Shown here: piece by piece, positions 1 through 64,000 of the stretch
Position numbering within the stretch: the stretch's first letter is position 1
Layout: every line of letters begins with the position of its first letter
Assembly (NCBI RefSeq): GCF_021732705.1
Contig: NZ_JAKFUM010000007.1
Span: 1 to 64,000 of the forward strand
Reading direction: 5' to 3'
Length of the DNA stretch: 64,000 nucleotides
Origin: Nevskia sp.
Lineage (GTDB): Bacteria; Pseudomonadota; Gammaproteobacteria; Nevskiales; Nevskiaceae
The notes under the pieces: model-generated
Database searches by the model: none
Seen by the model: only the letters and a program-made list of their open reading frames with translations
What the model was told of the DNA's origin: nothing
Program-made: the position numbers and the translations under genes

Positions 1-262
1 CTGTGCACGCGGCAGTCCGCCGAACCCACTCACACTCGTACCGAAGACCCGAGAGCTGCACTTTGGCTTCGTATTGGAAGAGGACTCCAACGCACCCCTC
101 AACGGACATTCCTTCGGGAAGATCTGGAACGAAGGATCGAGCTAGGAGCAGTGGAGGCTCGTAAGACTCGAGAGGCTCCTTGCTCTTTAATAGCGAGCGA
201 CACCGCAATTGCCCTAGCGGTGTTGGAACGAGGACGGAACGTTCGAGTGTGTACGAGGTCAT
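1..262 (-). CDS. Integron cassette gene, hypothetical, runs off the left edge
   Basis: Not in the ORF track because no stop lies inside the window. Reading leftward from ATG at 262 the frame stays open for 87 codons to base 1, beginning MTSYTLERSV. The start codon lies only a few bases inside attC1, which is the usual position for a cassette gene start just after a recombination point. I do not recognise the product and no membrane segment is visible in the part present. It is transcribed in the same direction as the next cassettes. The full length is unknown. Confidence 0.5.
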   Translation of the reverse strand, partial: MTSYTLERSVLVPTPLGQLRCRSLLKSKEPLESYEPPLLLARSFVPDLPEGMSVEGCVGVLFQYEAKVQLSGLRYECEWVRRTAACT

Positions 263-265
263 GAG

Positions 266-329
266 GCGCTAACGCTTAAGTTAAGCGGGGGGGGGGGCGA
301 AGCCCGTCCGCTTGAATGCCTTGTTAGAT
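266..329 (-). other. attC recombination site 1
   Basis: Read on the minus strand the site opens with TCTAACAAGGC and closes with CTTAACTTAAGCGTTAGCG. These are R''/L'' and L'/R' boxes of the common Xanthomonas/aadA type attC, with an imperfect palindrome between them. The orientation places the cassette it belongs to on its right (gene 330-761). An 11-base G run (287-297) sits in the variable terminal stem, a likely slippage expansion. Confidence 0.85.
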
Positions 330-761
330 TTAGAACTCAATGCCAAGAACCTTGCCGATGACGGAGACCGCAAGCGCAGTAAGCACGCCGCCGACGATGG
401 TGAGCCACGTAGAACCAAGTGGCTTTTGATGCCACTGCTGAATTTCTGGATTGCTTGGGCGTTCGGCTGGTTGGCCTGCGGTATTTGATTTGGGATTTAT
501 TTCAAGTAGTGACACGGCTTGGTTGACCAAGCCAATGGCGCTGTTGATGTTTTCTGTTTCTTGCTGATGCGCTTTGAAAGCGCGACACGTCCCCATGGAA
601 AGAACTAGATTCTTGAATTCATTTTGCAGGCGTGGCTCGAATGCGAGCAGCGGCAATGCTTTGTCTGCCCATGCATCGAAGTCGACGGCAGAAGCAAACG
701 GCGATGACTCGCTACGCGACCTCTGCAATTTGCGAAGCTCAGTGAGTGTTGCTGAGTCCAT
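330..761 (-). CDS. Integron cassette gene, hypothetical protein with C-terminal membrane anchor
   Basis: A 143-aa protein starting MDSATLTELRK. I prefer ATG at 761 over the TTG at 770 used by the ORF track, since 770 sits at the attC2 edge. The body is polar and probably helical. The last ~25 residues (WLTIVGGVLTALAVSVIGKVL) form one hydrophobic segment, suggesting a tail-anchored membrane protein. The TAA stop directly abuts the R'' box of attC1, the normal cassette arrangement. No function is recognised. It is one of several leftward cassettes. Confidence 0.65.
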   Translation of the reverse strand: MDSATLTELRKLQRSRSESSPFASAVDFDAWADKALPLLAFEPRLQNEFKNLVLSMGTCRAFKAHQQETENINSAIGLVNQAVSLLEINPKSNTAGQPAERPSNPEIQQWHQKPLGSTWLTIVGGVLTALAVSVIGKVLGIEF

Positions 762-770
762 GCTTTTCAA

Positions 771-830
771 ACCTAACGCTCAGGTTAAGCCGCGCGGCGA
801 AGCCGCGTCGGCTTGAACCGTTGGTTGGGC
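771..830 (-). other. attC recombination site 2
   Basis: On the minus strand it runs from GCCCAACCAACGGTTCAAGC to GCTTAACCTGAGCGTTAGG, with a GCGGCTTCGCCGC terminal hairpin. This is a canonical short attC with conserved R boxes. It ends the cassette whose gene is 780-1151; that gene's stop codon lies inside the site. Confidence 0.9.
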
Positions 831-1151
831 ACCAGCGCGCAGACGTGCGTACTCCTGCTTGGCGTCATCATCAACCACGACGGAGGCTGACTCCGCAGGA
901 TGAACATTGGAGCCCCGCTGCTTTACACCAGACACCCAAAACTCCTCATGTGTCTCTGCGTCCATGAAGTTGCCTCGTATCCCTCTGCCACCGATGGCAG
1001 TGAGTGAGCGGCCCTTGTAGTAGATGGTGCGCCCAGACTTTGAGAAGGCGACCCAGCCGATTCTGGCGTGCGTGCCCTCAAGTAACCCGTCTTTGTTTTC
1101 GATGTACATGACGCGACGCACCTGGCCGCGAGTGAGCTGATTCACTTTCAT
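780..1151 (-). CDS. Integron cassette gene, conserved hypothetical protein
   Basis: A 123-aa soluble protein starting MKVNQLTRGQVRRVMY. ATG at 1151 lies four bases from attC3, so I choose it over the upstream ATG at 1160, which is inside attC3. The sequence includes GWVAFSKSGRTIYYKGR and VSGVKQRGSNVHPAESA, a pattern I recall from small conserved hypothetical proteins of xanthomonads and pseudomonads; the function is unknown to me. The last ~12 codons (ending SPRGLT) are encoded by the attC2 palindrome itself, so cassette recombination could change the C-terminus. Confidence 0.7.
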   Translation of the reverse strand: MKVNQLTRGQVRRVMYIENKDGLLEGTHARIGWVAFSKSGRTIYYKGRSLTAIGGRGIRGNFMDAETHEEFWVSGVKQRGSNVHPAESASVVVDDDAKQEYARLRAGAQPTVQADAASPRGLT

Positions 1152-1154
1152 GGT

Positions 1155-1222
1155 GCCCAACGCCCACGTTCACGCGCGGCCACGCCGAAGGCGTGGACGT
1201 CGCGTGGAACCGCTAGTTGGAC
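1155..1222 (-). other. attC recombination site 3
   Basis: Minus strand opens GTCCAACTAGCGGTTCCACG and closes CGTGAACGTGGGCGTTGGGC, with a CCACGCCTTCGGCGTGG terminal hairpin. R boxes and L boxes pair with the extra base expected in attC. It ends the cassette carrying the small lipoprotein gene on its right. Confidence 0.88.
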
Positions 1223-1223
1223 C

Positions 1224-1550
1224 TCACACGCCATCTAGTGCACCCCACGAACGCCAAGAAACAACAGCCTCCGATCTGGTGGCGATGATGATGCCACCGC
1301 ACGATGCCATGAACGGCCAGCCCCAATATGGGCCGCATTTTTGAAACGAATACTCCCCTCGGATAGGCGTGCCAACACTTGGCAGGCCATGACCGGCAAG
1401 GCACGGCTTTACGGCCGATATAGGCGCGCCAACCGAGACACATTCAGCTGCAACAGACCCTGCCGATTCTTTGCGCCTTTCTGCAGACACGCATGCGCTT
1501 AGAGCGATTGCGACGCCAAACGCGCCGATGATTCCGTTCATTCCTTTCAT
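1224..1550 (-). CDS. Integron cassette gene, small predicted lipoprotein
   Basis: A 108-aa protein starting MKGMNGIIGAFGVAIALSAC. The hydrophobic stretch followed by LSAC is a plausible lipoprotein signal with the lipidated Cys near residue 20. Starting at ATG 1550 or 1541 both keep the signal; the TTG at 1559 proposed by the ORF track is less likely. The mature part has several Cys and Gly/Trp-rich segments (CGPYWGWPF, CGGIII) but no recognised domain. It ends just before attC3 and begins next to attC4, so it fills one cassette exactly. Confidence 0.6.
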   Translation of the reverse strand: MKGMNGIIGAFGVAIALSACVSAERRKESAGSVAAECVSVGAPISAVKPCLAGHGLPSVGTPIRGEYSFQKCGPYWGWPFMASCGGIIIATRSEAVVSWRSWGALDGV

Positions 1551-1816
1551 GAGGTCCAACGCATGAAGTTAACCGTCGTTTTTGCCGTAGCGCCTAGATC
1601 GATCATTGCGCAAACACCTGCCGGCAAAAATGTACGGTTCAACGACTGGTTGGAAATCAGGCCATCGCCTAACTCAGAATTCGCGACGCCCCCGATTGCC
1701 AAAAAGGGAACCCGTTTCGCGATGGACGCTCCTTTCAAAGCCTTTACCGCAGCGATGGATGAACTCGTTATACGTCGCTGCGGTAAAGGCTTTGAAATAG
1801 CATAAACAGCGGCCAT
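1547..1816 (-). CDS. Possible cassette gene, 89 aa, reading into attC4
   Basis: ATG at 1816 is preceded by AGGAGGGG (complement of 1824-1831) seven bases away, a very strong ribosome binding site. The frame runs 89 codons (MAAVYAISKPLPQRR...) and its last ~30 codons come from attC4 itself; the stop lies at the start of the next cassette. The gene body is crossed by a 23-bp perfect inverted repeat, so part of the peptide is a reflected coding of the same sequence. I cannot assign a product. The strong RBS argues for translation, the palindrome argues for caution. Confidence 0.4.
   Translation of the reverse strand: MAAVYAISKPLPQRRITSSSIAAVKALKGASIAKRVPFLAIGGVANSELGDGLISNQSLNRTFLPAGVCAMIDLGATAKTTVNFMRWTS
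1554..1655 (-). other. attC recombination site 4, longer form
   Basis: Top strand begins GTCCAACGCATGAAGTTAACC and ends ACGGTTCAACGACTGGTTGG. The ends pair as GTTAACCG with CGGTTCAAC, leaving one unpaired base as in attC L boxes. An inner 9-bp stem TTTTTGCCG/CGGCAAAAA continues the fold. At about 100 bp it is longer than the other three sites. Its position implies another cassette on its right, around 1656-1850. Confidence 0.7.
1733..1797. repeat. Perfect 23-bp inverted repeat with 19-bp spacer
   Basis: The arms at 1733-1755 and 1775-1797 (core AAGCCTTTACCGCAGCG and its complement) match without mismatch. It lies inside the rightmost cassette and inside the candidate CDS 1547-1816. There is no T tract, so it is not an obvious intrinsic terminator, and it lacks attC R/L boxes. 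Confidence 0.9.
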
Positions 1817-2345
1817 GTATAAACCCCTCCTAATTCGTGCATCATCGAAGGCTTTGAGAAGAGTCTATGACTTCGTCTCTGCCTGATTACCAACGCCAAT
1901 TAGCTACAAATTTGTCGGATAAACTCGCCCTTGCTGCGTTAGGCGTCATTTTGTCGGATAACACGTCAGAGTCAACGACATTCGTTATGGTGTCAGGTAA
2001 GTCGTCGCGCACGTGAAATGTTAGGGCAGCTGGTCTTGCGAGCATCGTACGCCGACGATGCTGAAAGCAAGCGGATGGGCAGCCGACGCTTTGTTATGGG
2101 ACTCATGGCTTTCGACATATCGCGTATGTGTGTAACTAATCATTGATCTTAGGTTCGTTGATGCAGATCAAAACACATCGGCAGTCCCCGACGACACACA
2201 ACACGCTGAACATCGCACCGGGCACCCGACCAACTAACATTTGCCTCTGTCTGCGATCGTCGCAGGGAATGACCGGATCGCAGTCGACACACCGCCAGGT
2301 GAATGACGCGAATGAATGTGTCGATCAACGATCCGGTCATGGGTT
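1817..2345. other. Non-coding stretch between cassette array and hypothetical gene
   Basis: No convincing gene in ~530 bases. It contains the direct repeat TTTGTCGGATAA at 1911-1922 and 1950-1961, GTTAGGC-like R-box fragments near 1938 and 2020 that I could not pair into a full attC, a hairpin CTTGC-gAGCATCGT / ACGATGCT-gaaa-GCAAG at 2035-2071, and the nested palindromes at 2251-2265 and 2269-2340. This is where the first cassette position or attI would be expected, but no integrase gene follows. Confidence 0.5.
2269..2340. repeat. Nested long palindrome downstream of hypothetical gene
   Basis: Outer arms ATGACCGGATCG (2269-2280) and CGATCCGGTCAT (2329-2340) are perfect 12-bp complements; inner arms TCGACACA (2284-2291) and TGTGTCGA (2317-2324) pair as well. 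It starts five bases past the stop of the leftward gene 2346-3086, so a transcript of that gene would end in this large hairpin. No U tract follows, so a protective or rho-linked 3' structure is more likely than a classical terminator. Confidence 0.75.
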
Positions 2346-3086
2346 TCAGCGACTCGAAGCGTCGGTTGCGTTGGTGTCTCGTGAGGCCGCGGTTGTCAGC
2401 CCGGTTGCGGGTGTAGCGCGCCCTGCCCGCTGCGGTGCGCTTTCGATGCGGCTGGCGGCGCGCCAGGTCTTGAGCTTTTCGGGTTCGCGCTGGTAGCGGT
2501 TGATCATCAGGGCGTTCAGTTCCTGAATGTCGTCGCCGGCACGGTCGAACAGCGAGGTGATCATTGCGGTGTTTTCGATGCCCTCCTGCGTTTCGCCCTG
2601 GTTCTGCTGGATGATGATGCGCAGGGCTTCGCGGTCGGCGCGGAGGTTGGTGACGAATTCCGCTTCCATTTCGTAGGCGATGAAACGGTCGCGCAAAGCC
2701 TGCTTGGCGCTCTGGGCGTCTGCGTTGTCAGTGGGCTGAGATTCGAGCTGGGCCAGCAGCGCATCGGTATGCGCTGCGACGGCGGCTTCCGACACCGTGC
2801 GCTTGGGCTTGAACGCGGCAATGAAATCCGGCTCGCTGACGGCAATGGCCTGCGCGGTTCGGGTGATGTTGCGACAGTTCTGGCGAATGCGCGTCAGCAG
2901 CCCGGCCTTGTCGACACGGTTCGGCACCTGCTCGATGCGGGCAGCATCGACATCGACCAGATAGCGGTCGATGCGTGCAAACAAGGCGCCGGCCTTGCTA
3001 GTCGGATTGAAATCACGGATGCGTTCTCGGCCAAAAGTCTGGACACGGGTCAGGCGGTCGTAGCGGCGCAGGTCGCGGTTGTTCAT
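2346..3086 (-). CDS. Conserved hypothetical protein, 246 aa
   Basis: Starts MNNRDLRRYDRLTRV at 3086, chosen over the track start because AAGGAGG lies about nine bases upstream on the coding strand. The protein looks soluble and largely alpha-helical, with a basic N-terminal RRYDRLTRVQTFGRERIRDF segment, many regularly spaced charged residues, and a disordered Ala/Thr/Ser-rich tail. There is no signal peptide, membrane segment or catalytic motif that I recognise. It stands alone between the cassette array and a gene-free kilobase, with a large palindrome after its stop. The function is unknown. Confidence 0.75.
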   Translation of the reverse strand: MNNRDLRRYDRLTRVQTFGRERIRDFNPTSKAGALFARIDRYLVDVDAARIEQVPNRVDKAGLLTRIRQNCRNITRTAQAIAVSEPDFIAAFKPKRTVSEAAVAAHTDALLAQLESQPTDNADAQSAKQALRDRFIAYEMEAEFVTNLRADREALRIIIQQNQGETQEGIENTAMITSLFDRAGDDIQELNALMINRYQREPEKLKTWRAASRIESAPQRAGRATPATGLTTAASRDTNATDASSR

Positions 3087-4139
3087 GCAGGTGCCTCCTT
3101 GCTGGGATGTGGACTGGGACAACCTTGTCTCCAGATTCAAGCGTGAAACTCGTTTTCCGCACTGTCCAGCCGCGACTGTGACGCAGGTCTGGTTTCCAAT
3201 GGCGAATTCGAGACTTGCGGGCTTGCCGAATTGGTGCGTTTTCGATGGCTTCGCCTACTGCAGCGATCGCGGCGGTATGTGTCATTGAATGGCTACCGCG
3301 CATTCAGGTTTTGCGTGATCAATCGGTGGGTCGATGACCATTGCTGCAGATATCGGCTCGCCCCGATCGCTGTTGGCACCGTCGGAGCGGGGACTTGTTC
3401 AATCTTCAGTATCGACGGCGTTGATTCATCGGCAGCGATATCTGCTGTCCGTATCGTGGTGCTCGACGCAACCGCTGGATTTGACGTTTTATCGACGCGT
3501 TATGCAGATTGATGCGGCGTTTTCATCGTCTTCACTGATCGCGCAGTCGATTGAACCGGTGCCGTGATCGGTTGCACGCTGGGTCAGCGGGTTTCGCCAT
3601 TTCGCGTCGCTATCGCACGGCCCGACTGGCATGGCGGAAGCTATTGCGGCTGTGATTGAACGTGCGTCGCAGTCATTGGAAGTGCGTGCGGGCGTGTTGG
3701 AACGGTTGTCTTGACCTGCTGACGCGCGATCAGGCCGCGCGCATGAGTGGTCAGAGGTGTCAGACGCGATGTCGGCAGCTTCTGAAACTGCGCGCAGTCC
3801 GGTGCATCGCGCTGTTCGTTGGTGTTGTTGGTCGGCGCGGGTGCCAACCGTCAACCGATTCCGGTGCAATTCAACTCACGGAAATTCTGCGTGATGCGGA
3901 TCGCGCTGGATTCCCGCCTTCGCGGGAACGACGGGGGTATGCAGGATAATGACGGGGGTGGAAGGGGTCAGTCGTGCGAGTTTTGGTGATGACCATCCCC
4001 CGCCCCGCACCGCCACGTACATGCCGAGCGGCTGGCTTGCCGACATCTGGCCGTGAAGCCGCCGGTGACGTGCACTGATGGTCGTTCGGCCATCTCGCGG
4101 CCAGCCTCCCTGATGGACCGGCGGGGCCCGGCCTGACCG
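3087..4139. other. About 1 kb without a convincing gene
   Basis: The ORFs here (for example 3489-3869 minus and 3656-3949 plus) overlap each other in opposite strands, lack ribosome binding sites and have low-complexity translations. Base composition is lower in GC than the neighbouring genes. It carries one REP-like palindrome at 3908-3932. It may hold degraded genes, but I could not reconstruct one. Confidence 0.45.
3908..3932. repeat. REP-like palindrome, copy 1
   Basis: GGATTCCCGCCTTCGCGGGAACG: arms TTCCCGC and GCGGGAA form a compact hairpin. A near-identical element occurs at 25390-25412. This type of element is widely dispersed in intergenic DNA of proteobacteria. Confidence 0.65.
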
Positions 4140-5492
4140 TCACGGCGCTGGATCGTCCTGCGCAATGCCGAATCGTTCCATGCGCCGATACAGCGCCTGA
4201 CGGGACAGACCGAGCGCCTGCGCAGCGCGGCTCACCATGCCGCCGGCTTTGGCCAGGGCGGCTTCGATCGCTTCCTTGCTCGGGTCGTCCAGTGACCGGG
4301 CGACCGGGCGCGGCTGCACGACAAGGCCAAGATCGCTCGGCAGGATCACGCCGTTCTGGCACAGCAGGCGGGCGCGTTCGAGCACGTTTTTCAGTTCGCG
4401 GACGTTGCCGGGCCAGTGATGGGCGTGCAGCAGCTCGCGGGCGTCCGGGGACAATTGCACGGCGCTGTCGCGCAGGAAGTGTTCGGCGAGTGGGTCGATG
4501 TCGTCGCTGCGCTCGGTCAGCGGCGGCAGGCTCAGTTCGATCACGTTCAGGCGATAGAACAGATCCTCGCGGAAGCGGCCGTCGCGGATCATCTGTGGCA
4601 AGTCGGAGTTGGTGGCGCTGAGCACCCGCACTCTCGCCTTGCGCACCCGATTGGAGCCCAGTCGCTGGTAGTCGCCGGTTTCGAGCACGCGCAGCAGCTT
4701 CACCTGCACGGACAGCGGCAGGTTGCCGATCTCGTCCAGAAACAGCGTGCCACCTTCGGCGATCTCGAAGCGCCCTTCGCGGCTGCGATTGGAACCGGTG
4801 TAGGCCCCGGCGTCGGCACCGAACAGTTCGGCTTCCGCAAGTTCGGTCGGCAGTGCGCCGCAGTTCACCGCGATGAACGGGGCGGCCTTGACGCTGGAAT
4901 TGGCGTGCACGATCTGGGCGATGCGTTCCTTGCCGGCGCCGTTCGGGCCGGTGATCAGCACCGGCACATCGGACCGGGCGATCTGGCAGGCCATGGTGAC
5001 CACGCGCTCGGTGCTGTCGGCACCGTAGACGATGCCGCAGAGATCGAAGCGTGCAGCCAAGGCATCCCTGCGGCGGCGGCGTTCGGCACGGCGCGCAGTG
5101 GCTTCGCGCGCGGCTTCGGCCAACTCCAGCAGGTTCTCGACCGTGGCCAGCAGCTTGGCGTCGTCCCAAGGCTTGGCGAGGTAATCGGCGGCACCGGCCT
5201 TGACCAGTTCCACCGCCGTGGCGAGGTGGGTCCACGCGGTCAGCAGGATCACCGGCAGGTCCGGGTTGCGATCGCGGATCGCGCGGAACAGCGCCACCCC
5301 TTCTTCGCCGCTGGTGGTATCGGCGGTGAAGTTCATGTCGGCAATGACGAGGCTGATCGGCTCACGCGTCAACAAATCGAGCCCGGCCTGCGGCGACAAG
5401 GCCGTGACCACGCGAATGTCGTGCAGCGAAAACATCAGGCTCAGCGCGTCGAGCACGCCGGGGTTGTCGTCGATGATCAGGATCGTGCGCAT
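4140..5492 (-). CDS. NtrC-family response regulator, sigma-54 interaction type
   Basis: A 450-aa protein starting [15 protein letters not shown] at 5492; the upstream 50 residues in the track are not REC-like. The receiver domain covers ~1-120, with acidic pair D8/D9, phosphorylatable D52 (VIADMNF), T85 and K107. The AAA+ domain covers ~150-385, with Walker A GPNGAGKE (~182-189) and Walker B GTLFLDE (~248-254). The sigma-54 contact loop reads GAYTGS (~229-234) instead of GAFTGA. A Fis-type helix-turn-helix ([19 protein letters not shown]) ends the protein. It probably activates sigma-54 promoters on phosphorylation, but no histidine kinase is adjacent in the window, so partner and regulon are unknown. 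It is divergent from the riboswitch-controlled photoreceptor gene. Confidence 0.9.
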
Positions 5493-5666
5493 GGCGGGAT
5501 TATGGCGTGGCGGAGTCGAGCCGTAGCGCGCTTGCGGCTCGGTTGCCGGGGGCTCCGCGGCCGCCTTTGCACGCAATGCAGAGGTTGACGTTGCCGGGCT
5601 GGAATCCGCTGCGTTTCTGGCAACGCCAGATGTCAATTTCATTGAACACGGCTATGACAGTTTTTC

Positions 5667-5695
5667 TTGACAGTGCCGTGATGCCGTCGCAATCT
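5667..5695 (+). promoter_or_regulatory. Tentative sigma-70 promoter for the riboswitch transcript
   Basis: A perfect TTGACA -35 box at 5667-5672, 17 bases before CAATCT, which is a poor -10. It is placed about 40 bases before the start of the conserved riboswitch core. The -10 match is weak, so this is only a candidate. Confidence 0.3.
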
Positions 5696-5734
5696 TCGTT
5701 CAGCTTCGGTCCGACCGGACTGTCGGCAGCACAG

Positions 5735-5920
5735 ACAGGATGGGCGGCGAAGAGGGAATCCGGTGCGCCAGCGGTACGGCAATTCCGGGGCTGCCCCCGC
5801 AACTGTAAGCGGCGAGTTGGCGATCGATGCGTCGTGACGGACGCGCCACTGGTGAGGCTACCGGGAAGGCGGATCGCAAACGCGGACCCGCAAGCCAGGA
5901 GACCTGCCGAAGCTCTTGAT
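5735..5920 (+). promoter_or_regulatory. Cobalamin (adenosylcobalamin) riboswitch
   Basis: The conserved blocks appear in order: GGGAATCCGGTGC, AATTCCGGGGCTGCCCCCGC with ACTGTAAGC, GCCACTG, GGGAAGGCGG, and GACCCGCAAGCCAGGAGACC (the B12 box). Spacing and order fit the classical cobalamin riboswitch (Rfam RF00174 type). In known cases ligand binding shuts off the downstream gene. Here the first gene downstream is the BLUF/B12-domain protein at 6036, about 115 bases after the B12 box. No intrinsic terminator with a U tract is evident, which points to control of translation start, but this is inference. Confidence 0.93.
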
Positions 5921-6022
5921 GAACCTCGGGCGGGGTGCACCGATGGAATGACGGGCGTTGCCGGGCGTCGAGCCTGCAGCAGCCCCGCATTCCCGCGTGG
6001 TGCTTGGCAGAGGCGACCGTGC

Positions 6023-6027
6023 GGAGG
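6023..6027 (+). promoter_or_regulatory. Ribosome binding site deciding the start of the BLUF gene
   Basis: GGAGG eight bases before ATG 6036. It supports this start rather than the earlier ATG at 5958 of the ORF track, which would place coding sequence right behind the riboswitch and adds unconserved residues. Confidence 0.75.
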
Positions 6028-6035
6028 TGCACGCC

Positions 6036-7334
6036 ATGCTGCAAGCCCGTTACGCCGCAAGTTCCGAACCGACCGCCGCGACTGCCACCAGTCTCCGCGT
6101 GCCGCTCTGGACGCTGATCTATCACAGCCGTGCGGTTGCCCCGATGTCCGACGCCGCGCTGCGCGGCTTGCAGGAGCGGGCCCAGTCGCGCAATCGCGTG
6201 GAAGGGGTCACCGGCCTCGTGATCTACGACGCCGGCAGCTTCTATCAGTGCCTGGAAGGCCCGGAAGACAGCCTGGAACGCATCTGGGCCTCGGTCAGCC
6301 GCGACCCGCGCCATACCGACATCGAGCTGATGAGCCATCACCCGGTCGATGCCCGCAGCTTCGAAGGCTGGAACCTGCAGCTGTCGACCCGCGCGACGGT
6401 GGCCAGCGATGGGCTCGGCCGCGCGATGACGGCGCAGCTGGAGCTGATCGAAAAGCTGCAGCGACGGCCGCAGGATGCCGAACTGCTGCTCCATCGTCAC
6501 GGCAAGTGGCTGCAGACGCTGGGCAGCGCCGATTTCCCGCGCTTCGATCATGTGCGGGTCGCGCCGAAGCGCGCGCTCGATCCGCGCCATCTGCAGCAGG
6601 TGGTCGAGACGCTGGTGCTGCCGCGGCTCTCGGCGCTGATCGGCACCGAAGCGCCGCTGCCGATCACGCTTCCGGATACGGATGACATCGATGCACTGGT
6701 CCATCTGCTGGTGGCAGACGACCCTGCCGCCGCGATTCGCCACATGCAGTCGCTCGATACCGGCCGTCTGAGCAGCGCCGCGCGCTGCCTGCGCCTGCTG
6801 GAACCGGCGGCGCGCGCGCTCGGCGACCTGTGGCAGCACGACGACTGCACGGAAGTGGCGATGACCATCGGCCTGTGCCGCCTGCAGTCGATGCTGCATC
6901 GCCTGATGGCACCGGCCGCACGCGCCACGATCCACGGTCTGCCGTCGGTGCTGGTCGTGCCGCAGCCGGGCGAACTGCACCGCTTCGGCGCTGCGCTGGA
7001 TGCCGAGATGCTGTGGCAGGCCGGATGGCAGACGCAGTTCGAAGCACCGGCCGACGACGCCGCACTGGAGTCGCTGGTGTCGGAATCCTGGTTCGATGCC
7101 GTCGACCTGACGCTCAGCAGTTCGTTCCGACGCGAGCACTGGCTGCCGCGGATGGCGGTGACGATTGCCGAGTTGCGCCGCGCCTCGCGCAATCCGAACC
7201 TCGTGGTCCATGTCAGTGGCCGCATCTTCCACGAGCAGGCCGGCGCCGGCATCGTCATCGGCGCCGATGTCAGCAGCCGATCGGCCGCGCTGACCGGCCT
7301 GCGCATCCTCGAAGCGCTGCGTCGCAAGCACTGA
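6036..7334 (+). CDS. AppA-like photoreceptor: BLUF domain plus B12-binding/SCHIC-type domain
   Basis: A 432-aa cytosolic protein. The BLUF domain spans ~23-117 and keeps the flavin-site residues Y29, N53, Q71 and W112; the spacings 24, 18 and 41 equal those of Rhodobacter AppA (Y21, N45, Q63, W104). A helical linker follows. Residues ~255-295 (LGDLWQHDDCTEVAMTIGL) resemble the helical cap before the AppA/PpaA cobalamin-like domain. The C-terminal Rossmann-like domain (~302-430) has E313-L-H315-R-F-G318, the (D/E)xHxxG motif that supplies an axial His to B12 or, in SCHIC domains, to heme. The canonical SxL and GG motifs are weaker (LSSS, SGR), so B12 versus heme is open. There is no kinase, cyclase or DNA-binding domain, so it probably acts by protein contact. 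Blue light plus tetrapyrrole sensing is inferred from family knowledge. The gene lies behind a cobalamin riboswitch. Confidence 0.88.
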   Translation: MLQARYAASSEPTAATATSLRVPLWTLIYHSRAVAPMSDAALRGLQERAQSRNRVEGVTGLVIYDAGSFYQCLEGPEDSLERIWASVSRDPRHTDIELMSHHPVDARSFEGWNLQLSTRATVASDGLGRAMTAQLELIEKLQRRPQDAELLLHRHGKWLQTLGSADFPRFDHVRVAPKRALDPRHLQQVVETLVLPRLSALIGTEAPLPITLPDTDDIDALVHLLVADDPAAAIRHMQSLDTGRLSSAARCLRLLEPAARALGDLWQHDDCTEVAMTIGLCRLQSMLHRLMAPAARATIHGLPSVLVVPQPGELHRFGAALDAEMLWQAGWQTQFEAPADDAALESLVSESWFDAVDLTLSSSFRREHWLPRMAVTIAELRRASRNPNLVVHVSGRIFHEQAGAGIVIGADVSSRSAALTGLRILEALRRKH

Positions 7335-7383
7335 ACGGTCGAACGGCGAAGGCGTAAGCCTGTCTGCACGGCCGAGCCGTGAT

Positions 7384-7416
7384 GGGGTCGACACGGCGGA
7401 TCGCCGAGTCGACCCC
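7384..7416. terminator. Hairpin between convergent genes
   Basis: GGGGTCGAC (7384-7392) pairs with GTCGACCCC (7408-7416), with an inner GGCG/CGCC stem. It sits exactly between the stop codons of the BLUF gene (+) and the DUF885 gene (-). No T tract follows on either side, so it is a terminator-like hairpin rather than a proven intrinsic terminator. Confidence 0.5.
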
Positions 7417-7421
7417 GATGC

Positions 7422-9206
7422 TCACTTGGCGAGCGTCTCGGCCACCCACGACTTGACCCGGGCATCGAGGATGTCCAGCGGCAGAGCGCCGCCGCTGAGC
7501 ACGGTGTCGTGGAAGGCACGGATGTCGAACTTGTCGCCGAGCTTGTCCTTGGCATCCTCGCGCAGCGCAAGAATCTTCAACTGGCCGAGCTTGTAGGCCA
7601 GCGCCTGGCCCGGCCAGACGATGTAGCGATCGGTTTCCGACTGCAGGTCCGGCTCGTCGTCGGACGAATGCGCGTGGAACCAGTCGACCATCTGCTGCCG
7701 GGTCCAGCGCTTGTAGTGGACGCCGGTATCGAGCACCAGACGGTTGGCGCGCAGCAGTTCATCGGACAGCCGGCCGTAGTCGCTGAGCGGGTCCTGATAG
7801 AAACCGACCTCCTTGCCGAGCCGCTCGGAGTACAGCGCCCAGCCTTCGACATACGCGGTGTAGCCGCCCTGCTGACGGAACGGTGGCAGTTCCGGCAGGG
7901 TCTGGGCGATGGCGATCTGCATGTGGTGGCCCGGCGAGCCTTCGTGGTACGCGGTCGATTCGATCGTCAGCAGCGAGCGGTTCTGGAAGTCGCCGGTGTT
8001 GACGTAGATCTGCCCCGGGCGCTTGCCGTCCGGCGTGCCCTGCGTGTACGACGCGGCCGACGCTTCCTTCTCGCGATATTCCTCGACGGCCTTCACTTCG
8101 ACGTTCGATTTCGGCAGCAGCCCGAACAGCTTCGGCAACTCCGGTTCCATCTGGCGGTTGTACTTCGTGTACAGGTCGACGATCTGCTGCCGCGAGCTGG
8201 CGAACGTGCTGCGGTCCAGCTTCAGGTCGTCGCGGAAGCTTTTCAGATCCGGATAGCCGAAGCGCTTGGCGATCTCGGCCTGCTCGGCTTCGATCCGCGC
8301 CACTTCGGCCAGACCGAGGTCATGGATCGCCTGCGGGTCCATCGTGGTCGTCGTCTGCGAGCGGATTTGGAAGCGGTACAGCGCATCGCCGTTCGGCAGC
8401 GACCACAGGCCGGGCTCGGTTCTGCCCTTCGGCGCGTATTCCTTCTCGACGAACTTCGCGAGCCGGTCGTAGGCCGGCCGCACCTTGGTATCGATGGCCT
8501 TGATCATCGCCGCCTTCAGCCGCGCCTGATCGGCGGCCGAAATCGCGTCGGGAAACTTCTGCAGCGGCGACGCGAACGGGCTGTCGACACCGGCTGGCCG
8601 GGCAATCGCCTGACACTGGGTCACGACCTTGCCGAGCAGGTACTTCGGCGGCATCAGCCCGGCCTTCATGCCTTCGCGGGCAATCGCGATCAGCTGGTCG
8701 ATCTGCTCCGGCAGCGTGTTCAGGCGCGCCAGGTAGTCCTCGTAATGCTTGACCGTGTCGGTCGGCACCAGCGCGCCGAACTGCGGGTACTGCAGATGCA
8801 CGCCGCCGGATTGATCGAGCGGCAGCAGGTGCAGGCCCAGCCGCTGCTGCTCAAGGCCATCCTTCAGCTGATCGACCATCAGCGTCTTGTTCAGGCGCTC
8901 GACCTCCGGAAAGCCGGTGGTGTCGATCGCCTCGAAGCGCTTCAGGAACGCTTCCGACTCTTTCTGGCGACGGGCGATGGCCGCGAGCGAGTTGTCGCCC
9001 CAGCGGTCATTCAGGCTGTAGTCGCCGAGAATGGTCGAGAACTCCGGACTCTGCGCCAGCGTGTACTGCCACTGCTCGGCCAGCAGATCGTTCAGCGCCT
9101 TGCGGCGGGCTTCGAGCGTGCTGCCATCGGCGGCCCATGCCGCGCTGACACAGAACAGCAACGCGGCGATCAGGCCGCGGCCCAGCAAGGTGAACGGTAA
9201 GCGCAT
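7422..9206 (-). CDS. DUF885 family secreted metallopeptidase-like protein
   Basis: A 594-aa protein starting MRLPFTLLGRGLIAALLF at 9206, chosen because this gives a clear signal peptide ending AAWA; the longer track ORF lacks one. The DUF885 domain covers almost the whole mature chain. TAYHEGSPGHHMQ (around residue 390) is the HExxPGHH signature of this family and looks like a zinc site; downstream GYTAYVEGWALYSE supplies the conserved Glu. Family members are annotated as putative dipeptidyl/carboxypeptidase-type enzymes, exported to the periplasm or held at the membrane. The substrate is not known. A monocistronic unit is likely, with the next gene (-) 155 bases upstream. Confidence 0.88.
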   Translation of the reverse strand: MRLPFTLLGRGLIAALLFCVSAAWAADGSTLEARRKALNDLLAEQWQYTLAQSPEFSTILGDYSLNDRWGDNSLAAIARRQKESEAFLKRFEAIDTTGFPEVERLNKTLMVDQLKDGLEQQRLGLHLLPLDQSGGVHLQYPQFGALVPTDTVKHYEDYLARLNTLPEQIDQLIAIAREGMKAGLMPPKYLLGKVVTQCQAIARPAGVDSPFASPLQKFPDAISAADQARLKAAMIKAIDTKVRPAYDRLAKFVEKEYAPKGRTEPGLWSLPNGDALYRFQIRSQTTTTMDPQAIHDLGLAEVARIEAEQAEIAKRFGYPDLKSFRDDLKLDRSTFASSRQQIVDLYTKYNRQMEPELPKLFGLLPKSNVEVKAVEEYREKEASAASYTQGTPDGKRPGQIYVNTGDFQNRSLLTIESTAYHEGSPGHHMQIAIAQTLPELPPFRQQGGYTAYVEGWALYSERLGKEVGFYQDPLSDYGRLSDELLRANRLVLDTGVHYKRWTRQQMVDWFHAHSSDDEPDLQSETDRYIVWPGQALAYKLGQLKILALREDAKDKLGDKFDIRAFHDTVLSGGALPLDILDARVKSWVAETLAK

Positions 9207-9361
9207 GAGGTTGATCCTGAGGTCAAGGCGGGAGAACCGGGTCTTCGGCGGCTGCGCACGGGAGTTCGCCGTGCCGCGCCCGTCAACGCGTTGGATGCTG
9301 ACAACGGCCGTTTTGGATTGAATGCGCGGCGATCCATTCGATGCGCAGCCAGGGCAGCCGA

Positions 9362-10201
9362 TCAGCGCGACCGGAACCGCATCTCGTCGATGCCGTGATC
9401 GCGGCGCAGGATCACCTGCACATCGGCCTGCGCCGGCAAAGTTCGCAGCGCGTGCAGGGTCAGACGCTGATAGTGCTGCAGGAAGCGTTCGAGCTGCGGC
9501 TCCGACATCAACCCGGCGCCCGTTGCGCCAGCGGCCCGCGCGGTTTCCTGCTCCTGCTGCCAGCGCCAGCGGCGTACGCAGTCGAAATCCGGCACCTGCA
9601 GCACGATCAGCGCATCGATCCACGCAAACCAGGCCCGATAGTCCGTGGCCAGACGCGCATTGACCCAGGTACGCCAACGCCCGTCGGCATCCTCGGTTTC
9701 CTCGAGCGCGTTCACCGGCGCTGCCAGCTCCGATGCCGTCTGCGCCGGCGTGCCGACGCACCAGCCTTCGAACAGCACCAGATCGATCGGCCCGGTGACC
9801 GGGTCGGTCGCATCGGCCGGCAGACGATCGTCGTCGGCCTTCGAGAACCGCGGCAGTGGCAGCGTCTCGCCGGGCTTGAGCCGCAGCAGCCGGTCGATCG
9901 TGGCCACGCCCAACGACACCTCGTGGGTGCCGGGCACACCACGCGTGACCAGCAGCGGATGAACCTTCGCCGCCAGCGCCTGCCGCGCCGCGCGCGGCAG
10001 ATAGAAATCATCGAGCGCCAGCGTGGCCACGCGCAGGCCGTGGTCCGCCGCAAGTTGCTGCTGCAGCAAGCGAACCGCCGTGCTCTTGCCGGAGCCCTGC
10101 GCGCCGTGCACGCCGAAGACACGCCAAGCCGATGCGGCATGGCGCAGCGCGATCCAGCCAGCGAGATCGCGGTAGTGCCGCTCGGTGACGGGATCAAGCA
10201 T
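9362..10201 (-). CDS. P-loop kinase, D-glycerate 3-kinase-like
   Basis: A 279-aa cytosolic protein with Walker A GVHGAQGSGKST at residues ~30-41, the DDFYLPR motif (~64-70), and DLVLFEGWCVG (~140) as a Walker B-like strand. This order matches the glycerate kinase/YggC/uridine-kinase-like family, in which plant GLYK phosphorylates D-glycerate at the 3-position. Assignment of the substrate is by family only. ATG at 10201 is the first Met in a well-conserved N-terminus. It lies 93 bases downstream of the coiled-coil gene on the same strand, perhaps cotranscribed. Confidence 0.78.
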   Translation of the reverse strand: MLDPVTERHYRDLAGWIALRHAASAWRVFGVHGAQGSGKSTAVRLLQQQLAADHGLRVATLALDDFYLPRAARQALAAKVHPLLVTRGVPGTHEVSLGVATIDRLLRLKPGETLPLPRFSKADDDRLPADATDPVTGPIDLVLFEGWCVGTPAQTASELAAPVNALEETEDADGRWRTWVNARLATDYRAWFAWIDALIVLQVPDFDCVRRWRWQQEQETARAAGATGAGLMSEPQLERFLQHYQRLTLHALRTLPAQADVQVILRRDHGIDEMRFRSR

Positions 10202-10294
10202 CGCCCGGCCCTGCCCGTTTCACGGCCGTCGCAAGCGCTTGCATCAATGCGCGGCGGTGTCGGCGTTCACGATCGATCCAGTGGAAAACCGGCG

Positions 10295-11791
10295 TCATCC
10301 GGCGGCAATCCGAGCAGCCAGTTCGCTGCGGCTCAGGCCCTCGCGCAGTTTCTGCTCGGACAGGGCGTTCGCCGCTTCCTCGGCCTTGCGATCGACCTCG
10401 CCGACCTTGGCCTTGACCTCGGCCACGATCATGTCGCGCATCGCCGACAGGTAGACCGAGTAGGCCTGCTTCAGCTCGGCCGGCATGGCGTCCGGCGCGC
10501 GGGCGTTGCGTTCGAACACGTACTGGATGTCGTAGTCGAGGAACTGGCGACTGGCATCGCGAAAGTACCGAAGATGCGTTTCCAGGCCCTTGCCGCACAG
10601 CGTGTCCTCATGGCTGCGCCAGCTTTCCTTCTGGGCCAGCTGTTCGGTGATCTCCGGCCCGACCGGGCCATAGAACCGGGCGCGGTTGCGTGACACGAAA
10701 TCGTTGTACGTCTCCTCCATCCGCTTCAGGTGGATGCTGACCGCATCGAGACAGGCCTGCGCGAACTCGCCGGCATCGCCTTTCAGGCCATCGCTCGGCA
10801 GACCGGCAACCCAGCGATCGAGCGCTTCGCGCATCTCCTGGTAGATCTTCTTGCCGGCTTCGAAGTCGTTCTGGCGAGCGAATTCCTCGGTGTCCTTCCG
10901 GGTCACCGAGAACAGCACGGCGACACCCTGCGTCTGCTGGCGGATGCCCTGCCGGTACTTCTCGAGCTGCTCGGCCGAGCGCGATCGCAACATCGCCAGT
11001 TCCTGCTCGGCGAACAGCTTGGCGCTCTCCAGCTGCGACTTGGTCACGCCATCGAGCATCACCGGCACCTGCGCGGCGACCAGTGCGGTCAACGTGCTTT
11101 TCGCCTTCTCGACCACGAGATACAGCGCTTCCTTGCCGACTGCCTCGTGGTACCGGTCGTCTCCGGTGTGCAGCTTCCAGAGGTCCGCGATGGCCTGCTC
11201 GCCGGCCTTCTTCACGTCCTTGAAACGGTCCTCGAACTTTGCCGGCAGGCCCTGCAGGGCAACCGTCAGACGCTTGGCCTGCTCGACACCGGCATCGACC
11301 GCACGCCCGATCTCGGCGGTGGCTTCCTGCTCGACCCGCACGAGGCTCTGATTGTTGACCAGGGTTTCGTCCCACTTGCGCTGCAGGCCGTCGGTGAACG
11401 TCTTCAAGGCTGCAACCTTCCCCAGCAGCTCGTCGCGCATCTCGCCGAGCTTCAATGCGGCCAGACTCTCGAAATAGCGGCGCTCTTCGGTATGCGCCTG
11501 CGTCTCGAACACGAGCGCGGTCAGACTCGGATCACGCACGTCGCGATAGATGGCGCCGAGCGAGCCATCGAGCGTGCGCGTGGCCTCGGCGATCCGATCG
11601 GCGAAGCCCTTGGCGCGGCTTTCCTCGCTGCCGCCGAGAATGCCGAGCAGTCCCTTGAGATGCTCGACCTTGGCTGGAAAGTAGGCGGCCATCGCCTGCG
11701 GTGCCCGTGGCACTTCCTCGGCCAGCAGCTTGCCCTGGATCGTCGTGTGCCGATCCTGCAGCTCGCGGATGCGGCGATCTTGCGTGGTCAT
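10295..11791 (-). CDS. Unknown alpha-helical/coiled-coil protein, 498 aa
   Basis: Starts MTTQDRRIRELQDRH at 11791; the track adds 37 unlikely residues. There is no signal peptide or membrane segment. The whole chain is predicted by eye to be helical, rich in Lys, Glu, Gln and Ala with heptad-like stretches (for example VTKSQLESAKLFAEQELAMLRSRSAEQLEKY). No enzyme motif is found. It lies 70 bases downstream of the PDZ-like gene 11862-13496 on the same strand, which suggests a two-gene operon. A structural, scaffolding or toxin-like helical bundle role is possible, but nothing in the sequence decides this. Confidence 0.75.
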   Translation of the reverse strand: MTTQDRRIRELQDRHTTIQGKLLAEEVPRAPQAMAAYFPAKVEHLKGLLGILGGSEESRAKGFADRIAEATRTLDGSLGAIYRDVRDPSLTALVFETQAHTEERRYFESLAALKLGEMRDELLGKVAALKTFTDGLQRKWDETLVNNQSLVRVEQEATAEIGRAVDAGVEQAKRLTVALQGLPAKFEDRFKDVKKAGEQAIADLWKLHTGDDRYHEAVGKEALYLVVEKAKSTLTALVAAQVPVMLDGVTKSQLESAKLFAEQELAMLRSRSAEQLEKYRQGIRQQTQGVAVLFSVTRKDTEEFARQNDFEAGKKIYQEMREALDRWVAGLPSDGLKGDAGEFAQACLDAVSIHLKRMEETYNDFVSRNRARFYGPVGPEITEQLAQKESWRSHEDTLCGKGLETHLRYFRDASRQFLDYDIQYVFERNARAPDAMPAELKQAYSVYLSAMRDMIVAEVKAKVGEVDRKAEEAANALSEQKLREGLSRSELAARIAAG

Positions 11792-11861
11792 GTCAGCGTC
11801 CTGCGACGATGGCGGATGAAAAGCGCGGCGGATGCGAGCCCGCGGATCGAGCGGCGCGGCA

Positions 11862-13496
11862 TCAGATGCTTTGCCCGCGCGCAATGCGCCAGGGCCCGCC
11901 ATCGATCCGCTGCAGCGGCCAGCGGCGATTGAGGCCGGTGTTCATGAAGGCATGGGTCTGGCCATCGAACACGCCCCAGTGCTCGACCTCGACGACGGTC
12001 GCATCGATGACCGGCGCACCGGGAAAGCCGTCTGCGGTCGAGACGCTCGTGACTTCGTCGACCCAGACCACGCGAACATCCGCGACGCGCTGCGACAGCC
12101 AGCGCCGGGTGCGTTCCCAGTCATCATGGGAGACCGGTGCCGGATTCGGAAAGACCATCGTCTGGCCCTTGCGCGTGGAAAGCCGCCACGGTGCGAACAG
12201 GGCATTGAAGCCGGCCTGATCGCCGAGCTTTGCGGCGGCAATCAAGGCTTCGATCACCTCGCGCGGACTGGCATCGTCCGCAGGTACGGCCGCATGCGGC
12301 TGCGTGCTGTCCTCGCCGGCAAAGGCCGGTTCGCCGGTCGGCACGCAGGCAACAAACATCGCATCACCGACCAGCGCCGCGATCGGTTCGACGGCGTAGC
12401 CCTTGAAGATCATGTTGCTCGCGAACAGCATTCGCGGCTCCGGCAGCACGCGGGCCAGCAGCCGATACTCGGCCGGCAGGTCGGGCGACACCCGGCGCTG
12501 GTAGCGCCGCGCCGCCAGTCGCACCTGCAGGGCCTGCGGATGCTCGGTATCGCACAGCCACACGCCGTTTCCTTCACGAGCCGCCCACCAGTTGTGATGG
12601 CCTTCGACCACCCAGTCGCGATTGCGGATCGGCGGCAGCACGAGGCAGCGGCCGACGACACGGTCCGGATCATCGACGAACGGATTCGGCGCAGGGAACG
12701 CCGGAATGATCTCGGCCGCATGGGCATCGAGACAGGCCTTCCACGCGGCCTGCGCCATCCGCTGCACTTCCGCCACCCGCTCGTCCCCCGCCTTGCGCCA
12801 CGCAAGCTCGGCTTCGGTCAGCGCCGGGCGCGGTGCATCGAGCATGGCCAGCGCCGCGTCGTAATCCTCCTGCACGGCGCGCGCACAAGCACCCGGATAG
12901 CGTGCGCTGAGGCACTGCACCTGCGGCCCGAGCTTCTGCAGTTCCTGCCATTCGTAGCGGGTGCTGGCACCGGCCTGCTGCCAGATGCCGTCCAGGGCAT
13001 TGCCAAGCACGCGCGGCAGCACTTCGTCGACCCAGCGTCCCCACGGCTCCGGCTGGCCATCGCGCTCGAAGATCGACGGGCCATCGACACCCAGACACTG
13101 CCGCCCGCTGTCATCGCGCCAGATGCGCTGGAGCCGGACGCGGCCCGTGATGTCGAGGTGCTGCCAGCTCACACCGTCCGGACTGCGACGACGCACGGTC
13201 AGCGACAGCGCAGCGTCATCGGCAAGGCCCTGCTCGGCCCACGTCCGGCTTTCGGACAGCTGACCGACGAAGCCTTGCGTGTATCGCTGCAGTTCGCGGC
13301 CATCGTCAGGTCGAGCGACCGGCACGCCCTGCACCGCGACGATCCGGTCACCCACGCGCAGACCGCTGCCGCGAAAGCCGGAATGCCACGGAATCCACGC
13401 CACGCGGAAGTGCGGCGGGTGATCGTCAAGCCGCGAATCGGTGATCAGGCCGCTGGTGAGCAACTCGCCGCGCGTTTCGGTGACGGGCATCGGCAT
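11862..13496 (-). CDS. Unknown protein with N-terminal PDZ-like segment, 544 aa
   Basis: Starts MPMPVTETRGELLTSG. Residues ~20-110 contain GLRVGDRIVAVQGVPVARPDD, a typical PDZ carboxylate-loop/hydrophobic-groove pattern with following beta strands. The middle (~130-300) has four Cys and many Trp. A glycine/tryptophan-rich segment (VVEGHHNWWAAREGNG) follows, and the C-terminal ~110 residues resemble a small alpha/beta SnoaL-like fold, only tentatively. There is no secretion signal, unusual for PDZ proteins. It is the first gene of a probable pair with the coiled-coil gene downstream. tRNA-Arg is 48 bases away on the same strand. Function not recognised. Confidence 0.7.
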   Translation of the reverse strand: MPMPVTETRGELLTSGLITDSRLDDHPPHFRVAWIPWHSGFRGSGLRVGDRIVAVQGVPVARPDDGRELQRYTQGFVGQLSESRTWAEQGLADDAALSLTVRRRSPDGVSWQHLDITGRVRLQRIWRDDSGRQCLGVDGPSIFERDGQPEPWGRWVDEVLPRVLGNALDGIWQQAGASTRYEWQELQKLGPQVQCLSARYPGACARAVQEDYDAALAMLDAPRPALTEAELAWRKAGDERVAEVQRMAQAAWKACLDAHAAEIIPAFPAPNPFVDDPDRVVGRCLVLPPIRNRDWVVEGHHNWWAAREGNGVWLCDTEHPQALQVRLAARRYQRRVSPDLPAEYRLLARVLPEPRMLFASNMIFKGYAVEPIAALVGDAMFVACVPTGEPAFAGEDSTQPHAAVPADDASPREVIEALIAAAKLGDQAGFNALFAPWRLSTRKGQTMVFPNPAPVSHDDWERTRRWLSQRVADVRVVWVDEVTSVSTADGFPGAPVIDATVVEVEHWGVFDGQTHAFMNTGLNRRWPLQRIDGGPWRIARGQSI

Positions 13497-13543
13497 CCTC
13501 CCTGATGGTCCTAAGTCTAGGACGGAGCGATGCGACTCGAAAC

Positions 13544-13620
13544 TGGCGCGCCCGGCAGGATTCGAACCTGCGACCCTCGGCTTAGAAGGCCGATGCTCTA
13601 TCCGACTGAGCTACGGGCGC
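13544..13620 (-). tRNA. tRNA-Arg (anticodon TCT)
   Basis: On the minus strand it begins GCGCCCGTAGCTCAGTCGG. It has a CTTCTAA anticodon loop, GGTTCGAATCC T-arm, a paired CGGGCGC acceptor and an encoded CCA: 77 bases. It decodes AGA codons. Confidence 0.96.
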
Positions 13621-13640
13621 TCTGAACTCGGTTTGTAAAC

Positions 13641-13660
13641 TTAATTGGGGTCAGGTACAG
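13641..13660. repeat. Short dispersed motif, copy 1
   Basis: TTAATTGGGGTCAGGTACAG. The complementary strand at 44002-44020 carries TTAATGGGGGTCAGATACA. The two copies are in intergenic DNA 30 kb apart. Similar GGGGTCAG motifs flank small repeat elements in related genomes, as I recall. Confidence 0.5.
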
Positions 13661-13667
13661 ATTGTTC

Positions 13668-14031
13668 GCTTTTCCAATAGACCGACATTGAGTCGGGACG
13701 GTCTTCGCTCACTGCCTGCCGCTTGGGGTTCGTCCCTTCGGGCCCAGCCGCTACCGCGGCTTCGAATCCCTCTCTTGTCCTTCCTCTCGCTTTTCCAAAA
13801 GAGCGACATTGAGTCGGGACGGTCTTCGCTCACTGCCTGCCGCTTGGGATTCGTCCCTTCGGGCCCAGCCGCTGCCGCGGCTTCGAATCCCTCTCTCGTT
13901 TTCCGTCTCGCTTTTCCAAAAGACCGACATTGAGTCAGGACGGTCTTCGCTCACTGCCTGCCGCTTGGGATTCGTCCCTTCGGGCCCAGCCGCTGCCGCG
14001 GCTTCGAATCCCTCCCTCGTTTTCCGTCTCG

Positions 14032-14058
<27 letters not shown>
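13668..14058 (+). repeat. Three tandem 121-bp repeats plus partial fourth, tRNA-Ser 3'-end derived
   Basis: Units start with GCTTTTCC at 13668, 13789, 13910 and 14031, an exact 121-bp period; the fourth is cut after ~28 bases. Each unit ends with TTCGAATCCCTCTCTC-like sequence and is followed by CTTTTCCAAAAGACCGAC. The same two blocks, in the same order but on the minus strand, form the T-arm/3' end and trailer of tRNA-Ser at 14073-14160. The units are thus inverted relics of the tRNA 3' region. ORFs of the track in this interval are artefacts of the repeat. Confidence 0.9.
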
Positions 14059-14160
<102 letters not shown>

Positions 14161-14231
14161 GCGATGCTGCTCGCGCCGCGCATTCTAGGCGAATTGCCCG
14201 GCGTGGCCCAGTGTGGCGCCGGGAGCGGCGC

Positions 14232-14978
14232 TCAGCGCCCGCCTTCCTGTGCCAGCCGCGTTTGCGGATAACCCTGCCTCGCAACCTTGTCCTGCGCAGC
14301 CTTCGCCGCTGCTTCCGACGGATACGGCCCGAGCCGAACGCGGTGCAAGGTCTTGCCCTGGGCATTGACGATCTTCGAGCTCTCCGCGCGATAGCCGATC
14401 TTCTGCAGCAGGCTGACGATGGTCGAGGCCTTGCCGGCGTCGGAATAGCTGCCGACCTGCACATACCAGCCGGACGCCGCAGGCTTGTCAGCCGGCTTGG
14501 GCGTCGCCTTGTCGGCCGGTTTCGGCGGCTTCGCGACCGATTCCGCCAGTCTCGGCTTCGGTGCGACGGTGGCTTCCGGCTTCGGCGACGGCTTCGTCAC
14601 CGGCGGCGCCGGGGCCGGTTTCGGTGGAGCCGGCGTGACCTTCGGCGACAGCTTCAGCTCCGCGTTCTTCGGCGCGGGTGGTGCCGGTTCCGGCCTCGCC
14701 GCTGGCTCGACGCGCGCCGACGACGCCGGCGGACGCTCGACATCGGAGATCGCGACCTCGGCAACCGGTTCACGCGCAGCCGGGGCGTCGGTAGCGACCG
14801 GCGGCGTCTCGGACGTCGCCCCAGCCTGTGCCGCCGGCAGCGGCGCCTTCAGGCTGATGGTCTCGGACGGCAGCGATTCTTCCGGCGTCGGCGCGCCGGG
14901 CAGCAGCAACGACAGCACGAACAGCAGCACCAGCAGCACGGCGAGTCCGACCAGGCGGCGGCGAAACACCTCATTCAT
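14232..14978 (-). CDS. dedD: SPOR-domain inner membrane protein (DedD-like)
   Basis: A 248-aa protein starting [19 protein letters not shown] at 14978, with the ATG overlapping the folC stop as ATGA. A single N-terminal transmembrane helix (~9-28) is followed by a long Pro/Ala/Lys-rich periplasmic linker, then a C-terminal SPOR domain (~170-245: WYVQVGSYSDAGKA...). SPOR domains bind denuded peptidoglycan at division sites, so a role in septation is expected. folC-dedD adjacency is the usual gammaproteobacterial order; cvpA-purF, often next, are absent and tRNA-Ser follows instead. Confidence 0.88.
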   Translation of the reverse strand: MNEVFRRRLVGLAVLLVLLFVLSLLLPGAPTPEESLPSETISLKAPLPAAQAGATSETPPVATDAPAAREPVAEVAISDVERPPASSARVEPAARPEPAPPAPKNAELKLSPKVTPAPPKPAPAPPVTKPSPKPEATVAPKPRLAESVAKPPKPADKATPKPADKPAASGWYVQVGSYSDAGKASTIVSLLQKIGYRAESSKIVNAQGKTLHRVRLGPYPSEAAAKAAQDKVARQGYPQTRLAQEGGR

Positions 14979-16297
14979 TCCTGTGATCCGCCCTGCAGTT
15001 GCATGCCTTCCGCCACCGTGAGAAATGATCCGCAGACGACAATCCGATCGTCGCCCGCCGCGTCGGCTCGCGCGGCCCGCAAGGCGTCGGCGACCGTACC
15101 GCACGCTCGCGCCACCATCCCGCTGGCGTGGGCGGCCGTCCGCAGGGCATCGTCACCCAGCCCGCGCGGCGGCGGCAAGCGCGCACAGTAGACATCGTCG
15201 ACCACCGGCGCCAGCGCGCGACAGACCTCCGCCACCGGCTTGTCGCTCAGCATGCCGAGCACCAGTCGCGTCCGACCAGACACTGGCACCGCCCGCAGGT
15301 TGTCGGCCAGCACCTGCGCCGATTCGGCGTTGTGCGCGACATCGAAGATCAGTTGCCCGCGGCGCTCGAAGCGGCCCGCCAGGGCCAGGGTGCGCAGGCC
15401 GCAGTCGATCGCGGCGCGCGTGACCGGCAGCCGGTCCGACAGTGCGTCCACCAGCGCGAGCACGCCACCGGCATTGTCGATCTGGATCGCGCCCGGCAAT
15501 GCGGGCGGCGGCAGATCGCGCCATTCGGTGGCGGTGACGGCACTGCGCCAGTGCCAATTCGATGCGCCGCGCGTCACATCGAACGCGACGCCAGCCTGAC
15601 GCCAGTCCGCTCCAATAGCGGCCGCATGCGCGCCAAGGCTCAAGGGCGGCGCTTGCTCGGCACAGATTGCCGGACGGCCCTTGCGGAAAATGCCGGCTTT
15701 CTCGAAGCCGATCGCCTCGCGGTCCGGACCGAGCCAGTCCAGATGATCGAGCCCGATGTTGGTGACGAGCGCGGCATCGGCATCCACGATGTTGACGGCG
15801 TCGAGACGGCCGCCGAGGCCGACTTCGAGCACCTGCACGTCGCAGCGGGCCTCACGGAAGAGCCAGAGTGCGGCCAGCGTGCCGAACTCGAAATAGGTCA
15901 GCGGCAGGCTGCCGCGCGCGACATCGATGGCCGCGAACGCGCGGCAGATCGCATTGTCAGTAGCCTCGTGGCCGTCGATGACGATGCGTTCGTTGTAGCG
16001 CAGCAGGTGCGGCGAGCTGTAACGGCCAACGCGGTAGCCCGCCGCGCGCCAGATGCCATCGGCGAGCGCGACGCTGGAACCCTTGCCGTTGGTGCCGCCG
16101 ACCGTGGCGGTCACGGCGGCGGGGGTCAGCAGGCCGACGCGGCCGGCAACGACCCGGGAGCGTTCGAGGCCCAGTTCGATCGCGCGAGGATTGAGCCGCT
16201 CCTGCCAGGCCAGCCAGTCGGCCAGCGGCCAGTCCGGTTGCGGACGGGTACCGCCGCCTGCGGAACCCGAAACCGCCTCAGTGGGCGGCAACGGCAC
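14975..16297 (-). CDS. folC: Bifunctional folylpolyglutamate/dihydrofolate synthase
   Basis: A 440-aa cytosolic Mur-ligase family enzyme that adds glutamate to folates and makes dihydrofolate from dihydropteroate. The P-loop GTNGKGSS is at ~68-75. [12 protein letters not shown] is the folate-binding omega-loop region; [13 protein letters not shown] and the [14 protein letters not shown] motif are family hallmarks, and DVAHN is in the C-terminal domain. The GTG start at 16297 overlaps the accD 3' end by 20 bases, showing tight coupling. Length is normal for the family. Confidence 0.93.
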
Positions 16298-17171
16298 CGG
16301 CCGAAGGCGGCACGCCAGGCGCGAAGTGCGTGAGCATCGCCAGCAGGCGGTGCAGCTTTTCGCGCAGTTCGCGGCGGTCGACGATCATGTCGATCGCGCC
16401 TTTCTCCAGCAGGAATTCGGCGCGCTGGAAGCCTTCCGGCAGCTTCTGGCGGACGGTCTGCTCGATCACGCGCGGACCGGCGAAACCGATGAGGGCCTTC
16501 GGCTCGGCGATGTGGATGTCGCCCAGCATTGCCAGCGACGCCGACACGCCGCCCATCGTCGGATGGGTCAGGACCGAGACGAACGGCAGGCCGCGCTCGG
16601 CGAGCTTGGCCAGCGCGGCGCTGGTCTTGGCCATCTGCATCAGCGAGAACAGCGATTCCTGCATGCGGGCACCGCCGGATGCGGCAAAACAGATCACCGG
16701 ACAGCCGTGCGCCAGCGCCTCGTTGACGCCACGGACGAATTTTTCGCCGACGACGGAGCCCATCGAGCCGCCCATGAAGCCGAATTCGAACACGCAGACG
16801 ACGACCGGCAGGCCGATCAGCTGCCCGCGAACGACGATCAGCGCGTCTTCTTCGTCGGTGTCCTCGCGGGCCTCGGCGAGACGCTCCGTGTACTTGCGCG
16901 AATCCTTGAACTTCAGCGGATCGGTGGCGCGAACGCGGCCGCCGATCTCGACCCGCGGCTCGGCGTCGAGCAGGTGATTGATGCGGGCTCGCGCGGAGAT
17001 CGCGCGGTGCGTGCCGCACTTCGGGCAGACCTCGAGCGTGCGTTCCAGTTCGGCGCGATACAGCACCGACTGGCAGGAGTCGCACTTCATCCAGAGACCT
17101 TCCGGCACGCTCTTCTTGCGCACGCCGCCGGTCAGCAGTTTCGATCCGGAGATTTTTTCGAGCCAGCTCAT
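16278..17171 (-). CDS. accD: Acetyl-CoA carboxylase carboxyltransferase beta subunit
   Basis: A 297-aa protein that with AccA transfers CO2 from carboxybiotin to acetyl-CoA, the first step of fatty acid synthesis. The start at 17171 ([11 protein letters not shown]) gives the usual N-terminus. The zinc ribbon uses CDSC and CPKC (~30-52). The carboxyltransferase core contains [23 protein letters not shown] and [17 protein letters not shown]. The C-terminal tail is slightly extended with Ala/Pro. It precedes folC as in other gammaproteobacteria. Confidence 0.96.
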
Positions 17172-17239
17172 GGACAGTTTCCGATCTCGTGTTTCAGGGC
17201 TGAGACAATAGCGCGACGGCGGAAAAGCGGCAGCAACGA

Positions 17240-18073
17240 TCAGGCCAGTGCCGGTTCGGGCGACGCCTGCAGCGCATCCAGCGCCACCCGCATCCCGTGC
17301 AGCTGCGCCTTCAGCAGCTCCGGCAGCACTTCCGGGGTGTGCTGATGTTTCTCGATCTGCGAGACCAGCGCGCTGCCGACGACGACGCCATCCGCCACGC
17401 TGCCAACCTTCGCGGCCGATTCGGCATCGCGGATGCCGAAGCCGGCGGCCAGCGGCAAATCGGTGTGCAGCCGGATCTGCGCCAGCTTTTCCGAGACGCT
17501 GTCGATGTCCAGCGCGGCCGAGCCGGTCACGCCCTTTAGCGACACATAGTAGAGATAGCCGCTGGCTTCCCGAGCGATCGCCGCGATGCGGGCGTCGGAG
17601 CTGGTCGGCGCCAGCAGGAAGATCAGGTCGAGTCCGAACGAACGCACCTTCGGCGCGAAATCCGGCGCTTCCTCGACCGCGAGATCGACGATCAGCACGC
17701 CGTCGACGCCGGAATCCTTCGCCAGCTGGCAGAACGCCTCCAGCCCGCGCGTCTCGATCGGGTTCAGGTAGCCCATCAGCACGACCGGCGTCCGGCCATC
17801 CGTCTTGCGGAACTCGGCAACCATCGCGCAGCAGTTCCACAGGCTGGTGTTGTGCACCAGCGCGCGTTCGCAGGCGAGCTGGATCGTCGGGCCATCGGCC
17901 ATCGGATCGGAGAACGGCACGCCGAGTTCGATGATGTCGGCACCGCCGGCGACCAACGCATGCATCAGGCCCACGGTGTGGCTCGGATGCGGATCACCGG
18001 CGGTGATGTACGGGATCAGCGCCTTGCGCTGGCTGGCCTTGATCGCGGCAAGCGTGGCTTCGATACGGCTCAT
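17240..18073 (-). CDS. trpA: Tryptophan synthase alpha chain
   Basis: A 277-aa TIM-barrel enzyme that cleaves indole-3-glycerol phosphate to indole, channelled to TrpB. The catalytic Glu is in [16 protein letters not shown] and the catalytic Asp in [12 protein letters not shown]; the phosphate-binding GFGIRD and VVGSALV loops are present. It starts 20 bases after the trpB stop in the trpF-trpB-trpA order. The length is typical. Confidence 0.96.
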
Positions 18074-18093
18074 GGGTCTGATGTCTTCGTCGA

Positions 18094-19296
<1,203 letters not shown>

Positions 19297-19316
19297 CAGG
19301 CGGTGGCGGCTCGATT

Positions 19317-19967
19317 TCAGGGAATCTGGTCAGCGCGGCGAACCTCGCGCGCGAAGTCCCGCATTTTGCCTGAATCCTTGAGGCCGGGGGCCGCCTCGAT
19401 CCCGCTGGAAACATCGACCGCATACGGCCGCGCCGCCTGGATCGCGGCCGCAACGTTGTCCGGCCGGATGCCGCCGGCCAGCATCACCGGCAGCGGCACC
19501 GATTCGGTCGCTCGCGCCCAGTCGAACGACAAGCCCTGCCCGCCGAGCCCGCCCGGCGCGTGGCCATCGAGCAGCAGCGCCGCGGCACTGGCGTACTCGG
19601 CAGCGATCTCGGACAGCGGCCGCGTCTGGTGCTGCATCGCGATCGCCTTCAGGTACGGGTGGCCGAAACTGGCGCAGAACGCCGCGCTTTCCTCGCCGTG
19701 GAACTGCAGCAGGTTCGGCGACAGCTGCCGGATGACCGCGTGGACGGTGGCCTCGTCTGGATTGCGCAGCAGCGCCACGGTGGTCACGAACGGCGGAATC
19801 GCCCGCCTCAGGATCACGGCGGCATCGAGCGTCAGCGCCCTCGGGCTCGCAGGTACCAGAATCAGGCCGATCGCGTCGACGCCCAGCGCCACGGCCTCGG
19901 CGATGTCGGCAGCGCGGGTCATGCCGCAGAACTTGATGCGGGTGCGGCGGGCGAGCGGATCGCTCAT
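19317..19967 (-). CDS. trpF: Phosphoribosylanthranilate isomerase
   Basis: A 216-aa TIM-barrel isomerase of tryptophan synthesis. The catalytic Cys is in IKFCGMTR and the catalytic Asp in AVDVSSGIE; the C-terminal AAPGLKD phosphate loop is present. I take the ATG at 19967, which overlaps the truA stop as ATGA, over the GTG at 19979. Location between truA and trpB matches Pseudomonas-type gene order. Confidence 0.94.
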
Positions 19968-20758
19968 GCGGGAAACCACGGGTCTTGCGGCGTCGGCAGA
20001 CCGAACGCGGCGGGGTAATCGGGGCCGACAAAATACAGGCCCTGCGCGGCCGCCGTCATGCCGGATCGCGTCCGGTCACGCTCGGCCAGCAGTTCCGCCA
20101 CCCAGGTCTCCGGCTTTCGCGCCGTACCGACCTCCAGCAGGGTGCCGGTGATGTTGCGGACCATGTGATGCAGGAAGGCGTTGGCGCGAATGTCGAGCAC
20201 GACGAAGCTGCCGCTGCGCCAGACGCGGATCGACTGCAGATTGCGCATCGGCGTCGTCGACTGGCATTCGGCGGCGCGAAACGCGGAAAAGTCATGCTCG
20301 CCGACCAGCACCTGTGCGGCGCGGTGCATCGCGTCGGCATCCAGCGTGTGGGCGAACCAGGTCGCGCGCTCGGCCAGCAGGGCCGAGCGCGCACGATGGT
20401 TGTGGATGACATAGCGATAGCGACGGGACACGGCACTGAAGCGCGCGCTGAACTCTGCCCCATCCGGCGATTCCACCGGCTGCACCCAGCGCAGCGACAC
20501 CTCCGGCGGCAACCGCGAGTTGGTGCCGAGCAGCCACGCGTAAGGAATGCGCGCCGCATCCGAGTCGAAGTGGACGACCTGACCGAACGCGTGCACGCCG
20601 GCGTCGGTCCGCCCGGCGCAGATGGTCTCGACCCGGTGTGCGGCGACCGATGACAGCGCGTCCTCCAGCGCACCCTGCACGCTCGGTCGCCCGGCCTGCA
20701 CCTGCCAGCCCGAAAACCGGGTGCCGTGGTATTCGACCCCCGCGACCCAGCGCGTCAC
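19964..20758 (-). CDS. truA: tRNA pseudouridine(38-40) synthase
   Basis: A 264-aa enzyme that isomerises uridines 38-40 in tRNA anticodon arms. The catalytic Asp is in CAGRTDAGVHAFGQVVHF (~residue 52). RRYRY, FLHHMVRN and the C-terminal GLYFVGPDYP are conserved. The GTG start at 20758 gives the usual MTRWVAGVEYHGTRFSGWQ N-terminus. It lies downstream of fimV and overlaps trpF by four bases. Confidence 0.95.
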   Translation of the reverse strand: MTRWVAGVEYHGTRFSGWQVQAGRPSVQGALEDALSSVAAHRVETICAGRTDAGVHAFGQVVHFDSDAARIPYAWLLGTNSRLPPEVSLRWVQPVESPDGAEFSARFSAVSRRYRYVIHNHRARSALLAERATWFAHTLDADAMHRAAQVLVGEHDFSAFRAAECQSTTPMRNLQSIRVWRSGSFVVLDIRANAFLHHMVRNITGTLLEVGTARKPETWVAELLAERDRTRSGMTAAAQGLYFVGPDYPAAFGLPTPQDPWFPA

Positions 20759-20789
20759 GTGCCGGTATCGTGCCGGAACCGCGACCGGA

Positions 20790-23030
20790 TCAGCCCTGCA
20801 GACGCTGCGACAGCGCCCGGGCTTCCTGCTGCTGCTGCGGGTTGCCGCCGTCGATCACTTCCGCCAGCAGGCCGCGCGCGGCGTCGTTGTCGCCCATGTC
20901 GGCATACGCGCGCGCCAAGTCGAGCTTGGTGTCGATCTCGTCGCCCATCGCCGGCAGGTCGCCGGAGTCCTCGACCTTGTCGAGATCGAGTTCGTCGAGA
21001 TTGAAGTCGATGCGGTTGGCGTCGGCCTTGGCTTCCGCCGAGTCGCTGTCGAGATCGAAGCTGCTGAGATCGATGTCACCGAGCCCGTTCGACGCCGGCA
21101 CCGACGGCTGCAGCACCGGGAATGGCTCCGGCGCCGGTGCGACGGGCGGCGGCGGCGCGATCGGATCGGGCGTGCGGGTGTCGGCGTCGAGGTCGAAGTC
21201 GATGACGCTGAGTTCTTCCAGCGGCGTGGGCGGTGCTTCCGGCGGCATCGGCGCCAGGGTTTCCGGCGTGGCGCCATACAGCGCCAGATTCGGGCTCAGG
21301 CTGCGCCCCATGGTCGCGATCTTCTGCCATTCGTAATCGCTGATCTGCCCGCGCAGTTCCTCCGCCACTTCCTGAAATTCCACCGGCTTGGCTGCGGCGG
21401 CATAGGTTTCCGCCAGCTTGACCTTCAGTTCGGTGCGTTCGGGGTCTTGTGCGATCGCCTGCTTCAGCATCTGCGCCGCTTCGTCGTACAGACCGTAGGC
21501 CAGATGGAAATCGGCCTCGGTCAGCGGATCGCTGGCGTCGACATTCAACGCGATCGAACGGGCAACGCTGGCCGGCGTTTCGGCTTCCTCGTCATCGCGG
21601 ATGCTGTCCGCAGCGGCGGCAGCAGCAGCGGCCGCAGCCACCGGCGCGATCACCGTCGGCGTGTCATCGGTCAACGGCTTCGCTGCCGGCACCGGCTTGA
21701 CCGTTTCCAGCAGCGGATCCGCCGTGCCGGAATCGAGCCACGGCGCTTCGGCGGCGCGGATCAGCTTCGGCTCGCTGCGCGCCGCGGCCTGTTCGGCCTT
21801 GCGCCGACGCAGCACGATGACTGCGACGAGGCCGGCGATCAGGGCAAGCAGGCCGCCGATCAATGGCAGCGGCAAGTCGTCGAAGACCGAAGGTTCGGCC
21901 AAGGTCGGTGCCGGTGCCGGGGTCAGTGCGGGGGCGGGAGCTGCTGGTGGCGCAGCGTCCGCGGGCTTTTCGGTGACCGCCTCGGCCGGTGCCGGTGTCT
22001 CGCCGCCTGCTGCCGGTGCGGCAGGCGACGGCGCTTCGATCACCGCGGCACCGGCTTCCGGCGTCGCTGCCGGCGCCGGCGACGGCGCAGCTGCCGGAAC
22101 CGGCTCCGGTACCGGGGCCGGGGCCGGGGCCGCAGCGGGCGCTGGTGCGGACGGGGCCGGCACCGGGGCCGACGCCGGCGCGACCGGCTTTGCCGCTGGC
22201 GCCGGTGTCACCGCAGCGGGTGCCGGCGTTGGTGCAGGTGACGGAGCCGGGGTCGGCGCCGTTGCGGTCGGCAGGCCGCGCAGTTCGGCGACGCGTGCCT
22301 TGGCGGTGGCAGCGTCGACCGCCTTGGCCTCTTCGGTCGACGGCACTTTCAGCCGACTGCCGGTCAGCAGCCCGTTGATGCCGCCCTCGAAGGCCTGCGG
22401 ATTGCCCTGATACAGCGCCAGCAGCATCTGATCCATCGTCACGCTGGGATCGATGCGCAGGTTTTTCGCGATGCTCCACAGGGTCTGGCTGGCCTGCACC
22501 GGGCCATACGATTTCGTCGCCTGCGCGGGCACTGCGGCTGACGCGGCCGCGGTCGGCTTCGGCGATTCCGCCAGCGGCTGCTTCGGGCCCGCGGTTTTCG
22601 GCGCAGCCGACGGTGCCGGCGTCGCCAAGGTCGGTGCGCCGCCCGGCGGATCGAGCAGCACGGTGTACTCGCGCAGCAGCTTGCCGCCGTTCCAGCGGGC
22701 TTCGACGATGAAGTTCAAGAACGGATCGCGCGACGCCTGGTCGCTGCTGACCTTGATCTGCGTGGCGCTGCCACTGCCGGTCACGGCAAAGCTGATCGAC
22801 GCCAGATAGTCCGAGCGCTCGATGCCGGAGCGCGCGAATTCTTCGGCGCCGGCGATGCGCACCGTCAGACTTTCCAGTTCGGCCGGCGTCGCCGACAGCA
22901 CCGGAATGCTCGCGCTGAAACGCTGGTTCAGGCGCGAGCGAACGTCGATATCGCCAAGGCCCAGCGCCTGCGCCGACGAGAGCCACAGCATCGAAGCCAG
23001 GCCCAGCGCGGATGCCAGAGTACGCAACAT
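20790..23030 (-). CDS. fimV: FimV-family pilus assembly / polar hub protein
   Basis: A 746-aa protein. The signal peptide (MLRTLASALGLASMLWLSSAQA) leads to a LGLGDIDVRSRLNQRF N-terminal periplasmic domain typical of FimV. A LysM-like segment follows (GPVQASQTLWSIAKNLRI, ~177), then a Pro/Ala-rich linker, one transmembrane helix (PLPLIGGLLALIAGLVAVIVL) and an acidic cytoplasmic part ending in TPR-like repeats and the FimV C-terminal motif. It is involved in type IV pilus assembly, twitching and polar localisation. Start 23030 is preferred over 23090 because it begins the signal peptide. Confidence 0.93.
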   Translation of the reverse strand: MLRTLASALGLASMLWLSSAQALGLGDIDVRSRLNQRFSASIPVLSATPAELESLTVRIAGAEEFARSGIERSDYLASISFAVTGSGSATQIKVSSDQASRDPFLNFIVEARWNGGKLLREYTVLLDPPGGAPTLATPAPSAAPKTAGPKQPLAESPKPTAAASAAVPAQATKSYGPVQASQTLWSIAKNLRIDPSVTMDQMLLALYQGNPQAFEGGINGLLTGSRLKVPSTEEAKAVDAATAKARVAELRGLPTATAPTPAPSPAPTPAPAAVTPAPAAKPVAPASAPVPAPSAPAPAAAPAPAPVPEPVPAAAPSPAPAATPEAGAAVIEAPSPAAPAAGGETPAPAEAVTEKPADAAPPAAPAPALTPAPAPTLAEPSVFDDLPLPLIGGLLALIAGLVAVIVLRRRKAEQAAARSEPKLIRAAEAPWLDSGTADPLLETVKPVPAAKPLTDDTPTVIAPVAAAAAAAAAADSIRDDEEAETPASVARSIALNVDASDPLTEADFHLAYGLYDEAAQMLKQAIAQDPERTELKVKLAETYAAAAKPVEFQEVAEELRGQISDYEWQKIATMGRSLSPNLALYGATPETLAPMPPEAPPTPLEELSVIDFDLDADTRTPDPIAPPPPVAPAPEPFPVLQPSVPASNGLGDIDLSSFDLDSDSAEAKADANRIDFNLDELDLDKVEDSGDLPAMGDEIDTKLDLARAYADMGDNDAARGLLAEVIDGGNPQQQQEARALSQRLQG

Positions 23031-23149
23031 GATGTTCCCCTTGTCTGATCGGCCGGAAACCGGCTGCGCCACTTCAGGAATCGGCGCCAACTGCCTTTAT
23101 ACCTTACGAAACAAGGCGAACCAACCGGTCGACATGACAGCCGTAGCCG

Positions 23150-24180
<1,031 letters not shown>

Positions 24181-24184
<4 letters not shown>

Positions 24185-25311
24185 GCCGGCACCCCGGCCT
24201 GAACGAGGATGCGCAGCATGCGGCGCAGCGGCTCGGCCGCGCCCCACAGCAGCTGGTCACCGACGGTGAAGGCGCCGAGATACTCCGGCCCCATGTTCAG
24301 CTTGCGCAGGCGACCGACCGCCACATTGAGCGTGCCGGTGACGGCGACCGGCGTCAGATCGCGGATGCTGGCTTCGCGGGTGTTCGGCACCACGCGCACC
24401 CATTCGTTGTCGGCCGCGATCATCGCTTCGATCTCCGCAATCGGCACGTCGCGCTTCAGCTTGATGGTCAGCGCCTGCGAGTGGCAGCGCATCGCGCCGA
24501 TGCGCACGCAGATGCCGTCGACCGGAATCGGGTTCGCTTCGCGGCCGAGGATCTTGTTGGTCTCCGACTGGCCCTTCCACTCTTCCTTCGACTGGCCGTT
24601 GTCGAGCTGCTTGTCGATGTACGGAATCAGCGAGCCCGCGAGCGGCGCGCCGAAGTTCTTGGTCGGGAACTCGGCCGAGCGCTGGGTGGCGGCCACCTTG
24701 CGGTCGATCTCGAGGATCGCCGACGCCGGATCGGCCAGTTCGGCGGCAACGGCCGATTCCAGAGCGCCCATCTGCGACAGCAGTTCGCGCATGTTGGCGG
24801 CACCGGCGCCGGACGCGGCCTGATAGGTCATCGCCGACATCCACTCGACCAGATCGGCCTTGTACAGCGCGCCGAGCGCCATCAGCATCAGCGACACCGT
24901 GCAGTTGCCGCCGACAAAGTTCTTGATGCCCTTCGCCAGCGCGTCATCGATGACGCCGCGGTTGACCGGGTCGAGGATGATCACGGCATCGTCCTTCATC
25001 CGCAGCGCGCTGGCGGCGTCGATCCAGTAGCCATTCCAGCCGGCCGCGCGCAGCTTCGGGTAGACGGCGTTGGTGTAGTCGCCGCCCTGGCAGGTGATGA
25101 TGATGTCCATCGCACTCAGCGCTTCGACGCTGTTGCCATCCTTCAGCGGCGGCGATTCGATGCCGTACAGCCACGGACCCGGCGCGCCGGGGTTGGAGGT
25201 CGAGAAGAAATGCGTCTCGACGGCGGCGAAGTCGTTCTCTTCGACCATGCGCTGCACCAGCACCGAGCCGACCATGCCGCGCCAGCCGACCATTCCAAGC
25301 TTCTTCAACAT
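24181..25311 (-). CDS. asd: Aspartate-semialdehyde dehydrogenase (E. coli type)
   Basis: A 376-aa enzyme that reduces aspartyl phosphate to aspartate semialdehyde for lysine, threonine, methionine and diaminopimelate. N-terminal [17 protein letters not shown] binds NADP. The catalytic Cys is in [14 protein letters not shown] and the catalytic His in [29 protein letters not shown] is the conserved glutamine loop. Length is as in the Gram-negative class. It overlaps usg by four bases. Confidence 0.96.
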
Positions 25312-25389
25312 CAGTGCTTCTCCACGAAACCGCGTTGCATCAGGACATCGCCGCGCCGTTCACGACAGGCGTGCCGGGTGCGAGAACGG

Positions 25390-25412
25390 GATTCCCGCCT
25401 GCGCGGGGACTA
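25390..25412. repeat. REP-like palindrome, copy 2
   Basis: GATTCCCGCCTGCGCGGGGACTA in the leuB-asd gap matches the element at 3908-3932. The hairpin arms CCCGC/GCGGG are kept. Confidence 0.55.
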
Positions 25413-25422
25413 CGACAATGAA

Positions 25423-26526
25423 TCAGTGGCCGAGCGCGGCCACCACGGCATCGCCCATCGCAGCAGTGCCGATGCGCGCTTCGCCCGGCTTGGCGATGTC
25501 GCCGGTGCGCAGACCCGCGGCCAGCACCGTCTTGACCGCAGCCTGGATCCGGTCGGCCAGATCACTGCGACCGAGCGAGTAGCGCAGCATCATCGCCACC
25601 GACAACAGCATCGCCAGCGGATTGGCCACACCTAGGCCGGCGATGTCCGGCGCCGAACCGTGGCTCGGCTCGTACAGGCCCTGCCCGCGCTCGTTCAGCG
25701 AGGCCGACGGCAGCATGCCGATCGAGCCGGTCAGTTCCGCAGCGATGTCGCTCAGGATGTCGCCGAACATGTTGCTGGTGACCAGCACGTCGAACTGCTT
25801 CGGCGCGCGCACCAGCTGCATCGCGGCGTTGTCGACCAAGAGATGGCTCAGGGTGACGTCCGGATACTCCTTCGACACCTCGATCACCACCTCGCGCCAC
25901 AGCTGCGAGGACTCCAGCACGTTGTTCTTGTCGACCGAGCACAGGCGCTTGCCGCGCAGGCGCGCCGCCTCGAACGCCGTGCGGGCGATGCGGGCGATCT
26001 CGAAGTCCGAATAGGCCTCGGTGTCACGCGCGACGCGGGCGCTTGGGATCACATGGCTGCCGACCTTGTAGTCGGTCTCGACACCGGTTTCGCGCTTGCC
26101 GAAGTAAATGCCGCCGGTCAGTTCGCGGACGATCAGGATGTCGAGCCCGGACACCACGTCCGGCTTCAGCGACGAGGCGTCGGCCAGCTCCGGATACAGG
26201 ATCGCCGGCCGCAGGTTCGAATACAGGCCCAGACCCGCGCGAATGCCGAGCAGGCCGCGCTCCGGGCGCAGTTCCTTCGGCAAGCTGTCGTATTTCGGAC
26301 CGCCGACCGCGGCCAGCAGAATCGCATCGGCGGCCTTTGCGGCTTCCAGCGTCGCCGGCGGCAGCGGATGGCCGGCAGCGTCATAGCCGGCGCCGCCGAT
26401 CGGGGCGCTGCTCCAGGTGGCGTCAAACCCGTGCCGGTCGCGCAGCACGGTCAGCAGCTTGACCGCCTCGGCCGTGATTTCCGGGCCGATGCCGTCACCG
26501 GGGAGCAGCAGGATCTTCTGAGTCAT
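25423..26526 (-). CDS. leuB: 3-isopropylmalate dehydrogenase
   Basis: A 367-aa NAD-dependent enzyme of leucine synthesis. The start [17 protein letters not shown] at 26526 is the family N-terminus. The substrate arginines are in [21 protein letters not shown], the catalytic Tyr in GIYFGKRE context, and the Mg-binding aspartates in [20 protein letters not shown] is the NAD site. It is separated from leuD by the SMP-30-like gene, unlike the compact leuCDB operons of many relatives. Confidence 0.96.
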
Positions 26527-26578
26527 CGTCGTTGAATGCAGGTGGCTGAATCTGTGAGAAATTGCGGATGCCGGCCGA

Positions 26579-27454
26579 TCAGTTCGCGGCTGCCGGCTTT
26601 TCGAGCCGCTCAACCTTGTACGCGCTGAGCGTGCCTTCCTTCATGTGCGGCACCAGCACCAGCTTGCCCGGGATCAGGCCGAGGTCCGCCGTGCCCGGCG
26701 GCTCCTGCAGCACCCACAGCAGGTGATCGCCGTTGGCATGCACGTGATAGACGTTGCTGTGCTCGAAATCGCTGAGGTAGTAGCCGTCCTGACCATCAGG
26801 CACCAGCCCGTCGAGCGAGCCGACACCGATCGGCCCGAAGCGGTAGTTGATTTCCTTCGTTTCGAGATTGACCGTCAGCAGGAAGCCGGCCTCGCCGTTC
26901 TCGCCCTGCGTGCCGTACGGGGCCACCACCAGCAGGCCGCGTTCGGCCAGCAGGCCGTTCGGATGATTCAGGCGGGCTTCCTGCACCCAGATCACGAAGC
27001 GCTCGCCGGCCAGCCGCCAGATCGCATTGGTGCCGGTATCCGACACATAGACGCGACCGGCCTTGTCGACCGCGACATCATTGAAGAACTTGGCACCCAG
27101 CGCCGGATAACGCTTGATCACGCGGCCGTTGCCGGTGTCGATCACGAGAAGCTGATCGATGTCCGACACGTACAGCAGGCCGTTCTTGTAGGCCATGCCC
27201 TTCGGCGCGTTCAGGCCGCTGATCCACGCCCGCTTGACGATCGTGCCGTCCGGCGCGACGCGGGAAATGAAACCCTTGCCGTCCTTCGCGCCCGGCTCGC
27301 CGTCGATGTTGCTGACGTAGATCAGGTCCTGTTCCGGGACGTACAGCGCCGATTCCGGCTGCGCAAAACCCTTGGCGACCCAGGTCGGATCCGGCCCGGC
27401 AGCGCGGGCCAGCAGCGAGGACGACATCAACAACAACCAGACTAGGGCACGCAT
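26579..27454 (-). CDS. Exported SMP-30/NHL-type beta-propeller protein
   Basis: A 291-aa protein. The signal peptide [18 protein letters not shown] ends near residue 18. The rest shows repeated blades of the gluconolactonase/regucalcin type ([64 protein letters not shown]). Asn/Asp residues of metal-binding propellers are present, so lactonase activity is conceivable but unproven. It sits between leuD and leuB on the same strand and with modest gaps, possibly cotranscribed, though no leucine role is known. Confidence 0.82.
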
Positions 27455-27572
27455 CGGTCAGCTCCTTGCAAGGCAACGGAAAAGGCGCGCAGGCTCGCGC
27501 GGAATGCCCGCCTTGGGCAAGTGCGGCGCGCGCCGGTTCCCGCACTCCGGCGGGAATTGCCCACTGACCACC

Positions 27573-28211
27573 TCAGGCCGCGAGCCACGGCGCGCTGACT
27601 TTCTGCCGCGCTTCATAGGCGCGGATCGCGTCGGCGTGCTGCAGGGTCAGGCCGATCTCGTCGAGTCCGCGGATCAGGCAATCCTTGCGGAACGGGTCGA
27701 TCTCGAACGAGAAGCGCAAGCCGCCCGGCGTCGACACCGTCTGCGCCGGCAGGTCGATGGTCAGCCGGAAATCGGCGGCCGAGGCACTTTCGACAAACAG
27801 CGCGTCGACCTCCTCGGCCTTCAGGGTCAGCGGCAGAAAGCCGTTCTTGAAGCTGTTGTTGAAGAAGATGTCGGCGAAACCGGGCGCGATCACGGCGCGG
27901 AAGCCGTAGTCGGTCAGCGCCCACACCGCGTGCTCGCGGGACGAGCCGCAACCGAAGTTCTCGCGCGCGATCAGCACGGTGCTGCCGGCGAAACGGGCGT
28001 CGTTCAGTACGAAATCCGGGTTCTTGCGGCGCGTGGCGGGGTCGATGTCGAGATCGCCCTTGTCGAGGTAGCGCCAGTCATCGAACAGGAACGGGCCAAA
28101 GCCAGTCTTCTTGATCGACTTCAGATACTGCTTCGGAATGATGGCGTCGGTGTCGACATTGGCGCGATCCAGCGGCGCAACCTTGCCGGTGACGATGGTG
28201 AAGGGCTGCAT
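27573..28211 (-). CDS. leuD: 3-isopropylmalate dehydratase small subunit
   Basis: A 212-aa swivel-domain subunit of isopropylmalate isomerase. The start [22 protein letters not shown] at 28211 lies two bases after the leuC stop. Substrate-recognition loop [15 protein letters not shown] and the [19 protein letters not shown] motif are intact. Normal length. It forms the enzyme with LeuC. Confidence 0.96.
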
Positions 28212-28213
28212 GG

Positions 28214-29641
28214 TCAGTTCCCCGCGGAAATGTGGCGTACGTCGACGAAACGCCCGGCAACGGCCGCGGCGGCGGCCATCGCCGGTGACACGAGGTGCGT
28301 GCGGCCGCCGGCACCCTGGCGACCTTCGAAGTTGCGATTGCTGGTCGACGCGCAACGCTCGCCCGGCGACAGCTGATCGGCATTCATGCCGAGGCACATC
28401 GAACAGCCCGGCTCGCGCCATTCGAAGCCGGCGTCGATGAAGACCTTGTCCAAGCCTTCGCTTTCCGCCTGCCGCTTGACCAGCCCCGAACCCGGCACCG
28501 CCAGCGCCAGCTTGACGTTGCCGGCGATGCGCTTGCCTCTGAGCACGCTGGCGGCGGCGCGCAGATCCTCGATCCGCGAATTGGTGCAGGAGCCGATGAA
28601 GACCTTGTCGATCGCGATGTCGGTGATCGGCTGGTCGGCGCGGATGCCCATGTAGTGCAGCGCGCGTTCGATCGAGTTGCGCTTCACCGGATCGGCCTCG
28701 TTCGCCGGATTCGGGACGCGGCCGGAGACCGGCAGCACCATCTCCGGGCTCGTGCCCCAGGTCACCTGCGGCTGGATCGACGCGGCATCGATCTCGACTT
28801 CGCGATCGAACACCGCGCCATCATCGGACTGCAGCGTGTTCCACCAGGCGATGGCCTTGGCGAGCGCTTCGCCGGTCGGCGAAAACGGCCGGTTCTGGAC
28901 ATAGGCGATGGTCGTGGCATCGACCGCGATCAGGCCGGCGCGCGCACCCGCTTCGATCGCCATGTTGCAGACCGTCATGCGGCCTTCCATCGAAAGCCGC
29001 TCGATCGCTTCGCCCGCGAATTCGATCGTGTGACCGTTGCCGCCGGCGGTGCCGATCCTGCCGATGATCGCCAGCACGATGTCCTTCGCCGTGATGCCGG
29101 GCGCAACCTGCCCGCGCACCGTCACCCGCATGTTCTTCGACTTCTTCATCACCAGCGTCTGCGTGGCCAGCGCGTGCTCGACTTCCGACGTGCCGATGCC
29201 GAACGCCAGCGCGCCGAACGCGCCATGGGTCGAGGTGTGCGAGTCGCCGCAGACCACGGTCATGCCCGGCAAGGTCGCGCCCTGTTCCGGCCCGATCACA
29301 TGGACGATGCCCTGACGGGCGTCATTCATCTTGAATTCGGTGATGCCGTACTCGGCGCAGTTGGCGTCCAGCGCCTCGACCTGCGCCCGCGAGATCGGGT
29401 CTTCGATGCCGACCGAGCGATCGGTCGTCGGCACGTTGTGATCGGCCACCGCGAGGTTGGCCGACAGTCGCCACGGCTGGCGCTGGGCCAGACGCAGGCC
29501 GTCGAAGGCCTGCGGGCTGGTCACTTCGTGCAGCAACTGGCGATCGATGTAGACGAGTGCCGAGCCGTCGCCGTTGTCGAGCACCACATGGGCATCCCAC
29601 AACTTGTCGTACAGGGTTCTCGGTCGGGTCGAGGTGGTCAT
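28214..29641 (-). CDS. leuC: 3-isopropylmalate dehydratase large subunit
   Basis: A 475-aa aconitase-family subunit binding a 4Fe-4S cluster. [20 protein letters not shown] at 29641 is the expected start; upstream 45 residues of the track have no family match. Cluster ligands are in GSCTNSR and [23 protein letters not shown] and GIGTSEVEH are conserved. It is first in the leuCD unit. A gene-free 245-bp region upstream carries overlapping short palindromes, a likely control region. Confidence 0.96.
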
Positions 29642-29735
29642 CGTCGGTCTTCCTGGCAGCGGGTTCCGCACGTCGCAGCGCGCGCAACCGGGTCTTGAAT
29701 GGCGCGCAGTGTAGGAGCGCCCCCCTAATAACTCC

Positions 29736-29760
29736 AATGAATCGTCTTCATTCTTTGAAG
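29736..29760. promoter_or_regulatory. Overlapping short palindromes upstream of leuC
   Basis: AATGAA-tcgtc-TTCATT (29736-29752) and CTTCA-ttctt-TGAAG (29746-29760) share an arm. The spacing resembles LysR-type T-N11-A sites and the region lies between leuC (-) and the 29888 gene (+). A LysR gene is encoded nearby at 31592. A regulator-operator link is only a guess. Confidence 0.3.
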
Positions 29761-29887
29761 TCGCGTTGGTTATCATTGATCGGACTCGGCATCGTCGCGG
29801 CCTCGCTTGCTGGCCACATCGCCGTCCCGCACGCTATGACGCTGCAACTCGCCCATCCCGTTTCCGCTTCCCGTCCGCCCGCCGACC

Positions 29888-31567
29888 GTGTCCGCCCTGC
29901 TCGACGCCCTGCGAATTGCCGAACAACGCCTGCGGCGACTGGCCCTGATTCTCGCGATCGGCAGTCCGGCGACGGCCGCAAGCTCGTACGCCTTGCTGGC
30001 GCTGGAACCGAAAGTGGCCGTGTCCGCGATGCTGGCCCTGCTGCTCGCGGTGCTCGCTCAGCGCGGCGCCCGGCGCTCGCGCGTCGCGTGGATCGTGACC
30101 GGCGCGCTGCACCTGCTGCTCGCCGTGCTGATCGCGCAACGTGGCGTCAGCGTGCCGAACCCGCTGCTGCCGTTCGGCATCGCCGTGCACGCGCTGTTCG
30201 GGCTGGTGGCGGTGCTCGGGCTGCGAGCGCTGAGCCTGCTCGATGCCGCCGAAGTCGATGCCGCGCGCCCGATTCCGATCAGCGCCGTCAACCTGCCGGG
30301 ACCGAGCGTGCCGCTGCCGTTCCCGCCGGCGCCAGTGCCGAAGCGGGTGCTGCCGACGCTGCCCAACCCGCCTGCGATACCGGCTGTGGTGCTGAACGAG
30401 ATGGGGCTCGATGCGCCGATCACGGAAGCGCCTGCTGCCCCGATCGACGTGACAGTCAGGGCCGCCGAGGACTTGGGCGCGATGGCGTCCGGCGACCTGT
30501 CGACCGAACCGTCGACTGACCTCTCGACCGCCGCCGAGCCCGCGCCGGCGTTGGACGCGGGCCAAGCGATCGAGCCCGTCGTGCCGCTTGCGGCGCCCGA
30601 GACGTCGTCCGGAATGCAGCACCCGGTAGCCGACGATGGCGACGCCGCGCCCGCTTTCGAAGCAGAAACGCCGGCGGCGACCGCCGTCACGAGCGCCGAG
30701 TCCGAGGTGGTCGAACCCGCCCGCGACATCGCCTCTCCACCGTTGGCGACGGACATCGAAGGCGTACACCTCGCGCCGCCCACCGATGACCTCGAGCTCG
30801 TCGCCGAATCGCCATTGGCCGCCGTCAGTGTCGATCGCGACGAGGCAGCGCTGCGCGAGCCCGCCGCAGTGCCGCGCGAGCCAGCGACTGCCGTGGCCGA
30901 ATTTGTGGATGCGATCGGCAACGATTCGGTCGCTGCGGCCGAAGCCGATGCGGTGCCTCATTCGGCGATCATCGACATGGATACCGTCGCCGAGCGCGCG
31001 GCTGCAGGCTCTGCCGAGGCCGCGGCGGAAACGCCCGCTTTCGAACCCATCGACTCGCCGGAACCCGACGGGGCGTCGCACGACGAGCAGACGCCACCCG
31101 AAACACGGTCCGAAGCGCTTCCGGAACCCGTCGCGGAGACCGCGCCCGTCGCCGTCGATGTGGTGCCGACGCCGGAGCCCGCGGCGGAGACGGCCACCGA
31201 CGTCTCGACATTGCTCGCGACCGACATCCCGCCGTTGCCGGTCTCGGCCCCGGTGGTGAAGACGGCACCGCCGGTTTCCGCGTTCTCGCCGACCGTGACC
31301 AAGGCCGCACGGCCGGAGCCACCGCCGGTGCCGAAGGCCGAGAGCCGGCCGGACGTGCCGTCGGCGATTCCGCCACCGCAGGCCGTGCTGCACATCGCCA
31401 AGGAAGTCGATGCGCTCGGCCGCATCCAGTGCCCGCGCTGCCGCTATCGCCAGGTCGACACGCCGTTCTGCGTCTATTGCAGCTTCGACCTCGACAAGTA
31501 CTGGGCCGCGTCGCAGCGCGCCCGCGAGCTGGAAGCGCGGCTCGGCCGTTCGCCGCCGGCGAACTGA
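29888..31567 (+). CDS. Membrane protein with long acidic Pro/Ala linker and C-terminal zinc ribbon
   Basis: A 559-aa protein, GTG start at 29888. Residues ~15-120 contain about four hydrophobic helices (YALLALEPKVAVSAMLALLL, VAWIVTGALHLLLAVLIA, FGIAVHALFGLVAVLGL). Residues ~125-500 are a low-complexity Pro/Ala/Glu/Asp/Thr linker without domains. The last ~50 residues form CPRC-x10-CVYC, a rubredoxin-like zinc ribbon, followed by a helix. This resembles membrane-tethered zinc-ribbon proteins of unknown role. The antiparallel 891-aa ORF is a shadow of the repetitive codon pattern. Confidence 0.72.
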   Translation: MSALLDALRIAEQRLRRLALILAIGSPATAASSYALLALEPKVAVSAMLALLLAVLAQRGARRSRVAWIVTGALHLLLAVLIAQRGVSVPNPLLPFGIAVHALFGLVAVLGLRALSLLDAAEVDAARPIPISAVNLPGPSVPLPFPPAPVPKRVLPTLPNPPAIPAVVLNEMGLDAPITEAPAAPIDVTVRAAEDLGAMASGDLSTEPSTDLSTAAEPAPALDAGQAIEPVVPLAAPETSSGMQHPVADDGDAAPAFEAETPAATAVTSAESEVVEPARDIASPPLATDIEGVHLAPPTDDLELVAESPLAAVSVDRDEAALREPAAVPREPATAVAEFVDAIGNDSVAAAEADAVPHSAIIDMDTVAERAAAGSAEAAAETPAFEPIDSPEPDGASHDEQTPPETRSEALPEPVAETAPVAVDVVPTPEPAAETATDVSTLLATDIPPLPVSAPVVKTAPPVSAFSPTVTKAARPEPPPVPKAESRPDVPSAIPPPQAVLHIAKEVDALGRIQCPRCRYRQVDTPFCVYCSFDLDKYWAASQRARELEARLGRSPPAN

Positions 31568-31591
31568 CGCGCGACCGGCCGCCGATCCCCG

Positions 31592-32500
31592 ATGGACACC
31601 CACGGCCTCAGCGCCTTTCTCGAAGTGGCCGAATCGGGTTCGTTCTCGAAGGCCGGCGAGCGCATGCACCTGTCGCAACCGGCCATCAGCAAGCGGATCG
31701 CGGCACTCGAGGATTCGATCGGCGCGCCGCTGTTCGACCGCGTCGGTCGTCAGATCGGCCTGACCAATGCCGGTCGCACCCTGCTGCCGTATGCGCGGCA
31801 GGTGCTGCAGCAGATCGAGGACGGGCGGCGGGCGCTGGCGCAGTTGTCCGGCGCGGTCAGCGGCCGGCTGTCGATCGGCACCAGCCATCACATCGGCCTG
31901 CATCGACTGCCGCCGGTGCTGCGGGCGTTCACCAACCAGTACCCCGACGTCGATCTCGACATCCAGTTCATGGATTCCGAAGACGCCTGCGAGGCGGTCG
32001 TGCACAGCAAGCTGGAACTCGGCATCGTCACCCTGCCGACGGTCGAGATCGACAATCTCGTGGTCCAGCCGATCTGGGATGACCCGCTTGCGGTCGTTGC
32101 CGCGCCCGGCCACCCGCTGGCGCTGAAGGCCGCGCCCCGCCTGATCGAGCTGGCCGAACACCCCGCCGTGCTGCCGGACGATCGCACCTACACCCATCGC
32201 ATCGTCACGGCCGCGTTGCGCGAGCATGGCGTGGCGCCGCGCGTGCGGATGGCGACCAACTATCTGGAAACGCTGAAGATGCTGGTCGCGATCGGTCTGG
32301 GCTGGAGCGTGCTGCCGGCGTCGATGATCGACGACACGATCCGCGCGGTCGCGATTCCGGGGCTGCGCATGCAACGGCAGCTCGGCGCGGTCAGCCATCG
32401 TCGGCGCACGCTGTCGCGCGCGGCGGAAGCGTTGCTGCTGGCCTTGCACGAGGCGCGCGCGCTGCAACGGCCGATGCCACCGGAGAACGATCCTGTTTGA
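31592..32500 (+). CDS. LysR-family transcriptional regulator
   Basis: A 302-aa protein. The N-terminal winged HTH (MDTHGLSAFLEVAESGSFSKAGERMHLSQPAISKRIAALED shape, ~1-60) is followed by the periplasmic-binding-like effector domain (~90-290; GRLSIGTSHHIGLHRLPPVL). It is similar to LysR proteins found near leu genes in pseudomonads, but the target is not shown. It begins 24 bases after the zinc-ribbon gene and its stop is 10 bases before the ABC ATPase start codon, so it may control or be cotranscribed with the transporter. Confidence 0.93.
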   Translation: MDTHGLSAFLEVAESGSFSKAGERMHLSQPAISKRIAALEDSIGAPLFDRVGRQIGLTNAGRTLLPYARQVLQQIEDGRRALAQLSGAVSGRLSIGTSHHIGLHRLPPVLRAFTNQYPDVDLDIQFMDSEDACEAVVHSKLELGIVTLPTVEIDNLVVQPIWDDPLAVVAAPGHPLALKAAPRLIELAEHPAVLPDDRTYTHRIVTAALREHGVAPRVRMATNYLETLKMLVAIGLGWSVLPASMIDDTIRAVAIPGLRMQRQLGAVSHRRRTLSRAAEALLLALHEARALQRPMPPENDPV

Positions 32501-32510
32501 ACTGCGCAAG

Positions 32511-33233
32511 GTGTCGCGACGCTACGGCGCAGTCGTCGCGCTCGATGACCTGAGCCTGTCGTTCGCGGCCGGCACCGTCACGGCCGTGATCGGCAGCAGC
32601 GGCTCGGGCAAGTCGACCGTGCTGCGCCTGCTGCTCGGGCTCGACTGGCCGGATCAGGGCGAGGTGCGGGTCGGCGGCGAGCCGGTGACCCGGCGCAACC
32701 GGCTCGCGATTCGCCAGCGCATCGGCACGGTGATTCAGGACGGTGGCCTGTTCCCGCACCTGAGCGCGCGCGACAACGTGGCGCTGCTGCCGCGTCACCT
32801 TGGCTGGAGCGATGCCCGCATCGACCGCCGTGCCGATGAGCTTCGCGCGCTGGTGCAGCTGCCGGCGGACACGCTGCGACGCTATCCGTCGGAACTCTCC
32901 GGCGGCCAGCGCCAGCGCGTGGCGATGATGCGGGCGCTGATGACCGATCCGCCGGCGCTGCTGCTCGACGAGCCGCTGGGCGCACTCGATCCGATCGTTC
33001 GCCATGATCTGCAGGACGAGCTGAAGGCGCTGTTCGCGAGCCTCGGCAAGACCGTGTTGCTGGTCACGCACGATCTGCCGGAGGCCGCGTTCCTCGCGCC
33101 GCGACTGGTGCTGATGCAGCACGGCAAGCAGGTGCAGGACGGCACCTTGGCCGACCTGATCGAACGGCCGGCCAGCGACTTCGTCCGCCGTTTCGTCGAA
33201 GCCCAGCGCGGCCTGCCGGAGCGCGCGGCATGA
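32511..33233 (+). CDS. ABC transporter ATPase, osmoprotectant/glycine betaine type
   Basis: 240 aa from GTG 32511. Walker A GSSGSGKST, Q-loop VIQDGGLFPHL, signature LSGGQRQRVA, Walker B ALLLDEPLGALDP and switch His in LVTHDLPEA are all present. The nearest type is OpuCA/OpuBA/ProV-like ATPases. The frame stays open upstream with LFELRK, which matches the first strand of the family (as in MIELRNVSKRYG), so the true start may be a non-standard codon overlapping the lysR stop; the GTG lacks that strand. It overlaps the permease gene by four bases. Confidence 0.9.
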   Translation: MSRRYGAVVALDDLSLSFAAGTVTAVIGSSGSGKSTVLRLLLGLDWPDQGEVRVGGEPVTRRNRLAIRQRIGTVIQDGGLFPHLSARDNVALLPRHLGWSDARIDRRADELRALVQLPADTLRRYPSELSGGQRQRVAMMRALMTDPPALLLDEPLGALDPIVRHDLQDELKALFASLGKTVLLVTHDLPEAAFLAPRLVLMQHGKQVQDGTLADLIERPASDFVRRFVEAQRGLPERAA

Positions 33234-34723
33234 GGCACCTGCTGGCCACGCTCGCCATGCTGCTGGCCATCGGCTTCGCGCGGGCGGACGAGCGGCCGTT
33301 GACCATCGGCTCGAAAAACTTCACCGAGTCGATCGTGCTGGCCGAAGTGCTGCGGCTGGAAGCGGCGCGCGCCGGCGCCACGATCGAGCACCGGCGCGCG
33401 ATGGGCGGCAGCGCGATCCTGTGGCAGGCGCTGCAGGCCGGCAGCATCGACGCCTACCCGGAATACAGCGGCACGCTGACGCAGGAACTTCTGAAAGGCG
33501 ACGTGCCGGCGACGGCCCACGTCGATGAACTGGCGGCCGCGCTCAAGCAGCGTGGTCTTGGCATCGGCCCCAGCCTCGGCTTCGATGACAGCTATGCGCT
33601 CGGCGTGTCCGGCGATACCGCCGCCACGCTCGGACTGCGGTCGATCAGCGATCTGGTGCGCCACCCGGAACTGCGGCTGGCGCTGTCGAACGAGTTCATG
33701 AGCCGGGCCGACGGCTGGCCGGGCCTCAAGGCTGCGTACGGCCTGCGCAACAGCACCGTCCAGGGCATGGATCATGGCCTCGCCTATCGCGCGCTGAATT
33801 CGGCGGCCGCCGATGTCATCGACCTGTACACTACCGATGCCGAGATCTCGACCTACGGCGTCACCGTGCTTGACGATGATCGCCACTACTTTCCGCCGTA
33901 CGAGGCGCACTGGCTGTATCGGCTGGACCGTGCCGAGGAACGCCCCGCGCTGAAGCAGGCGATCGAGGCACTGGCCGGCCGCATCACGCGCGAGCAGATG
34001 AGCCGCCTGAACTCGGCGGTGAGCTTCGGCAAGCGCAGCGAAACCGACGTGGCGCAGACCTTTCTCGGCCTCGCCGCCACCGGCACGCCGCCGGCCGACG
34101 ATCGCACCGCACGCCTGCTGGCGCGTACCACCGAGCACCTGCGGCTGGTCGGCATCTCGATGCTGCTGGCGTTGCTGATCGGCCTGCCGCTCGGCGTGCT
34201 CGCGGCAAAGCTGCCGCGCGTCGGTCAGATCACGCTGGCACTGACGGCGCTGCTGCAGACCTTGCCGTCACTGGCCCTGTTCGTGTTCCTGATTCCGCTG
34301 CTCGGCATCGGTGCAAAGCCGGCCATCGCCGCGCTGTTCCTGTACAGCCTGCTGCCGATCGTCCGCAACACGCAGACCGGCCTTGCGACGATCGCGCCGA
34401 ACCTGCGCGAATCGGCCGCTGCACTGGGGCTGCCGTGGTCCGTGCAGTTGCGCCGCATCGAACTGCCGCTGGCGCTGCGGACGATCCTCGCCGGCATCTC
34501 CACCGCCGCCGTGATCAATGTCGGCACGGCGACCCTGGGCGCCCTGATCGGCGCCGGCGGTTATGGCGAGCCGATTCTCACCGGCATCCGCCTCGACAAC
34601 ATTCCGCTGATCCTCGAAGGCGCGATCCCGGCATCGGCGCTCGCGCTGCTGGTGCTTGCCCTGTTCAGCGGACTGGAACGGCTGCTGACGCCACGCGGAC
34701 TGCGCGCATCGTCACGCAGCTGA
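33230..34723 (+). CDS. Fused substrate-binding protein and permease of an OpuC/EgtU-type ABC transporter
   Basis: A 497-aa protein. The signal-like helix MRHLLATLAMLLAIGFARA is followed by an OpuAC-type binding domain (~22-285: TIGSKNFTESIVLAEVLRLEA, YPEYSGTLTQELL, LYTTDAEIS). A BPD_transp_1 permease follows (~300-490), with about five helices and an EAA-loop ESAAALGLPWSVQLRRIELP. The single chain supplies both periplasmic receptor and channel for the upstream ATPase. Possible substrates are betaine, choline, carnitine or ergothioneine, not decidable here. The order receptor-then-channel is opposite to the EgtU/ProWX-type fusion with receptor last. Start overlaps the ATPase stop as ATGA. Confidence 0.9.
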   Translation: MRHLLATLAMLLAIGFARADERPLTIGSKNFTESIVLAEVLRLEAARAGATIEHRRAMGGSAILWQALQAGSIDAYPEYSGTLTQELLKGDVPATAHVDELAAALKQRGLGIGPSLGFDDSYALGVSGDTAATLGLRSISDLVRHPELRLALSNEFMSRADGWPGLKAAYGLRNSTVQGMDHGLAYRALNSAAADVIDLYTTDAEISTYGVTVLDDDRHYFPPYEAHWLYRLDRAEERPALKQAIEALAGRITREQMSRLNSAVSFGKRSETDVAQTFLGLAATGTPPADDRTARLLARTTEHLRLVGISMLLALLIGLPLGVLAAKLPRVGQITLALTALLQTLPSLALFVFLIPLLGIGAKPAIAALFLYSLLPIVRNTQTGLATIAPNLRESAAALGLPWSVQLRRIELPLALRTILAGISTAAVINVGTATLGALIGAGGYGEPILTGIRLDNIPLILEGAIPASALALLVLALFSGLERLLTPRGLRASSRS

Positions 34724-34887
34724 TGCCTTGCGTGCGCTGGCGAACGGATGGGTGCGCGCGGAATTGATCGTGATCGGTCCGGCAATCGGCATGCGGAACC
34801 CGGCCGCTATACTTCGGCGCTGATCGCGGCGATGACCGCAATGGCCGCCGAACGGCGTCCTTCATTCCCAGAATTCGAGGAGATTCG

Positions 34888-35820
34888 ATGTCCGACGTGA
34901 TCCTGCACCACTATCCGATGTCGCCGTTCAGCGAAAAGCTGCGCGCGATTTTTGGATACAAGCAGCTGGCATGGAAATCGGTGATCACGCCGTTCGTGAT
35001 GCCGAAGCCGGACCTGATGCCGCTGACCGGTGGTTACCGCAAGGCACCGGTGATGCAGATCGGCCGCGACATCTACTGCGATACCGCATTGATGGTGCGC
35101 GTGCTCGATCGCCTGTTTCCGACGCCGCCGCTGATGCCGCTCGCGCACAAGGCCAGCTGCGCCGCGTTTGCCGCGCTCGAACAGACGCTGTTCTTCGCGG
35201 CCGTCCCGACGCTGTTCCAGCCGGCTGGGCTGAAGGTGATGATGGAACGCCTCGGGCCGCAGGCGCTCGACACCTTTTCCAAGGACCGTGCTGGCCTGTT
35301 CACCGGCGGCACGACATCCCGTCCGGGACCGGAGTTCGGGAAGACCCATTTCCTGCCGCTGATGAATGCGCTCGACCAGCAGCTCGCGACGTCGCCGTTC
35401 CTGCTCGGAGAAGCGCCGACCTTGGCCGACTTCACGTCGTACCACCCGGTCTGGTTCATTCTCGGCAACTCGGGCGTTGCGCCGCTGCTCGATCCGTTCA
35501 AGAACCTGCTGGCCTGGGCCGAGCGGATCAAGGCGCTGGGTCATGGCCAGCCGACCGATCTGTCCGGCGCCGATGCCATCGAAATCGCCCGCAGCAGCAC
35601 CGGCCTGCAGCCCCCGGACGGCCCGCTGCTGGAGCCGGAAGGCGTGCGCATCGGCTCGAAGGTCGTCGTCGCGGCAACCGACTACGGGGTCGATCCGGTG
35701 CACGGCGTGCTGATGCACGCCTCGGTGTTCGAGATCGCGATCAAGCGCGTCGACGAACGCGCCGGCGATGTCGTCGTCCATTTCCCGCGTGCCGGGTTCA
35801 AGGTCAAGGCGGAGGCCTGA
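34888..35820 (+). CDS. Glutathione S-transferase family protein with C-terminal extension
   Basis: A 310-aa protein; ATG is preceded by GAGGAG seven bases upstream. The thioredoxin-like N-terminal domain (~1-80) has [19 protein letters not shown], with Ser near residue 12 as the likely glutathione-activating residue, and [14 protein letters not shown]. The helical C-terminal domain (~95-220) contains [18 protein letters not shown]. Residues ~235-310 are an added beta-rich tail, longer than a usual ~220-aa GST. It is probably a detoxification or lyase-type enzyme; the substrate is unknown. The nitroreductase gene begins four bases after its stop. Confidence 0.87.
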
Positions 35821-35824
35821 GTCG

Positions 35825-36496
35825 ATGAGCACGGAAGCCAATTTCGTACCGCTGAAAACCTGGCGCGAGTTGCCGCACGACGAGATGCGCTTGCGCGCCG
35901 CTGCGTTTGCCGATGACATGCATCGTCGCCGCACCGTGCGCGAATATTCGCCGCGGCCGGTGCCTCGCGAAGTGATCGTCGATGCCGTGCGGGCTGCGGC
36001 ATCGGCGCCAAGCGGCGCCAACCAGCAGCCGTGGCATTTCGTGATCGTCGAGCGTGCGGACGTTCGCAAGCAGATCCGCGAAGGTGCCGAAGCCGAGGAG
36101 CGCGAGTTCTATGGCCGCCGCGCGCCGGACGAGTGGCTGGCCGCACTCGCCCCGCTCGGCACCGACGAGCACAAGCCGTTCCTCGAAACGGCGCCGTACC
36201 TGATCGCGATCTTCTACGAGCGCCACGGCGTCAAGCCGGACGGCTCGAAGTTCAAGACCTACTACGCGCCGGAATCGGTCGGCATCGCCACCGGCCTGCT
36301 GATCGCGGCCCTGCATCAGGCAGGACTCGCGACCTTGACCCACACGCCGTCCCCGATGGGTTTTCTGCGCGAGATCTTGCAGCGCCCGGTCAACGAGACG
36401 CCGTATCTGCTGCTGGTGACCGGCTACCCGGCCGACGACGTCAAGGTGCCGGACATCCGGCGCAAGGCGATGGCCGACATCCTGACCATCGTCTGA
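35825..36496 (+). CDS. Nitroreductase-family flavoprotein, iodotyrosine deiodinase-like
   Basis: A 223-aa protein starting [16 protein letters not shown] at 35825, four bases past the GST gene, so a two-gene operon is likely. The FMN-binding [14 protein letters not shown] and [17 protein letters not shown] motifs (~35-80) match the IYD/BluB subgroup; [31 protein letters not shown] and the C-terminal VTGYPADD loop complete the fold. It would reduce or dehalogenate a small aromatic using NAD(P)H, the substrate being undetermined. GST plus IYD-like nitroreductase suggests xenobiotic or halogenated-aromatic handling, by inference. Confidence 0.9.
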
Positions 36497-36506
36497 GCCG
36501 ACTCGA

Positions 36507-36535
36507 ACGCCTTCGGCTCGCGCGAGCGAAGGCGT
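36507..36535. terminator. Hairpin between convergent genes
   Basis: ACGCCTTCG (36507-36515) and CGAAGGCGT (36527-36535) pair perfectly, with a further small CTCGCGCGAG palindrome in the loop. Located between nitroreductase (+) and cytochrome b561 (-) stops. No T tract is seen. Confidence 0.45.
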
Positions 36536-36547
36536 CGGGGCGAGTCC

Positions 36548-37111
36548 TTACGGCAGCATCCGCTGGATTTCCGGTTCCTTGTCGCGGAACTGGTGTTTCA
36601 GTGCGGCGCCGACGTGCAGCACGTACAGCCCGTACAGCAGAAAGCCGAAGACCTCGTGCACGAGGCCGAAGCGGTCGTGCAGCACTTCCTTGAAGCCCGG
36701 CTCGACGCTGCTGATCGCCGCGATTCGCGGCCATTCGAACAGGCCGTACAGGAACATCGGATGCTCGGCGGCATCCTTCCATGCCGAGTCGTGCATCCAG
36801 CCCGACAGCGGCAGCGCGATCATCACCACGTACAGCAGCGCATGCGCCATGTGCGCGGCGATCTTCTCCCACGCCGGATACTTGGCCGGCAGCGCCGGCG
36901 GCCGATGCGTGGCGCGCCACAACAGCCGCATCAGCGCCAGACCGAGCACCGTGATGCCGGTCGACTTGTGGGTATCGATCACTGGCCGCACCCAGGCATC
37001 CGGCAGGAAATCGACCGACCAGATCAGCAGCACGTTGACCACGATCAGCGTGGCGATCAGCCAGTGCAGGGCGACGGCGACGCGGGTGTACTTCTCGGGC
37101 AGGGTACTCAT
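36548..37111 (-). CDS. Cytochrome b561-type di-heme membrane protein
   Basis: A 187-aa protein with four transmembrane helices. Heme-ligand histidines are plausible in VALHWLIA (helix 1), DTHKSTG (helix 2), AHALLYVVM (helix 3) and VHEVFGFLLYGLYVLHVGAAL (helix 4), the YodB/CybB pattern. It likely passes electrons from quinol to a periplasmic or superoxide acceptor. The start MSTLPEKYTRVAVALHW is well placed. It lies 27 bases downstream of the glycosyltransferase gene on the same strand. Confidence 0.9.
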   Translation of the reverse strand: MSTLPEKYTRVAVALHWLIATLIVVNVLLIWSVDFLPDAWVRPVIDTHKSTGITVLGLALMRLLWRATHRPPALPAKYPAWEKIAAHMAHALLYVVMIALPLSGWMHDSAWKDAAEHPMFLYGLFEWPRIAAISSVEPGFKEVLHDRFGLVHEVFGFLLYGLYVLHVGAALKHQFRDKEPEIQRMLP

Positions 37112-37138
37112 GTCGATGGCGGCAAGGGTTCGAGCAGT

Positions 37139-38596
37139 TCAGGGATTCGGCGATGATGCGGCTGGCGGCGGCAGGGTCGGCACCCAGTCGTTGCGGCGGC
37201 GCAGGAAGCTGATCCAGCCGAGCGTGGCTCCGGCATGACGCAGCAGCTGGAAGCTGAAAGGTTCGGCGAGTGCCGCACCCAGCGCAAGCCCCCAGGTCTT
37301 CAGGCTCACGCGCTGCCCCAGCCAGCGGTGATACAGATGCACCGACCACGCGTGATAGACCAGATCGATGCCGAGCTTGGTCGCGATCGTCGCGAGAATC
37401 TGCCAGATCACCGGCTGGCCGCTGATGGCGTACCAGCACAGCAGCGCGAACGCGGTGACACCGAACACCGGCTGCATCGTGTCGAGCACCTTCACCGGCA
37501 GCATCAGCACGCCGACCTTGCCATAGCGCGGGCTGCCGACCATGTCGCGGTTCTCGAAGATGGTTTCGAGGAAGCCGCCGAACCAGCGGCTGCGCTGACG
37601 CAGGAACTGGCGCAGGGTTGCCGGCGCATCGGTCTCGGCATGAGCCTCGCTGAACACGCGCACCTGCCAGTCGAGCCCGTGCCGGTACGAGTGCCGATGT
37701 AGACGATGGATCAGTTCGTAATCCTCGACCCGGCTCAGCGGGTCGAAGCCACCGACCGCCAGCAGCGGCTCGCGGCGGTAGCCGGCGAACGCGCCCGACA
37801 CCAGCAGCAGGGCATCGGAACGCACCCAGGCTTCGCGCGAGATGAACGCGCGCAGGTATTCGAAGGTCTGGAACCACTCGAACAGCCGTCCGGACACGCC
37901 CGGCGCGCAGCGCGGCCGCAGCACGCCGCAGCCGGCGACTAGCTTCGGGTTCGCCGCGAAGTCCCGGCGCAGCGCCGCGATGGCGTCCGGTGCCAGCACG
38001 GTGTCGGCATCGATGGTGACGACGACCTCGGTCGTCATCCGCGGCAGCGCCTCGTTCATCGACCGCGCCTTGCCGCTGTGCGGCTTGGCCAGCACGGCGA
38101 GCCGCCCCGCCCGTTCGATGCCATCCGGCCCCATGACCAACGCGAACTCGCGGCGCAGCCGCGCCAGCGAGTCGTCGGTGGAGCCGTCATCGGCGATGAA
38201 GATCAGGTCCGGTGGATCGGTCTGCGCCTGCAGCGCGCGGATGCAACTCGGCAGGATCTCGCGCTCGTTGCGCGCGGCCACGATCACGCCGACGGTCACC
38301 CGTTGCGCGGCTGTGGCGGTCGCCGCCTTGTGCCCGCCGGCAAAGCGCAGCCCGCGCGTCTGCCAGGCGACGTACAGCAGCAGCGAGGTGTCGTAACTGA
38401 CGTACAGCAGGCCGGCCGCCCAGACCACGAGGCCGCTCAGGCTGGCCGCACCGGCGAGCGACGCCAGCCAGGCGCTGACCACCAGCACGAACAGCAGGTT
38501 GCCGCGCAGCAGGCGGCCCGCGAGTTCCCAGCCGGTTTCGGGAGGCAGGATCGATGAGGAGTCAGGCAGCTTCAAACGGATTCTCGGGTCGGGCAA
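37139..38596 (-). CDS. Membrane glycosyltransferase, family 2
   Basis: A 485-aa protein. Two N-terminal helices (LFVLVVSAWLASLAGAASLSGLVVWAAGLLYVSY) are followed by a GT-A catalytic domain (~98-340) with VIVAARNE, DDGSTD, the DAD metal-binding motif (TIDADTVL), a GG-ED acceptor region (GGFDPLSRVEDYEL) and QRSRW, the processive-type Q(Q/R)xRW signature. Three more C-terminal helices follow. It resembles PgaC/BcsA-like synthases that make or extend surface polysaccharide. The track start is TTG; a later start is possible. Confidence 0.85.
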   Translation of the reverse strand: MPDPRIRLKLPDSSSILPPETGWELAGRLLRGNLLFVLVVSAWLASLAGAASLSGLVVWAAGLLYVSYDTSLLLYVAWQTRGLRFAGGHKAATATAAQRVTVGVIVAARNEREILPSCIRALQAQTDPPDLIFIADDGSTDDSLARLRREFALVMGPDGIERAGRLAVLAKPHSGKARSMNEALPRMTTEVVVTIDADTVLAPDAIAALRRDFAANPKLVAGCGVLRPRCAPGVSGRLFEWFQTFEYLRAFISREAWVRSDALLLVSGAFAGYRREPLLAVGGFDPLSRVEDYELIHRLHRHSYRHGLDWQVRVFSEAHAETDAPATLRQFLRQRSRWFGGFLETIFENRDMVGSPRYGKVGVLMLPVKVLDTMQPVFGVTAFALLCWYAISGQPVIWQILATIATKLGIDLVYHAWSVHLYHRWLGQRVSLKTWGLALGAALAEPFSFQLLRHAGATLGWISFLRRRNDWVPTLPPPAASSPNP

Positions 38597-38700
38597 CGCA
38601 CCGGGCGCGTCCAGCGTCGGGCATCAGGCAGCGGTAGACCGCCGATCGGCCAGCAAGTGCCCGCGAATCGGCAGCCACGGCGACGATGCCGATGCCTCGC

Positions 38701-39633
38701 TTACGGCGACTTCGCGGCACCGGATGCCGTCGGCACGGGTTGCGCAGGCGCCGGCCGGTTGTACAGGACGATCAGCAGCACGCCGGCCAGCACCAGCACG
38801 ATCGCGGCCAACTCGGTCGCCGTGAACACTTCGCCGCCAAAGGTCACGCCGAGCAGCAGCGCGATCACCGGATTGACGTAGGCATAGCTCGTCGCCAGCG
38901 ATGGCGACACCGTCTGCACCAGATAGATGTACGCGCTGAACGCCAGCACGCTGCCAGCCAGCGTCAGGTAGACCACCGACAGCATCGCCTTCGGCGTGGT
39001 CACGAGCTGCCAGGACTCGCCGGCGGCATGGCTCGCACCGAGGAACACGACGCCGGCCGACAGCATCTGGCAGGCCGTGCTCATCGCGCCTTTCGGCAGA
39101 TCGATCCGCCGGCTCCAGACCGAGCCGAACGCCCAGCTCACCGGCGCGATGATCAACAGGCTGGCCGACAGCGGATTGGCCGCGAAATCGCCATCCAGAT
39201 TCAGCAGCACGATGCCCGAGAAGCCGACCAGCAGCCCGAGCCACTGCAAGGCCTTCGGCCAGGCGCCCCAGATACCGCCGAACAGGCTCGCCCACAGCGG
39301 CATCGTCGCCACCGCCGTCGCCGCCAGCGCCGACCCGACCGACTGCTGCGCGTAGACCACCGCGCCATTGCCGACATTCAGCAACAGGAAGCCGATCACG
39401 ATCGAAAACCCGACTTGCCGACGTGTCGGCAGCGCATGGCCACGCAGCCGCAGGAACGCCATCAGCACGCTGCCGGCAATGACGAAGCGCAGCCCCGGAA
39501 AGAACAGCGGCGGATACTCCGCCAGCGCGAAGTGGATCGCCAGATAGGTCGACCCCCAGACGAAATACACGGCCGCCAGCGACAGCCACACCAACAGCGG
39601 CAGCCGCCCCGAGGCGGCAGGCAAGGCATTCAC
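38701..39633 (-). CDS. EamA/DMT-family transporter, YedA-like
   Basis: A 310-aa inner membrane protein with ten predicted helices in two EamA repeats. The N-terminal VYFVWGSTYLAIHFALAEYPPLFFPGLRF motif is diagnostic of the DMT superfamily. It is probably an exporter of small metabolites, substrate unknown. GTG start at 39633. It stands alone between the glycosyltransferase and the PYROXD2-like gene. Confidence 0.9.
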   Translation of the reverse strand: MNALPAASGRLPLLVWLSLAAVYFVWGSTYLAIHFALAEYPPLFFPGLRFVIAGSVLMAFLRLRGHALPTRRQVGFSIVIGFLLLNVGNGAVVYAQQSVGSALAATAVATMPLWASLFGGIWGAWPKALQWLGLLVGFSGIVLLNLDGDFAANPLSASLLIIAPVSWAFGSVWSRRIDLPKGAMSTACQMLSAGVVFLGASHAAGESWQLVTTPKAMLSVVYLTLAGSVLAFSAYIYLVQTVSPSLATSYAYVNPVIALLLGVTFGGEVFTATELAAIVLVLAGVLLIVLYNRPAPAQPVPTASGAAKSP

Positions 39634-39743
39634 GGAAAATTCTCGAAAAGGCAGGCGCGCATGGTACGCCCGTCGGCACGGGCTGTTGCCCTGCCCGGGC
39701 GATCCGCGAGACAGGACGCGAACCGCCGCACGGTACGCCGCGA

Positions 39744-41366
39744 TCAGCCGCCGCGCAGCACCTCATGCGCACAGTTGCGTCCCGGAGCACCCGTCACGCC
39801 GCCGCCCGGATGGTTGCCGGAGCCGCACAGGAACAGGCCGCGCAGCGGCGTGCGGTAGTCGGCCCAGCCGGGGATCGGGCGCATCGAGAACAGCTGGTGC
39901 AGCGCCATCGAGCCGTGGAAGATGTTGCCGCCGGTGAGGGCGAAGCGACGTTCGAGGTCCAGCGGCGTCAGTATCTGACGGTACAGCACGCTGGCGGCGA
40001 AGTTCGGCGCATAGTCGTTGACGGCGGCGATGCAGCGGTCGGCGAAGTCTTCGCGGATCGCATCCCAGTGCAGGCCTTCGGCAAGCTGGTACGGCGCGTA
40101 CTGGACGAACATCTGCACGATGTGATGGCCCGGCGGCGCCAAGGTGGTGTCGACCGAGGTCGGAATCGTCAGTTCGAGGATCGGCGCCGTCGACGGCTGG
40201 CCACGGCGGGCATCGTCGTACGCGGCTTCGAGGTATTCCATCGTCGGGCTGATGTGGATCGTGCCGCGATGCTGCGGGCCGACCGTCGCCTTGCCCGGCA
40301 TCGCGGTGAAATCCGGCAGCTCGGACACTGCGAGATTGATCTTCATCGAGGCGCTGGCGTAATCGATGCGGGCCACCGCGTCGGCGAACGGCTTCGGCAG
40401 CGCCGTGGCCGGCAGCAGCTTGCGGAAGGTGACGTCGGGCGTCGCGTTCGAGATCACGGTCTTCGCGCGAATCACGTCGCCGCCACGCATCCGTACGCCG
40501 ACCGCACGGCCGTCTTCGACCACGATTTCGCCGACTTCCGCCCCGAGGCGAATCTCGACACCCGCCGCGCGCGCGGACGCAGCCATTGCCTGCGTCACCG
40601 CGCCCATGCCGCCTTCGACATAGCCCCAGACGCCGCGGGCGCCGCCGGCCGTGCCCATGACGTGGTGCAGCAGGACGTAGCCGGTGCCCGGTGCCGAAAT
40701 CGGTTGCTGCGCGCCGATCACGGCATCGGTGGCGAGGGTGGCCTTCAGCACGTCGGACTCGAACCAGCGATCGAGGATCGGCCGCGCCGCGCCGGTCAGC
40801 AGTTCGATGCTCTGCGGCAGTTCGTCGCCCAGCGCCTGCATCGCGCGATACAGCTTGCGGCTGCGGCGCAGCTCGCGCAGGCGCGACAGCCAGCCCCGCG
40901 CGCGCCATGAGGCCGGCAGCGGCAGCAGATCGGCCGGCGGCTCGGTCAGCAGTGGCTCGATGCATTCGGCGACGCGCGTCAGCCAAGCTTCGTATTTCGG
41001 GTAGGCCTCGGCATCGCGGGCGGAGAACTTCGCGATCTCGCGATGGTTCAGCGCTTCGTCCGGTCCCATCAGCAGTGAGCGGCCGTCCGGCAGCGGCGTG
41101 AATGACGACGGGTTGCGGCCCAGCACCTTGTAGCCGTGCTTCGCGAGTTCCATTTCCTCAACCACTTCCGGCAGCAGCAGGCTGATCAGGTAGGACGCCG
41201 TGGAGGCGCGATAACCGGGCGCGATGTCTTCGGTCACCGCGGCACCGCCGACCACCGTGTGGCGTTCGAGCACCAGCACTTTCTTCCCGGCCTTGGCCAG
41301 GGTCGTGGCGCAGACCAGGCCGTTGTGGCCGCCGCCGATCAGGATTGCGTCGTAGCTGAAGGTCAT
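39744..41366 (-). CDS. PYROXD2/phytoene-desaturase-like FAD oxidoreductase
   Basis: A 540-aa flavoprotein. The FAD-binding GGGHNGLVCATTLAKAGKKVLVLERHTVVGGAA pattern is at ~8-45. The middle has a GTGYVLLHHVMG segment and GYVEGGMGAVTQAM, typical of CrtI-like/PYROXD2 enzymes, and the C-terminal GLFLCGSGNHPGGGVTGAPGRN closes the FAD site. It is closer to PYROXD2-type proteins than to true carotenoid desaturases, so I do not call a carotenoid pathway. Substrate unknown. Confidence 0.88.
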   Translation of the reverse strand: MTFSYDAILIGGGHNGLVCATTLAKAGKKVLVLERHTVVGGAAVTEDIAPGYRASTASYLISLLLPEVVEEMELAKHGYKVLGRNPSSFTPLPDGRSLLMGPDEALNHREIAKFSARDAEAYPKYEAWLTRVAECIEPLLTEPPADLLPLPASWRARGWLSRLRELRRSRKLYRAMQALGDELPQSIELLTGAARPILDRWFESDVLKATLATDAVIGAQQPISAPGTGYVLLHHVMGTAGGARGVWGYVEGGMGAVTQAMAASARAAGVEIRLGAEVGEIVVEDGRAVGVRMRGGDVIRAKTVISNATPDVTFRKLLPATALPKPFADAVARIDYASASMKINLAVSELPDFTAMPGKATVGPQHRGTIHISPTMEYLEAAYDDARRGQPSTAPILELTIPTSVDTTLAPPGHHIVQMFVQYAPYQLAEGLHWDAIREDFADRCIAAVNDYAPNFAASVLYRQILTPLDLERRFALTGGNIFHGSMALHQLFSMRPIPGWADYRTPLRGLFLCGSGNHPGGGVTGAPGRNCAHEVLRGG

Positions 41367-41394
41367 CGTCAGTCTCGGTAGTCAGGGGTGCTGC

Positions 41395-42360
41395 TCAGGC
41401 GGCTTGCGGCGCGGCCGCACGGCTGCGCTCGCTGACCGCGACGATCACGCCGGCAATCAGGATCGCGGTGCCGATCAGCACGGTCAGTGGTGGTGCAGCA
41501 CCGCTCCAGACCGCGCCGTAGGCAATGCCGGCAATGGTTTCGAACACGATCATCTGGCCGAGCAGCGACGACGGCAGGCTGTGGCTCGACATGTTCCACA
41601 GGGTATTCGCCGCCCACGACGTGACCAGTCCGAGGAACAGGCTGATGCCGCCGAACAGCCACCAGCCCTGCGCCACGGGGATGGTGGCCGGCTGGGTGGC
41701 GGCAAACAGCAGCAGCGAGAACGGCAGCGCCGCGGCACCCTGCAATGACGTCCATTGCAGGCCGGTCATGCCGCCGGGTCTGGCGACGGCGAGTTTCAGG
41801 CGCTCGGCATTCATCACGCCGTAGACCGTCCACAGCAGCAGCGATCCGGTGGCGCAGGCCCAGCCGATCAGCTCGTCGCGGGTTGGCCCATCGACGAAGG
41901 CCGTGCTGCCCTTCGCGGCCGTCGGGGCCTGCGCCAGCCACAGACCGCCGAGGATCAGCAGCAGCGCCCACAGATAGCGCGCCGTCAGCGGCTGCCGATC
42001 CCGAATGCGTGCGGCCAGCGAGACGGTGACCGGCAGCAGCCCGATGATCAGGGTCGGCATCACGTAGCCAGCCTTCTGCACCGACACGCTGAGCAGCGCG
42101 TAGTACAGAAGATTGCCGAACAAGGTCAGCACCGCGGCTTCGCGCCACAACGCGGCATCCCGCAGATTCACGCGGCCGCGCCGATGCAGCAGCCACAGGG
42201 TCACGATCGAACCCAGGCCATAAGCCATGTAGCGCCCGGCGGCGACCGCGAGTCCGGGCCAGTCGCTGAGGATCAGCGGGCCGACGAAGGCAAAGCCCCA
42301 GCCGGCGCAGGCCAGGATCGCGTAGAGAATGCCGATGCGCACGCGGGCGGCCGAGTTCAT
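41395..42360 (-). CDS. EamA/DMT-family transporter
   Basis: A 321-aa membrane protein with about ten helices. MNSAARVRIGILYAILACAGWG at 42360 starts the first EamA repeat; the track start 97 residues earlier lies in yaeQ. Hydrophobic repeats such as GYVMPTLIIGLLPVTVSLAARI are typical of metabolite exporters. It begins inside the yaeQ stop (ATGA overlap), showing translational coupling. Substrate unknown. Confidence 0.9.
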   Translation of the reverse strand: MNSAARVRIGILYAILACAGWGFAFVGPLILSDWPGLAVAAGRYMAYGLGSIVTLWLLHRRGRVNLRDAALWREAAVLTLFGNLLYYALLSVSVQKAGYVMPTLIIGLLPVTVSLAARIRDRQPLTARYLWALLLILGGLWLAQAPTAAKGSTAFVDGPTRDELIGWACATGSLLLWTVYGVMNAERLKLAVARPGGMTGLQWTSLQGAAALPFSLLLFAATQPATIPVAQGWWLFGGISLFLGLVTSWAANTLWNMSSHSLPSSLLGQMIVFETIAGIAYGAVWSGAAPPLTVLIGTAILIAGVIVAVSERSRAAAPQAA

Positions 42361-42890
42361 CGCAGGGTCACGAGGTCGACGGCGACGGTGCGTTCGCCAT
42401 CGCCGAGCCAGACCTGACCATCCTGAATCGTGCAGTGCAGCTGCATCGTCCGCTGTGCCAGCTGCGCCAAGGTCACGTCGCCGCTGACATTGACCTTGCG
42501 CACGCCGAGGTTCTTCGCCCGCGCCAGCTTCGGCTCCGCCAGCTGCCACCACGGATCCGCCGCACGATTGAAGCCATAGACGAAGACCTGCCCGGCGCGG
42601 CCGCAGGCGCGAATCACGTTCTTCTCGTCCGGCTGGCCGAGTTCGATCCATTCCTCGACCAGGCCGGTCAGATCCTTGCGCCAGAGGTCGGGCTCGTCCG
42701 GATCGCTCAAGCCCTTGCCGAGTTCCAGCCGCTCGTGCGCGTGCAGCGCGAACACCAGCACGCGCACCATCATGCGTTCGTCGGTCTCCGACGGATGGCG
42801 GGCAATGGTCAACGCATGCTCCGCGTAATAGCCGCGATCCATGTCGGCGATCTGCAGTTGTGCCTTGAAGATGGTGGCCTTGAGCGCCAT
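42357..42890 (-). CDS. yaeQ: YaeQ family protein
   Basis: A 177-aa protein starting MALKATIFKAQLQIADMDRGYYAEHALTIARHPSETDERMMVRVLVFAL-type sequence, which is the hallmark of YaeQ, a PD-(D/E)XK-like fold protein. EWIELGQPDEKNVIRACGRA carries the conserved E/K residues. The E. coli homologue was linked to transcript elongation effects when over-produced; the biochemical role is unsettled. Start at 42890 follows a 311-bp divergent region shared with the DUF4184 gene. Confidence 0.9.
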   Translation of the reverse strand: MALKATIFKAQLQIADMDRGYYAEHALTIARHPSETDERMMVRVLVFALHAHERLELGKGLSDPDEPDLWRKDLTGLVEEWIELGQPDEKNVIRACGRAGQVFVYGFNRAADPWWQLAEPKLARAKNLGVRKVNVSGDVTLAQLAQRTMQLHCTIQDGQVWLGDGERTVAVDLVTLR

Positions 42891-43020
42891 TCGAGTCGAT
42901 TTTCGGGGTGCCGGCACGCGGCGAACGCGTGTTTTACGGGAAAGCGCTGGCAAAGACCATGATCTGGCGCGGTTGCCGGGCGATCCGCGTCGTTCGGCCG
43001 GAATCGCGCTCACGCGACGC

Positions 43021-43041
43021 TCTGGCAAACACCTTGCCAGA
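43021..43041. promoter_or_regulatory. Palindrome with sigma-54-like -24/-12 spacing on both strands
   Basis: TCTGGCAA-acacc-TTGCCAGA. Read either way it gives TGGCA-N6-TTGC, the spacing of sigma-54 promoters, between the divergent yaeQ and DUF4184 genes. It could equally be a plain operator. The rest of 42891-43202 shows nothing else I can name. Confidence 0.3.
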
Positions 43042-43202
43042 CCCCGGCATGCGGCCCCGCGATTCGACCTGCCAGCACGTTGCAACGCATTGCGAACGGG
43101 TTGGCAGTTCGCGGCATCGGTGCGCTCTATCTACTGGCGATATCGGCCTGAAACCTGCAGCCTGCGCACCGGCCGCATTGCCTCGATCTTTCACGCTCCC
43201 CG

Positions 43203-43958
43203 ATGCCGTTCACGCTTGCTCATCCCGCTGCGGTGGTTCCGCTGCGCCGCCTCGCGCCACTGTCCGCTCTCGTCATCGGCAGCATGGTTGCCGATGCCGG
43301 ACATTTCCTGTCGATCGACCTGCCGCGCGGCTTCACGCATGGCCGGCGCGGCTTGCTGATGTACAGCGTGCCGGCCGGCTGGCTGGTCTGGCTGATCTTC
43401 CAGCGTCTGCTGCGCGAACCGCTGCTGGCACTGGCACCTACCGGATTCGCGGCGCGACTGCCGGCGGAAGCGCCGCTGCCGCGCACGTTCGTCGAGGTCG
43501 GGCGGATCACGCTCGGTCTTGTGCTCGGCTGGTTGACCCACGTCGTCTGGGATCGCATGACGACGATCAATTTCTCGTTGCCGTACACCGCCTCTCTGAT
43601 TGCGCCGCTGACCGTGATCCGCGGCGTGCCGATCTATCCGCAGGACCTGCTGCGTCATGGCAGCGCCATGATCGGGCTGGCATTGCTGGCGCTGTGGCTG
43701 CTGCGCTGGTGGCAACGCACGCCGCCGGCCGTGCGCCCGACGCTGATCCTGCCGATCACCATGCGGATCAGCCTGATCGCCGTATCCTCGCTCGCCATTG
43801 CCGCGTTCGCGCTGGCCGCCGCCAGCGGCCACGACAGTCCATTCGCGGGGCGCACCGTGCTGACCCGCGCCGTGCGCGCGGCGCTGCCGGCGATCGGCGT
43901 GACCGTGCTCGGCTACGCCGTCATCTGGCAGCTGTGGCGGCGCAAGTCAGCGCGCTGA
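43203..43958 (+). CDS. DUF4184 family membrane protein
   Basis: A 251-aa protein starting MPFTLAHPAAVVPLRRL, the signature N-terminus of DUF4184, with a conserved metal-site-like His and ...VADAGHFL. About six transmembrane helices follow (YSVPAGWLVWLIF, VGRITLGLVLGWLTHVVWD, MIGLALLALWLLRW, ISLIAVSSLAIAAFALAA, IGVTVLGYAVIWQLW). The HxxWD in LTHVVWD resembles the related metal-dependent YdjM/DUF457 hydrolase-like proteins. Function unknown. Confidence 0.85.
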   Translation: MPFTLAHPAAVVPLRRLAPLSALVIGSMVADAGHFLSIDLPRGFTHGRRGLLMYSVPAGWLVWLIFQRLLREPLLALAPTGFAARLPAEAPLPRTFVEVGRITLGLVLGWLTHVVWDRMTTINFSLPYTASLIAPLTVIRGVPIYPQDLLRHGSAMIGLALLALWLLRWWQRTPPAVRPTLILPITMRISLIAVSSLAIAAFALAAASGHDSPFAGRTVLTRAVRAALPAIGVTVLGYAVIWQLWRRKSAR

Positions 43959-44001
43959 CGGGGTCACCTCTGAATCCGGGTCGAATACACGTCAATAAAT
44001 G

Positions 44002-44020
44002 TGTATCTGACCCCCATTAA
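44002..44020. repeat. Short dispersed motif, copy 2
   Basis: TGTATCTGACCCCCATTAA, complement of the motif at 13641-13660 with a few substitutions. It lies in the convergent gap between the DUF4184 gene and ligA, next to a small ATACAC/GTGTAT inverted repeat. Confidence 0.5.
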
Positions 44021-44037
44021 GTGCTGCCTGAGGCGGC

Positions 44038-46924
<2,887 letters not shown>

Positions 46925-46958
46925 CGTTTCGCCTTTGGCCCTGATTCGCTGACCGAAC

Positions 46959-49900
46959 TCACGCTGCCGGCGGTGCCGCTTCGGCCGCCGCTTCCTCGGG
47001 CGAACCGGCGAGCGCAACAGCCTGCTGCACATCGACGCTGACCAGTCGCGACACGCCCGGTTCCTGCATCGTCACGCCGTGGAGATGTTCGGCCAGCTCC
47101 ATCGTGATTTTGTTGTGCGTAATGATAATGAATTGAACGCCCTGCGACATTTCCCGCACGACTTCGCAGAAGCGGCCGACGTTGGCATCGTCGAGCGGTG
47201 CGTCGACCTCGTCCATCAGGCAGAACGGCGCCGGATTGAGCTGGAACAGCGCCAGCAGCAGCGCCACCGCCGTCATCGCCTTTTCACCACCCGACAGCAG
47301 CTGAATCGTCGAATTGCGCTTGCCCGGCGGCCGCGCCATGACCTTCACGCCGCGGTTCAGCACGGTGGCGGTCTCGCCTTCCGGCGCGTCGCCGGTCAGC
47401 TCCAGATAGGCCTCGCCGCCGCCGAACAGCTGCGGGAAGCGGGCCTTGAAGATGTCGTTGACCTGATCGAACGTGGTCTTGAAGCGGTCGGTCGTCTCGC
47501 GATCGAGCTGACCCATCGCTTCTTCGAGCGTGGCCAGCGCCGCGCTGACGTCCGCGTGCTGGGTGTTGACGTAGGCCTCGCGCTCGCGGCCTTCCTCGAG
47601 TTCCTGAATCGCGGCGAGGTTGATCGCGCCGAGTCGGTCGATGCGTCGGCCGATCGCGCCGAGCTTTTCCTCCCACAGTTCCAGCGGCAGGTTGCCGTTG
47701 GCATCCGGGGTGAGGTCTTCGGCCAGTTCCTCGCGGGTGAAGCCGGTTTCGGCGAACAGACCGTCGGCACCCTCGCGCCGGGCGCGCAGGTTCTCGAATT
47801 CGAGACGCGCGCTCTGCAGCCGCTCCTGCGCGGCTTCCTTGCGGCCTTCGGCGGCGCGCAGCGTCCGCGTGGCCTCGGCCTGCGCGGTTTCGGATGCCGT
47901 CAGCGCCTCGCGGGCGACCCGCAAGCGATCCCGCGCTTCCCCCACGGCCGCGCGCGCGGCTTCGACTTCCGCGGTCTTCTGGGCGATCGGCGCATCGAGT
48001 TCCTCGCCGGCCGCGCGGCGCGACTGCAGCGCCTGTTCCAGCGCCTCGCGCTGTTCGGCGAATGAATGCAGCGACTGATTCGCCGCCGCCAGCGCACTGT
48101 TCTGGCTGGCGAGCTGAATCTGCGCCTGATTGCGCAGGCTCGCCGCCTGTTGTGCCGCGCTGCGTGCCTGGGTCAGCGCTTCGCGGCTGCTTGCCAGCAC
48201 GCGGCTGCGCTCGGCGCGCTCCGCACGCAGGCGCTCGGCGGTGTCTTCGAGTTCCAGCAGCCGCGCGCGGGCTTCGTCGAGTTCATCCGCCTGCTGCTGA
48301 CGCTGCGCGGCGAGCAGTTCGACCTCCTGCCCGAGCTGCCGGATGCGGTTCTCGGTCTGCTCCAGCCGCACCGCCTGCGCCTGCCGATGCGCCAGCCGCT
48401 GGCCATGACGGCTGCGGGTCTGGTCCAGCCGGGCTGCGACTCCGCGACGCTCGTTGTCGAGCTGCACGCGGCGGGTGTTCATCTCCATCAGCTGCTGTTC
48501 GCCGGTCTTGACCGCCACGGTCAGCTCCTCGACCGAAGCCTTCAGCTGCTTCAGCAGCAGCCCGCGCGCGATGACGCCACTGTGCTGCGGATCGAGCTTC
48601 GGGTAGCGAATCCACGCGCGCCCCCGCCAGGTGCCATCCGGCGTGATCACCGATTCGCCCGGGCCGAGCGTCACCGCCAGCCGCGCGGCCTCGTCAGCGG
48701 ACGCCGCGGCGCGGATGCCGGACAGCCAATCGATCACCGCGGCCGGCCCGGTCACACGCGCCGCCAGCGTGCCGTCATATCCCGGTGCGCCGGCCTCGGC
48801 ATGCAGCAGCGTGGCGCCGGATTTCGGACCGGTCGCGGTCAGCCTGTCATGCCATTCCGGCAGCAGCGGTGCCTGCAGCAGGCCACTCAGCACGTGCTCG
48901 ACCGCCGCTTCCCAGCCGGTTTCGACCTGCAGCGCCGTGTTCAGACGCGGCAGGTTTGCCCAACCGTTGCTGCGCAGCCAGTGGCCGAGATCGGCGTCGT
49001 CTTCGCGCAAGGCCGCCTGCTGCAAGGTTTCGAGCGAGGCCTGACGGCCGCGAGCGCTCTGCAGCGCCTGACGGGCTTCATGCAGGCCGGTTTCGACCGC
49101 CGTGCGCTGCTCGCGCGCGGCCTGCAGTTCGGCATCGGCCGACTGCAGGCGTGACTGCGCTTCGGCCAGCTCGTCATCGAGCCCGGCCAGTTCCGCTTCG
49201 ACCTCGCTCAGCGAATCGCGGATCGGCGTGGCATCGAGCGCGGCGTGCTCGGCACTCAGCCGGCGCAGCCGTTCCTCGGTCTGAGTCAGCGCCCGCTCCT
49301 GACCCTGCACGCGCACGCGCTCGCCTTCAGCCGCAAGCATCGGCGCCTGCGAGCGCTGCGAAAACGCCTCCCAGCGGCTCTGCTCTTCGGCGACGTTCGA
49401 TTCGGCATCGGCCAGCGCGAACTGCTGCGCCTGCTCGCGCTCCTCGGCCTCGGTGGCGCGCGCTTGCGCGGCGGCAGCGGCCTGGGTCAGCGACTGGTGG
49501 CGCAGCTGTTCCTGATCGCGCCGCCGGGTCAGCTCGAACAACTGCCCTTCCAATTGCTCCAGTTCGCGCACGCGAAGATTCTTCAGCTCGCGGGCATGCG
49601 CCAGATTCTGCTCGTGGCGGGCCAGCGCGCTTTCGGTCTCGTAGACCTGCCCCTGTTCGGCATTGAGCCGGGTGCTCGCCTCGCGCAGCCGGGCATCGGC
49701 GGCATCGCGCGCTTCCTCGGCCGTCACCACCGCGGCGCGGGCGGCTTCGAGCGCTTCGTCGAAGCCTTCGATCGACGCTTCCTGCGCAACCGCCTGGGCT
49801 TCGAGCGCGCGCAGCCGCAGCAGCAGCACCTCGGCTTTCAGACGTCGCTCTTCTTCCTTGAATTGCTTGTACTTTTCGGCATTGGCGGCCTGTTTCGCGA

Positions 49901-50525
49901 GGACGTCGAGCCGCGCCCGAAGTTCGCCCTGCAAGTCGTTGAGACGGCTCAGGTTTTCGCGCGTCTGCTTGATCCGGGACTCGGTTTCGCGGCGGCGCTC
50001 CTTGTACTTGGAGATGCCGGCCGCTTCCTCGAGCAGCTGGCGCAGCTCCTCGGGCTTGGCTTCGACCATCCGCGAGACCATGCCCTGCTCGATGATCGCG
50101 TACTGGTTCTTGCCGCCGAGACCGGTGCCGAGGAACAGGTCGGTGACATCGCGCTTCAGGCACTTGGTGCCGTTCAGGTAGTACTGACTGCCGCCGTCGC
50201 GCGTCAGTTCGCGCTTGACCGCCAGTTCGGCATACGCCGCGAACGGCCCGGTGACCTGGAAATCGCTGTTGTCGAACGTCAGTTCGACGCTGGCGCGGCC
50301 GGCCGGCTTGCGGCTGCGCGAGCCGTTGAAGATGACGTCCTCGGAATCGGCACCGCGCAGGTTCTTGATGCTGGCCTCGCCGAGCACCCAGCGCACGGCG
50401 TCGATCAGGTTCGACTTGCCGCAGCCGTTCGGACCGACGACCGAGGTCAGCCGGGACGGCAGCGGCAGGCTGGTTGGGTCGACAAACGACTTGAACCCGG
50501 CGAGTTTGATTCCGGACAGACGCAT
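46959..50525 (-). CDS. smc: Chromosome condensation/segregation protein SMC
   Basis: A 1188-aa protein with N-terminal Walker A GPNGCGKSN, two long coiled coils (~170-500 and ~665-1010) around a hinge (~520-640: EHVLSGLLQAPLLPEW...), and a C-terminal signature LLSGGEKAMTAVALLLA and Walker B FCLMDEVDAPLDD. It dimerises and organises DNA with ScpAB. It is the first gene of smc-zipA-ligA; MRLSGIKLAGFKSFVDPT is the standard N-terminus. The chain contains unusual Ala/Arg richness from high GC. Confidence 0.96.
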   Translation of the reverse strand: MRLSGIKLAGFKSFVDPTSLPLPSRLTSVVGPNGCGKSNLIDAVRWVLGEASIKNLRGADSEDVIFNGSRSRKPAGRASVELTFDNSDFQVTGPFAAYAELAVKRELTRDGGSQYYLNGTKCLKRDVTDLFLGTGLGGKNQYAIIEQGMVSRMVEAKPEELRQLLEEAAGISKYKERRRETESRIKQTRENLSRLNDLQGELRARLDVLAKQAANAEKYKQFKEEERRLKAEVLLLRLRALEAQAVAQEASIEGFDEALEAARAAVVTAEEARDAADARLREASTRLNAEQGQVYETESALARHEQNLAHARELKNLRVRELEQLEGQLFELTRRRDQEQLRHQSLTQAAAAAQARATEAEEREQAQQFALADAESNVAEEQSRWEAFSQRSQAPMLAAEGERVRVQGQERALTQTEERLRRLSAEHAALDATPIRDSLSEVEAELAGLDDELAEAQSRLQSADAELQAAREQRTAVETGLHEARQALQSARGRQASLETLQQAALREDDADLGHWLRSNGWANLPRLNTALQVETGWEAAVEHVLSGLLQAPLLPEWHDRLTATGPKSGATLLHAEAGAPGYDGTLAARVTGPAAVIDWLSGIRAAASADEAARLAVTLGPGESVITPDGTWRGRAWIRYPKLDPQHSGVIARGLLLKQLKASVEELTVAVKTGEQQLMEMNTRRVQLDNERRGVAARLDQTRSRHGQRLAHRQAQAVRLEQTENRIRQLGQEVELLAAQRQQQADELDEARARLLELEDTAERLRAERAERSRVLASSREALTQARSAAQQAASLRNQAQIQLASQNSALAAANQSLHSFAEQREALEQALQSRRAAGEELDAPIAQKTAEVEAARAAVGEARDRLRVAREALTASETAQAEATRTLRAAEGRKEAAQERLQSARLEFENLRARREGADGLFAETGFTREELAEDLTPDANGNLPLELWEEKLGAIGRRIDRLGAINLAAIQELEEGREREAYVNTQHADVSAALATLEEAMGQLDRETTDRFKTTFDQVNDIFKARFPQLFGGGEAYLELTGDAPEGETATVLNRGVKVMARPPGKRNSTIQLLSGGEKAMTAVALLLALFQLNPAPFCLMDEVDAPLDDANVGRFCEVVREMSQGVQFIIITHNKITMELAEHLHGVTMQEPGVSRLVSVDVQQAVALAGSPEEAAAEAAPPAA

Positions 50526-50732
50526 TCAGGGATTCGTAGAGCAGGCGGTGGGATGCGCCGCGGGGCTTTCCGGAAATCGGTGCCAGCCCGTTGCAGCGGC
50601 CGCAAGTTTAATGGATCGCGCCCGTGTTGCAGATTCGCGGCAGCGACGTGCGCCCGGAAACGCGCTCGCAGGTCGGCCGTGCGGTCATTTGGCACAATGC
50701 GCGCCTCGAATCCCAACCCCAAGCCTTGAACC

Positions 50733-51158
50733 ATGTCGACCAAGCCGTCGCGCGAGCTGGAAAACTTCCCGAACCCGAATCCGGGCCGTGATTTCGTCAT
50801 CCGCATGCGGATGCCGGAATTCACCTGCCTGTGCCCGAAAACCGGCCAGCCGGATTTCGCGACGCTGTATCTCGAATACATCCCGAACGAGCTGTGCGTG
50901 GAGCTCAAGTCGCTGAAGCTGTACCTGTGGAGCTACCGCGATGAAGGCGCGTTCCACGAGAAGGTCACCAACAAGCTGCTGGACGATCTGGTGGCCGTCA
51001 CCCAGCCGCGCTTCATGCGTCTGACCGCCGACTGGTATGTCCGTGGCGGCATCTACACGCACGTCACTGTCGAGCATCGCGATCCGTCGTGGAAGCCGGA
51101 CTTTGCCGACGTGGTCTCGCTGCCGCCGGCGATGTGGAACGGCTTCCAGGGTCACTGA
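50733..51158 (+). CDS. queF: NADPH-dependent 7-cyano-7-deazaguanine reductase
   Basis: A 141-aa enzyme of the short unimodular (Bacillus-type) QueF class, reducing preQ0 to preQ1 in queuosine synthesis. [21 protein letters not shown] contains the catalytic Cys and Asp; [20 protein letters not shown] is the QueF NADPH motif and catalytic Glu region. It is 600 bases before gluQ, another queuosine gene, on the same strand. No preQ1 riboswitch is evident in the leader. Confidence 0.95.
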
Positions 51159-51204
51159 ATCCGGCTGCTGCGGCCGCCACGCGCGCTGGCTGCCGCCTGC
51201 GCCC

Positions 51205-51531
51205 TCAGTCGATCGGGTCCAGTCGGTCGTCGTGGGGCGTCAGGAACACTGGCGGCCAGGTGTCTTCGATCGCATCGAGCATGCGTTCGCGGGCGTCCTG
51301 ATTGACCGCATCGAGCGAGCCGACCCGTTCGTAGGCGGCCCGCGTCGGCCACTGGGCATAGGCCATCCAGGTGCCGTGCTCGGAACGGTGCAGCCGCGAG
51401 CCGAGCGCGCCACGCTCCGCGCGCAGCGACTCGCTGAGATCGGCCCAGGCCGAGACGAACTGGCGGACCTTGCCCGGCTTGACCTCCCACTGGTACAGCA
51501 CGGCAAAGCCGACGGCGGATTTCTGCGTCAT
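51205..51531 (-). CDS. ABM-domain (antibiotic biosynthesis monooxygenase-like) protein
   Basis: A 108-aa ferredoxin-like small protein. VLYQWEVKPGKVRQFVSAWADLSESLRAERGALGSRLHRSEHGTWMAYAQWPTRAAYE is a typical ABM pattern. Such proteins act as cofactor-free oxygenases, heme degraders or unknown-function dimers. It is encoded between queF and gluQ on the opposite strand, unrelated to queuosine as far as can be seen. Confidence 0.85.
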   Translation of the reverse strand: MTQKSAVGFAVLYQWEVKPGKVRQFVSAWADLSESLRAERGALGSRLHRSEHGTWMAYAQWPTRAAYERVGSLDAVNQDARERMLDAIEDTWPPVFLTPHDDRLDPID

Positions 51532-51764
51532 GAGCGTTGATTGGCGTGATCGAGGGTGCGTGAGGTTGGCGTACCGCCGTGACTTGCCATTCTGCGTCAG
51601 TCTGGCGGCGAATCACGCGATTTTGTGGTCGTCGATCCGCGAATCGTCCGGCCCGGTTGCCGCGAAGTGTCGGGTCGGGTCGGACGACCTTGCCGCCGAT
51701 GACAGCAGCATCGACCATGCACAGCGTGCGATCCGCCTTCTGACCCGGCCTGCCCGTTCCCACC

Positions 51765-52712
51765 GTGACTCTCTCCCCGCTTGCCGCCGACGTCCCGTCT
51801 GCTGCCGCTCCCGCGGTCGGCTATCGCGGCCGCTTCGCGCCGACCCCGTCGGGGCCGCTGCATCTCGGCTCGCTTGCCACGGCGCTGGCGAGCTTTCTTG
51901 CCGCGCGGCAGGCCGGCGGGCGCTGGCTGCTGCGGATCGACGACATCGATGGTCCGCGGTGCAAGCCGGAACATGTCACGACGATCCTTCGCCAACTCGA
52001 CGCGCATGGCCTGCACTGGGATGAAGCCGAGCGCTACCAGTCGCAGCATCTGCCGGCGTACGAGGCGGCGTTCCAACACCTGCGGCAAGATGGCCACTGC
52101 TACCGCTGCAGCTGCACCCGTGCCCGACTGGCGGAAACCTCGGCCGCCGGCATCGACGGTCCGGTCTATCCAGGCACTTGCCGAAGCCTGAGCATTGTCG
52201 ACTCCCCGGGCAGCTCGGTGGCCTGGCGGGTACGCGTCGGTGCTGGCGAGATCGCGCTTGAAGATCCGCTGCATGGCGTGATCCGTCGCGACCTCGTTCG
52301 GGATGTCGGAGATTTCGTCATCCGCCGCTCGGACGGCCGCATCGGCTACCAGCTGGCCTGCGTGGTCGACGAGCGCGAACAGGGCATTACCGAGGTCGTG
52401 CGCGGTGCCGACCTGATCGGCTCCAGCCTGCGACAGCAGTTGCTGATGCAGCATTTCGGCCACGCGGTGCCGCATTACCTGCATGTGCCGGTGCTGATCG
52501 ACGCCTTCGGTCAGAAGCTCAGCAAGCAGAACCACGCGGCCCCGATCCATGCCGAGGCAGCCGCCCAGAACCTGATCCGCGGCCTGACGCTGCTCGGCCA
52601 GATCCCGTTTGCTGCGGATTGGCGGGGCCGGGTCGACGAGATTCTTGGCGAAGCGATCCGGCGCTGGAATCCACGCCTGATTCCGCACGTACTGTCGTTG
52701 TCGGCGGCGTAG
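51765..52712 (+). CDS. gluQ: Glutamyl-queuosine tRNA(Asp) synthetase
   Basis: A 315-aa truncated GluRS-like enzyme that lacks the anticodon-binding domain and attaches Glu to queuosine 34 of tRNA-Asp. It has a HIGH-like motif in GRFAPTPSGPLHLGSL, RIDDIDGPR, zinc-site CSCTRARL with later Cys, and the KLSKQ equivalent of KMSKS. GTG start at 51765 (MTLSPLAADVPS) carries a short extension. Works downstream of the pathway to which queF belongs. Confidence 0.95.
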   Translation: MTLSPLAADVPSAAAPAVGYRGRFAPTPSGPLHLGSLATALASFLAARQAGGRWLLRIDDIDGPRCKPEHVTTILRQLDAHGLHWDEAERYQSQHLPAYEAAFQHLRQDGHCYRCSCTRARLAETSAAGIDGPVYPGTCRSLSIVDSPGSSVAWRVRVGAGEIALEDPLHGVIRRDLVRDVGDFVIRRSDGRIGYQLACVVDEREQGITEVVRGADLIGSSLRQQLLMQHFGHAVPHYLHVPVLIDAFGQKLSKQNHAAPIHAEAAAQNLIRGLTLLGQIPFAADWRGRVDEILGEAIRRWNPRLIPHVLSLSAA

Positions 52713-52801
52713 CGTCGTCTGAATTCACCGGGATTGATTGTCCGAATGGTGAACGGCGGCTCACTCTGGCATTCTTTGCGCACCGCAACATCGTGAATCG
52801 C

Positions 52802-53281
52802 ATGAACGACATCCGCGTCATCAAGAAGTATCCGAACCGTCGCCTGTACGACACCAACGTCAGCCGCTACATCACGCTGGAAGAGGTGCGCCAGCTCGTG
52901 TTGAGCAACGTGAAGTTCAGGGTCGAGGACAAGCGGACGAAGGAAGACATCACGCGCAGCATCCTGCTGCAGGTGATTTCCGAGCAGGAAGAAGGCGGCA
53001 ATCCGATTTTCAGTTCGGAACTGCTGACCCACATCATCCGCTTCTATGGCGATCCGATGCAGCCGAGCATCAGCCGTTATCTGGAGATGTCGCTGCAGTT
53101 GTTCCTGCAGCAGCAGACCCATTTCAGCGAGCAGCTGAAGGACCTGCTGGGTCAGGCTCAGCAACCCGTCCAGCGTCTGAAGGAACTGGCCGAACGTCAG
53201 GTACCGATCTGGCGCACGGTCCGCAAGGAGTTCCTGAAGAACCTGACGCGCGCCAAGGCCGCGACGGCTGGCCGCGAGTGA
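52802..53281 (+). CDS. phaR: Polyhydroxyalkanoate synthesis repressor PhaR
   Basis: A 159-aa DNA-binding protein. The start MNDIRVIKKYPNRRLYDTNVSRYITLEEV at 52802 is the conserved N-terminal PHA accumulation regulator domain; the second domain (~70-115: FSSELLTHIIRFYGDPMQ) follows, then a Gln-rich helical tail. PhaR binds DNA and PHA granules, repressing phasin and itself until polymer is made. No phaC, phaB or phasin gene is in the window. An sRNA-like unit follows ~190 bases downstream. Confidence 0.93.
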   Translation: MNDIRVIKKYPNRRLYDTNVSRYITLEEVRQLVLSNVKFRVEDKRTKEDITRSILLQVISEQEEGGNPIFSSELLTHIIRFYGDPMQPSISRYLEMSLQLFLQQQTHFSEQLKDLLGQAQQPVQRLKELAERQVPIWRTVRKEFLKNLTRAKAATAGRE

Positions 53282-53436
53282 TTGGCACGCGAATTGGTTG
53301 TCTATGAGGCCGAGGCGGGCAAGATTAGACGGTAACGGCGGTCAACCACTCGTCCGGATATTTGACACGGCCGTCAAAACTTCTTACTGGTTCCGCAAGC
53401 TGCTGATTTTTCTTGCTTTGACGTAGTACTGCCAAA

Positions 53437-53465
53437 TTGACAGTCCGAAATCACGCACTTATACT
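53437..53465 (+). promoter_or_regulatory. Strong sigma-70 promoter of the sRNA candidate
   Basis: TTGACA (53437-53442), 17-base spacer, TATACT (53460-53465). This is a near-consensus promoter. Predicted start is about 53472. No ORF follows it on this strand. Confidence 0.88.
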
Positions 53466-53471
53466 GCACCG

Positions 53472-53592
53472 CAACAATTACCCAACAATGAAAAGGCGCA
53501 GCAAATTATTATTATCTGCGCCTTGAATGTCTCCTCCAGAAAGGCCTAGCGCCTTTCTCGCACCTTGCCCCCTGCAACAGGGGGTTTTTTTT
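53472..53592 (+). ncRNA. Candidate small RNA, about 120 nt, with CTCCTCC anti-SD-like motif
   Basis: It stands between phaR (+) and pnp (-), transcribed from its own near-consensus promoter to an intrinsic terminator. Visible structure: stem AAGGCGCAG/CTGCGCCTT (53493-53501, 53516-53524) with an A/T-rich 14-base loop; an unpaired segment TGTCTCCTCCA holding CTCCTCC (53531-53537); stem GAAAGGC/GCCTTTC (53539-53545, 53551-53557); then the terminator. The single-stranded CTCCTCC could pair with Shine-Dalgarno sequences, as known for C/U-rich loops of some trans-acting sRNAs. No start codon with a useful frame is found. It is not a recognised Rfam family to me. Confidence 0.75.
53568..53592 (+). 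terminator. Intrinsic terminator of the sRNA candidate
   Basis: CCCCCTG-caa-CAGGGGG followed by eight T residues (53585-53592). A strong rho-independent terminator. Confidence 0.95.
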
Positions 53593-53726
53593 GTCCGTCG
53601 TTTTTTAGATCAATCTTGGTGACGGCGGAGCGATTCTCTACCAACGATTCGTCTGTTTCAAGCCCGACGATTGCACAGGTTTCGAAGACCGACGGACGGT
53701 TTGCCCGCCCGCCGGTCGTGGCCTGA

Positions 53727-55826
53727 TCAGGCGACGTCGACCGCCTTCATCGACAGGCGGATGCGCCCCTGCTTGTCGATTTCGAGGACCTTGACCTTGA
53801 CGGTCTGGCCTTCGCTGAGCTCGTCCGCCACGTTCTCGACGCGCTTCTCGGAGATCTGCGAGATGTGCACGAGGCCGTCCTTGCCCGGCAGGATCGTCAC
53901 GAAGGCGCCGAAATCCATCAGCTTGGCCACCTTGCCTTCGTAGACTTCGCCGACCTGCACTTCGCGGGTCAGCGCTTCGATGCGCGCGATGGCGGCCTTC
54001 GCGGCATCGCCGTCGATGGCGGCAATGCGAATCGTGCCGTCATCGTCGATGTCGATCGAGGTACCGGTCTCTTCGGTGATCGAGCGGATGGTGACGCCGC
54101 CCTTGCCGATGATGTCGCGGATCTTGTCCGGGTGGATCTTGATCGTCGTGATGCGCGGCGCGAACTCCGACATCTCGGCACGCGGCTTGGCAATCGTCGC
54201 GGTCATCGATTCGAGGATGTGCAGACGACCCGCGCGGGCCTGTTCCAGCGCCTGCTTCATGATCTCGCCGGTGATGCCGGTGATCTTGATGTCCATCTGC
54301 AGCGCGGTGACGCCAGAAGTCGTGCCGATGACCTTGAAGTCCATGTCGCCGAGGTGATCCTCGTCGCCAAGGATGTCGGTCAGCACGGCCCAGCGGTCGC
54401 CGTCCTTGATCAGGCCCATCGCGACACCGGCCACCGGCGCCTTGATCGGCACGCCGGCGTCCATCAGCGCCAGGCTGGCGGCGCAGGCCGAGGCCATCGA
54501 CGACGAACCGTTCGATTCGGTGACTTCGGCAACGACGCGGACGACGTACGGGAAATCCTTGACCAGATCCGGCATCACGGCAGCGACGCCGCGCTTGGCC
54601 AGACGGCCGTGGCCGATTTCGCGGCGCTTCGGCGCGTTCAGGCGGCCGGTTTCGCCGACGCAGTACGGCGGGAAGTTGTAATGCAGCATGAACTGATCGC
54701 GGGACTCGCCCTGCAGGTTCTCGATCAGCTGCGCGTCCTTGCCGGTACCGAGCGTGACCACGCCCAGAACCTGCGTCTCGCCGCGGGTGAACACCGACGA
54801 ACCGTGGGTACGCGGCAGGATGCCGACGCCCATGTCGAGGCGGCGCACGGTCTTGTTGTCGCGACCGTCGATGCGCGGCGCGCCCGATAGAATCCGGTCT
54901 CGGACGACCTTGTATTCGAGATCGCCGAACGCAGTCTTGACCTTCGCGGCCTCGAACTTCGGCGTCTCGCCTGCGGCCAGCGCGGCAATCGCGGCGTCGC
55001 GAACCGCACGGACAGCATCCTGACGAGCCTGCTTGTCGGTGATCGCGTACGCGGCGGTGACATCGGCCGTGTAGGCTTCGAGTGCAGCGGTCAGGTCGCC
55101 GTTGGTGGCCGGCGCAGTCCACGCCTGCTTCGGCTTGCCGCACTCGGCGACGAGTTCATTGATCGCCTTGATCGCGGCCTGCATTTGCTCGTGGCCGTAC
55201 AGGACGGCGCCGAGCATAACGTCTTCCGACAGCTGCTGGGCTTCCGATTCGACCATCAGCACCGCATCGGACGTGCCGGCGACGACGAGGTCGAGCTTCG
55301 ATTCCTCGAGCTGCTTGTGGGTCGGGTTCAGCACGTACGCGCCATCGATGTAGCCGACGCGCGCGGCGCCGATCGGGCCCTGGAACGGCACGCCGGCCAG
55401 CGACATGGCGCAGGACGCGCCGAGCAGCGCCGGGATGTCGCCGTCGATCTGCGGATTCGACGACATGACCATCGCAACGACCTGAATCTCGTTGTAATAG
55501 CCTTCCGGGAATAGCGGACGCATCGGCCGGTCGATCAGGCGCGAGGTCAGCGTTTCCTTTTCGGTCGGACGGCCTTCACGCTTGAAGAAACCACCCGGGA
55601 TACGGCCACCCGCGTAGGTGCGCTCCATGTAATCGACGGTCAGCGGGAAGAAATCCTGACCTTCCTTCGCATCCTTCTTGGCGACGACGGTGACCATGAC
55701 CACGGTCTGATCCACCGTGACGATGACCGCGGCGGACGCCTGACGGGCGATCGCGCCGGTTTCGAAGGTGACGGTGTGGGCACCGTACTGGAATGACTTT
55801 TTGATGGGCGCTACGGGATAGACCAT
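53727..55826 (-). CDS. pnp: Polynucleotide phosphorylase
   Basis: A 699-aa 3'-5' phosphorolytic exoribonuclease and degradosome component. Two RNase PH domains (first ~10-230, second ~310-530, with the active-site [22 protein letters not shown] and [10 protein letters not shown] acidic region), KH domain ([20 protein letters not shown]) and S1 domain ([31 protein letters not shown]) are in the usual order. It is last gene of the rimP-nusA-infB-rbfA-truB-rpsO-pnp series. The end is at 53727, after which the sRNA terminator on the opposite strand lies ~135 bases away. Confidence 0.97.
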
Positions 55827-55874
55827 GACTGGCTCCGTCGAACTCGGATGGGAAACCGCGGGTGCTGCGTCGGC

Positions 55875-56144
55875 TTAGCGACGCAGACCGAGTTCGGCGA
55901 TCAGCTTGGAGTAACGGCCTTCGTCTTCGCGCTTCAGGTAATCCAGCAGCTTGCGGCGCTGGTTGACCATCATGGTCAGACCGCGGCGCGAGTGATGATC
56001 CTTCTTGTTGGCTTCGAAGTGCGGCTGCAGCGTCTTGAGCCGCTCCGTGATCAGGGCAACCTGCACTTCCGGCGAGCCGGTGTCGCCTTTGGCGCGGGCA
56101 AACTTCGAGACAACAGCGGACTTCTGTTCAACGGAAAGAGACAT
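55875..56144 (-). CDS. rpsO: 30S ribosomal protein S15
   Basis: An 89-aa protein of the 30S platform, binding 16S rRNA early in assembly. [33 protein letters not shown] is the standard N-terminus. Three ATG codons in a row (56150, 56147, 56144) follow a GGAG; I take the last as the conserved start, the second being equally well spaced. [29 protein letters not shown] holds the rRNA-binding residues. Between truB and pnp. Confidence 0.96.
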
Positions 56145-56238
56145 CATCAAACTCCAATAATTGCTTTACGGTTCTGTAAGCCCGCTATTGTAGCGGTCGT
56201 GACCATGGGTCACAACCGCACCGTTCGGGGGCGGAGGT

Positions 56239-57198
56239 TCAGGTGCTTCTGGGCAAAAAAGTGGCGGCCAGCATCTCGGCCGACGGTTCCGGGCCAATCC
56301 AGCGTTTCGACGAAACCCGGCGATTCGGGCCAACCCGCACCATGCAGCAGGCCAGTCCTTCCGGGTTGTAGGCGACCATTTCGCCCGGCTGCGCCGCGGG
56401 ATACGGCCCGCATTCGAGGCCGCGACGCAGGCGGGCCGCATCGAAGGCATCGACATCGAGCCGCGGCCAGTCCTGCAGCGCCGCCGACAGCGGCAGCAGA
56501 TGGCTGCACAGGCGGTCGAGATCGAAATTGCAGTCATTGAGCTCCGCCAGCGTCACCATCCGGACCTTGCGAAACGGCCCGGTTTCGAGGCGCCGCAGGC
56601 CGACCAGGTGCCCGCACTGCCCGATCAGCGCTGCCCAGTCTTCGGCCAGCGTGCGGATGTAGGTGCCCTTCGAGCAGAACACCTCGAACTCGAAGCCACC
56701 AGAATCGACCTTCAGCAGGCGGAGTTCATGAATCGTGACCCGGCGTGGTTCGCGATCGATCTCGATGCCTTCCCGCGCCAGTTCGTACAGATGCCGACCA
56801 TCGCGCTTGATCGCCGAGAACATCGGCGGAATCTGCTCGATTTCGCCGAGCAGCTTCGGCAGCGCGGCTTCGACCTGCTCGCGGGTCACGGTCGTCGGAT
56901 CCGAACGCTCGATGACCTCGCCTTCCGGATCGCCCGATGTGGTCTTCTCGCCGAGCCGCACCACCGCCTGATAGCGCTTGTCCGATTCAAGCAGATAGCC
57001 GCCGAGCTTGGTTGCCTGGCCGAAACAGATCGGCAGCAGGCCGGTCGCGAATGGATCGAGACTGCCGGTGTGCCCGGCCTTCTCGGCATCGAACAGCCGC
57101 CGGACCTGCTGCAGCACGTTGTTGGAGCTGGCGCCAGCCGGCTTGTCGAGCAGCAGGAAGCCGTCGATCAGCCTCCGTTCACGATGCCGCTTGCTCAT
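56239..57198 (-). CDS. truB: tRNA pseudouridine(55) synthase
   Basis: A 319-aa enzyme. The start MSKRHRERRLIDGFLLLDKPAG at 57198 (or ATG 57204) overlaps the rbfA end; the track start is inside rbfA. The catalytic Asp is in GHTGSLDPFATGLLPICFG; TKLGGYLLESDKRYQ and the C-terminal PUA-like part with EMVAYNPEGLACCMV are present. Makes psi55 in the T loop of all tRNAs. Operon position as in E. coli. Confidence 0.95.
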   Translation of the reverse strand: MSKRHRERRLIDGFLLLDKPAGASSNNVLQQVRRLFDAEKAGHTGSLDPFATGLLPICFGQATKLGGYLLESDKRYQAVVRLGEKTTSGDPEGEVIERSDPTTVTREQVEAALPKLLGEIEQIPPMFSAIKRDGRHLYELAREGIEIDREPRRVTIHELRLLKVDSGGFEFEVFCSKGTYIRTLAEDWAALIGQCGHLVGLRRLETGPFRKVRMVTLAELNDCNFDLDRLCSHLLPLSAALQDWPRLDVDAFDAARLRRGLECGPYPAAQPGEMVAYNPEGLACCMVRVGPNRRVSSKRWIGPEPSAEMLAATFLPRST

Positions 57199-57615
57199 CG
57201 TCATCCGGAGTCTGCGGCGCGACGTTGTCGCCGCTCGGCCGCTCGTGAGCCTGTTCACTGGCCAGATCGCTGGCGATGGCCGCGCGAATGAGCCCGCCAA
57301 CGCGATCGGCATCGCGCAACGCCATGTCCGCGGAGAAATGCAGCGTCGGCACATGCCGAATGCGCAGTCGATCGACCAGCAGATGACGCAGGCGACCGGC
57401 AGCGCCGTTCAGCGCCTTGACCGCCTGCTTCAGCTCGTCGTCGCTGCCAAGCTGGCTGACCGAGATCTTGGCGTTTCGCACATCCTTGGCGACGACCACG
57501 TCGGTGATCGTCAATCGGCCTATGCGCGGGTCGGTCAACTCGTCGCGGATCAATTCGGACAGCTCGCGCTGGAGCTGGGAATTGATCCGCAGGGTTCGCG
57601 AATACTCCCTCGGCA

Positions 57616-57616
<1 letters not shown>
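57179..57616 (-). CDS. rbfA: Ribosome-binding factor A
   Basis: A 145-aa KH-like protein needed for 30S maturation and cold adaptation. GTG start at 57616 (VPREYSRTLRINSQLQRELSELIRDE) shares its G with the infB TAG stop, so translation is coupled; the 80 upstream residues in the track read infB out of frame. VVAKDVRNAKISVSQLG and LRHLLVDRLRIRHVPTLHF are conserved. The C-terminal tail is acidic and unstructured and overlaps truB. Confidence 0.93.
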
Positions 57617-60321
<2,705 letters not shown>

Positions 60322-60340
60322 CGGCGGGCTCCGGAGTGGT

Positions 60341-61834
60341 TCAGGACTTCTGTGACTCAAGGCCACGGGCGGTCATGATCAACCGGGCCGCGACTTCGTC
60401 GTCCATCGGCACTTTTTCAGTCAGTTCATCGGTCGCGAGATCGGCCAGGTCGTCACGAGTGACGACGCCGGCTGCGGCCAGGCGATACGCGAGGTCTTCA
60501 TCGACACCCGGCACCGCCAGCAAATCTTCCGCCGGCTGCACCGACGCGGCCTGCTCGGCCTTGGCCAACGCCTTGGTCAGCAGCCAGTCGCGCGCGCGCG
60601 TGCGCAGTTCCTCGACGATCTGATCGTCGAATTCCTCGATGTTCAGCAATTCCTCATCCGGCACGTAGGCGATTTCCTCGATCGAGGCAAAGCCTTCCTG
60701 CACGAGGATGGTGGCCACTTCGGCGTCGACTTCGAGCGCCTCCATGAACATCGCCTGCACCGTCTGGTTTTCCTGTTCCTTCTTCGACTCGGCTTCCGCC
60801 GCCGTCATCACGTTCAGGGTCCAGCCGGTCAGTTCGGATGCCAGACGCACATTCTGGCCGCCGCGGCCAATGGCCTGCGCCAGCTTGTCTTCGGCAACGG
60901 CAATCGACATCGCGTGCGAGTCCTCGTCGACGATGATCGACTCGACTTCCGCCGGCGCCATCGCGTTGATCACGAACTGCGCGATGTTGTCGTCCCACGG
61001 CACGATGTCGATGCGTTCGCCGGCCAGTTCGTTCGACACGCTCTGCACGCGCGAACCCCGCATGCCGACGCAGGCGCCGACCGGGTCGATGCGCTTGTCC
61101 TTCGCCTGCACCGCAATCTTGGCGCGCAATCCGGAATCACGGGCCGCGCCCTTGATCTCGATCAGACCCTGCGCGATTTCCGGCACTTCCAGCTTGAACA
61201 GTTCGATCAGGAACGCCGGCAGCGTGCGGCTCAGGAACAGCTGCGGGCCACGCATCTGCGGGCTGACTTCGTACAGGTAGCCGCGGACGCGGTCACCCGG
61301 GCGCACCGGCTCGCGCGGAATCACGTGCTCGCGCGGAATAATCGCCTCGGTGGTGCCCCCAAGATCGACGATGATCGCGCCGCGCTCGATGCGCTTCACG
61401 AGCCCCGTCATCAGTTCGCCGACCCGGTCCTGGTAGGCGTCGACGATGCGCGCACGTTCAGCGTCGCGCACGCGCTGGAAGATCACCTGCTTGGCCTTCT
61501 GCGCGCCGATGCGACCGAACTCGATCGACGGCAGCGATTCCTCCCGGACATCGCCCGGCACGGCGTCCGGCTGGGTTTCCTGAGCGCGCGCGAGCAGGAT
61601 CTGCCGCAGCGGCGTCTCGAAGTTCTCGTCCTCGTCGTCGACGATGGTCCAGCGGCGAAACGTCGCGTAATCGCCGGTGTCGCGGTCGATCGTGACTCGG
61701 ATATCCCACTCCGAGCCGTAATGTTCCTTGCTGGCGGACACGAGTGCCGCCTCCAGCGCCTGGAAAATGATTTCCTTTTCGACGCCCTTCTCGTTGGAGA
61801 CGACATCCACCATGAGCAATACGTTCTTGTTCAT
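60341..61834 (-). CDS. nusA: Transcription termination/antitermination factor NusA
   Basis: A 497-aa RNA polymerase factor. N-terminal domain ([31 protein letters not shown]), S1 domain ([32 protein letters not shown]), two KH domains ([46 protein letters not shown]) and two C-terminal acidic AR repeats are in the E. coli arrangement. It begins four bases within the rimP stop (ATGA) and precedes infB. Confidence 0.97.
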
Positions 61835-62301
61835 GAACCCGTCTTCTCCTTGTCAAAATTCGGAACCAGCTTCGCCTTGTCGATATCGGCGAACGGCAGG
61901 GTAATAGGACCATCGCCGGCATCGATCATCACCGCATCTTCGGTGGCGCCCAGCAGCACGCCCTGAAAACGACGGCGACCGGATACCGGTGCCAGCATCT
62001 GGATCTTCGCGATTTCGCCCTTGAATCGCTCGAAGTGCGCTGGCTTGACCAGCGGGCGATCGAATCCCGGCGACGAGATTTCGAGGCGATAGGCCTGCTG
62101 GATCACGTCTTCGACATCGAGCGTCGCCGCGACTTCGCGGCTGACCTTTTCGCAATCTTCAAGCGTGATGCCGGCCTCGGCGTCAATGAACAGCCGCAGC
62201 ATGCCGGACCCGTCGCGCGGGCTGTATTCCAGCAATATCAGCTCGTAGCCGATGGCATTGACCACCGGCTCCAGCAATTCGATCAAACGGTCTCGCAGCA
62301 C
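61831..62301 (-). CDS. rimP: Ribosome maturation factor RimP
   Basis: A 156-aa protein required for 30S assembly. MLRDRLIELLEPVVNAIGYELILLEY gives the alpha/beta N-domain and SGRRRFQGVLLGATEDAVMI the C-terminal SH3-like domain; LEISSPGFDRPL is the family hallmark. It is first protein gene of the nusA operon, behind tRNA-fMet, as in E. coli metY-rimP-nusA. It overlaps nusA by four bases. Confidence 0.96.
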   Translation of the reverse strand: MLRDRLIELLEPVVNAIGYELILLEYSPRDGSGMLRLFIDAEAGITLEDCEKVSREVAATLDVEDVIQQAYRLEISSPGFDRPLVKPAHFERFKGEIAKIQMLAPVSGRRRFQGVLLGATEDAVMIDAGDGPITLPFADIDKAKLVPNFDKEKTGS

Positions 62302-62377
62302 CCAGCATCCTCGTCGAATGGGTCTCGAATCGAGACCTTTCCTTCAAAATCGTCAGCAAAAGCCACAAAAAGCCAAT

Positions 62378-62398
62378 AAAAAAGGCCCACACGGGGCC
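62378..62398 (-). terminator. Intrinsic terminator or attenuator between tRNA-fMet and rimP
   Basis: On the minus strand GGCCC-cgtgt-GGGCC followed by TTTTTT. It lies 24 bases after tRNA-fMet and ~77 bases before rimP. It could end most tRNA transcripts and let a fraction read into the operon. Confidence 0.7.
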
Positions 62399-62421
62399 CG
62401 AATGCAGCGTACAACCTGAAT

Positions 62422-62498
<77 letters not shown>

Positions 62499-62594
62499 CC
62501 GTTCAGTTAGCTAGTATAACGAGCCTCTACCTCTCAAGCAACAATTTGTTTCACTTCAGAACAAATACCGGTTTCGCCGGGACTTCTTCTACGT

Positions 62595-62679
62595 TGGTGC
62601 CGACGCCGAGACTCGAACTCGGACAGGTTTCCCCGCTACCACCTCAAGGTAGTGCGTCTACCAATTCCGCCACGTCGGC
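62595..62679 (-). tRNA. tRNA-Leu (anticodon GAG)
   Basis: Minus strand begins GCCGACGTGGCGGAATTGG. It has a TTGAGGT anticodon loop (GAG), a class II variable arm, GAGTTCGAGTC T-arm and encoded CCA; 85 bases. Located between secG and tRNA-fMet, the same order as in many gammaproteobacteria. Confidence 0.96.
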
Positions 62680-62778
62680 TTGAAACATGAAACTAACCGC
62701 TTGATTCACTCACCGCGTCGAACATTATAACGCGGGTTCAACGATGTTGCTTTGGAAAATCGAGATTCACGCTCCGAT

Positions 62779-63219
62779 TCACGGAACCTGAGGCTTCGCT
62801 GGTTCCGGAGCAGCTTCGGCAGCCGGTGCCGCGGCAGCCGGCGCTGCCGGAACCTGCGGTTCGGTGCCTGCCGCCGGCGCGTCGCCGGCAGGGGCCGTGG
62901 CTGGCGGCAACTCGATCTGCTTGATCTCCGGTGCGCCCGTGTCGGCAGCCGCCGGGATGCCGTCGACGACACTGCCGCTGGCCGCGTGACGGCCCGTGAC
63001 GAAATACGCCAGCGCCAGGCTCAGCGCGAAGAATGCGGCCGCGAGCCAAGCCGTGAGGCGGGTCAGGAAGTTGGCCGAGCCGCGCGAACCGAAGACGGTG
63101 CCCGAGGCACCGCTGCCGAAGGCAGCGCCCGCGTCTGCTCCCTTCCCGTGCTGAACCAGCACGAGAATGATCAGCGCAAGCGATACCAGCACATGAGCGA
63201 CTACCAGAATTGTGTACAT
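62779..63219 (-). CDS. secG: Protein translocase subunit SecG
   Basis: A 146-aa inner membrane partner of SecYE. Start at 63219 (MYTILVVAHVLVSLALIILVLVQHGKGADAG) gives the typical first helix and cytosolic GADAGAAFGSGASGTVFGS loop; the second helix (FLTRLTAWLAAAFFALSLALAYFV) follows, then a Pro/Ala-rich tail longer than in E. coli. Between tpiA and tRNA-Leu. Confidence 0.94.
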   Translation of the reverse strand: MYTILVVAHVLVSLALIILVLVQHGKGADAGAAFGSGASGTVFGSRGSANFLTRLTAWLAAAFFALSLALAYFVTGRHAASGSVVDGIPAAADTGAPEIKQIELPPATAPAGDAPAAGTEPQVPAAPAAAAPAAEAAPEPAKPQVP

Positions 63220-63241
63220 GAAACCCGATCGTTTTATTTGT

Positions 63242-64000
63242 TCAGGCGTCTTGTGCCGCCGCGAGCACCTGGGCTGCGGCACAAATCGCCAGGAATTCCG
63301 GCGCTTTCAGCGATGCGCCACCGATCAAGCCACCGTCCACATCCTCGCAGGAGAACAGGGACGCCGCGTTGTCGGCCTTGACGCTACCGCCGTACAGCAG
63401 GCGAACTGAATTTGAGATTTTAACATCGTTCTTCGCGATGACGCCACGGATAAATGCGTGCGCGGCCTGCGCCTGCTCGACGCTGGCCGTGCGCCCGGTG
63501 CCGATCGCCCAGACCGGCTCGTAAGCGATCACGGCATTGATGAACGAGCGCACGCCGGCTGCGGCAATCACGGCATCGAGCTGACGCGCCAGCACGGCCT
63601 CGGTCTGTTCGGATTCGCGTTCGGCGAGCGTCTCACCGATGCACAGCACCGGAATCAGGCCGCCCGCCTGCGCCTGCAGATACTTGCGCGCGACGCAGGC
63701 GTCGTCCTCGCCGTACAGCGTGCGGCGTTCGGAATGGCCGACCAGCACGTAGCCGCAGCCGACATCGCGCAGCATCGAAGCATCGATCTCACCCGTGAAC
63801 GCGCCCTGCTGCGGCTGATCGCTGAGGTTCTGTCCACCCAGCGCGATCGGAGACGCACTCAGATGTCGGCGTGCGGAATCCAGATAGACCGACGGCGGAC
63901 AGACCAGCACGTCGATCGCCGGACATTCGGACACACCACGGACCAGTCCTTCCAGCAGCGCCGCATTCGACGCCGCCGAACCATTCATCTTCCAGTTGCC
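63242..64000 (-). CDS. tpiA: Triosephosphate isomerase, N-terminus beyond the window
   Basis: The glycolytic TIM-barrel enzyme. The frame is open past the track start: GNWKMNGS reads to base 64000, so the first few residues are cut by the window edge. GHSERR (catalytic His), AYEPVWAIGTG (catalytic Glu) and LLYGGSVK, DGGLIGGASL (phosphate loops) are intact. It precedes secG in the usual tpiA-secG pair. Confidence 0.96.
   Translation of the reverse strand, partial: GNWKMNGSAASNAALLEGLVRGVSECPAIDVLVCPPSVYLDSARRHLSASPIALGGQNLSDQPQQGAFTGEIDASMLRDVGCGYVLVGHSERRTLYGEDDACVARKYLQAQAGGLIPVLCIGETLAERESEQTEAVLARQLDAVIAAAGVRSFINAVIAYEPVWAIGTGRTASVEQAQAAHAFIRGVIAKNDVKISNSVRLLYGGSVKADNAASLFSCEDVDGGLIGGASLKAPEFLAICAAAQVLAAAQDA

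What the first reader, a model, noticed from the sequence alone, without database searches (positions are those of the whole stretch)
5735..7334. Cobalamin riboswitch controlling a BLUF + B12-binding photoreceptor gene
Directly seen: a complete cobalamin riboswitch core in the leader of a 432-aa gene, and in the protein a BLUF domain with Y29, N53, Q71, W112 at exactly AppA spacing, then an AppA/PpaA-like helical cap and an ExHxxG B12/SCHIC-type domain. Family knowledge: AppA senses blue light with flavin and heme or B12 through SCHIC, and acts on photosynthesis repressors; cobalamin riboswitches normally control B12 uptake or synthesis. Inference: this cell may make the light receptor only when adenosylcobalamin is scarce, or titrate receptor supply to its own cofactor. 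I know of no described case where a B12 riboswitch regulates a BLUF protein, and no photosynthesis genes are visible here, so the target is open.
Basis: partly seen in the sequence, partly recalled or inferred. Interest (0 to 1): 0.88.

Follow-up and report, generated by a model that had tools for sequence, protein, structure and literature searches.

The report
B12 riboswitch controlling a light-sensor gene
In a photosynthetic bacterium that appears unable to make vitamin B12, an RNA switch that senses B12 sits in front of the gene for a light sensor that itself appears to carry both a flavin and B12, and the same pairing recurs in several unrelated phototrophs, so the cell seems to tie its light sensing to its vitamin supply.

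Summary
Window 5690-5925 (+) is a full-length cobalamin riboswitch (RF00174, 115.1 bits, E 3.9e-28) ending 110 nt before a 432-aa gene (6036-7334) with a BLUF domain (86.6 bits) and an AerR/AppA-like tetrapyrrole domain. The pairing is not accidental. Orthologues in the genus keep it in 3 of 4 readable loci (the fourth is a decayed copy), and it recurs in Aquibium carbonis, Roseicella frigidaeris and, degenerate, Plastoroseomonas arctica. These genes are not one clade (AU p 3e-6). The RNA is of alphaproteobacterial type, unlike this genus's btuB riboswitches, so RNA and gene probably arrived together by horizontal transfer. The open target is largely resolved: the genome has pufL/M, bch genes, PpsR and a separate AerR-like protein. 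Invariant His315 (AerR's cobalt ligand, displaced in AppA) favours B12 over heme. No tested genome with the riboswitch encodes CbiC/CobH. Best reading: a flavin plus B12 photoreceptor of the AppA/AerR kind acting on PpsR, its synthesis tuned, most likely repressed, by adenosylcobalamin. Sign of regulation, B12 binding and PpsR binding are inferred. I found no published precedent in the open-licence library searched.

The parts
5690..5925 (+). Cobalamin riboswitch aptamer (RF00174, full length, with large P6 accessory region)
   Evidence: cmscan 115.1 bits, E 3.9e-28; conserved with compensatory changes across 7 BLUF-gene riboswitches
5794..5799 (+). L5 loop CCCCCG of the aptamer (kissing-loop strand)
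   Evidence: loop position from the Rfam structure line; complementary to L13; the L5-L13 kissing loop is described in PMC9600662
5926..5943 (+). P13 hairpin UCGG-GCGGGGUGCA-CCGA of the expression platform; L13 loop 5930-5939
   Evidence: GGGCGGGGUGC identical in all 7 BLUF riboswitches, absent from the genus's own btuB riboswitches
6023..6027 (+). Shine-Dalgarno GGAGG, inside a predicted local hairpin
   Evidence: sequence; local fold -24 kcal/mol for the 56 nt around the start
6036..7334 (+). BLUF plus B12-type photoreceptor gene, 432 aa
6108..6377 (+). BLUF domain (residues 25-114)
   Evidence: PF04940 86.6 bits
6678..6905 (+). helical cap of the B12-type domain (residues 215-290; W266 aligns with AerR W94)
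   Evidence: AlphaFold2 helices; alignment to AerR 7te2
6942..7331 (+). Rossmann-like tetrapyrrole-binding domain (residues 303-432) with PGExH motif
   Evidence: AerR 7te2 E 1e-9, AppA SCHIC 4heh E 4.4e-6; model pLDDT above 90 for most blocks
6978..6980 (+). codon of His315, predicted lower axial cobalt ligand (AerR His145 equivalent)
   Evidence: alignment; invariant in 42 homologues; ligand role of His145 from PMC9144470
4140..5492 (-). divergent NtrC-type response regulator (REC, sigma-54 AAA+, Fis HTH), conserved neighbour; not shown to be part of the circuit
   Evidence: Pfam; same gene in the orthologous loci

Best explanation
The gene encodes a two-chromophore photoreceptor of the AppA/AerR kind: an N-terminal flavin (BLUF) blue-light domain joined to a C-terminal domain that binds cobalamin through His315. 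It most likely binds the photosynthesis repressor PpsR, encoded in the same genome, and changes its activity according to light and B12 state. Its mRNA leader is a class-I adenosylcobalamin riboswitch. When adenosylcobalamin binds, L5 kisses L13 and locks P13, and translation is most likely reduced through the hairpin that holds the Shine-Dalgarno. When adenosylcobalamin is scarce, more receptor is made. Because the ligand that loads the receptor also limits its synthesis, the circuit would behave as an incoherent feed-forward loop that keeps the amount of B12-loaded receptor steady in a bacterium that must import B12. Shown: the riboswitch, its conserved and recurrent placement, the domain architecture, the photosynthesis gene cluster, and absence of CbiC/CobH. 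Inferred: ligand identity, sign of regulation, B12 binding, and action on PpsR.
For: RF00174 at 115 bits directly upstream. Intact riboswitch before the orthologue in G005, G010 and G014, and a riboswitch before the homologue in Aquibium carbonis (121.8 bits), Roseicella frigidaeris (104.8) and Plastoroseomonas arctica (42.2). BLUF-less AerR-like paralogues have none within the 1.5 kb flanks held. Compensatory changes in aptamer helices. Conserved L13 complementary to L5. The C-terminal domain matches AerR better than AppA SCHIC (E 1e-9 against 4.4e-6), with H315 on AerR's His145. The AlphaFold model matches full-length AppA first, E 3.3e-23. PpsR (TIGR02040, 535 bits), AerR-like, BchG and BchI in the own genome. 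pufL/M in 8 of 8 genus genomes and 12 of 12 other carriers of the gene. CbiC/CobH absent from own and all riboswitch-bearing genomes. The genus's other riboswitches precede TonB B12 receptors or cobalamin genes, which fits repression by B12.
Against: No experiment. Forcing P13 did not give a consistent change in Shine-Dalgarno accessibility, and the btuB controls did not behave consistently either, so the sign is unresolved. Most BLUF-B12 homologues have no riboswitch, so the coupling is optional. AerR's F101 is Glu273 here. The gene lies outside the photosynthesis cluster, so action on PpsR is by analogy. The own protein has a long branch.
Confidence: 0.62

Rival explanations
1. Same parts, opposite sign: adenosylcobalamin switches the receptor ON. 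P13 formation would free the Shine-Dalgarno from long-range pairing with the 5' arm of P13 (UCCUCGG with CCGAGGA), so the receptor is made only when its cofactor is available.
For: In G014 and in own the unconstrained fold pairs the P13 region with the Shine-Dalgarno region, and forcing P13 raises Shine-Dalgarno accessibility (0.21 to 0.31, 0.24 to 0.45). RNAalifold places UCCUC-GAGGA pairs in the consensus of six platforms.
Against: G010 and G005 show the reverse and the Aquibium Shine-Dalgarno stays shut in both states. A local hairpin over the Shine-Dalgarno is predicted in all six and could persist with P13 formed. Cobalamin riboswitches almost always repress (own knowledge).
Confidence: 0.2
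2. The receptor senses heme (true SCHIC, as in AppA) or nothing through its C-terminal domain, and the riboswitch serves only to couple phototrophy to corrinoid or tetrapyrrole economy.
For: Full-length AppA is the best structural hit; AppA's domain binds heme (PMC9144470).
Against: AppA's heme ligand His284 is shifted by two residues from the cobalamin position, whereas H315 here sits on AerR's His145 and is invariant with E313 in 42 homologues. The AppA_SCHIC model stays below its cut-off.
Confidence: 0.13
3. The riboswitch is a passenger: it came with the gene by horizontal transfer and has no effect now.
For: G002 has lost most of the aptamer (21.4 bits, P4-P6 deleted) and Plastoroseomonas has a degenerate one (42.2 bits), while the genes persist. 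The RNA looks foreign to the genus.
Against: Own aptamer is intact (115 bits) although the protein is only about 48% identical to its genus orthologues. Pairing and the L5/L13 sequences are kept. The pairing recurs in separated branches.
Confidence: 0.08
4. The receptor acts on something other than PpsR, for example the divergent NtrC-type regulator beside which it is found throughout the genus.
For: The regulator is the conserved divergent neighbour in the genus loci that reach that far.
Against: All 12 tested carriers outside the genus and all 8 genus genomes tested have pufL/M, and the related AppA and AerR act on PpsR/CrtJ (PMC9144470). The neighbours of the alphaproteobacterial homologues were not compared systematically.
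Confidence: 0.15

Closest known systems
AppA of Rhodobacter sphaeroides (BLUF-SCHIC; PDB 4hh0, 4hh1)
   Same: BLUF plus helical cap plus Rossmann-like tetrapyrrole domain in one chain; best fold match (E 3.3e-23); found in phototrophs with PpsR
   Different: H315 at the cobalamin position instead of the displaced heme ligand His284; below the Pfam AppA_SCHIC cut-off; a B12 riboswitch in the leader
AerR/PpaA of Rhodobacter capsulatus (PDB 7te2)
   Same: C-terminal domain closest in sequence (E 1e-9); His145 ligand and W94 cap residue conserved
   Different: no BLUF domain in AerR; F101 becomes Glu273; this genome has a separate AerR-like gene beside ppsR without a riboswitch
Cobalamin riboswitch class I (RF00174), btuB and metE leaders
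   Same: complete aptamer, L5-L13 kissing loop; platform like the metE riboswitches of Roseicella and Plastoroseomonas
   Different: controls a photoreceptor, not B12 uptake, synthesis or a B12-replaceable enzyme
Photocobilins (PDB 8j2w, PMC10979010)
   Same: two chromophores, one of them cobalamin, in a photoreceptor; structural hit (E 2.1e-9)
   Different: second chromophore is a bilin, here a flavin; that paper mentions no riboswitch, flavin or BLUF
CarH
   Same: B12-binding light receptor fold, weak profile match (21.3 bits against a cut-off of 400)
   Different: no MerR DNA-binding domain here; not a DNA-binding repressor by sequence

Membership tests
Cobalamin riboswitch (RF00174) | covariance-model score above gathering threshold over the full model | tested here: met
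   115.1 against 31.5 bits, positions 1-189
Cobalamin riboswitch (RF00174) | L5 and L13 loops able to form the kissing loop with an expression platform | tested here: met
   L5 CCCCCG and L13 GCGGGG complementary; L13 conserved in 7. Formation itself not tested.
Cobalamin riboswitch (RF00174) | binds adenosylcobalamin and changes expression | not testable with these tools
   needs probing and reporter assay
BLUF photoreceptors (PF04940) | family model above cut-off | tested here: met
   86.6 against 25 bits
BLUF photoreceptors (PF04940) | Tyr-Asn-Gln flavin network and Trp | tested here: met
   Y29, N53, Q71 in 42/42, W112 in 40/42
BLUF photoreceptors (PF04940) | binds FAD and red-shifts in blue light | not testable with these tools
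   needs purified protein
AppA (BLUF-SCHIC) | BLUF joined to SCHIC-like fold | tested here: met
   full-length AppA is best structural match
AppA (BLUF-SCHIC) | AppA_SCHIC family model above cut-off | tested here: not met
   16 against 28.6 bits
AppA (BLUF-SCHIC) | heme ligand displaced from the cobalamin histidine position | tested here: not met
   H315 at AerR His145 position
AerR/PpaA cobalamin-binding antirepressors | His145-type lower axial cobalt ligand in PGExH | tested here: met
   aligned, invariant in 42
AerR/PpaA cobalamin-binding antirepressors | W94/F101 cap | tested here: inconclusive
   W266 conserved in 37/42, F101 position is Glu273
AerR/PpaA cobalamin-binding antirepressors | binds cobalamin and PpsR/CrtJ | not testable with these tools
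   PpsR gene present in genome; binding not tested

The most novel reading that the evidence does not exclude
The leader RNA is itself part of the light sensor. Light splits adenosylcobalamin to hydroxocobalamin, which removes the riboswitch's ligand and at the same time makes the form of cobalamin that AerR-type domains bind. One photochemical event would then both turn on synthesis of the BLUF-B12 receptor and load it, giving RNA-level and protein-level light sensing from one vitamin.
Probability: 0.18. Interest if true: 0.93.

Novelty: new variant of a known kind. Interest (0 to 1): 0.74.

Why it matters
Riboswitches for B12 are known to run B12 uptake, synthesis and B12-replaceable enzymes. 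Here one repeatedly stands before a light receptor that apparently uses B12 as a chromophore, which would tie photosystem control in aerobic phototrophs to a vitamin they appear to import. It makes the question of how phototrophs integrate cofactor supply with light directly testable with a leader-reporter fusion and one purified protein. It also points to a BLUF plus cobalamin receptor family that keeps the cobalt ligand, a possible intermediate between AerR and heme-binding AppA.

Tried and rejected
Chance or duplication from the native btuB riboswitch: rejected, because the own BLUF aptamer is 60-68% identical to most of the other BLUF and metE aptamers (51% to the degenerate Plastoroseomonas one) but 49-53% to two btuB-type aptamers of the genus, which have a different B12 box. 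Misplaced orphan riboswitch: rejected by conserved order in the genus. Link of the riboswitch with B12 auxotrophy: tested and not discriminating, because CbiC/CobH is absent in 7 of 7 genomes with the riboswitch but also in 20 of 24 others with the gene. Sign of the switch by constrained folding: inconclusive, controls failed. Intrinsic terminator or sigma-70 promoter in 5500-6200: none found by the simple scan. Viral contigs: no relatives. Plasmids: only partial, BLUF-less matches. Gammaproteobacteria at large: one further carrier in 369 genomes, without riboswitch. Family of Aquibium: no other carrier in 378 genomes. Papers on Gemmatimonas phototrophy gave nothing on a riboswitch.

Full report
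CHECK OF THE OBSERVATION. The window holds a complete cobalamin riboswitch at 5690-5925 on the + strand (RF00174, 115.1 bits against a gathering score of 31.5, E 3.9e-28, all 189 model positions). It ends 110 nt before the ATG of a 432-residue gene at 6036-7334. Residues 25-114 are a BLUF domain (PF04940, 86.6 bits). The spacing of Y29, N53, Q71 and W112 (24, 18, 41) equals that of AppA (own knowledge of AppA numbering). The C-terminal half matches AerR (7te2, E 1e-9) better than the AppA SCHIC domain (4heh, E 4.4e-6), and Pfam's AppA_SCHIC model stays below its cut-off.

THE PROTEIN. AlphaFold2 on 42 homologues gives a good model (mean pLDDT 82; the linker is weak), whose best solved match is full-length AppA (E 3.3e-23), with AerR, photocobilin and CarH B12 domains also found. 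The motif PGELHRFG places His315 on His145 of AerR, the lower cobalt ligand. In AppA the heme ligand His284 is shifted by two residues (PMC9144470; alignments). E313 and H315 are invariant in all 42 homologues, as are Y29, N53 and Q71; W266, aligned with AerR's W94 cap, is kept in 37. By sequence this is therefore a BLUF plus cobalamin receptor, not a typical SCHIC. Binding itself is not shown. AerR's F101 is Glu273 here, and AppA's Met106 position is Leu114 in this protein.

THE COUPLING IS REAL AND RECURRENT. Orthologues at 47-48% identity exist in five other genomes of the genus, at the same locus between a divergent NtrC-type regulator and a convergent DUF885 gene where the contig reaches that far. 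Three (G005, G010, G014) have an intact riboswitch. In G002 the aptamer has lost its P4-P6 core and scores 21.4 bits, while both ends and the downstream hairpin remain. In G009 the contig ends before the aptamer. Farther off, the same arrangement is present in Aquibium carbonis (121.8 bits), Roseicella frigidaeris (104.8 bits) and Plastoroseomonas arctica (42.2 bits, degenerate). It was not found at the other homologous loci scanned with Rfam (12 sources; 17 of 19, which partly overlap). On a maximum-likelihood tree the carriers are not one clade (AU p 3e-6) and need at least five changes. Either the RNA was recruited several times or it was ancestral and often lost; the tree cannot tell which. 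BLUF-less AerR-like paralogues in the genus have no riboswitch within the 1.5 kb held on each side.

ORIGIN OF THE RNA. The other cobalamin riboswitches of the genus whose downstream frame I read precede TonB-type receptors, with one before cobalamin genes; three of the receptors were checked by profile and the own one is a BtuB-type B12 receptor. Those RNAs carry the box AGTCCGGAGACCGGCC or a close form, and most place P13 directly before the Shine-Dalgarno. The BLUF-gene RNAs, in both classes of Proteobacteria, carry AGCCAGGAGACCTGCC or a close form and a P13 hairpin with the loop GCGGGGUGC about 80 nt or more before the start codon, as do the metE riboswitches of Roseicella and Plastoroseomonas with a close variant. 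Identity of the own aptamer is 60-68% to most other BLUF and metE aptamers, 51% to the degenerate Plastoroseomonas one, and 49-53% to two btuB-type aptamers of the genus. The simplest reading is that RNA and gene entered this genus together from an alphaproteobacterium. This is inference from similarity, not from a dated event.

THE ORGANISM AND THE TARGET. Named relatives of the orthologue are Nevskia-like and other gammaproteobacterial MAGs. The genome is that of a phototroph: pufL/M lie at G000:C5:202608-204270, and about 17 kb on come an AerR-like gene, PpsR (TIGR02040, 535 bits), BchG, a second PpsR-like protein without the HTH (281 bits, above the 275 cut-off), a bacteriophytochrome-like gene and BchI. 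All 12 other tested genomes that carry the BLUF-B12 gene also have pufL/M, as do all 8 genus genomes tested (two of these, G012 and G016, carry only the BLUF-less paralogue). Since AppA and AerR act on PpsR/CrtJ, PpsR is the likeliest target. No genome with the riboswitch has CbiC/CobH, so they probably import B12; but most other carriers of the gene lack it too, so this does not explain which carry the RNA.

MECHANISM. L5 (CCCCCG, 5794-5799) and L13 (GCGGGGUGCA, 5930-5939) are complementary; the L5-L13 kissing loop is the known switch of this class (PMC9600662). Aptamer helices show compensatory changes across the seven RNAs. No intrinsic terminator is seen, and in all six related platforms the Shine-Dalgarno lies in a predicted local hairpin, which points to translational control. 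Forcing P13 in silico did not shift Shine-Dalgarno accessibility in one direction, and the btuB controls were no better, so the sign is not settled here. From the class, I favour repression by adenosylcobalamin. The circuit would then keep loaded receptor steady as B12 supply varies. A bolder reading, not excluded, is that light-driven loss of adenosylcobalamin relieves the RNA and supplies hydroxocobalamin, the form that AerR binds tightly (PMC9144470), to the receptor.

NOVELTY. Searches of the full-text library for BLUF with cobalamin riboswitch, and for AppA/AerR with riboswitch, returned no description of such a pairing in titles, abstracts or the passages read. The library holds open-licence papers only, so this is not proof. 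Both parts belong to known kinds; their combination is new to me. I file it as a new variant of a known kind.

Noticed in passing
L144:8081-9289 (own genome, G000:C5, about 227.8 kb): A second PpsR-like protein in the photosynthesis cluster has the PAS domains but lacks the HTH (TIGR02040 281 bits, positions 2-361 of 442), next to a bacteriophytochrome-like gene; a possible decoy or adaptor.
   Followed up: partly
L098:14878-15095 and L070:14031-14259: In Roseicella and Plastoroseomonas the BLUF-B12 gene is a convergent neighbour of metE, which has its own cobalamin riboswitch; the other alphaproteobacterial loci examined show no metE nearby. A local copy of the metE riboswitch could be the source there.
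   Followed up: partly
L007:1209-1311 (G002): Decayed riboswitch with the P4-P6 core deleted but ends and P13 kept, a natural loss-of-sensing allele before an intact gene.
   Followed up: yes
G010:C2:59237-59468 (L145:14238-14469): A further cobalamin riboswitch with a TonB-type receptor gene lies about 11 kb from pufL/M, suggesting B12 uptake placed beside the photosynthesis cluster in one relative.
   Followed up: partly
window 4140-5492 (-): Divergent NtrC-type regulator has GAYTG instead of the usual GAFTG sigma-54 contact motif.
   Followed up: no
G000:C17:7339-7614, C11:4802-5077, C5:287074-287343: Three further BLUF-domain frames of 150-188 aa in the same genome, so this is one of four BLUF proteins.
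   Followed up: no

Follow-up and report, generated by a model that had tools for sequence, protein, structure and literature searches.

The window, a 64,000-nucleotide stretch of Nevskia sp. DNA, contains a real sRNA element at positions 53437-53592 of the forward strand. It is flanked by phaR (52802..53281, +), which encodes a PHB/PHA accumulation regulator (PF07879 and PF05233) and is the proposed controller of the sRNA, and by the convergent pnp (53727..55826, -), which encodes polynucleotide phosphorylase. The PF07879 match of this genome scores 98.9 bits and precedes the sRNA match by 434 nt. Elsewhere in the window, a cobalamin riboswitch (RF00174, 115 bits) is located at 5690-5925 on the forward strand.

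The sRNA gene begins with a sigma-70 promoter of the form TTGACA-N17-TATACT (53437-53465), whose -35 element TTGACA (53437..53442, +) and -10 element TATACT (53460..53465, +) match 11 of 12 consensus positions. Five promoter-like sites were found, against about 0.4 expected per shuffled 2 kb. Placed by its spacing from the -10 element, the predicted transcript of about 121 nt would extend from 53472 to 53592 (+). A 5' leader hairpin (hairpin 1, 53493..53524) is followed by a single-stranded stretch (53525-53537) that includes the exposed seed UCUCCUCC (53530..53537), which is complementary to GGAGGAGA and forms the 5' end of both the conserved core and the presumed processed form. Downstream are hairpin 2 (AGAAAGGC/GCCUUUCU, 53538..53558), a conserved single-stranded linker CGCACCUU (53559..53566) and an intrinsic terminator (53567..53592) composed of an 8-bp stem with a triloop (53567-53585) and a U8 tract, the eight T ending at 53592. 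The minimum free energy is -41.2 kcal/mol compared with -26.3 +/- 3.35 for shuffled sequences (z = -4.45; 0/200 shuffles as good). In the complete RNA, UCUCCUCC is unpaired with a probability of 0.72-0.96, which rises to 0.88-1.0 in the predicted short form, cut at the base of hairpin 1. A preliminary description of this DNA had proposed the promoter, three hairpins, an exposed CTCCTCC and an eight-T terminator, all of which are confirmed, and had stated that no ORF fits. This also holds: the sole internal ATG start with a stop gives 12 codons, has no Shine-Dalgarno sequence and is not retained in the relatives' leaders examined.

Distribution and conservation of the sRNA family

The label 'orphan' given in the preliminary description is wrong. 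In a DNA search, 57 of 61 related genomes (order Nevskiales, Gammaproteobacteria; several families) proved to carry the core, with three copies in the genome studied here and two or three copies in tandem in some relatives. The conserved core (53529..53592, +) matches the covariance model R1 with 83.7 bits, and this model also recovers, in a small number of further gammaproteobacterial families, weaker relatives of the sRNA body. The exact core pattern occurs in 16 contigs, and those named to genus all belong to Nevskia, Solimonas, Sinimarinibacterium or Stenotrophobium.

Stem conservation and covariation, on which the preliminary description had made its reading depend, are found in these relatives. 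Across 70 distinct sequences, 98.5% of the cells of hairpin 2 are paired and three of its eight pairs show changes on both sides. Hairpin 2 and the terminator covary, and the covariation of the whole structure (0.173 versus 0.079) is greater than that of all shuffles (0/500) and of every slid control. Almost no variation is seen in the seed and the linker CGCACCUU. The leader hairpin is retained although its sequence diverges: 65 distinct leaders have a mean z of -3.24, and 80% of them fall below -2.

The association with phaR is similarly widespread. The gene is present in 59 of the 61 relatives, a same-strand sRNA copy is located shortly downstream of it in 49 of the 57 sRNA-bearing genomes, and the nearest copy mostly starts 410-730 nt past the PhaR DNA-binding domain.

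A PhaR-type operator in the promoter

Directly behind the -10 box, and fused to it, is the sequence TGCACCGCAACA (53465..53476, +), which was missed in the preliminary description and overlaps both the -10 element and the probable start. It matches exactly TGCRNYGCANMA, the core of the R. (Ralstonia) eutropha PhaR operator YTKNTGCRNYGCANMAR (PMC12849132), and is close to the Bradyrhizobium PhaR operator TGCRNYGCASMA (PMC6201568). The exact TGCRNYGCANMA is present in 69 of 78 sRNA copies, nearly always fused to the -10 box, compared with 0.08% of shuffled upstream regions. Because the 69 box-bearing promoters share ancestry, these genome counts are not independent. Over the 69 distinct promoters, mean pairwise identity is 91% for the -10 hexamer and 90% for the box, whereas it is 29% for the -35/-10 spacer and 28-34% for spacer and flanks together; the individual positions of TTGAC are 83-94% conserved. 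Since the -10 hexamer and box are about 90% identical while their surroundings are at background, the box is under selection and not merely inherited. Two marks of a PhaR regulon, a conserved box TGCRNYGCANMA at the promoter and PhaR in the genome, are present. An operator overlapping -10 and +1 implies control, so the simple constitutive strong expression suggested by the preliminary description is not supported.

The same data could describe a trans-acting anti-Shine-Dalgarno sRNA whose TGC box is read by some other regulator, or is a mere favoured initiation sequence, and whose link to phaR is positional. Phasin (PF09361) promoters, used as a control for the box, fit this reading, with two matches in 30, on the reverse strand; the classical PhaR-phasin regulon is not seen in these genomes. 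The same is true of the homologous RNAs in families f117, f143 and f183, which are without the box, and of G056, an exception that keeps phaR and an sRNA with a box-less promoter. The fit of the box to published PhaR operators is nevertheless exact, its TGC...GCA dyad is invariant in all 69 promoters, phaR is missing from just two genomes, G044 and G047, which have the sRNA without the box, and the same box occurs at a different promoter position at the RF02278 loci described below. Another regulator is therefore unlikely, and PhaR is retained as the predicted one.

The box-less sRNA promoters of G044, G047 and G056 (L247, L246 and L253) share a different conserved stretch, approximately TTGAyTyATACGAAAGTCGTACTATACT, and f6 relatives that do carry the box show a similar TTGACTAAAGTCGTA. 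A scan of the genome studied here with a degenerate box returns 157 sites compared with 68 for the reversed control; such sites are too common to define a regulon alone. A PhaR-type box TGCACTGCAACA is also fused to a -10-like TTATAGT at G000:C13:33852-33863 (L095 1501-1512), directly 5' of a tandem glycine riboswitch (RF00504 twice).

The location between phaR and pnp, with about 135 nt from the terminator to the pnp stop codon, would also suit a phaR 3' UTR element or an RNA that regulates the convergent pnp transcript in antisense. This is very improbable for an RNA that has its own conserved promoter and terminator, that is found in copies at other loci and in clusters with their own promoters, and in which conservation is strongest in the C/U-rich seed rather than in any pnp-complementary stretch.

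The signal that PhaR would read is a separate matter. Judged by PF07167, no more than about half of the genomes have a real PHA synthase, and a match at or above the cut-off of the class III synthase models is seen in 2 of 61. The genome studied here has one partial PF07167 match of 27 bits, with a GWSFGG motif that carries Ser rather than Cys. G000 and other Nevskia genomes retain the pair of phaR and sRNA although no convincing PHA synthase is encoded in them. Synthase-less genomes that keep the pair probably make no PHB, and because many hosts, this one included, have no convincing synthase, the signal may not be PHB. The link to carbon storage raised in the preliminary description gains substantial support from the phaR synteny (49/57) and the PhaR-type operator on the promoter, and may or may not involve PHB itself.

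Related sRNAs and a second lineage with the box

The Infernal search against Rfam suggested in the preliminary description finds no family at the sRNA locus at gathering thresholds. The best family is RF02278, with 19.4 bits against a gathering score of 50 over the full length (1-64); a related RNA in G171 (L220) scores 28 bits. RF02278 is the 'Betaproteobacteria toxic sRNA' or double-hairpin RNA family. Its layout of a C/U-rich 5' end, one hairpin, a terminator hairpin and several copies is found in the Nevskiales sRNA as well.

The nearest analogues are Bordetella S17/S17S (PMC11722255) and the RF02278 RNAs ncS03, ncS05, ncS27 and ncS62 of Burkholderia cenocepacia (PMC5688073). Common to all is a short two-hairpin body starting with UCUCCUCC, a 3' terminator, several copies per genome and a longer precursor that carries a leader. 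In S17, RNase E processing is described as yielding a form of about 67 nt (PMC11722255), and S17-like processing of the Nevskiales sRNA is possible because a leader hairpin precedes its core. The two groups differ in the hairpin beside the seed, which is AGAAAGGC/GCCUUUCU in Nevskiales and CCACC..GGUGG in RF02278 and coq7-linked loci, and in their locus: the Nevskiales sRNA is located behind phaR, between phaR and pnp, whereas the S17/RF02278 type adjoins coq7, as does S17 in Bordetella (PMC11722255). The 27-nt S17 core shared through Betaproteobacteria appears to be absent from the Nevskiales sRNA, judging by the distribution of the Nevskiales core and the coq7-linked hairpin. An identity with S17 itself was considered and rejected because the hairpin beside the seed differs and the named core contigs all belong to the four genera listed above.

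The PhaR box recurs in a second lineage, a Burkholderiaceae-like family (f112) named here from its RF02278 scores and coq7 neighbourhood and sampled with one genome per genus. RF02278 members above the gathering score are present in 41 of its 61 genomes. Among the 30 best RF02278 loci (L382-L411), 28 carry the exact box TGCRNYGCANMA within 140 nt upstream, compared with 0.2% of shuffles, usually near -35 and not at -10/+1 as in the Nevskiales sRNA. A neighbouring ORF is shared by 26 of the 32 loci examined and is COQ7 in the member tested; none of the loci was identified as Bordetella itself. The S17 authors postulate an unknown repressor at the S17 promoter (PMC11722255), and the regulation of the B. 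cenocepacia RNAs, which are more abundant in glucose medium, is reported as unknown (PMC5688073). PhaR is mentioned neither in the B. cenocepacia paper (PMC5688073) nor in a 2024 review, and it is absent from the available text of the S17 paper (PMC11722255). PhaR is an obvious candidate for the repressor at S17/RF02278 promoters.

RF02278-like RNAs with a ACUCCUCCAUCCUCCUUUGGUGG core are also found below the Rfam threshold in many other gammaproteobacterial families (L098-L126, class-wide scan). PhaR control is not universal, since these RNAs are mostly without the PhaR box and a different conserved block, approximately TTGACA..ATATTAGAnAATnCTTACATACTGATT, is common to the promoters of at least 14 of 30.

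A further likeness is to the alphaproteobacterial MmgR/alphaR8 RNAs, which also combine a C/U-rich single-stranded core and an intrinsic terminator with several copies, in many genera, and a link to carbon storage (PMC12542648, PMC12559287, PMC8401924). In Sinorhizobium, PhaR binds the mmgR promoter at TGCACCGCAGCA (PMC12542648); the corresponding box of the Nevskiales sRNA is the predicted TGCACCGCAACA at 53465-53476. The 10-nt MmgR/alphaR8 core UUUCCUCCCU, positioned behind a weak hairpin, differs from the Nevskiales seed UGUCUCCUCC, and a phaR neighbourhood is not mentioned in the available text of these reports. No literature on sRNAs in Nevskia or Solimonas was found. By sequence the sRNA constitutes a new family; mechanistically it is a variant of a kind already known.

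Candidate targets and proposed mechanism

The target prediction for the CTCCTCC segment proposed in the preliminary description was performed in six Nevskia genomes and considered only sites of the form GGAGGAGA-N3-9-ATG. In total, 99 GGAGGAGA sites precede an ATG, and the 92 usable genes form 54 unrelated groups. The arrangement recurs at a PQQ-dependent methanol/ethanol-type (alcohol) dehydrogenase in all six genomes, a PaaG-type isomerase in five, a MetX-like hydrolase in four, and wax ester synthase/DGAT-type acyltransferases and flavin monooxygenases in three each. A T directly 5' of GGAGGAGA is enriched (20.8 of 54 independent groups versus 16%; p 4e-5), and this T would lengthen pairing with the sRNA, not with 16S rRNA. 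Resting on one 8-mer and close relatives, the recurrence is suggestive only, and it points to the PQQ alcohol dehydrogenase and the PaaG-type isomerase as candidate targets. In B. pertussis, paa genes are among the S17-affected genes, and the C/U-rich 5' end of S17S binds the BP2158 5' UTR through compensable base pairing and represses translation (PMC11722255).

The element is likely to be an autonomous gene whose product is a trans-acting sRNA, one of a Nevskiales family that is controlled by PhaR and masks Shine-Dalgarno sites of catabolic mRNAs. From the computed gene anatomy, conservation, covariation, phaR synteny and operator match with its conservation, we infer the following scheme. 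The sRNA would be transcribed from the sigma-70 promoter, which the neighbouring PhaR would bind at TGCACCGCAACA over -10/+1, most likely as a repressor whose effect is lifted upon PhaR titration. A cut at the base of the leader hairpin would probably shorten the transcript of about 121 nt to a form of about 65 nt starting with UCUCCUCC. This end would pair, perhaps with the participation of Hfq, with GGAGGAGA in or beside the Shine-Dalgarno sites of catabolic mRNAs and block their translation, by analogy with S17S. In physiological terms, the sRNA would probably act as a carbon-status brake on catabolic genes. The masking role already put forward in the preliminary description gains from the conservation and accessibility of the seed, the recurrent GGAGGAGA sites and the function measured for the S17 and B. 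cenocepacia ncS27 analogues (PMC11722255, PMC5688073), while the targets remain candidates. A decoy that titrates 30S subunits or an RNA-binding protein is hardly credible in place of a base-pairing regulator of chosen mRNAs: cloned RF02278 relatives do inhibit E. coli growth (PMC5688073, PMC7011215), but S17S shows no notable toxicity and its repression of BP2158 works through compensable base pairing (PMC11722255), and a seed that resembles the 16S anti-Shine-Dalgarno sequence would pair with mRNA and not with 16S rRNA.

The element new to this locus is TGCACCGCAACA, fused to the -10 box and identical to the published operator core TGCRNYGCANMA, and the wider pattern of interest is that C/U-rich sRNAs of three lineages carry such operators. 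On balance, we favour a widespread circuit in which PhaR controls C/U-rich anti-Shine-Dalgarno sRNAs through differently placed operators, comprising MmgR in Alphaproteobacteria, S17/RF02278 in Burkholderiaceae and the Nevskiales family. PhaR would then be the unknown repressor of S17, and the Nevskiales PhaR would respond to a signal different from PHB, because in that order phaR and the sRNA stay together even where PHA synthase is missing. The 'toxic' or double-hairpin sRNAs are described as damping catabolism, with their switch left open (PMC5688073, PMC11722255), and the PhaR box at the sRNA promoters of two lineages is a candidate answer to what switches them on. If true, the circuit would link the state of carbon storage with post-transcriptional catabolite control beyond the known alphaproteobacterial case, and it raises the question of which signal PhaR reads in bacteria without a PHA synthase.
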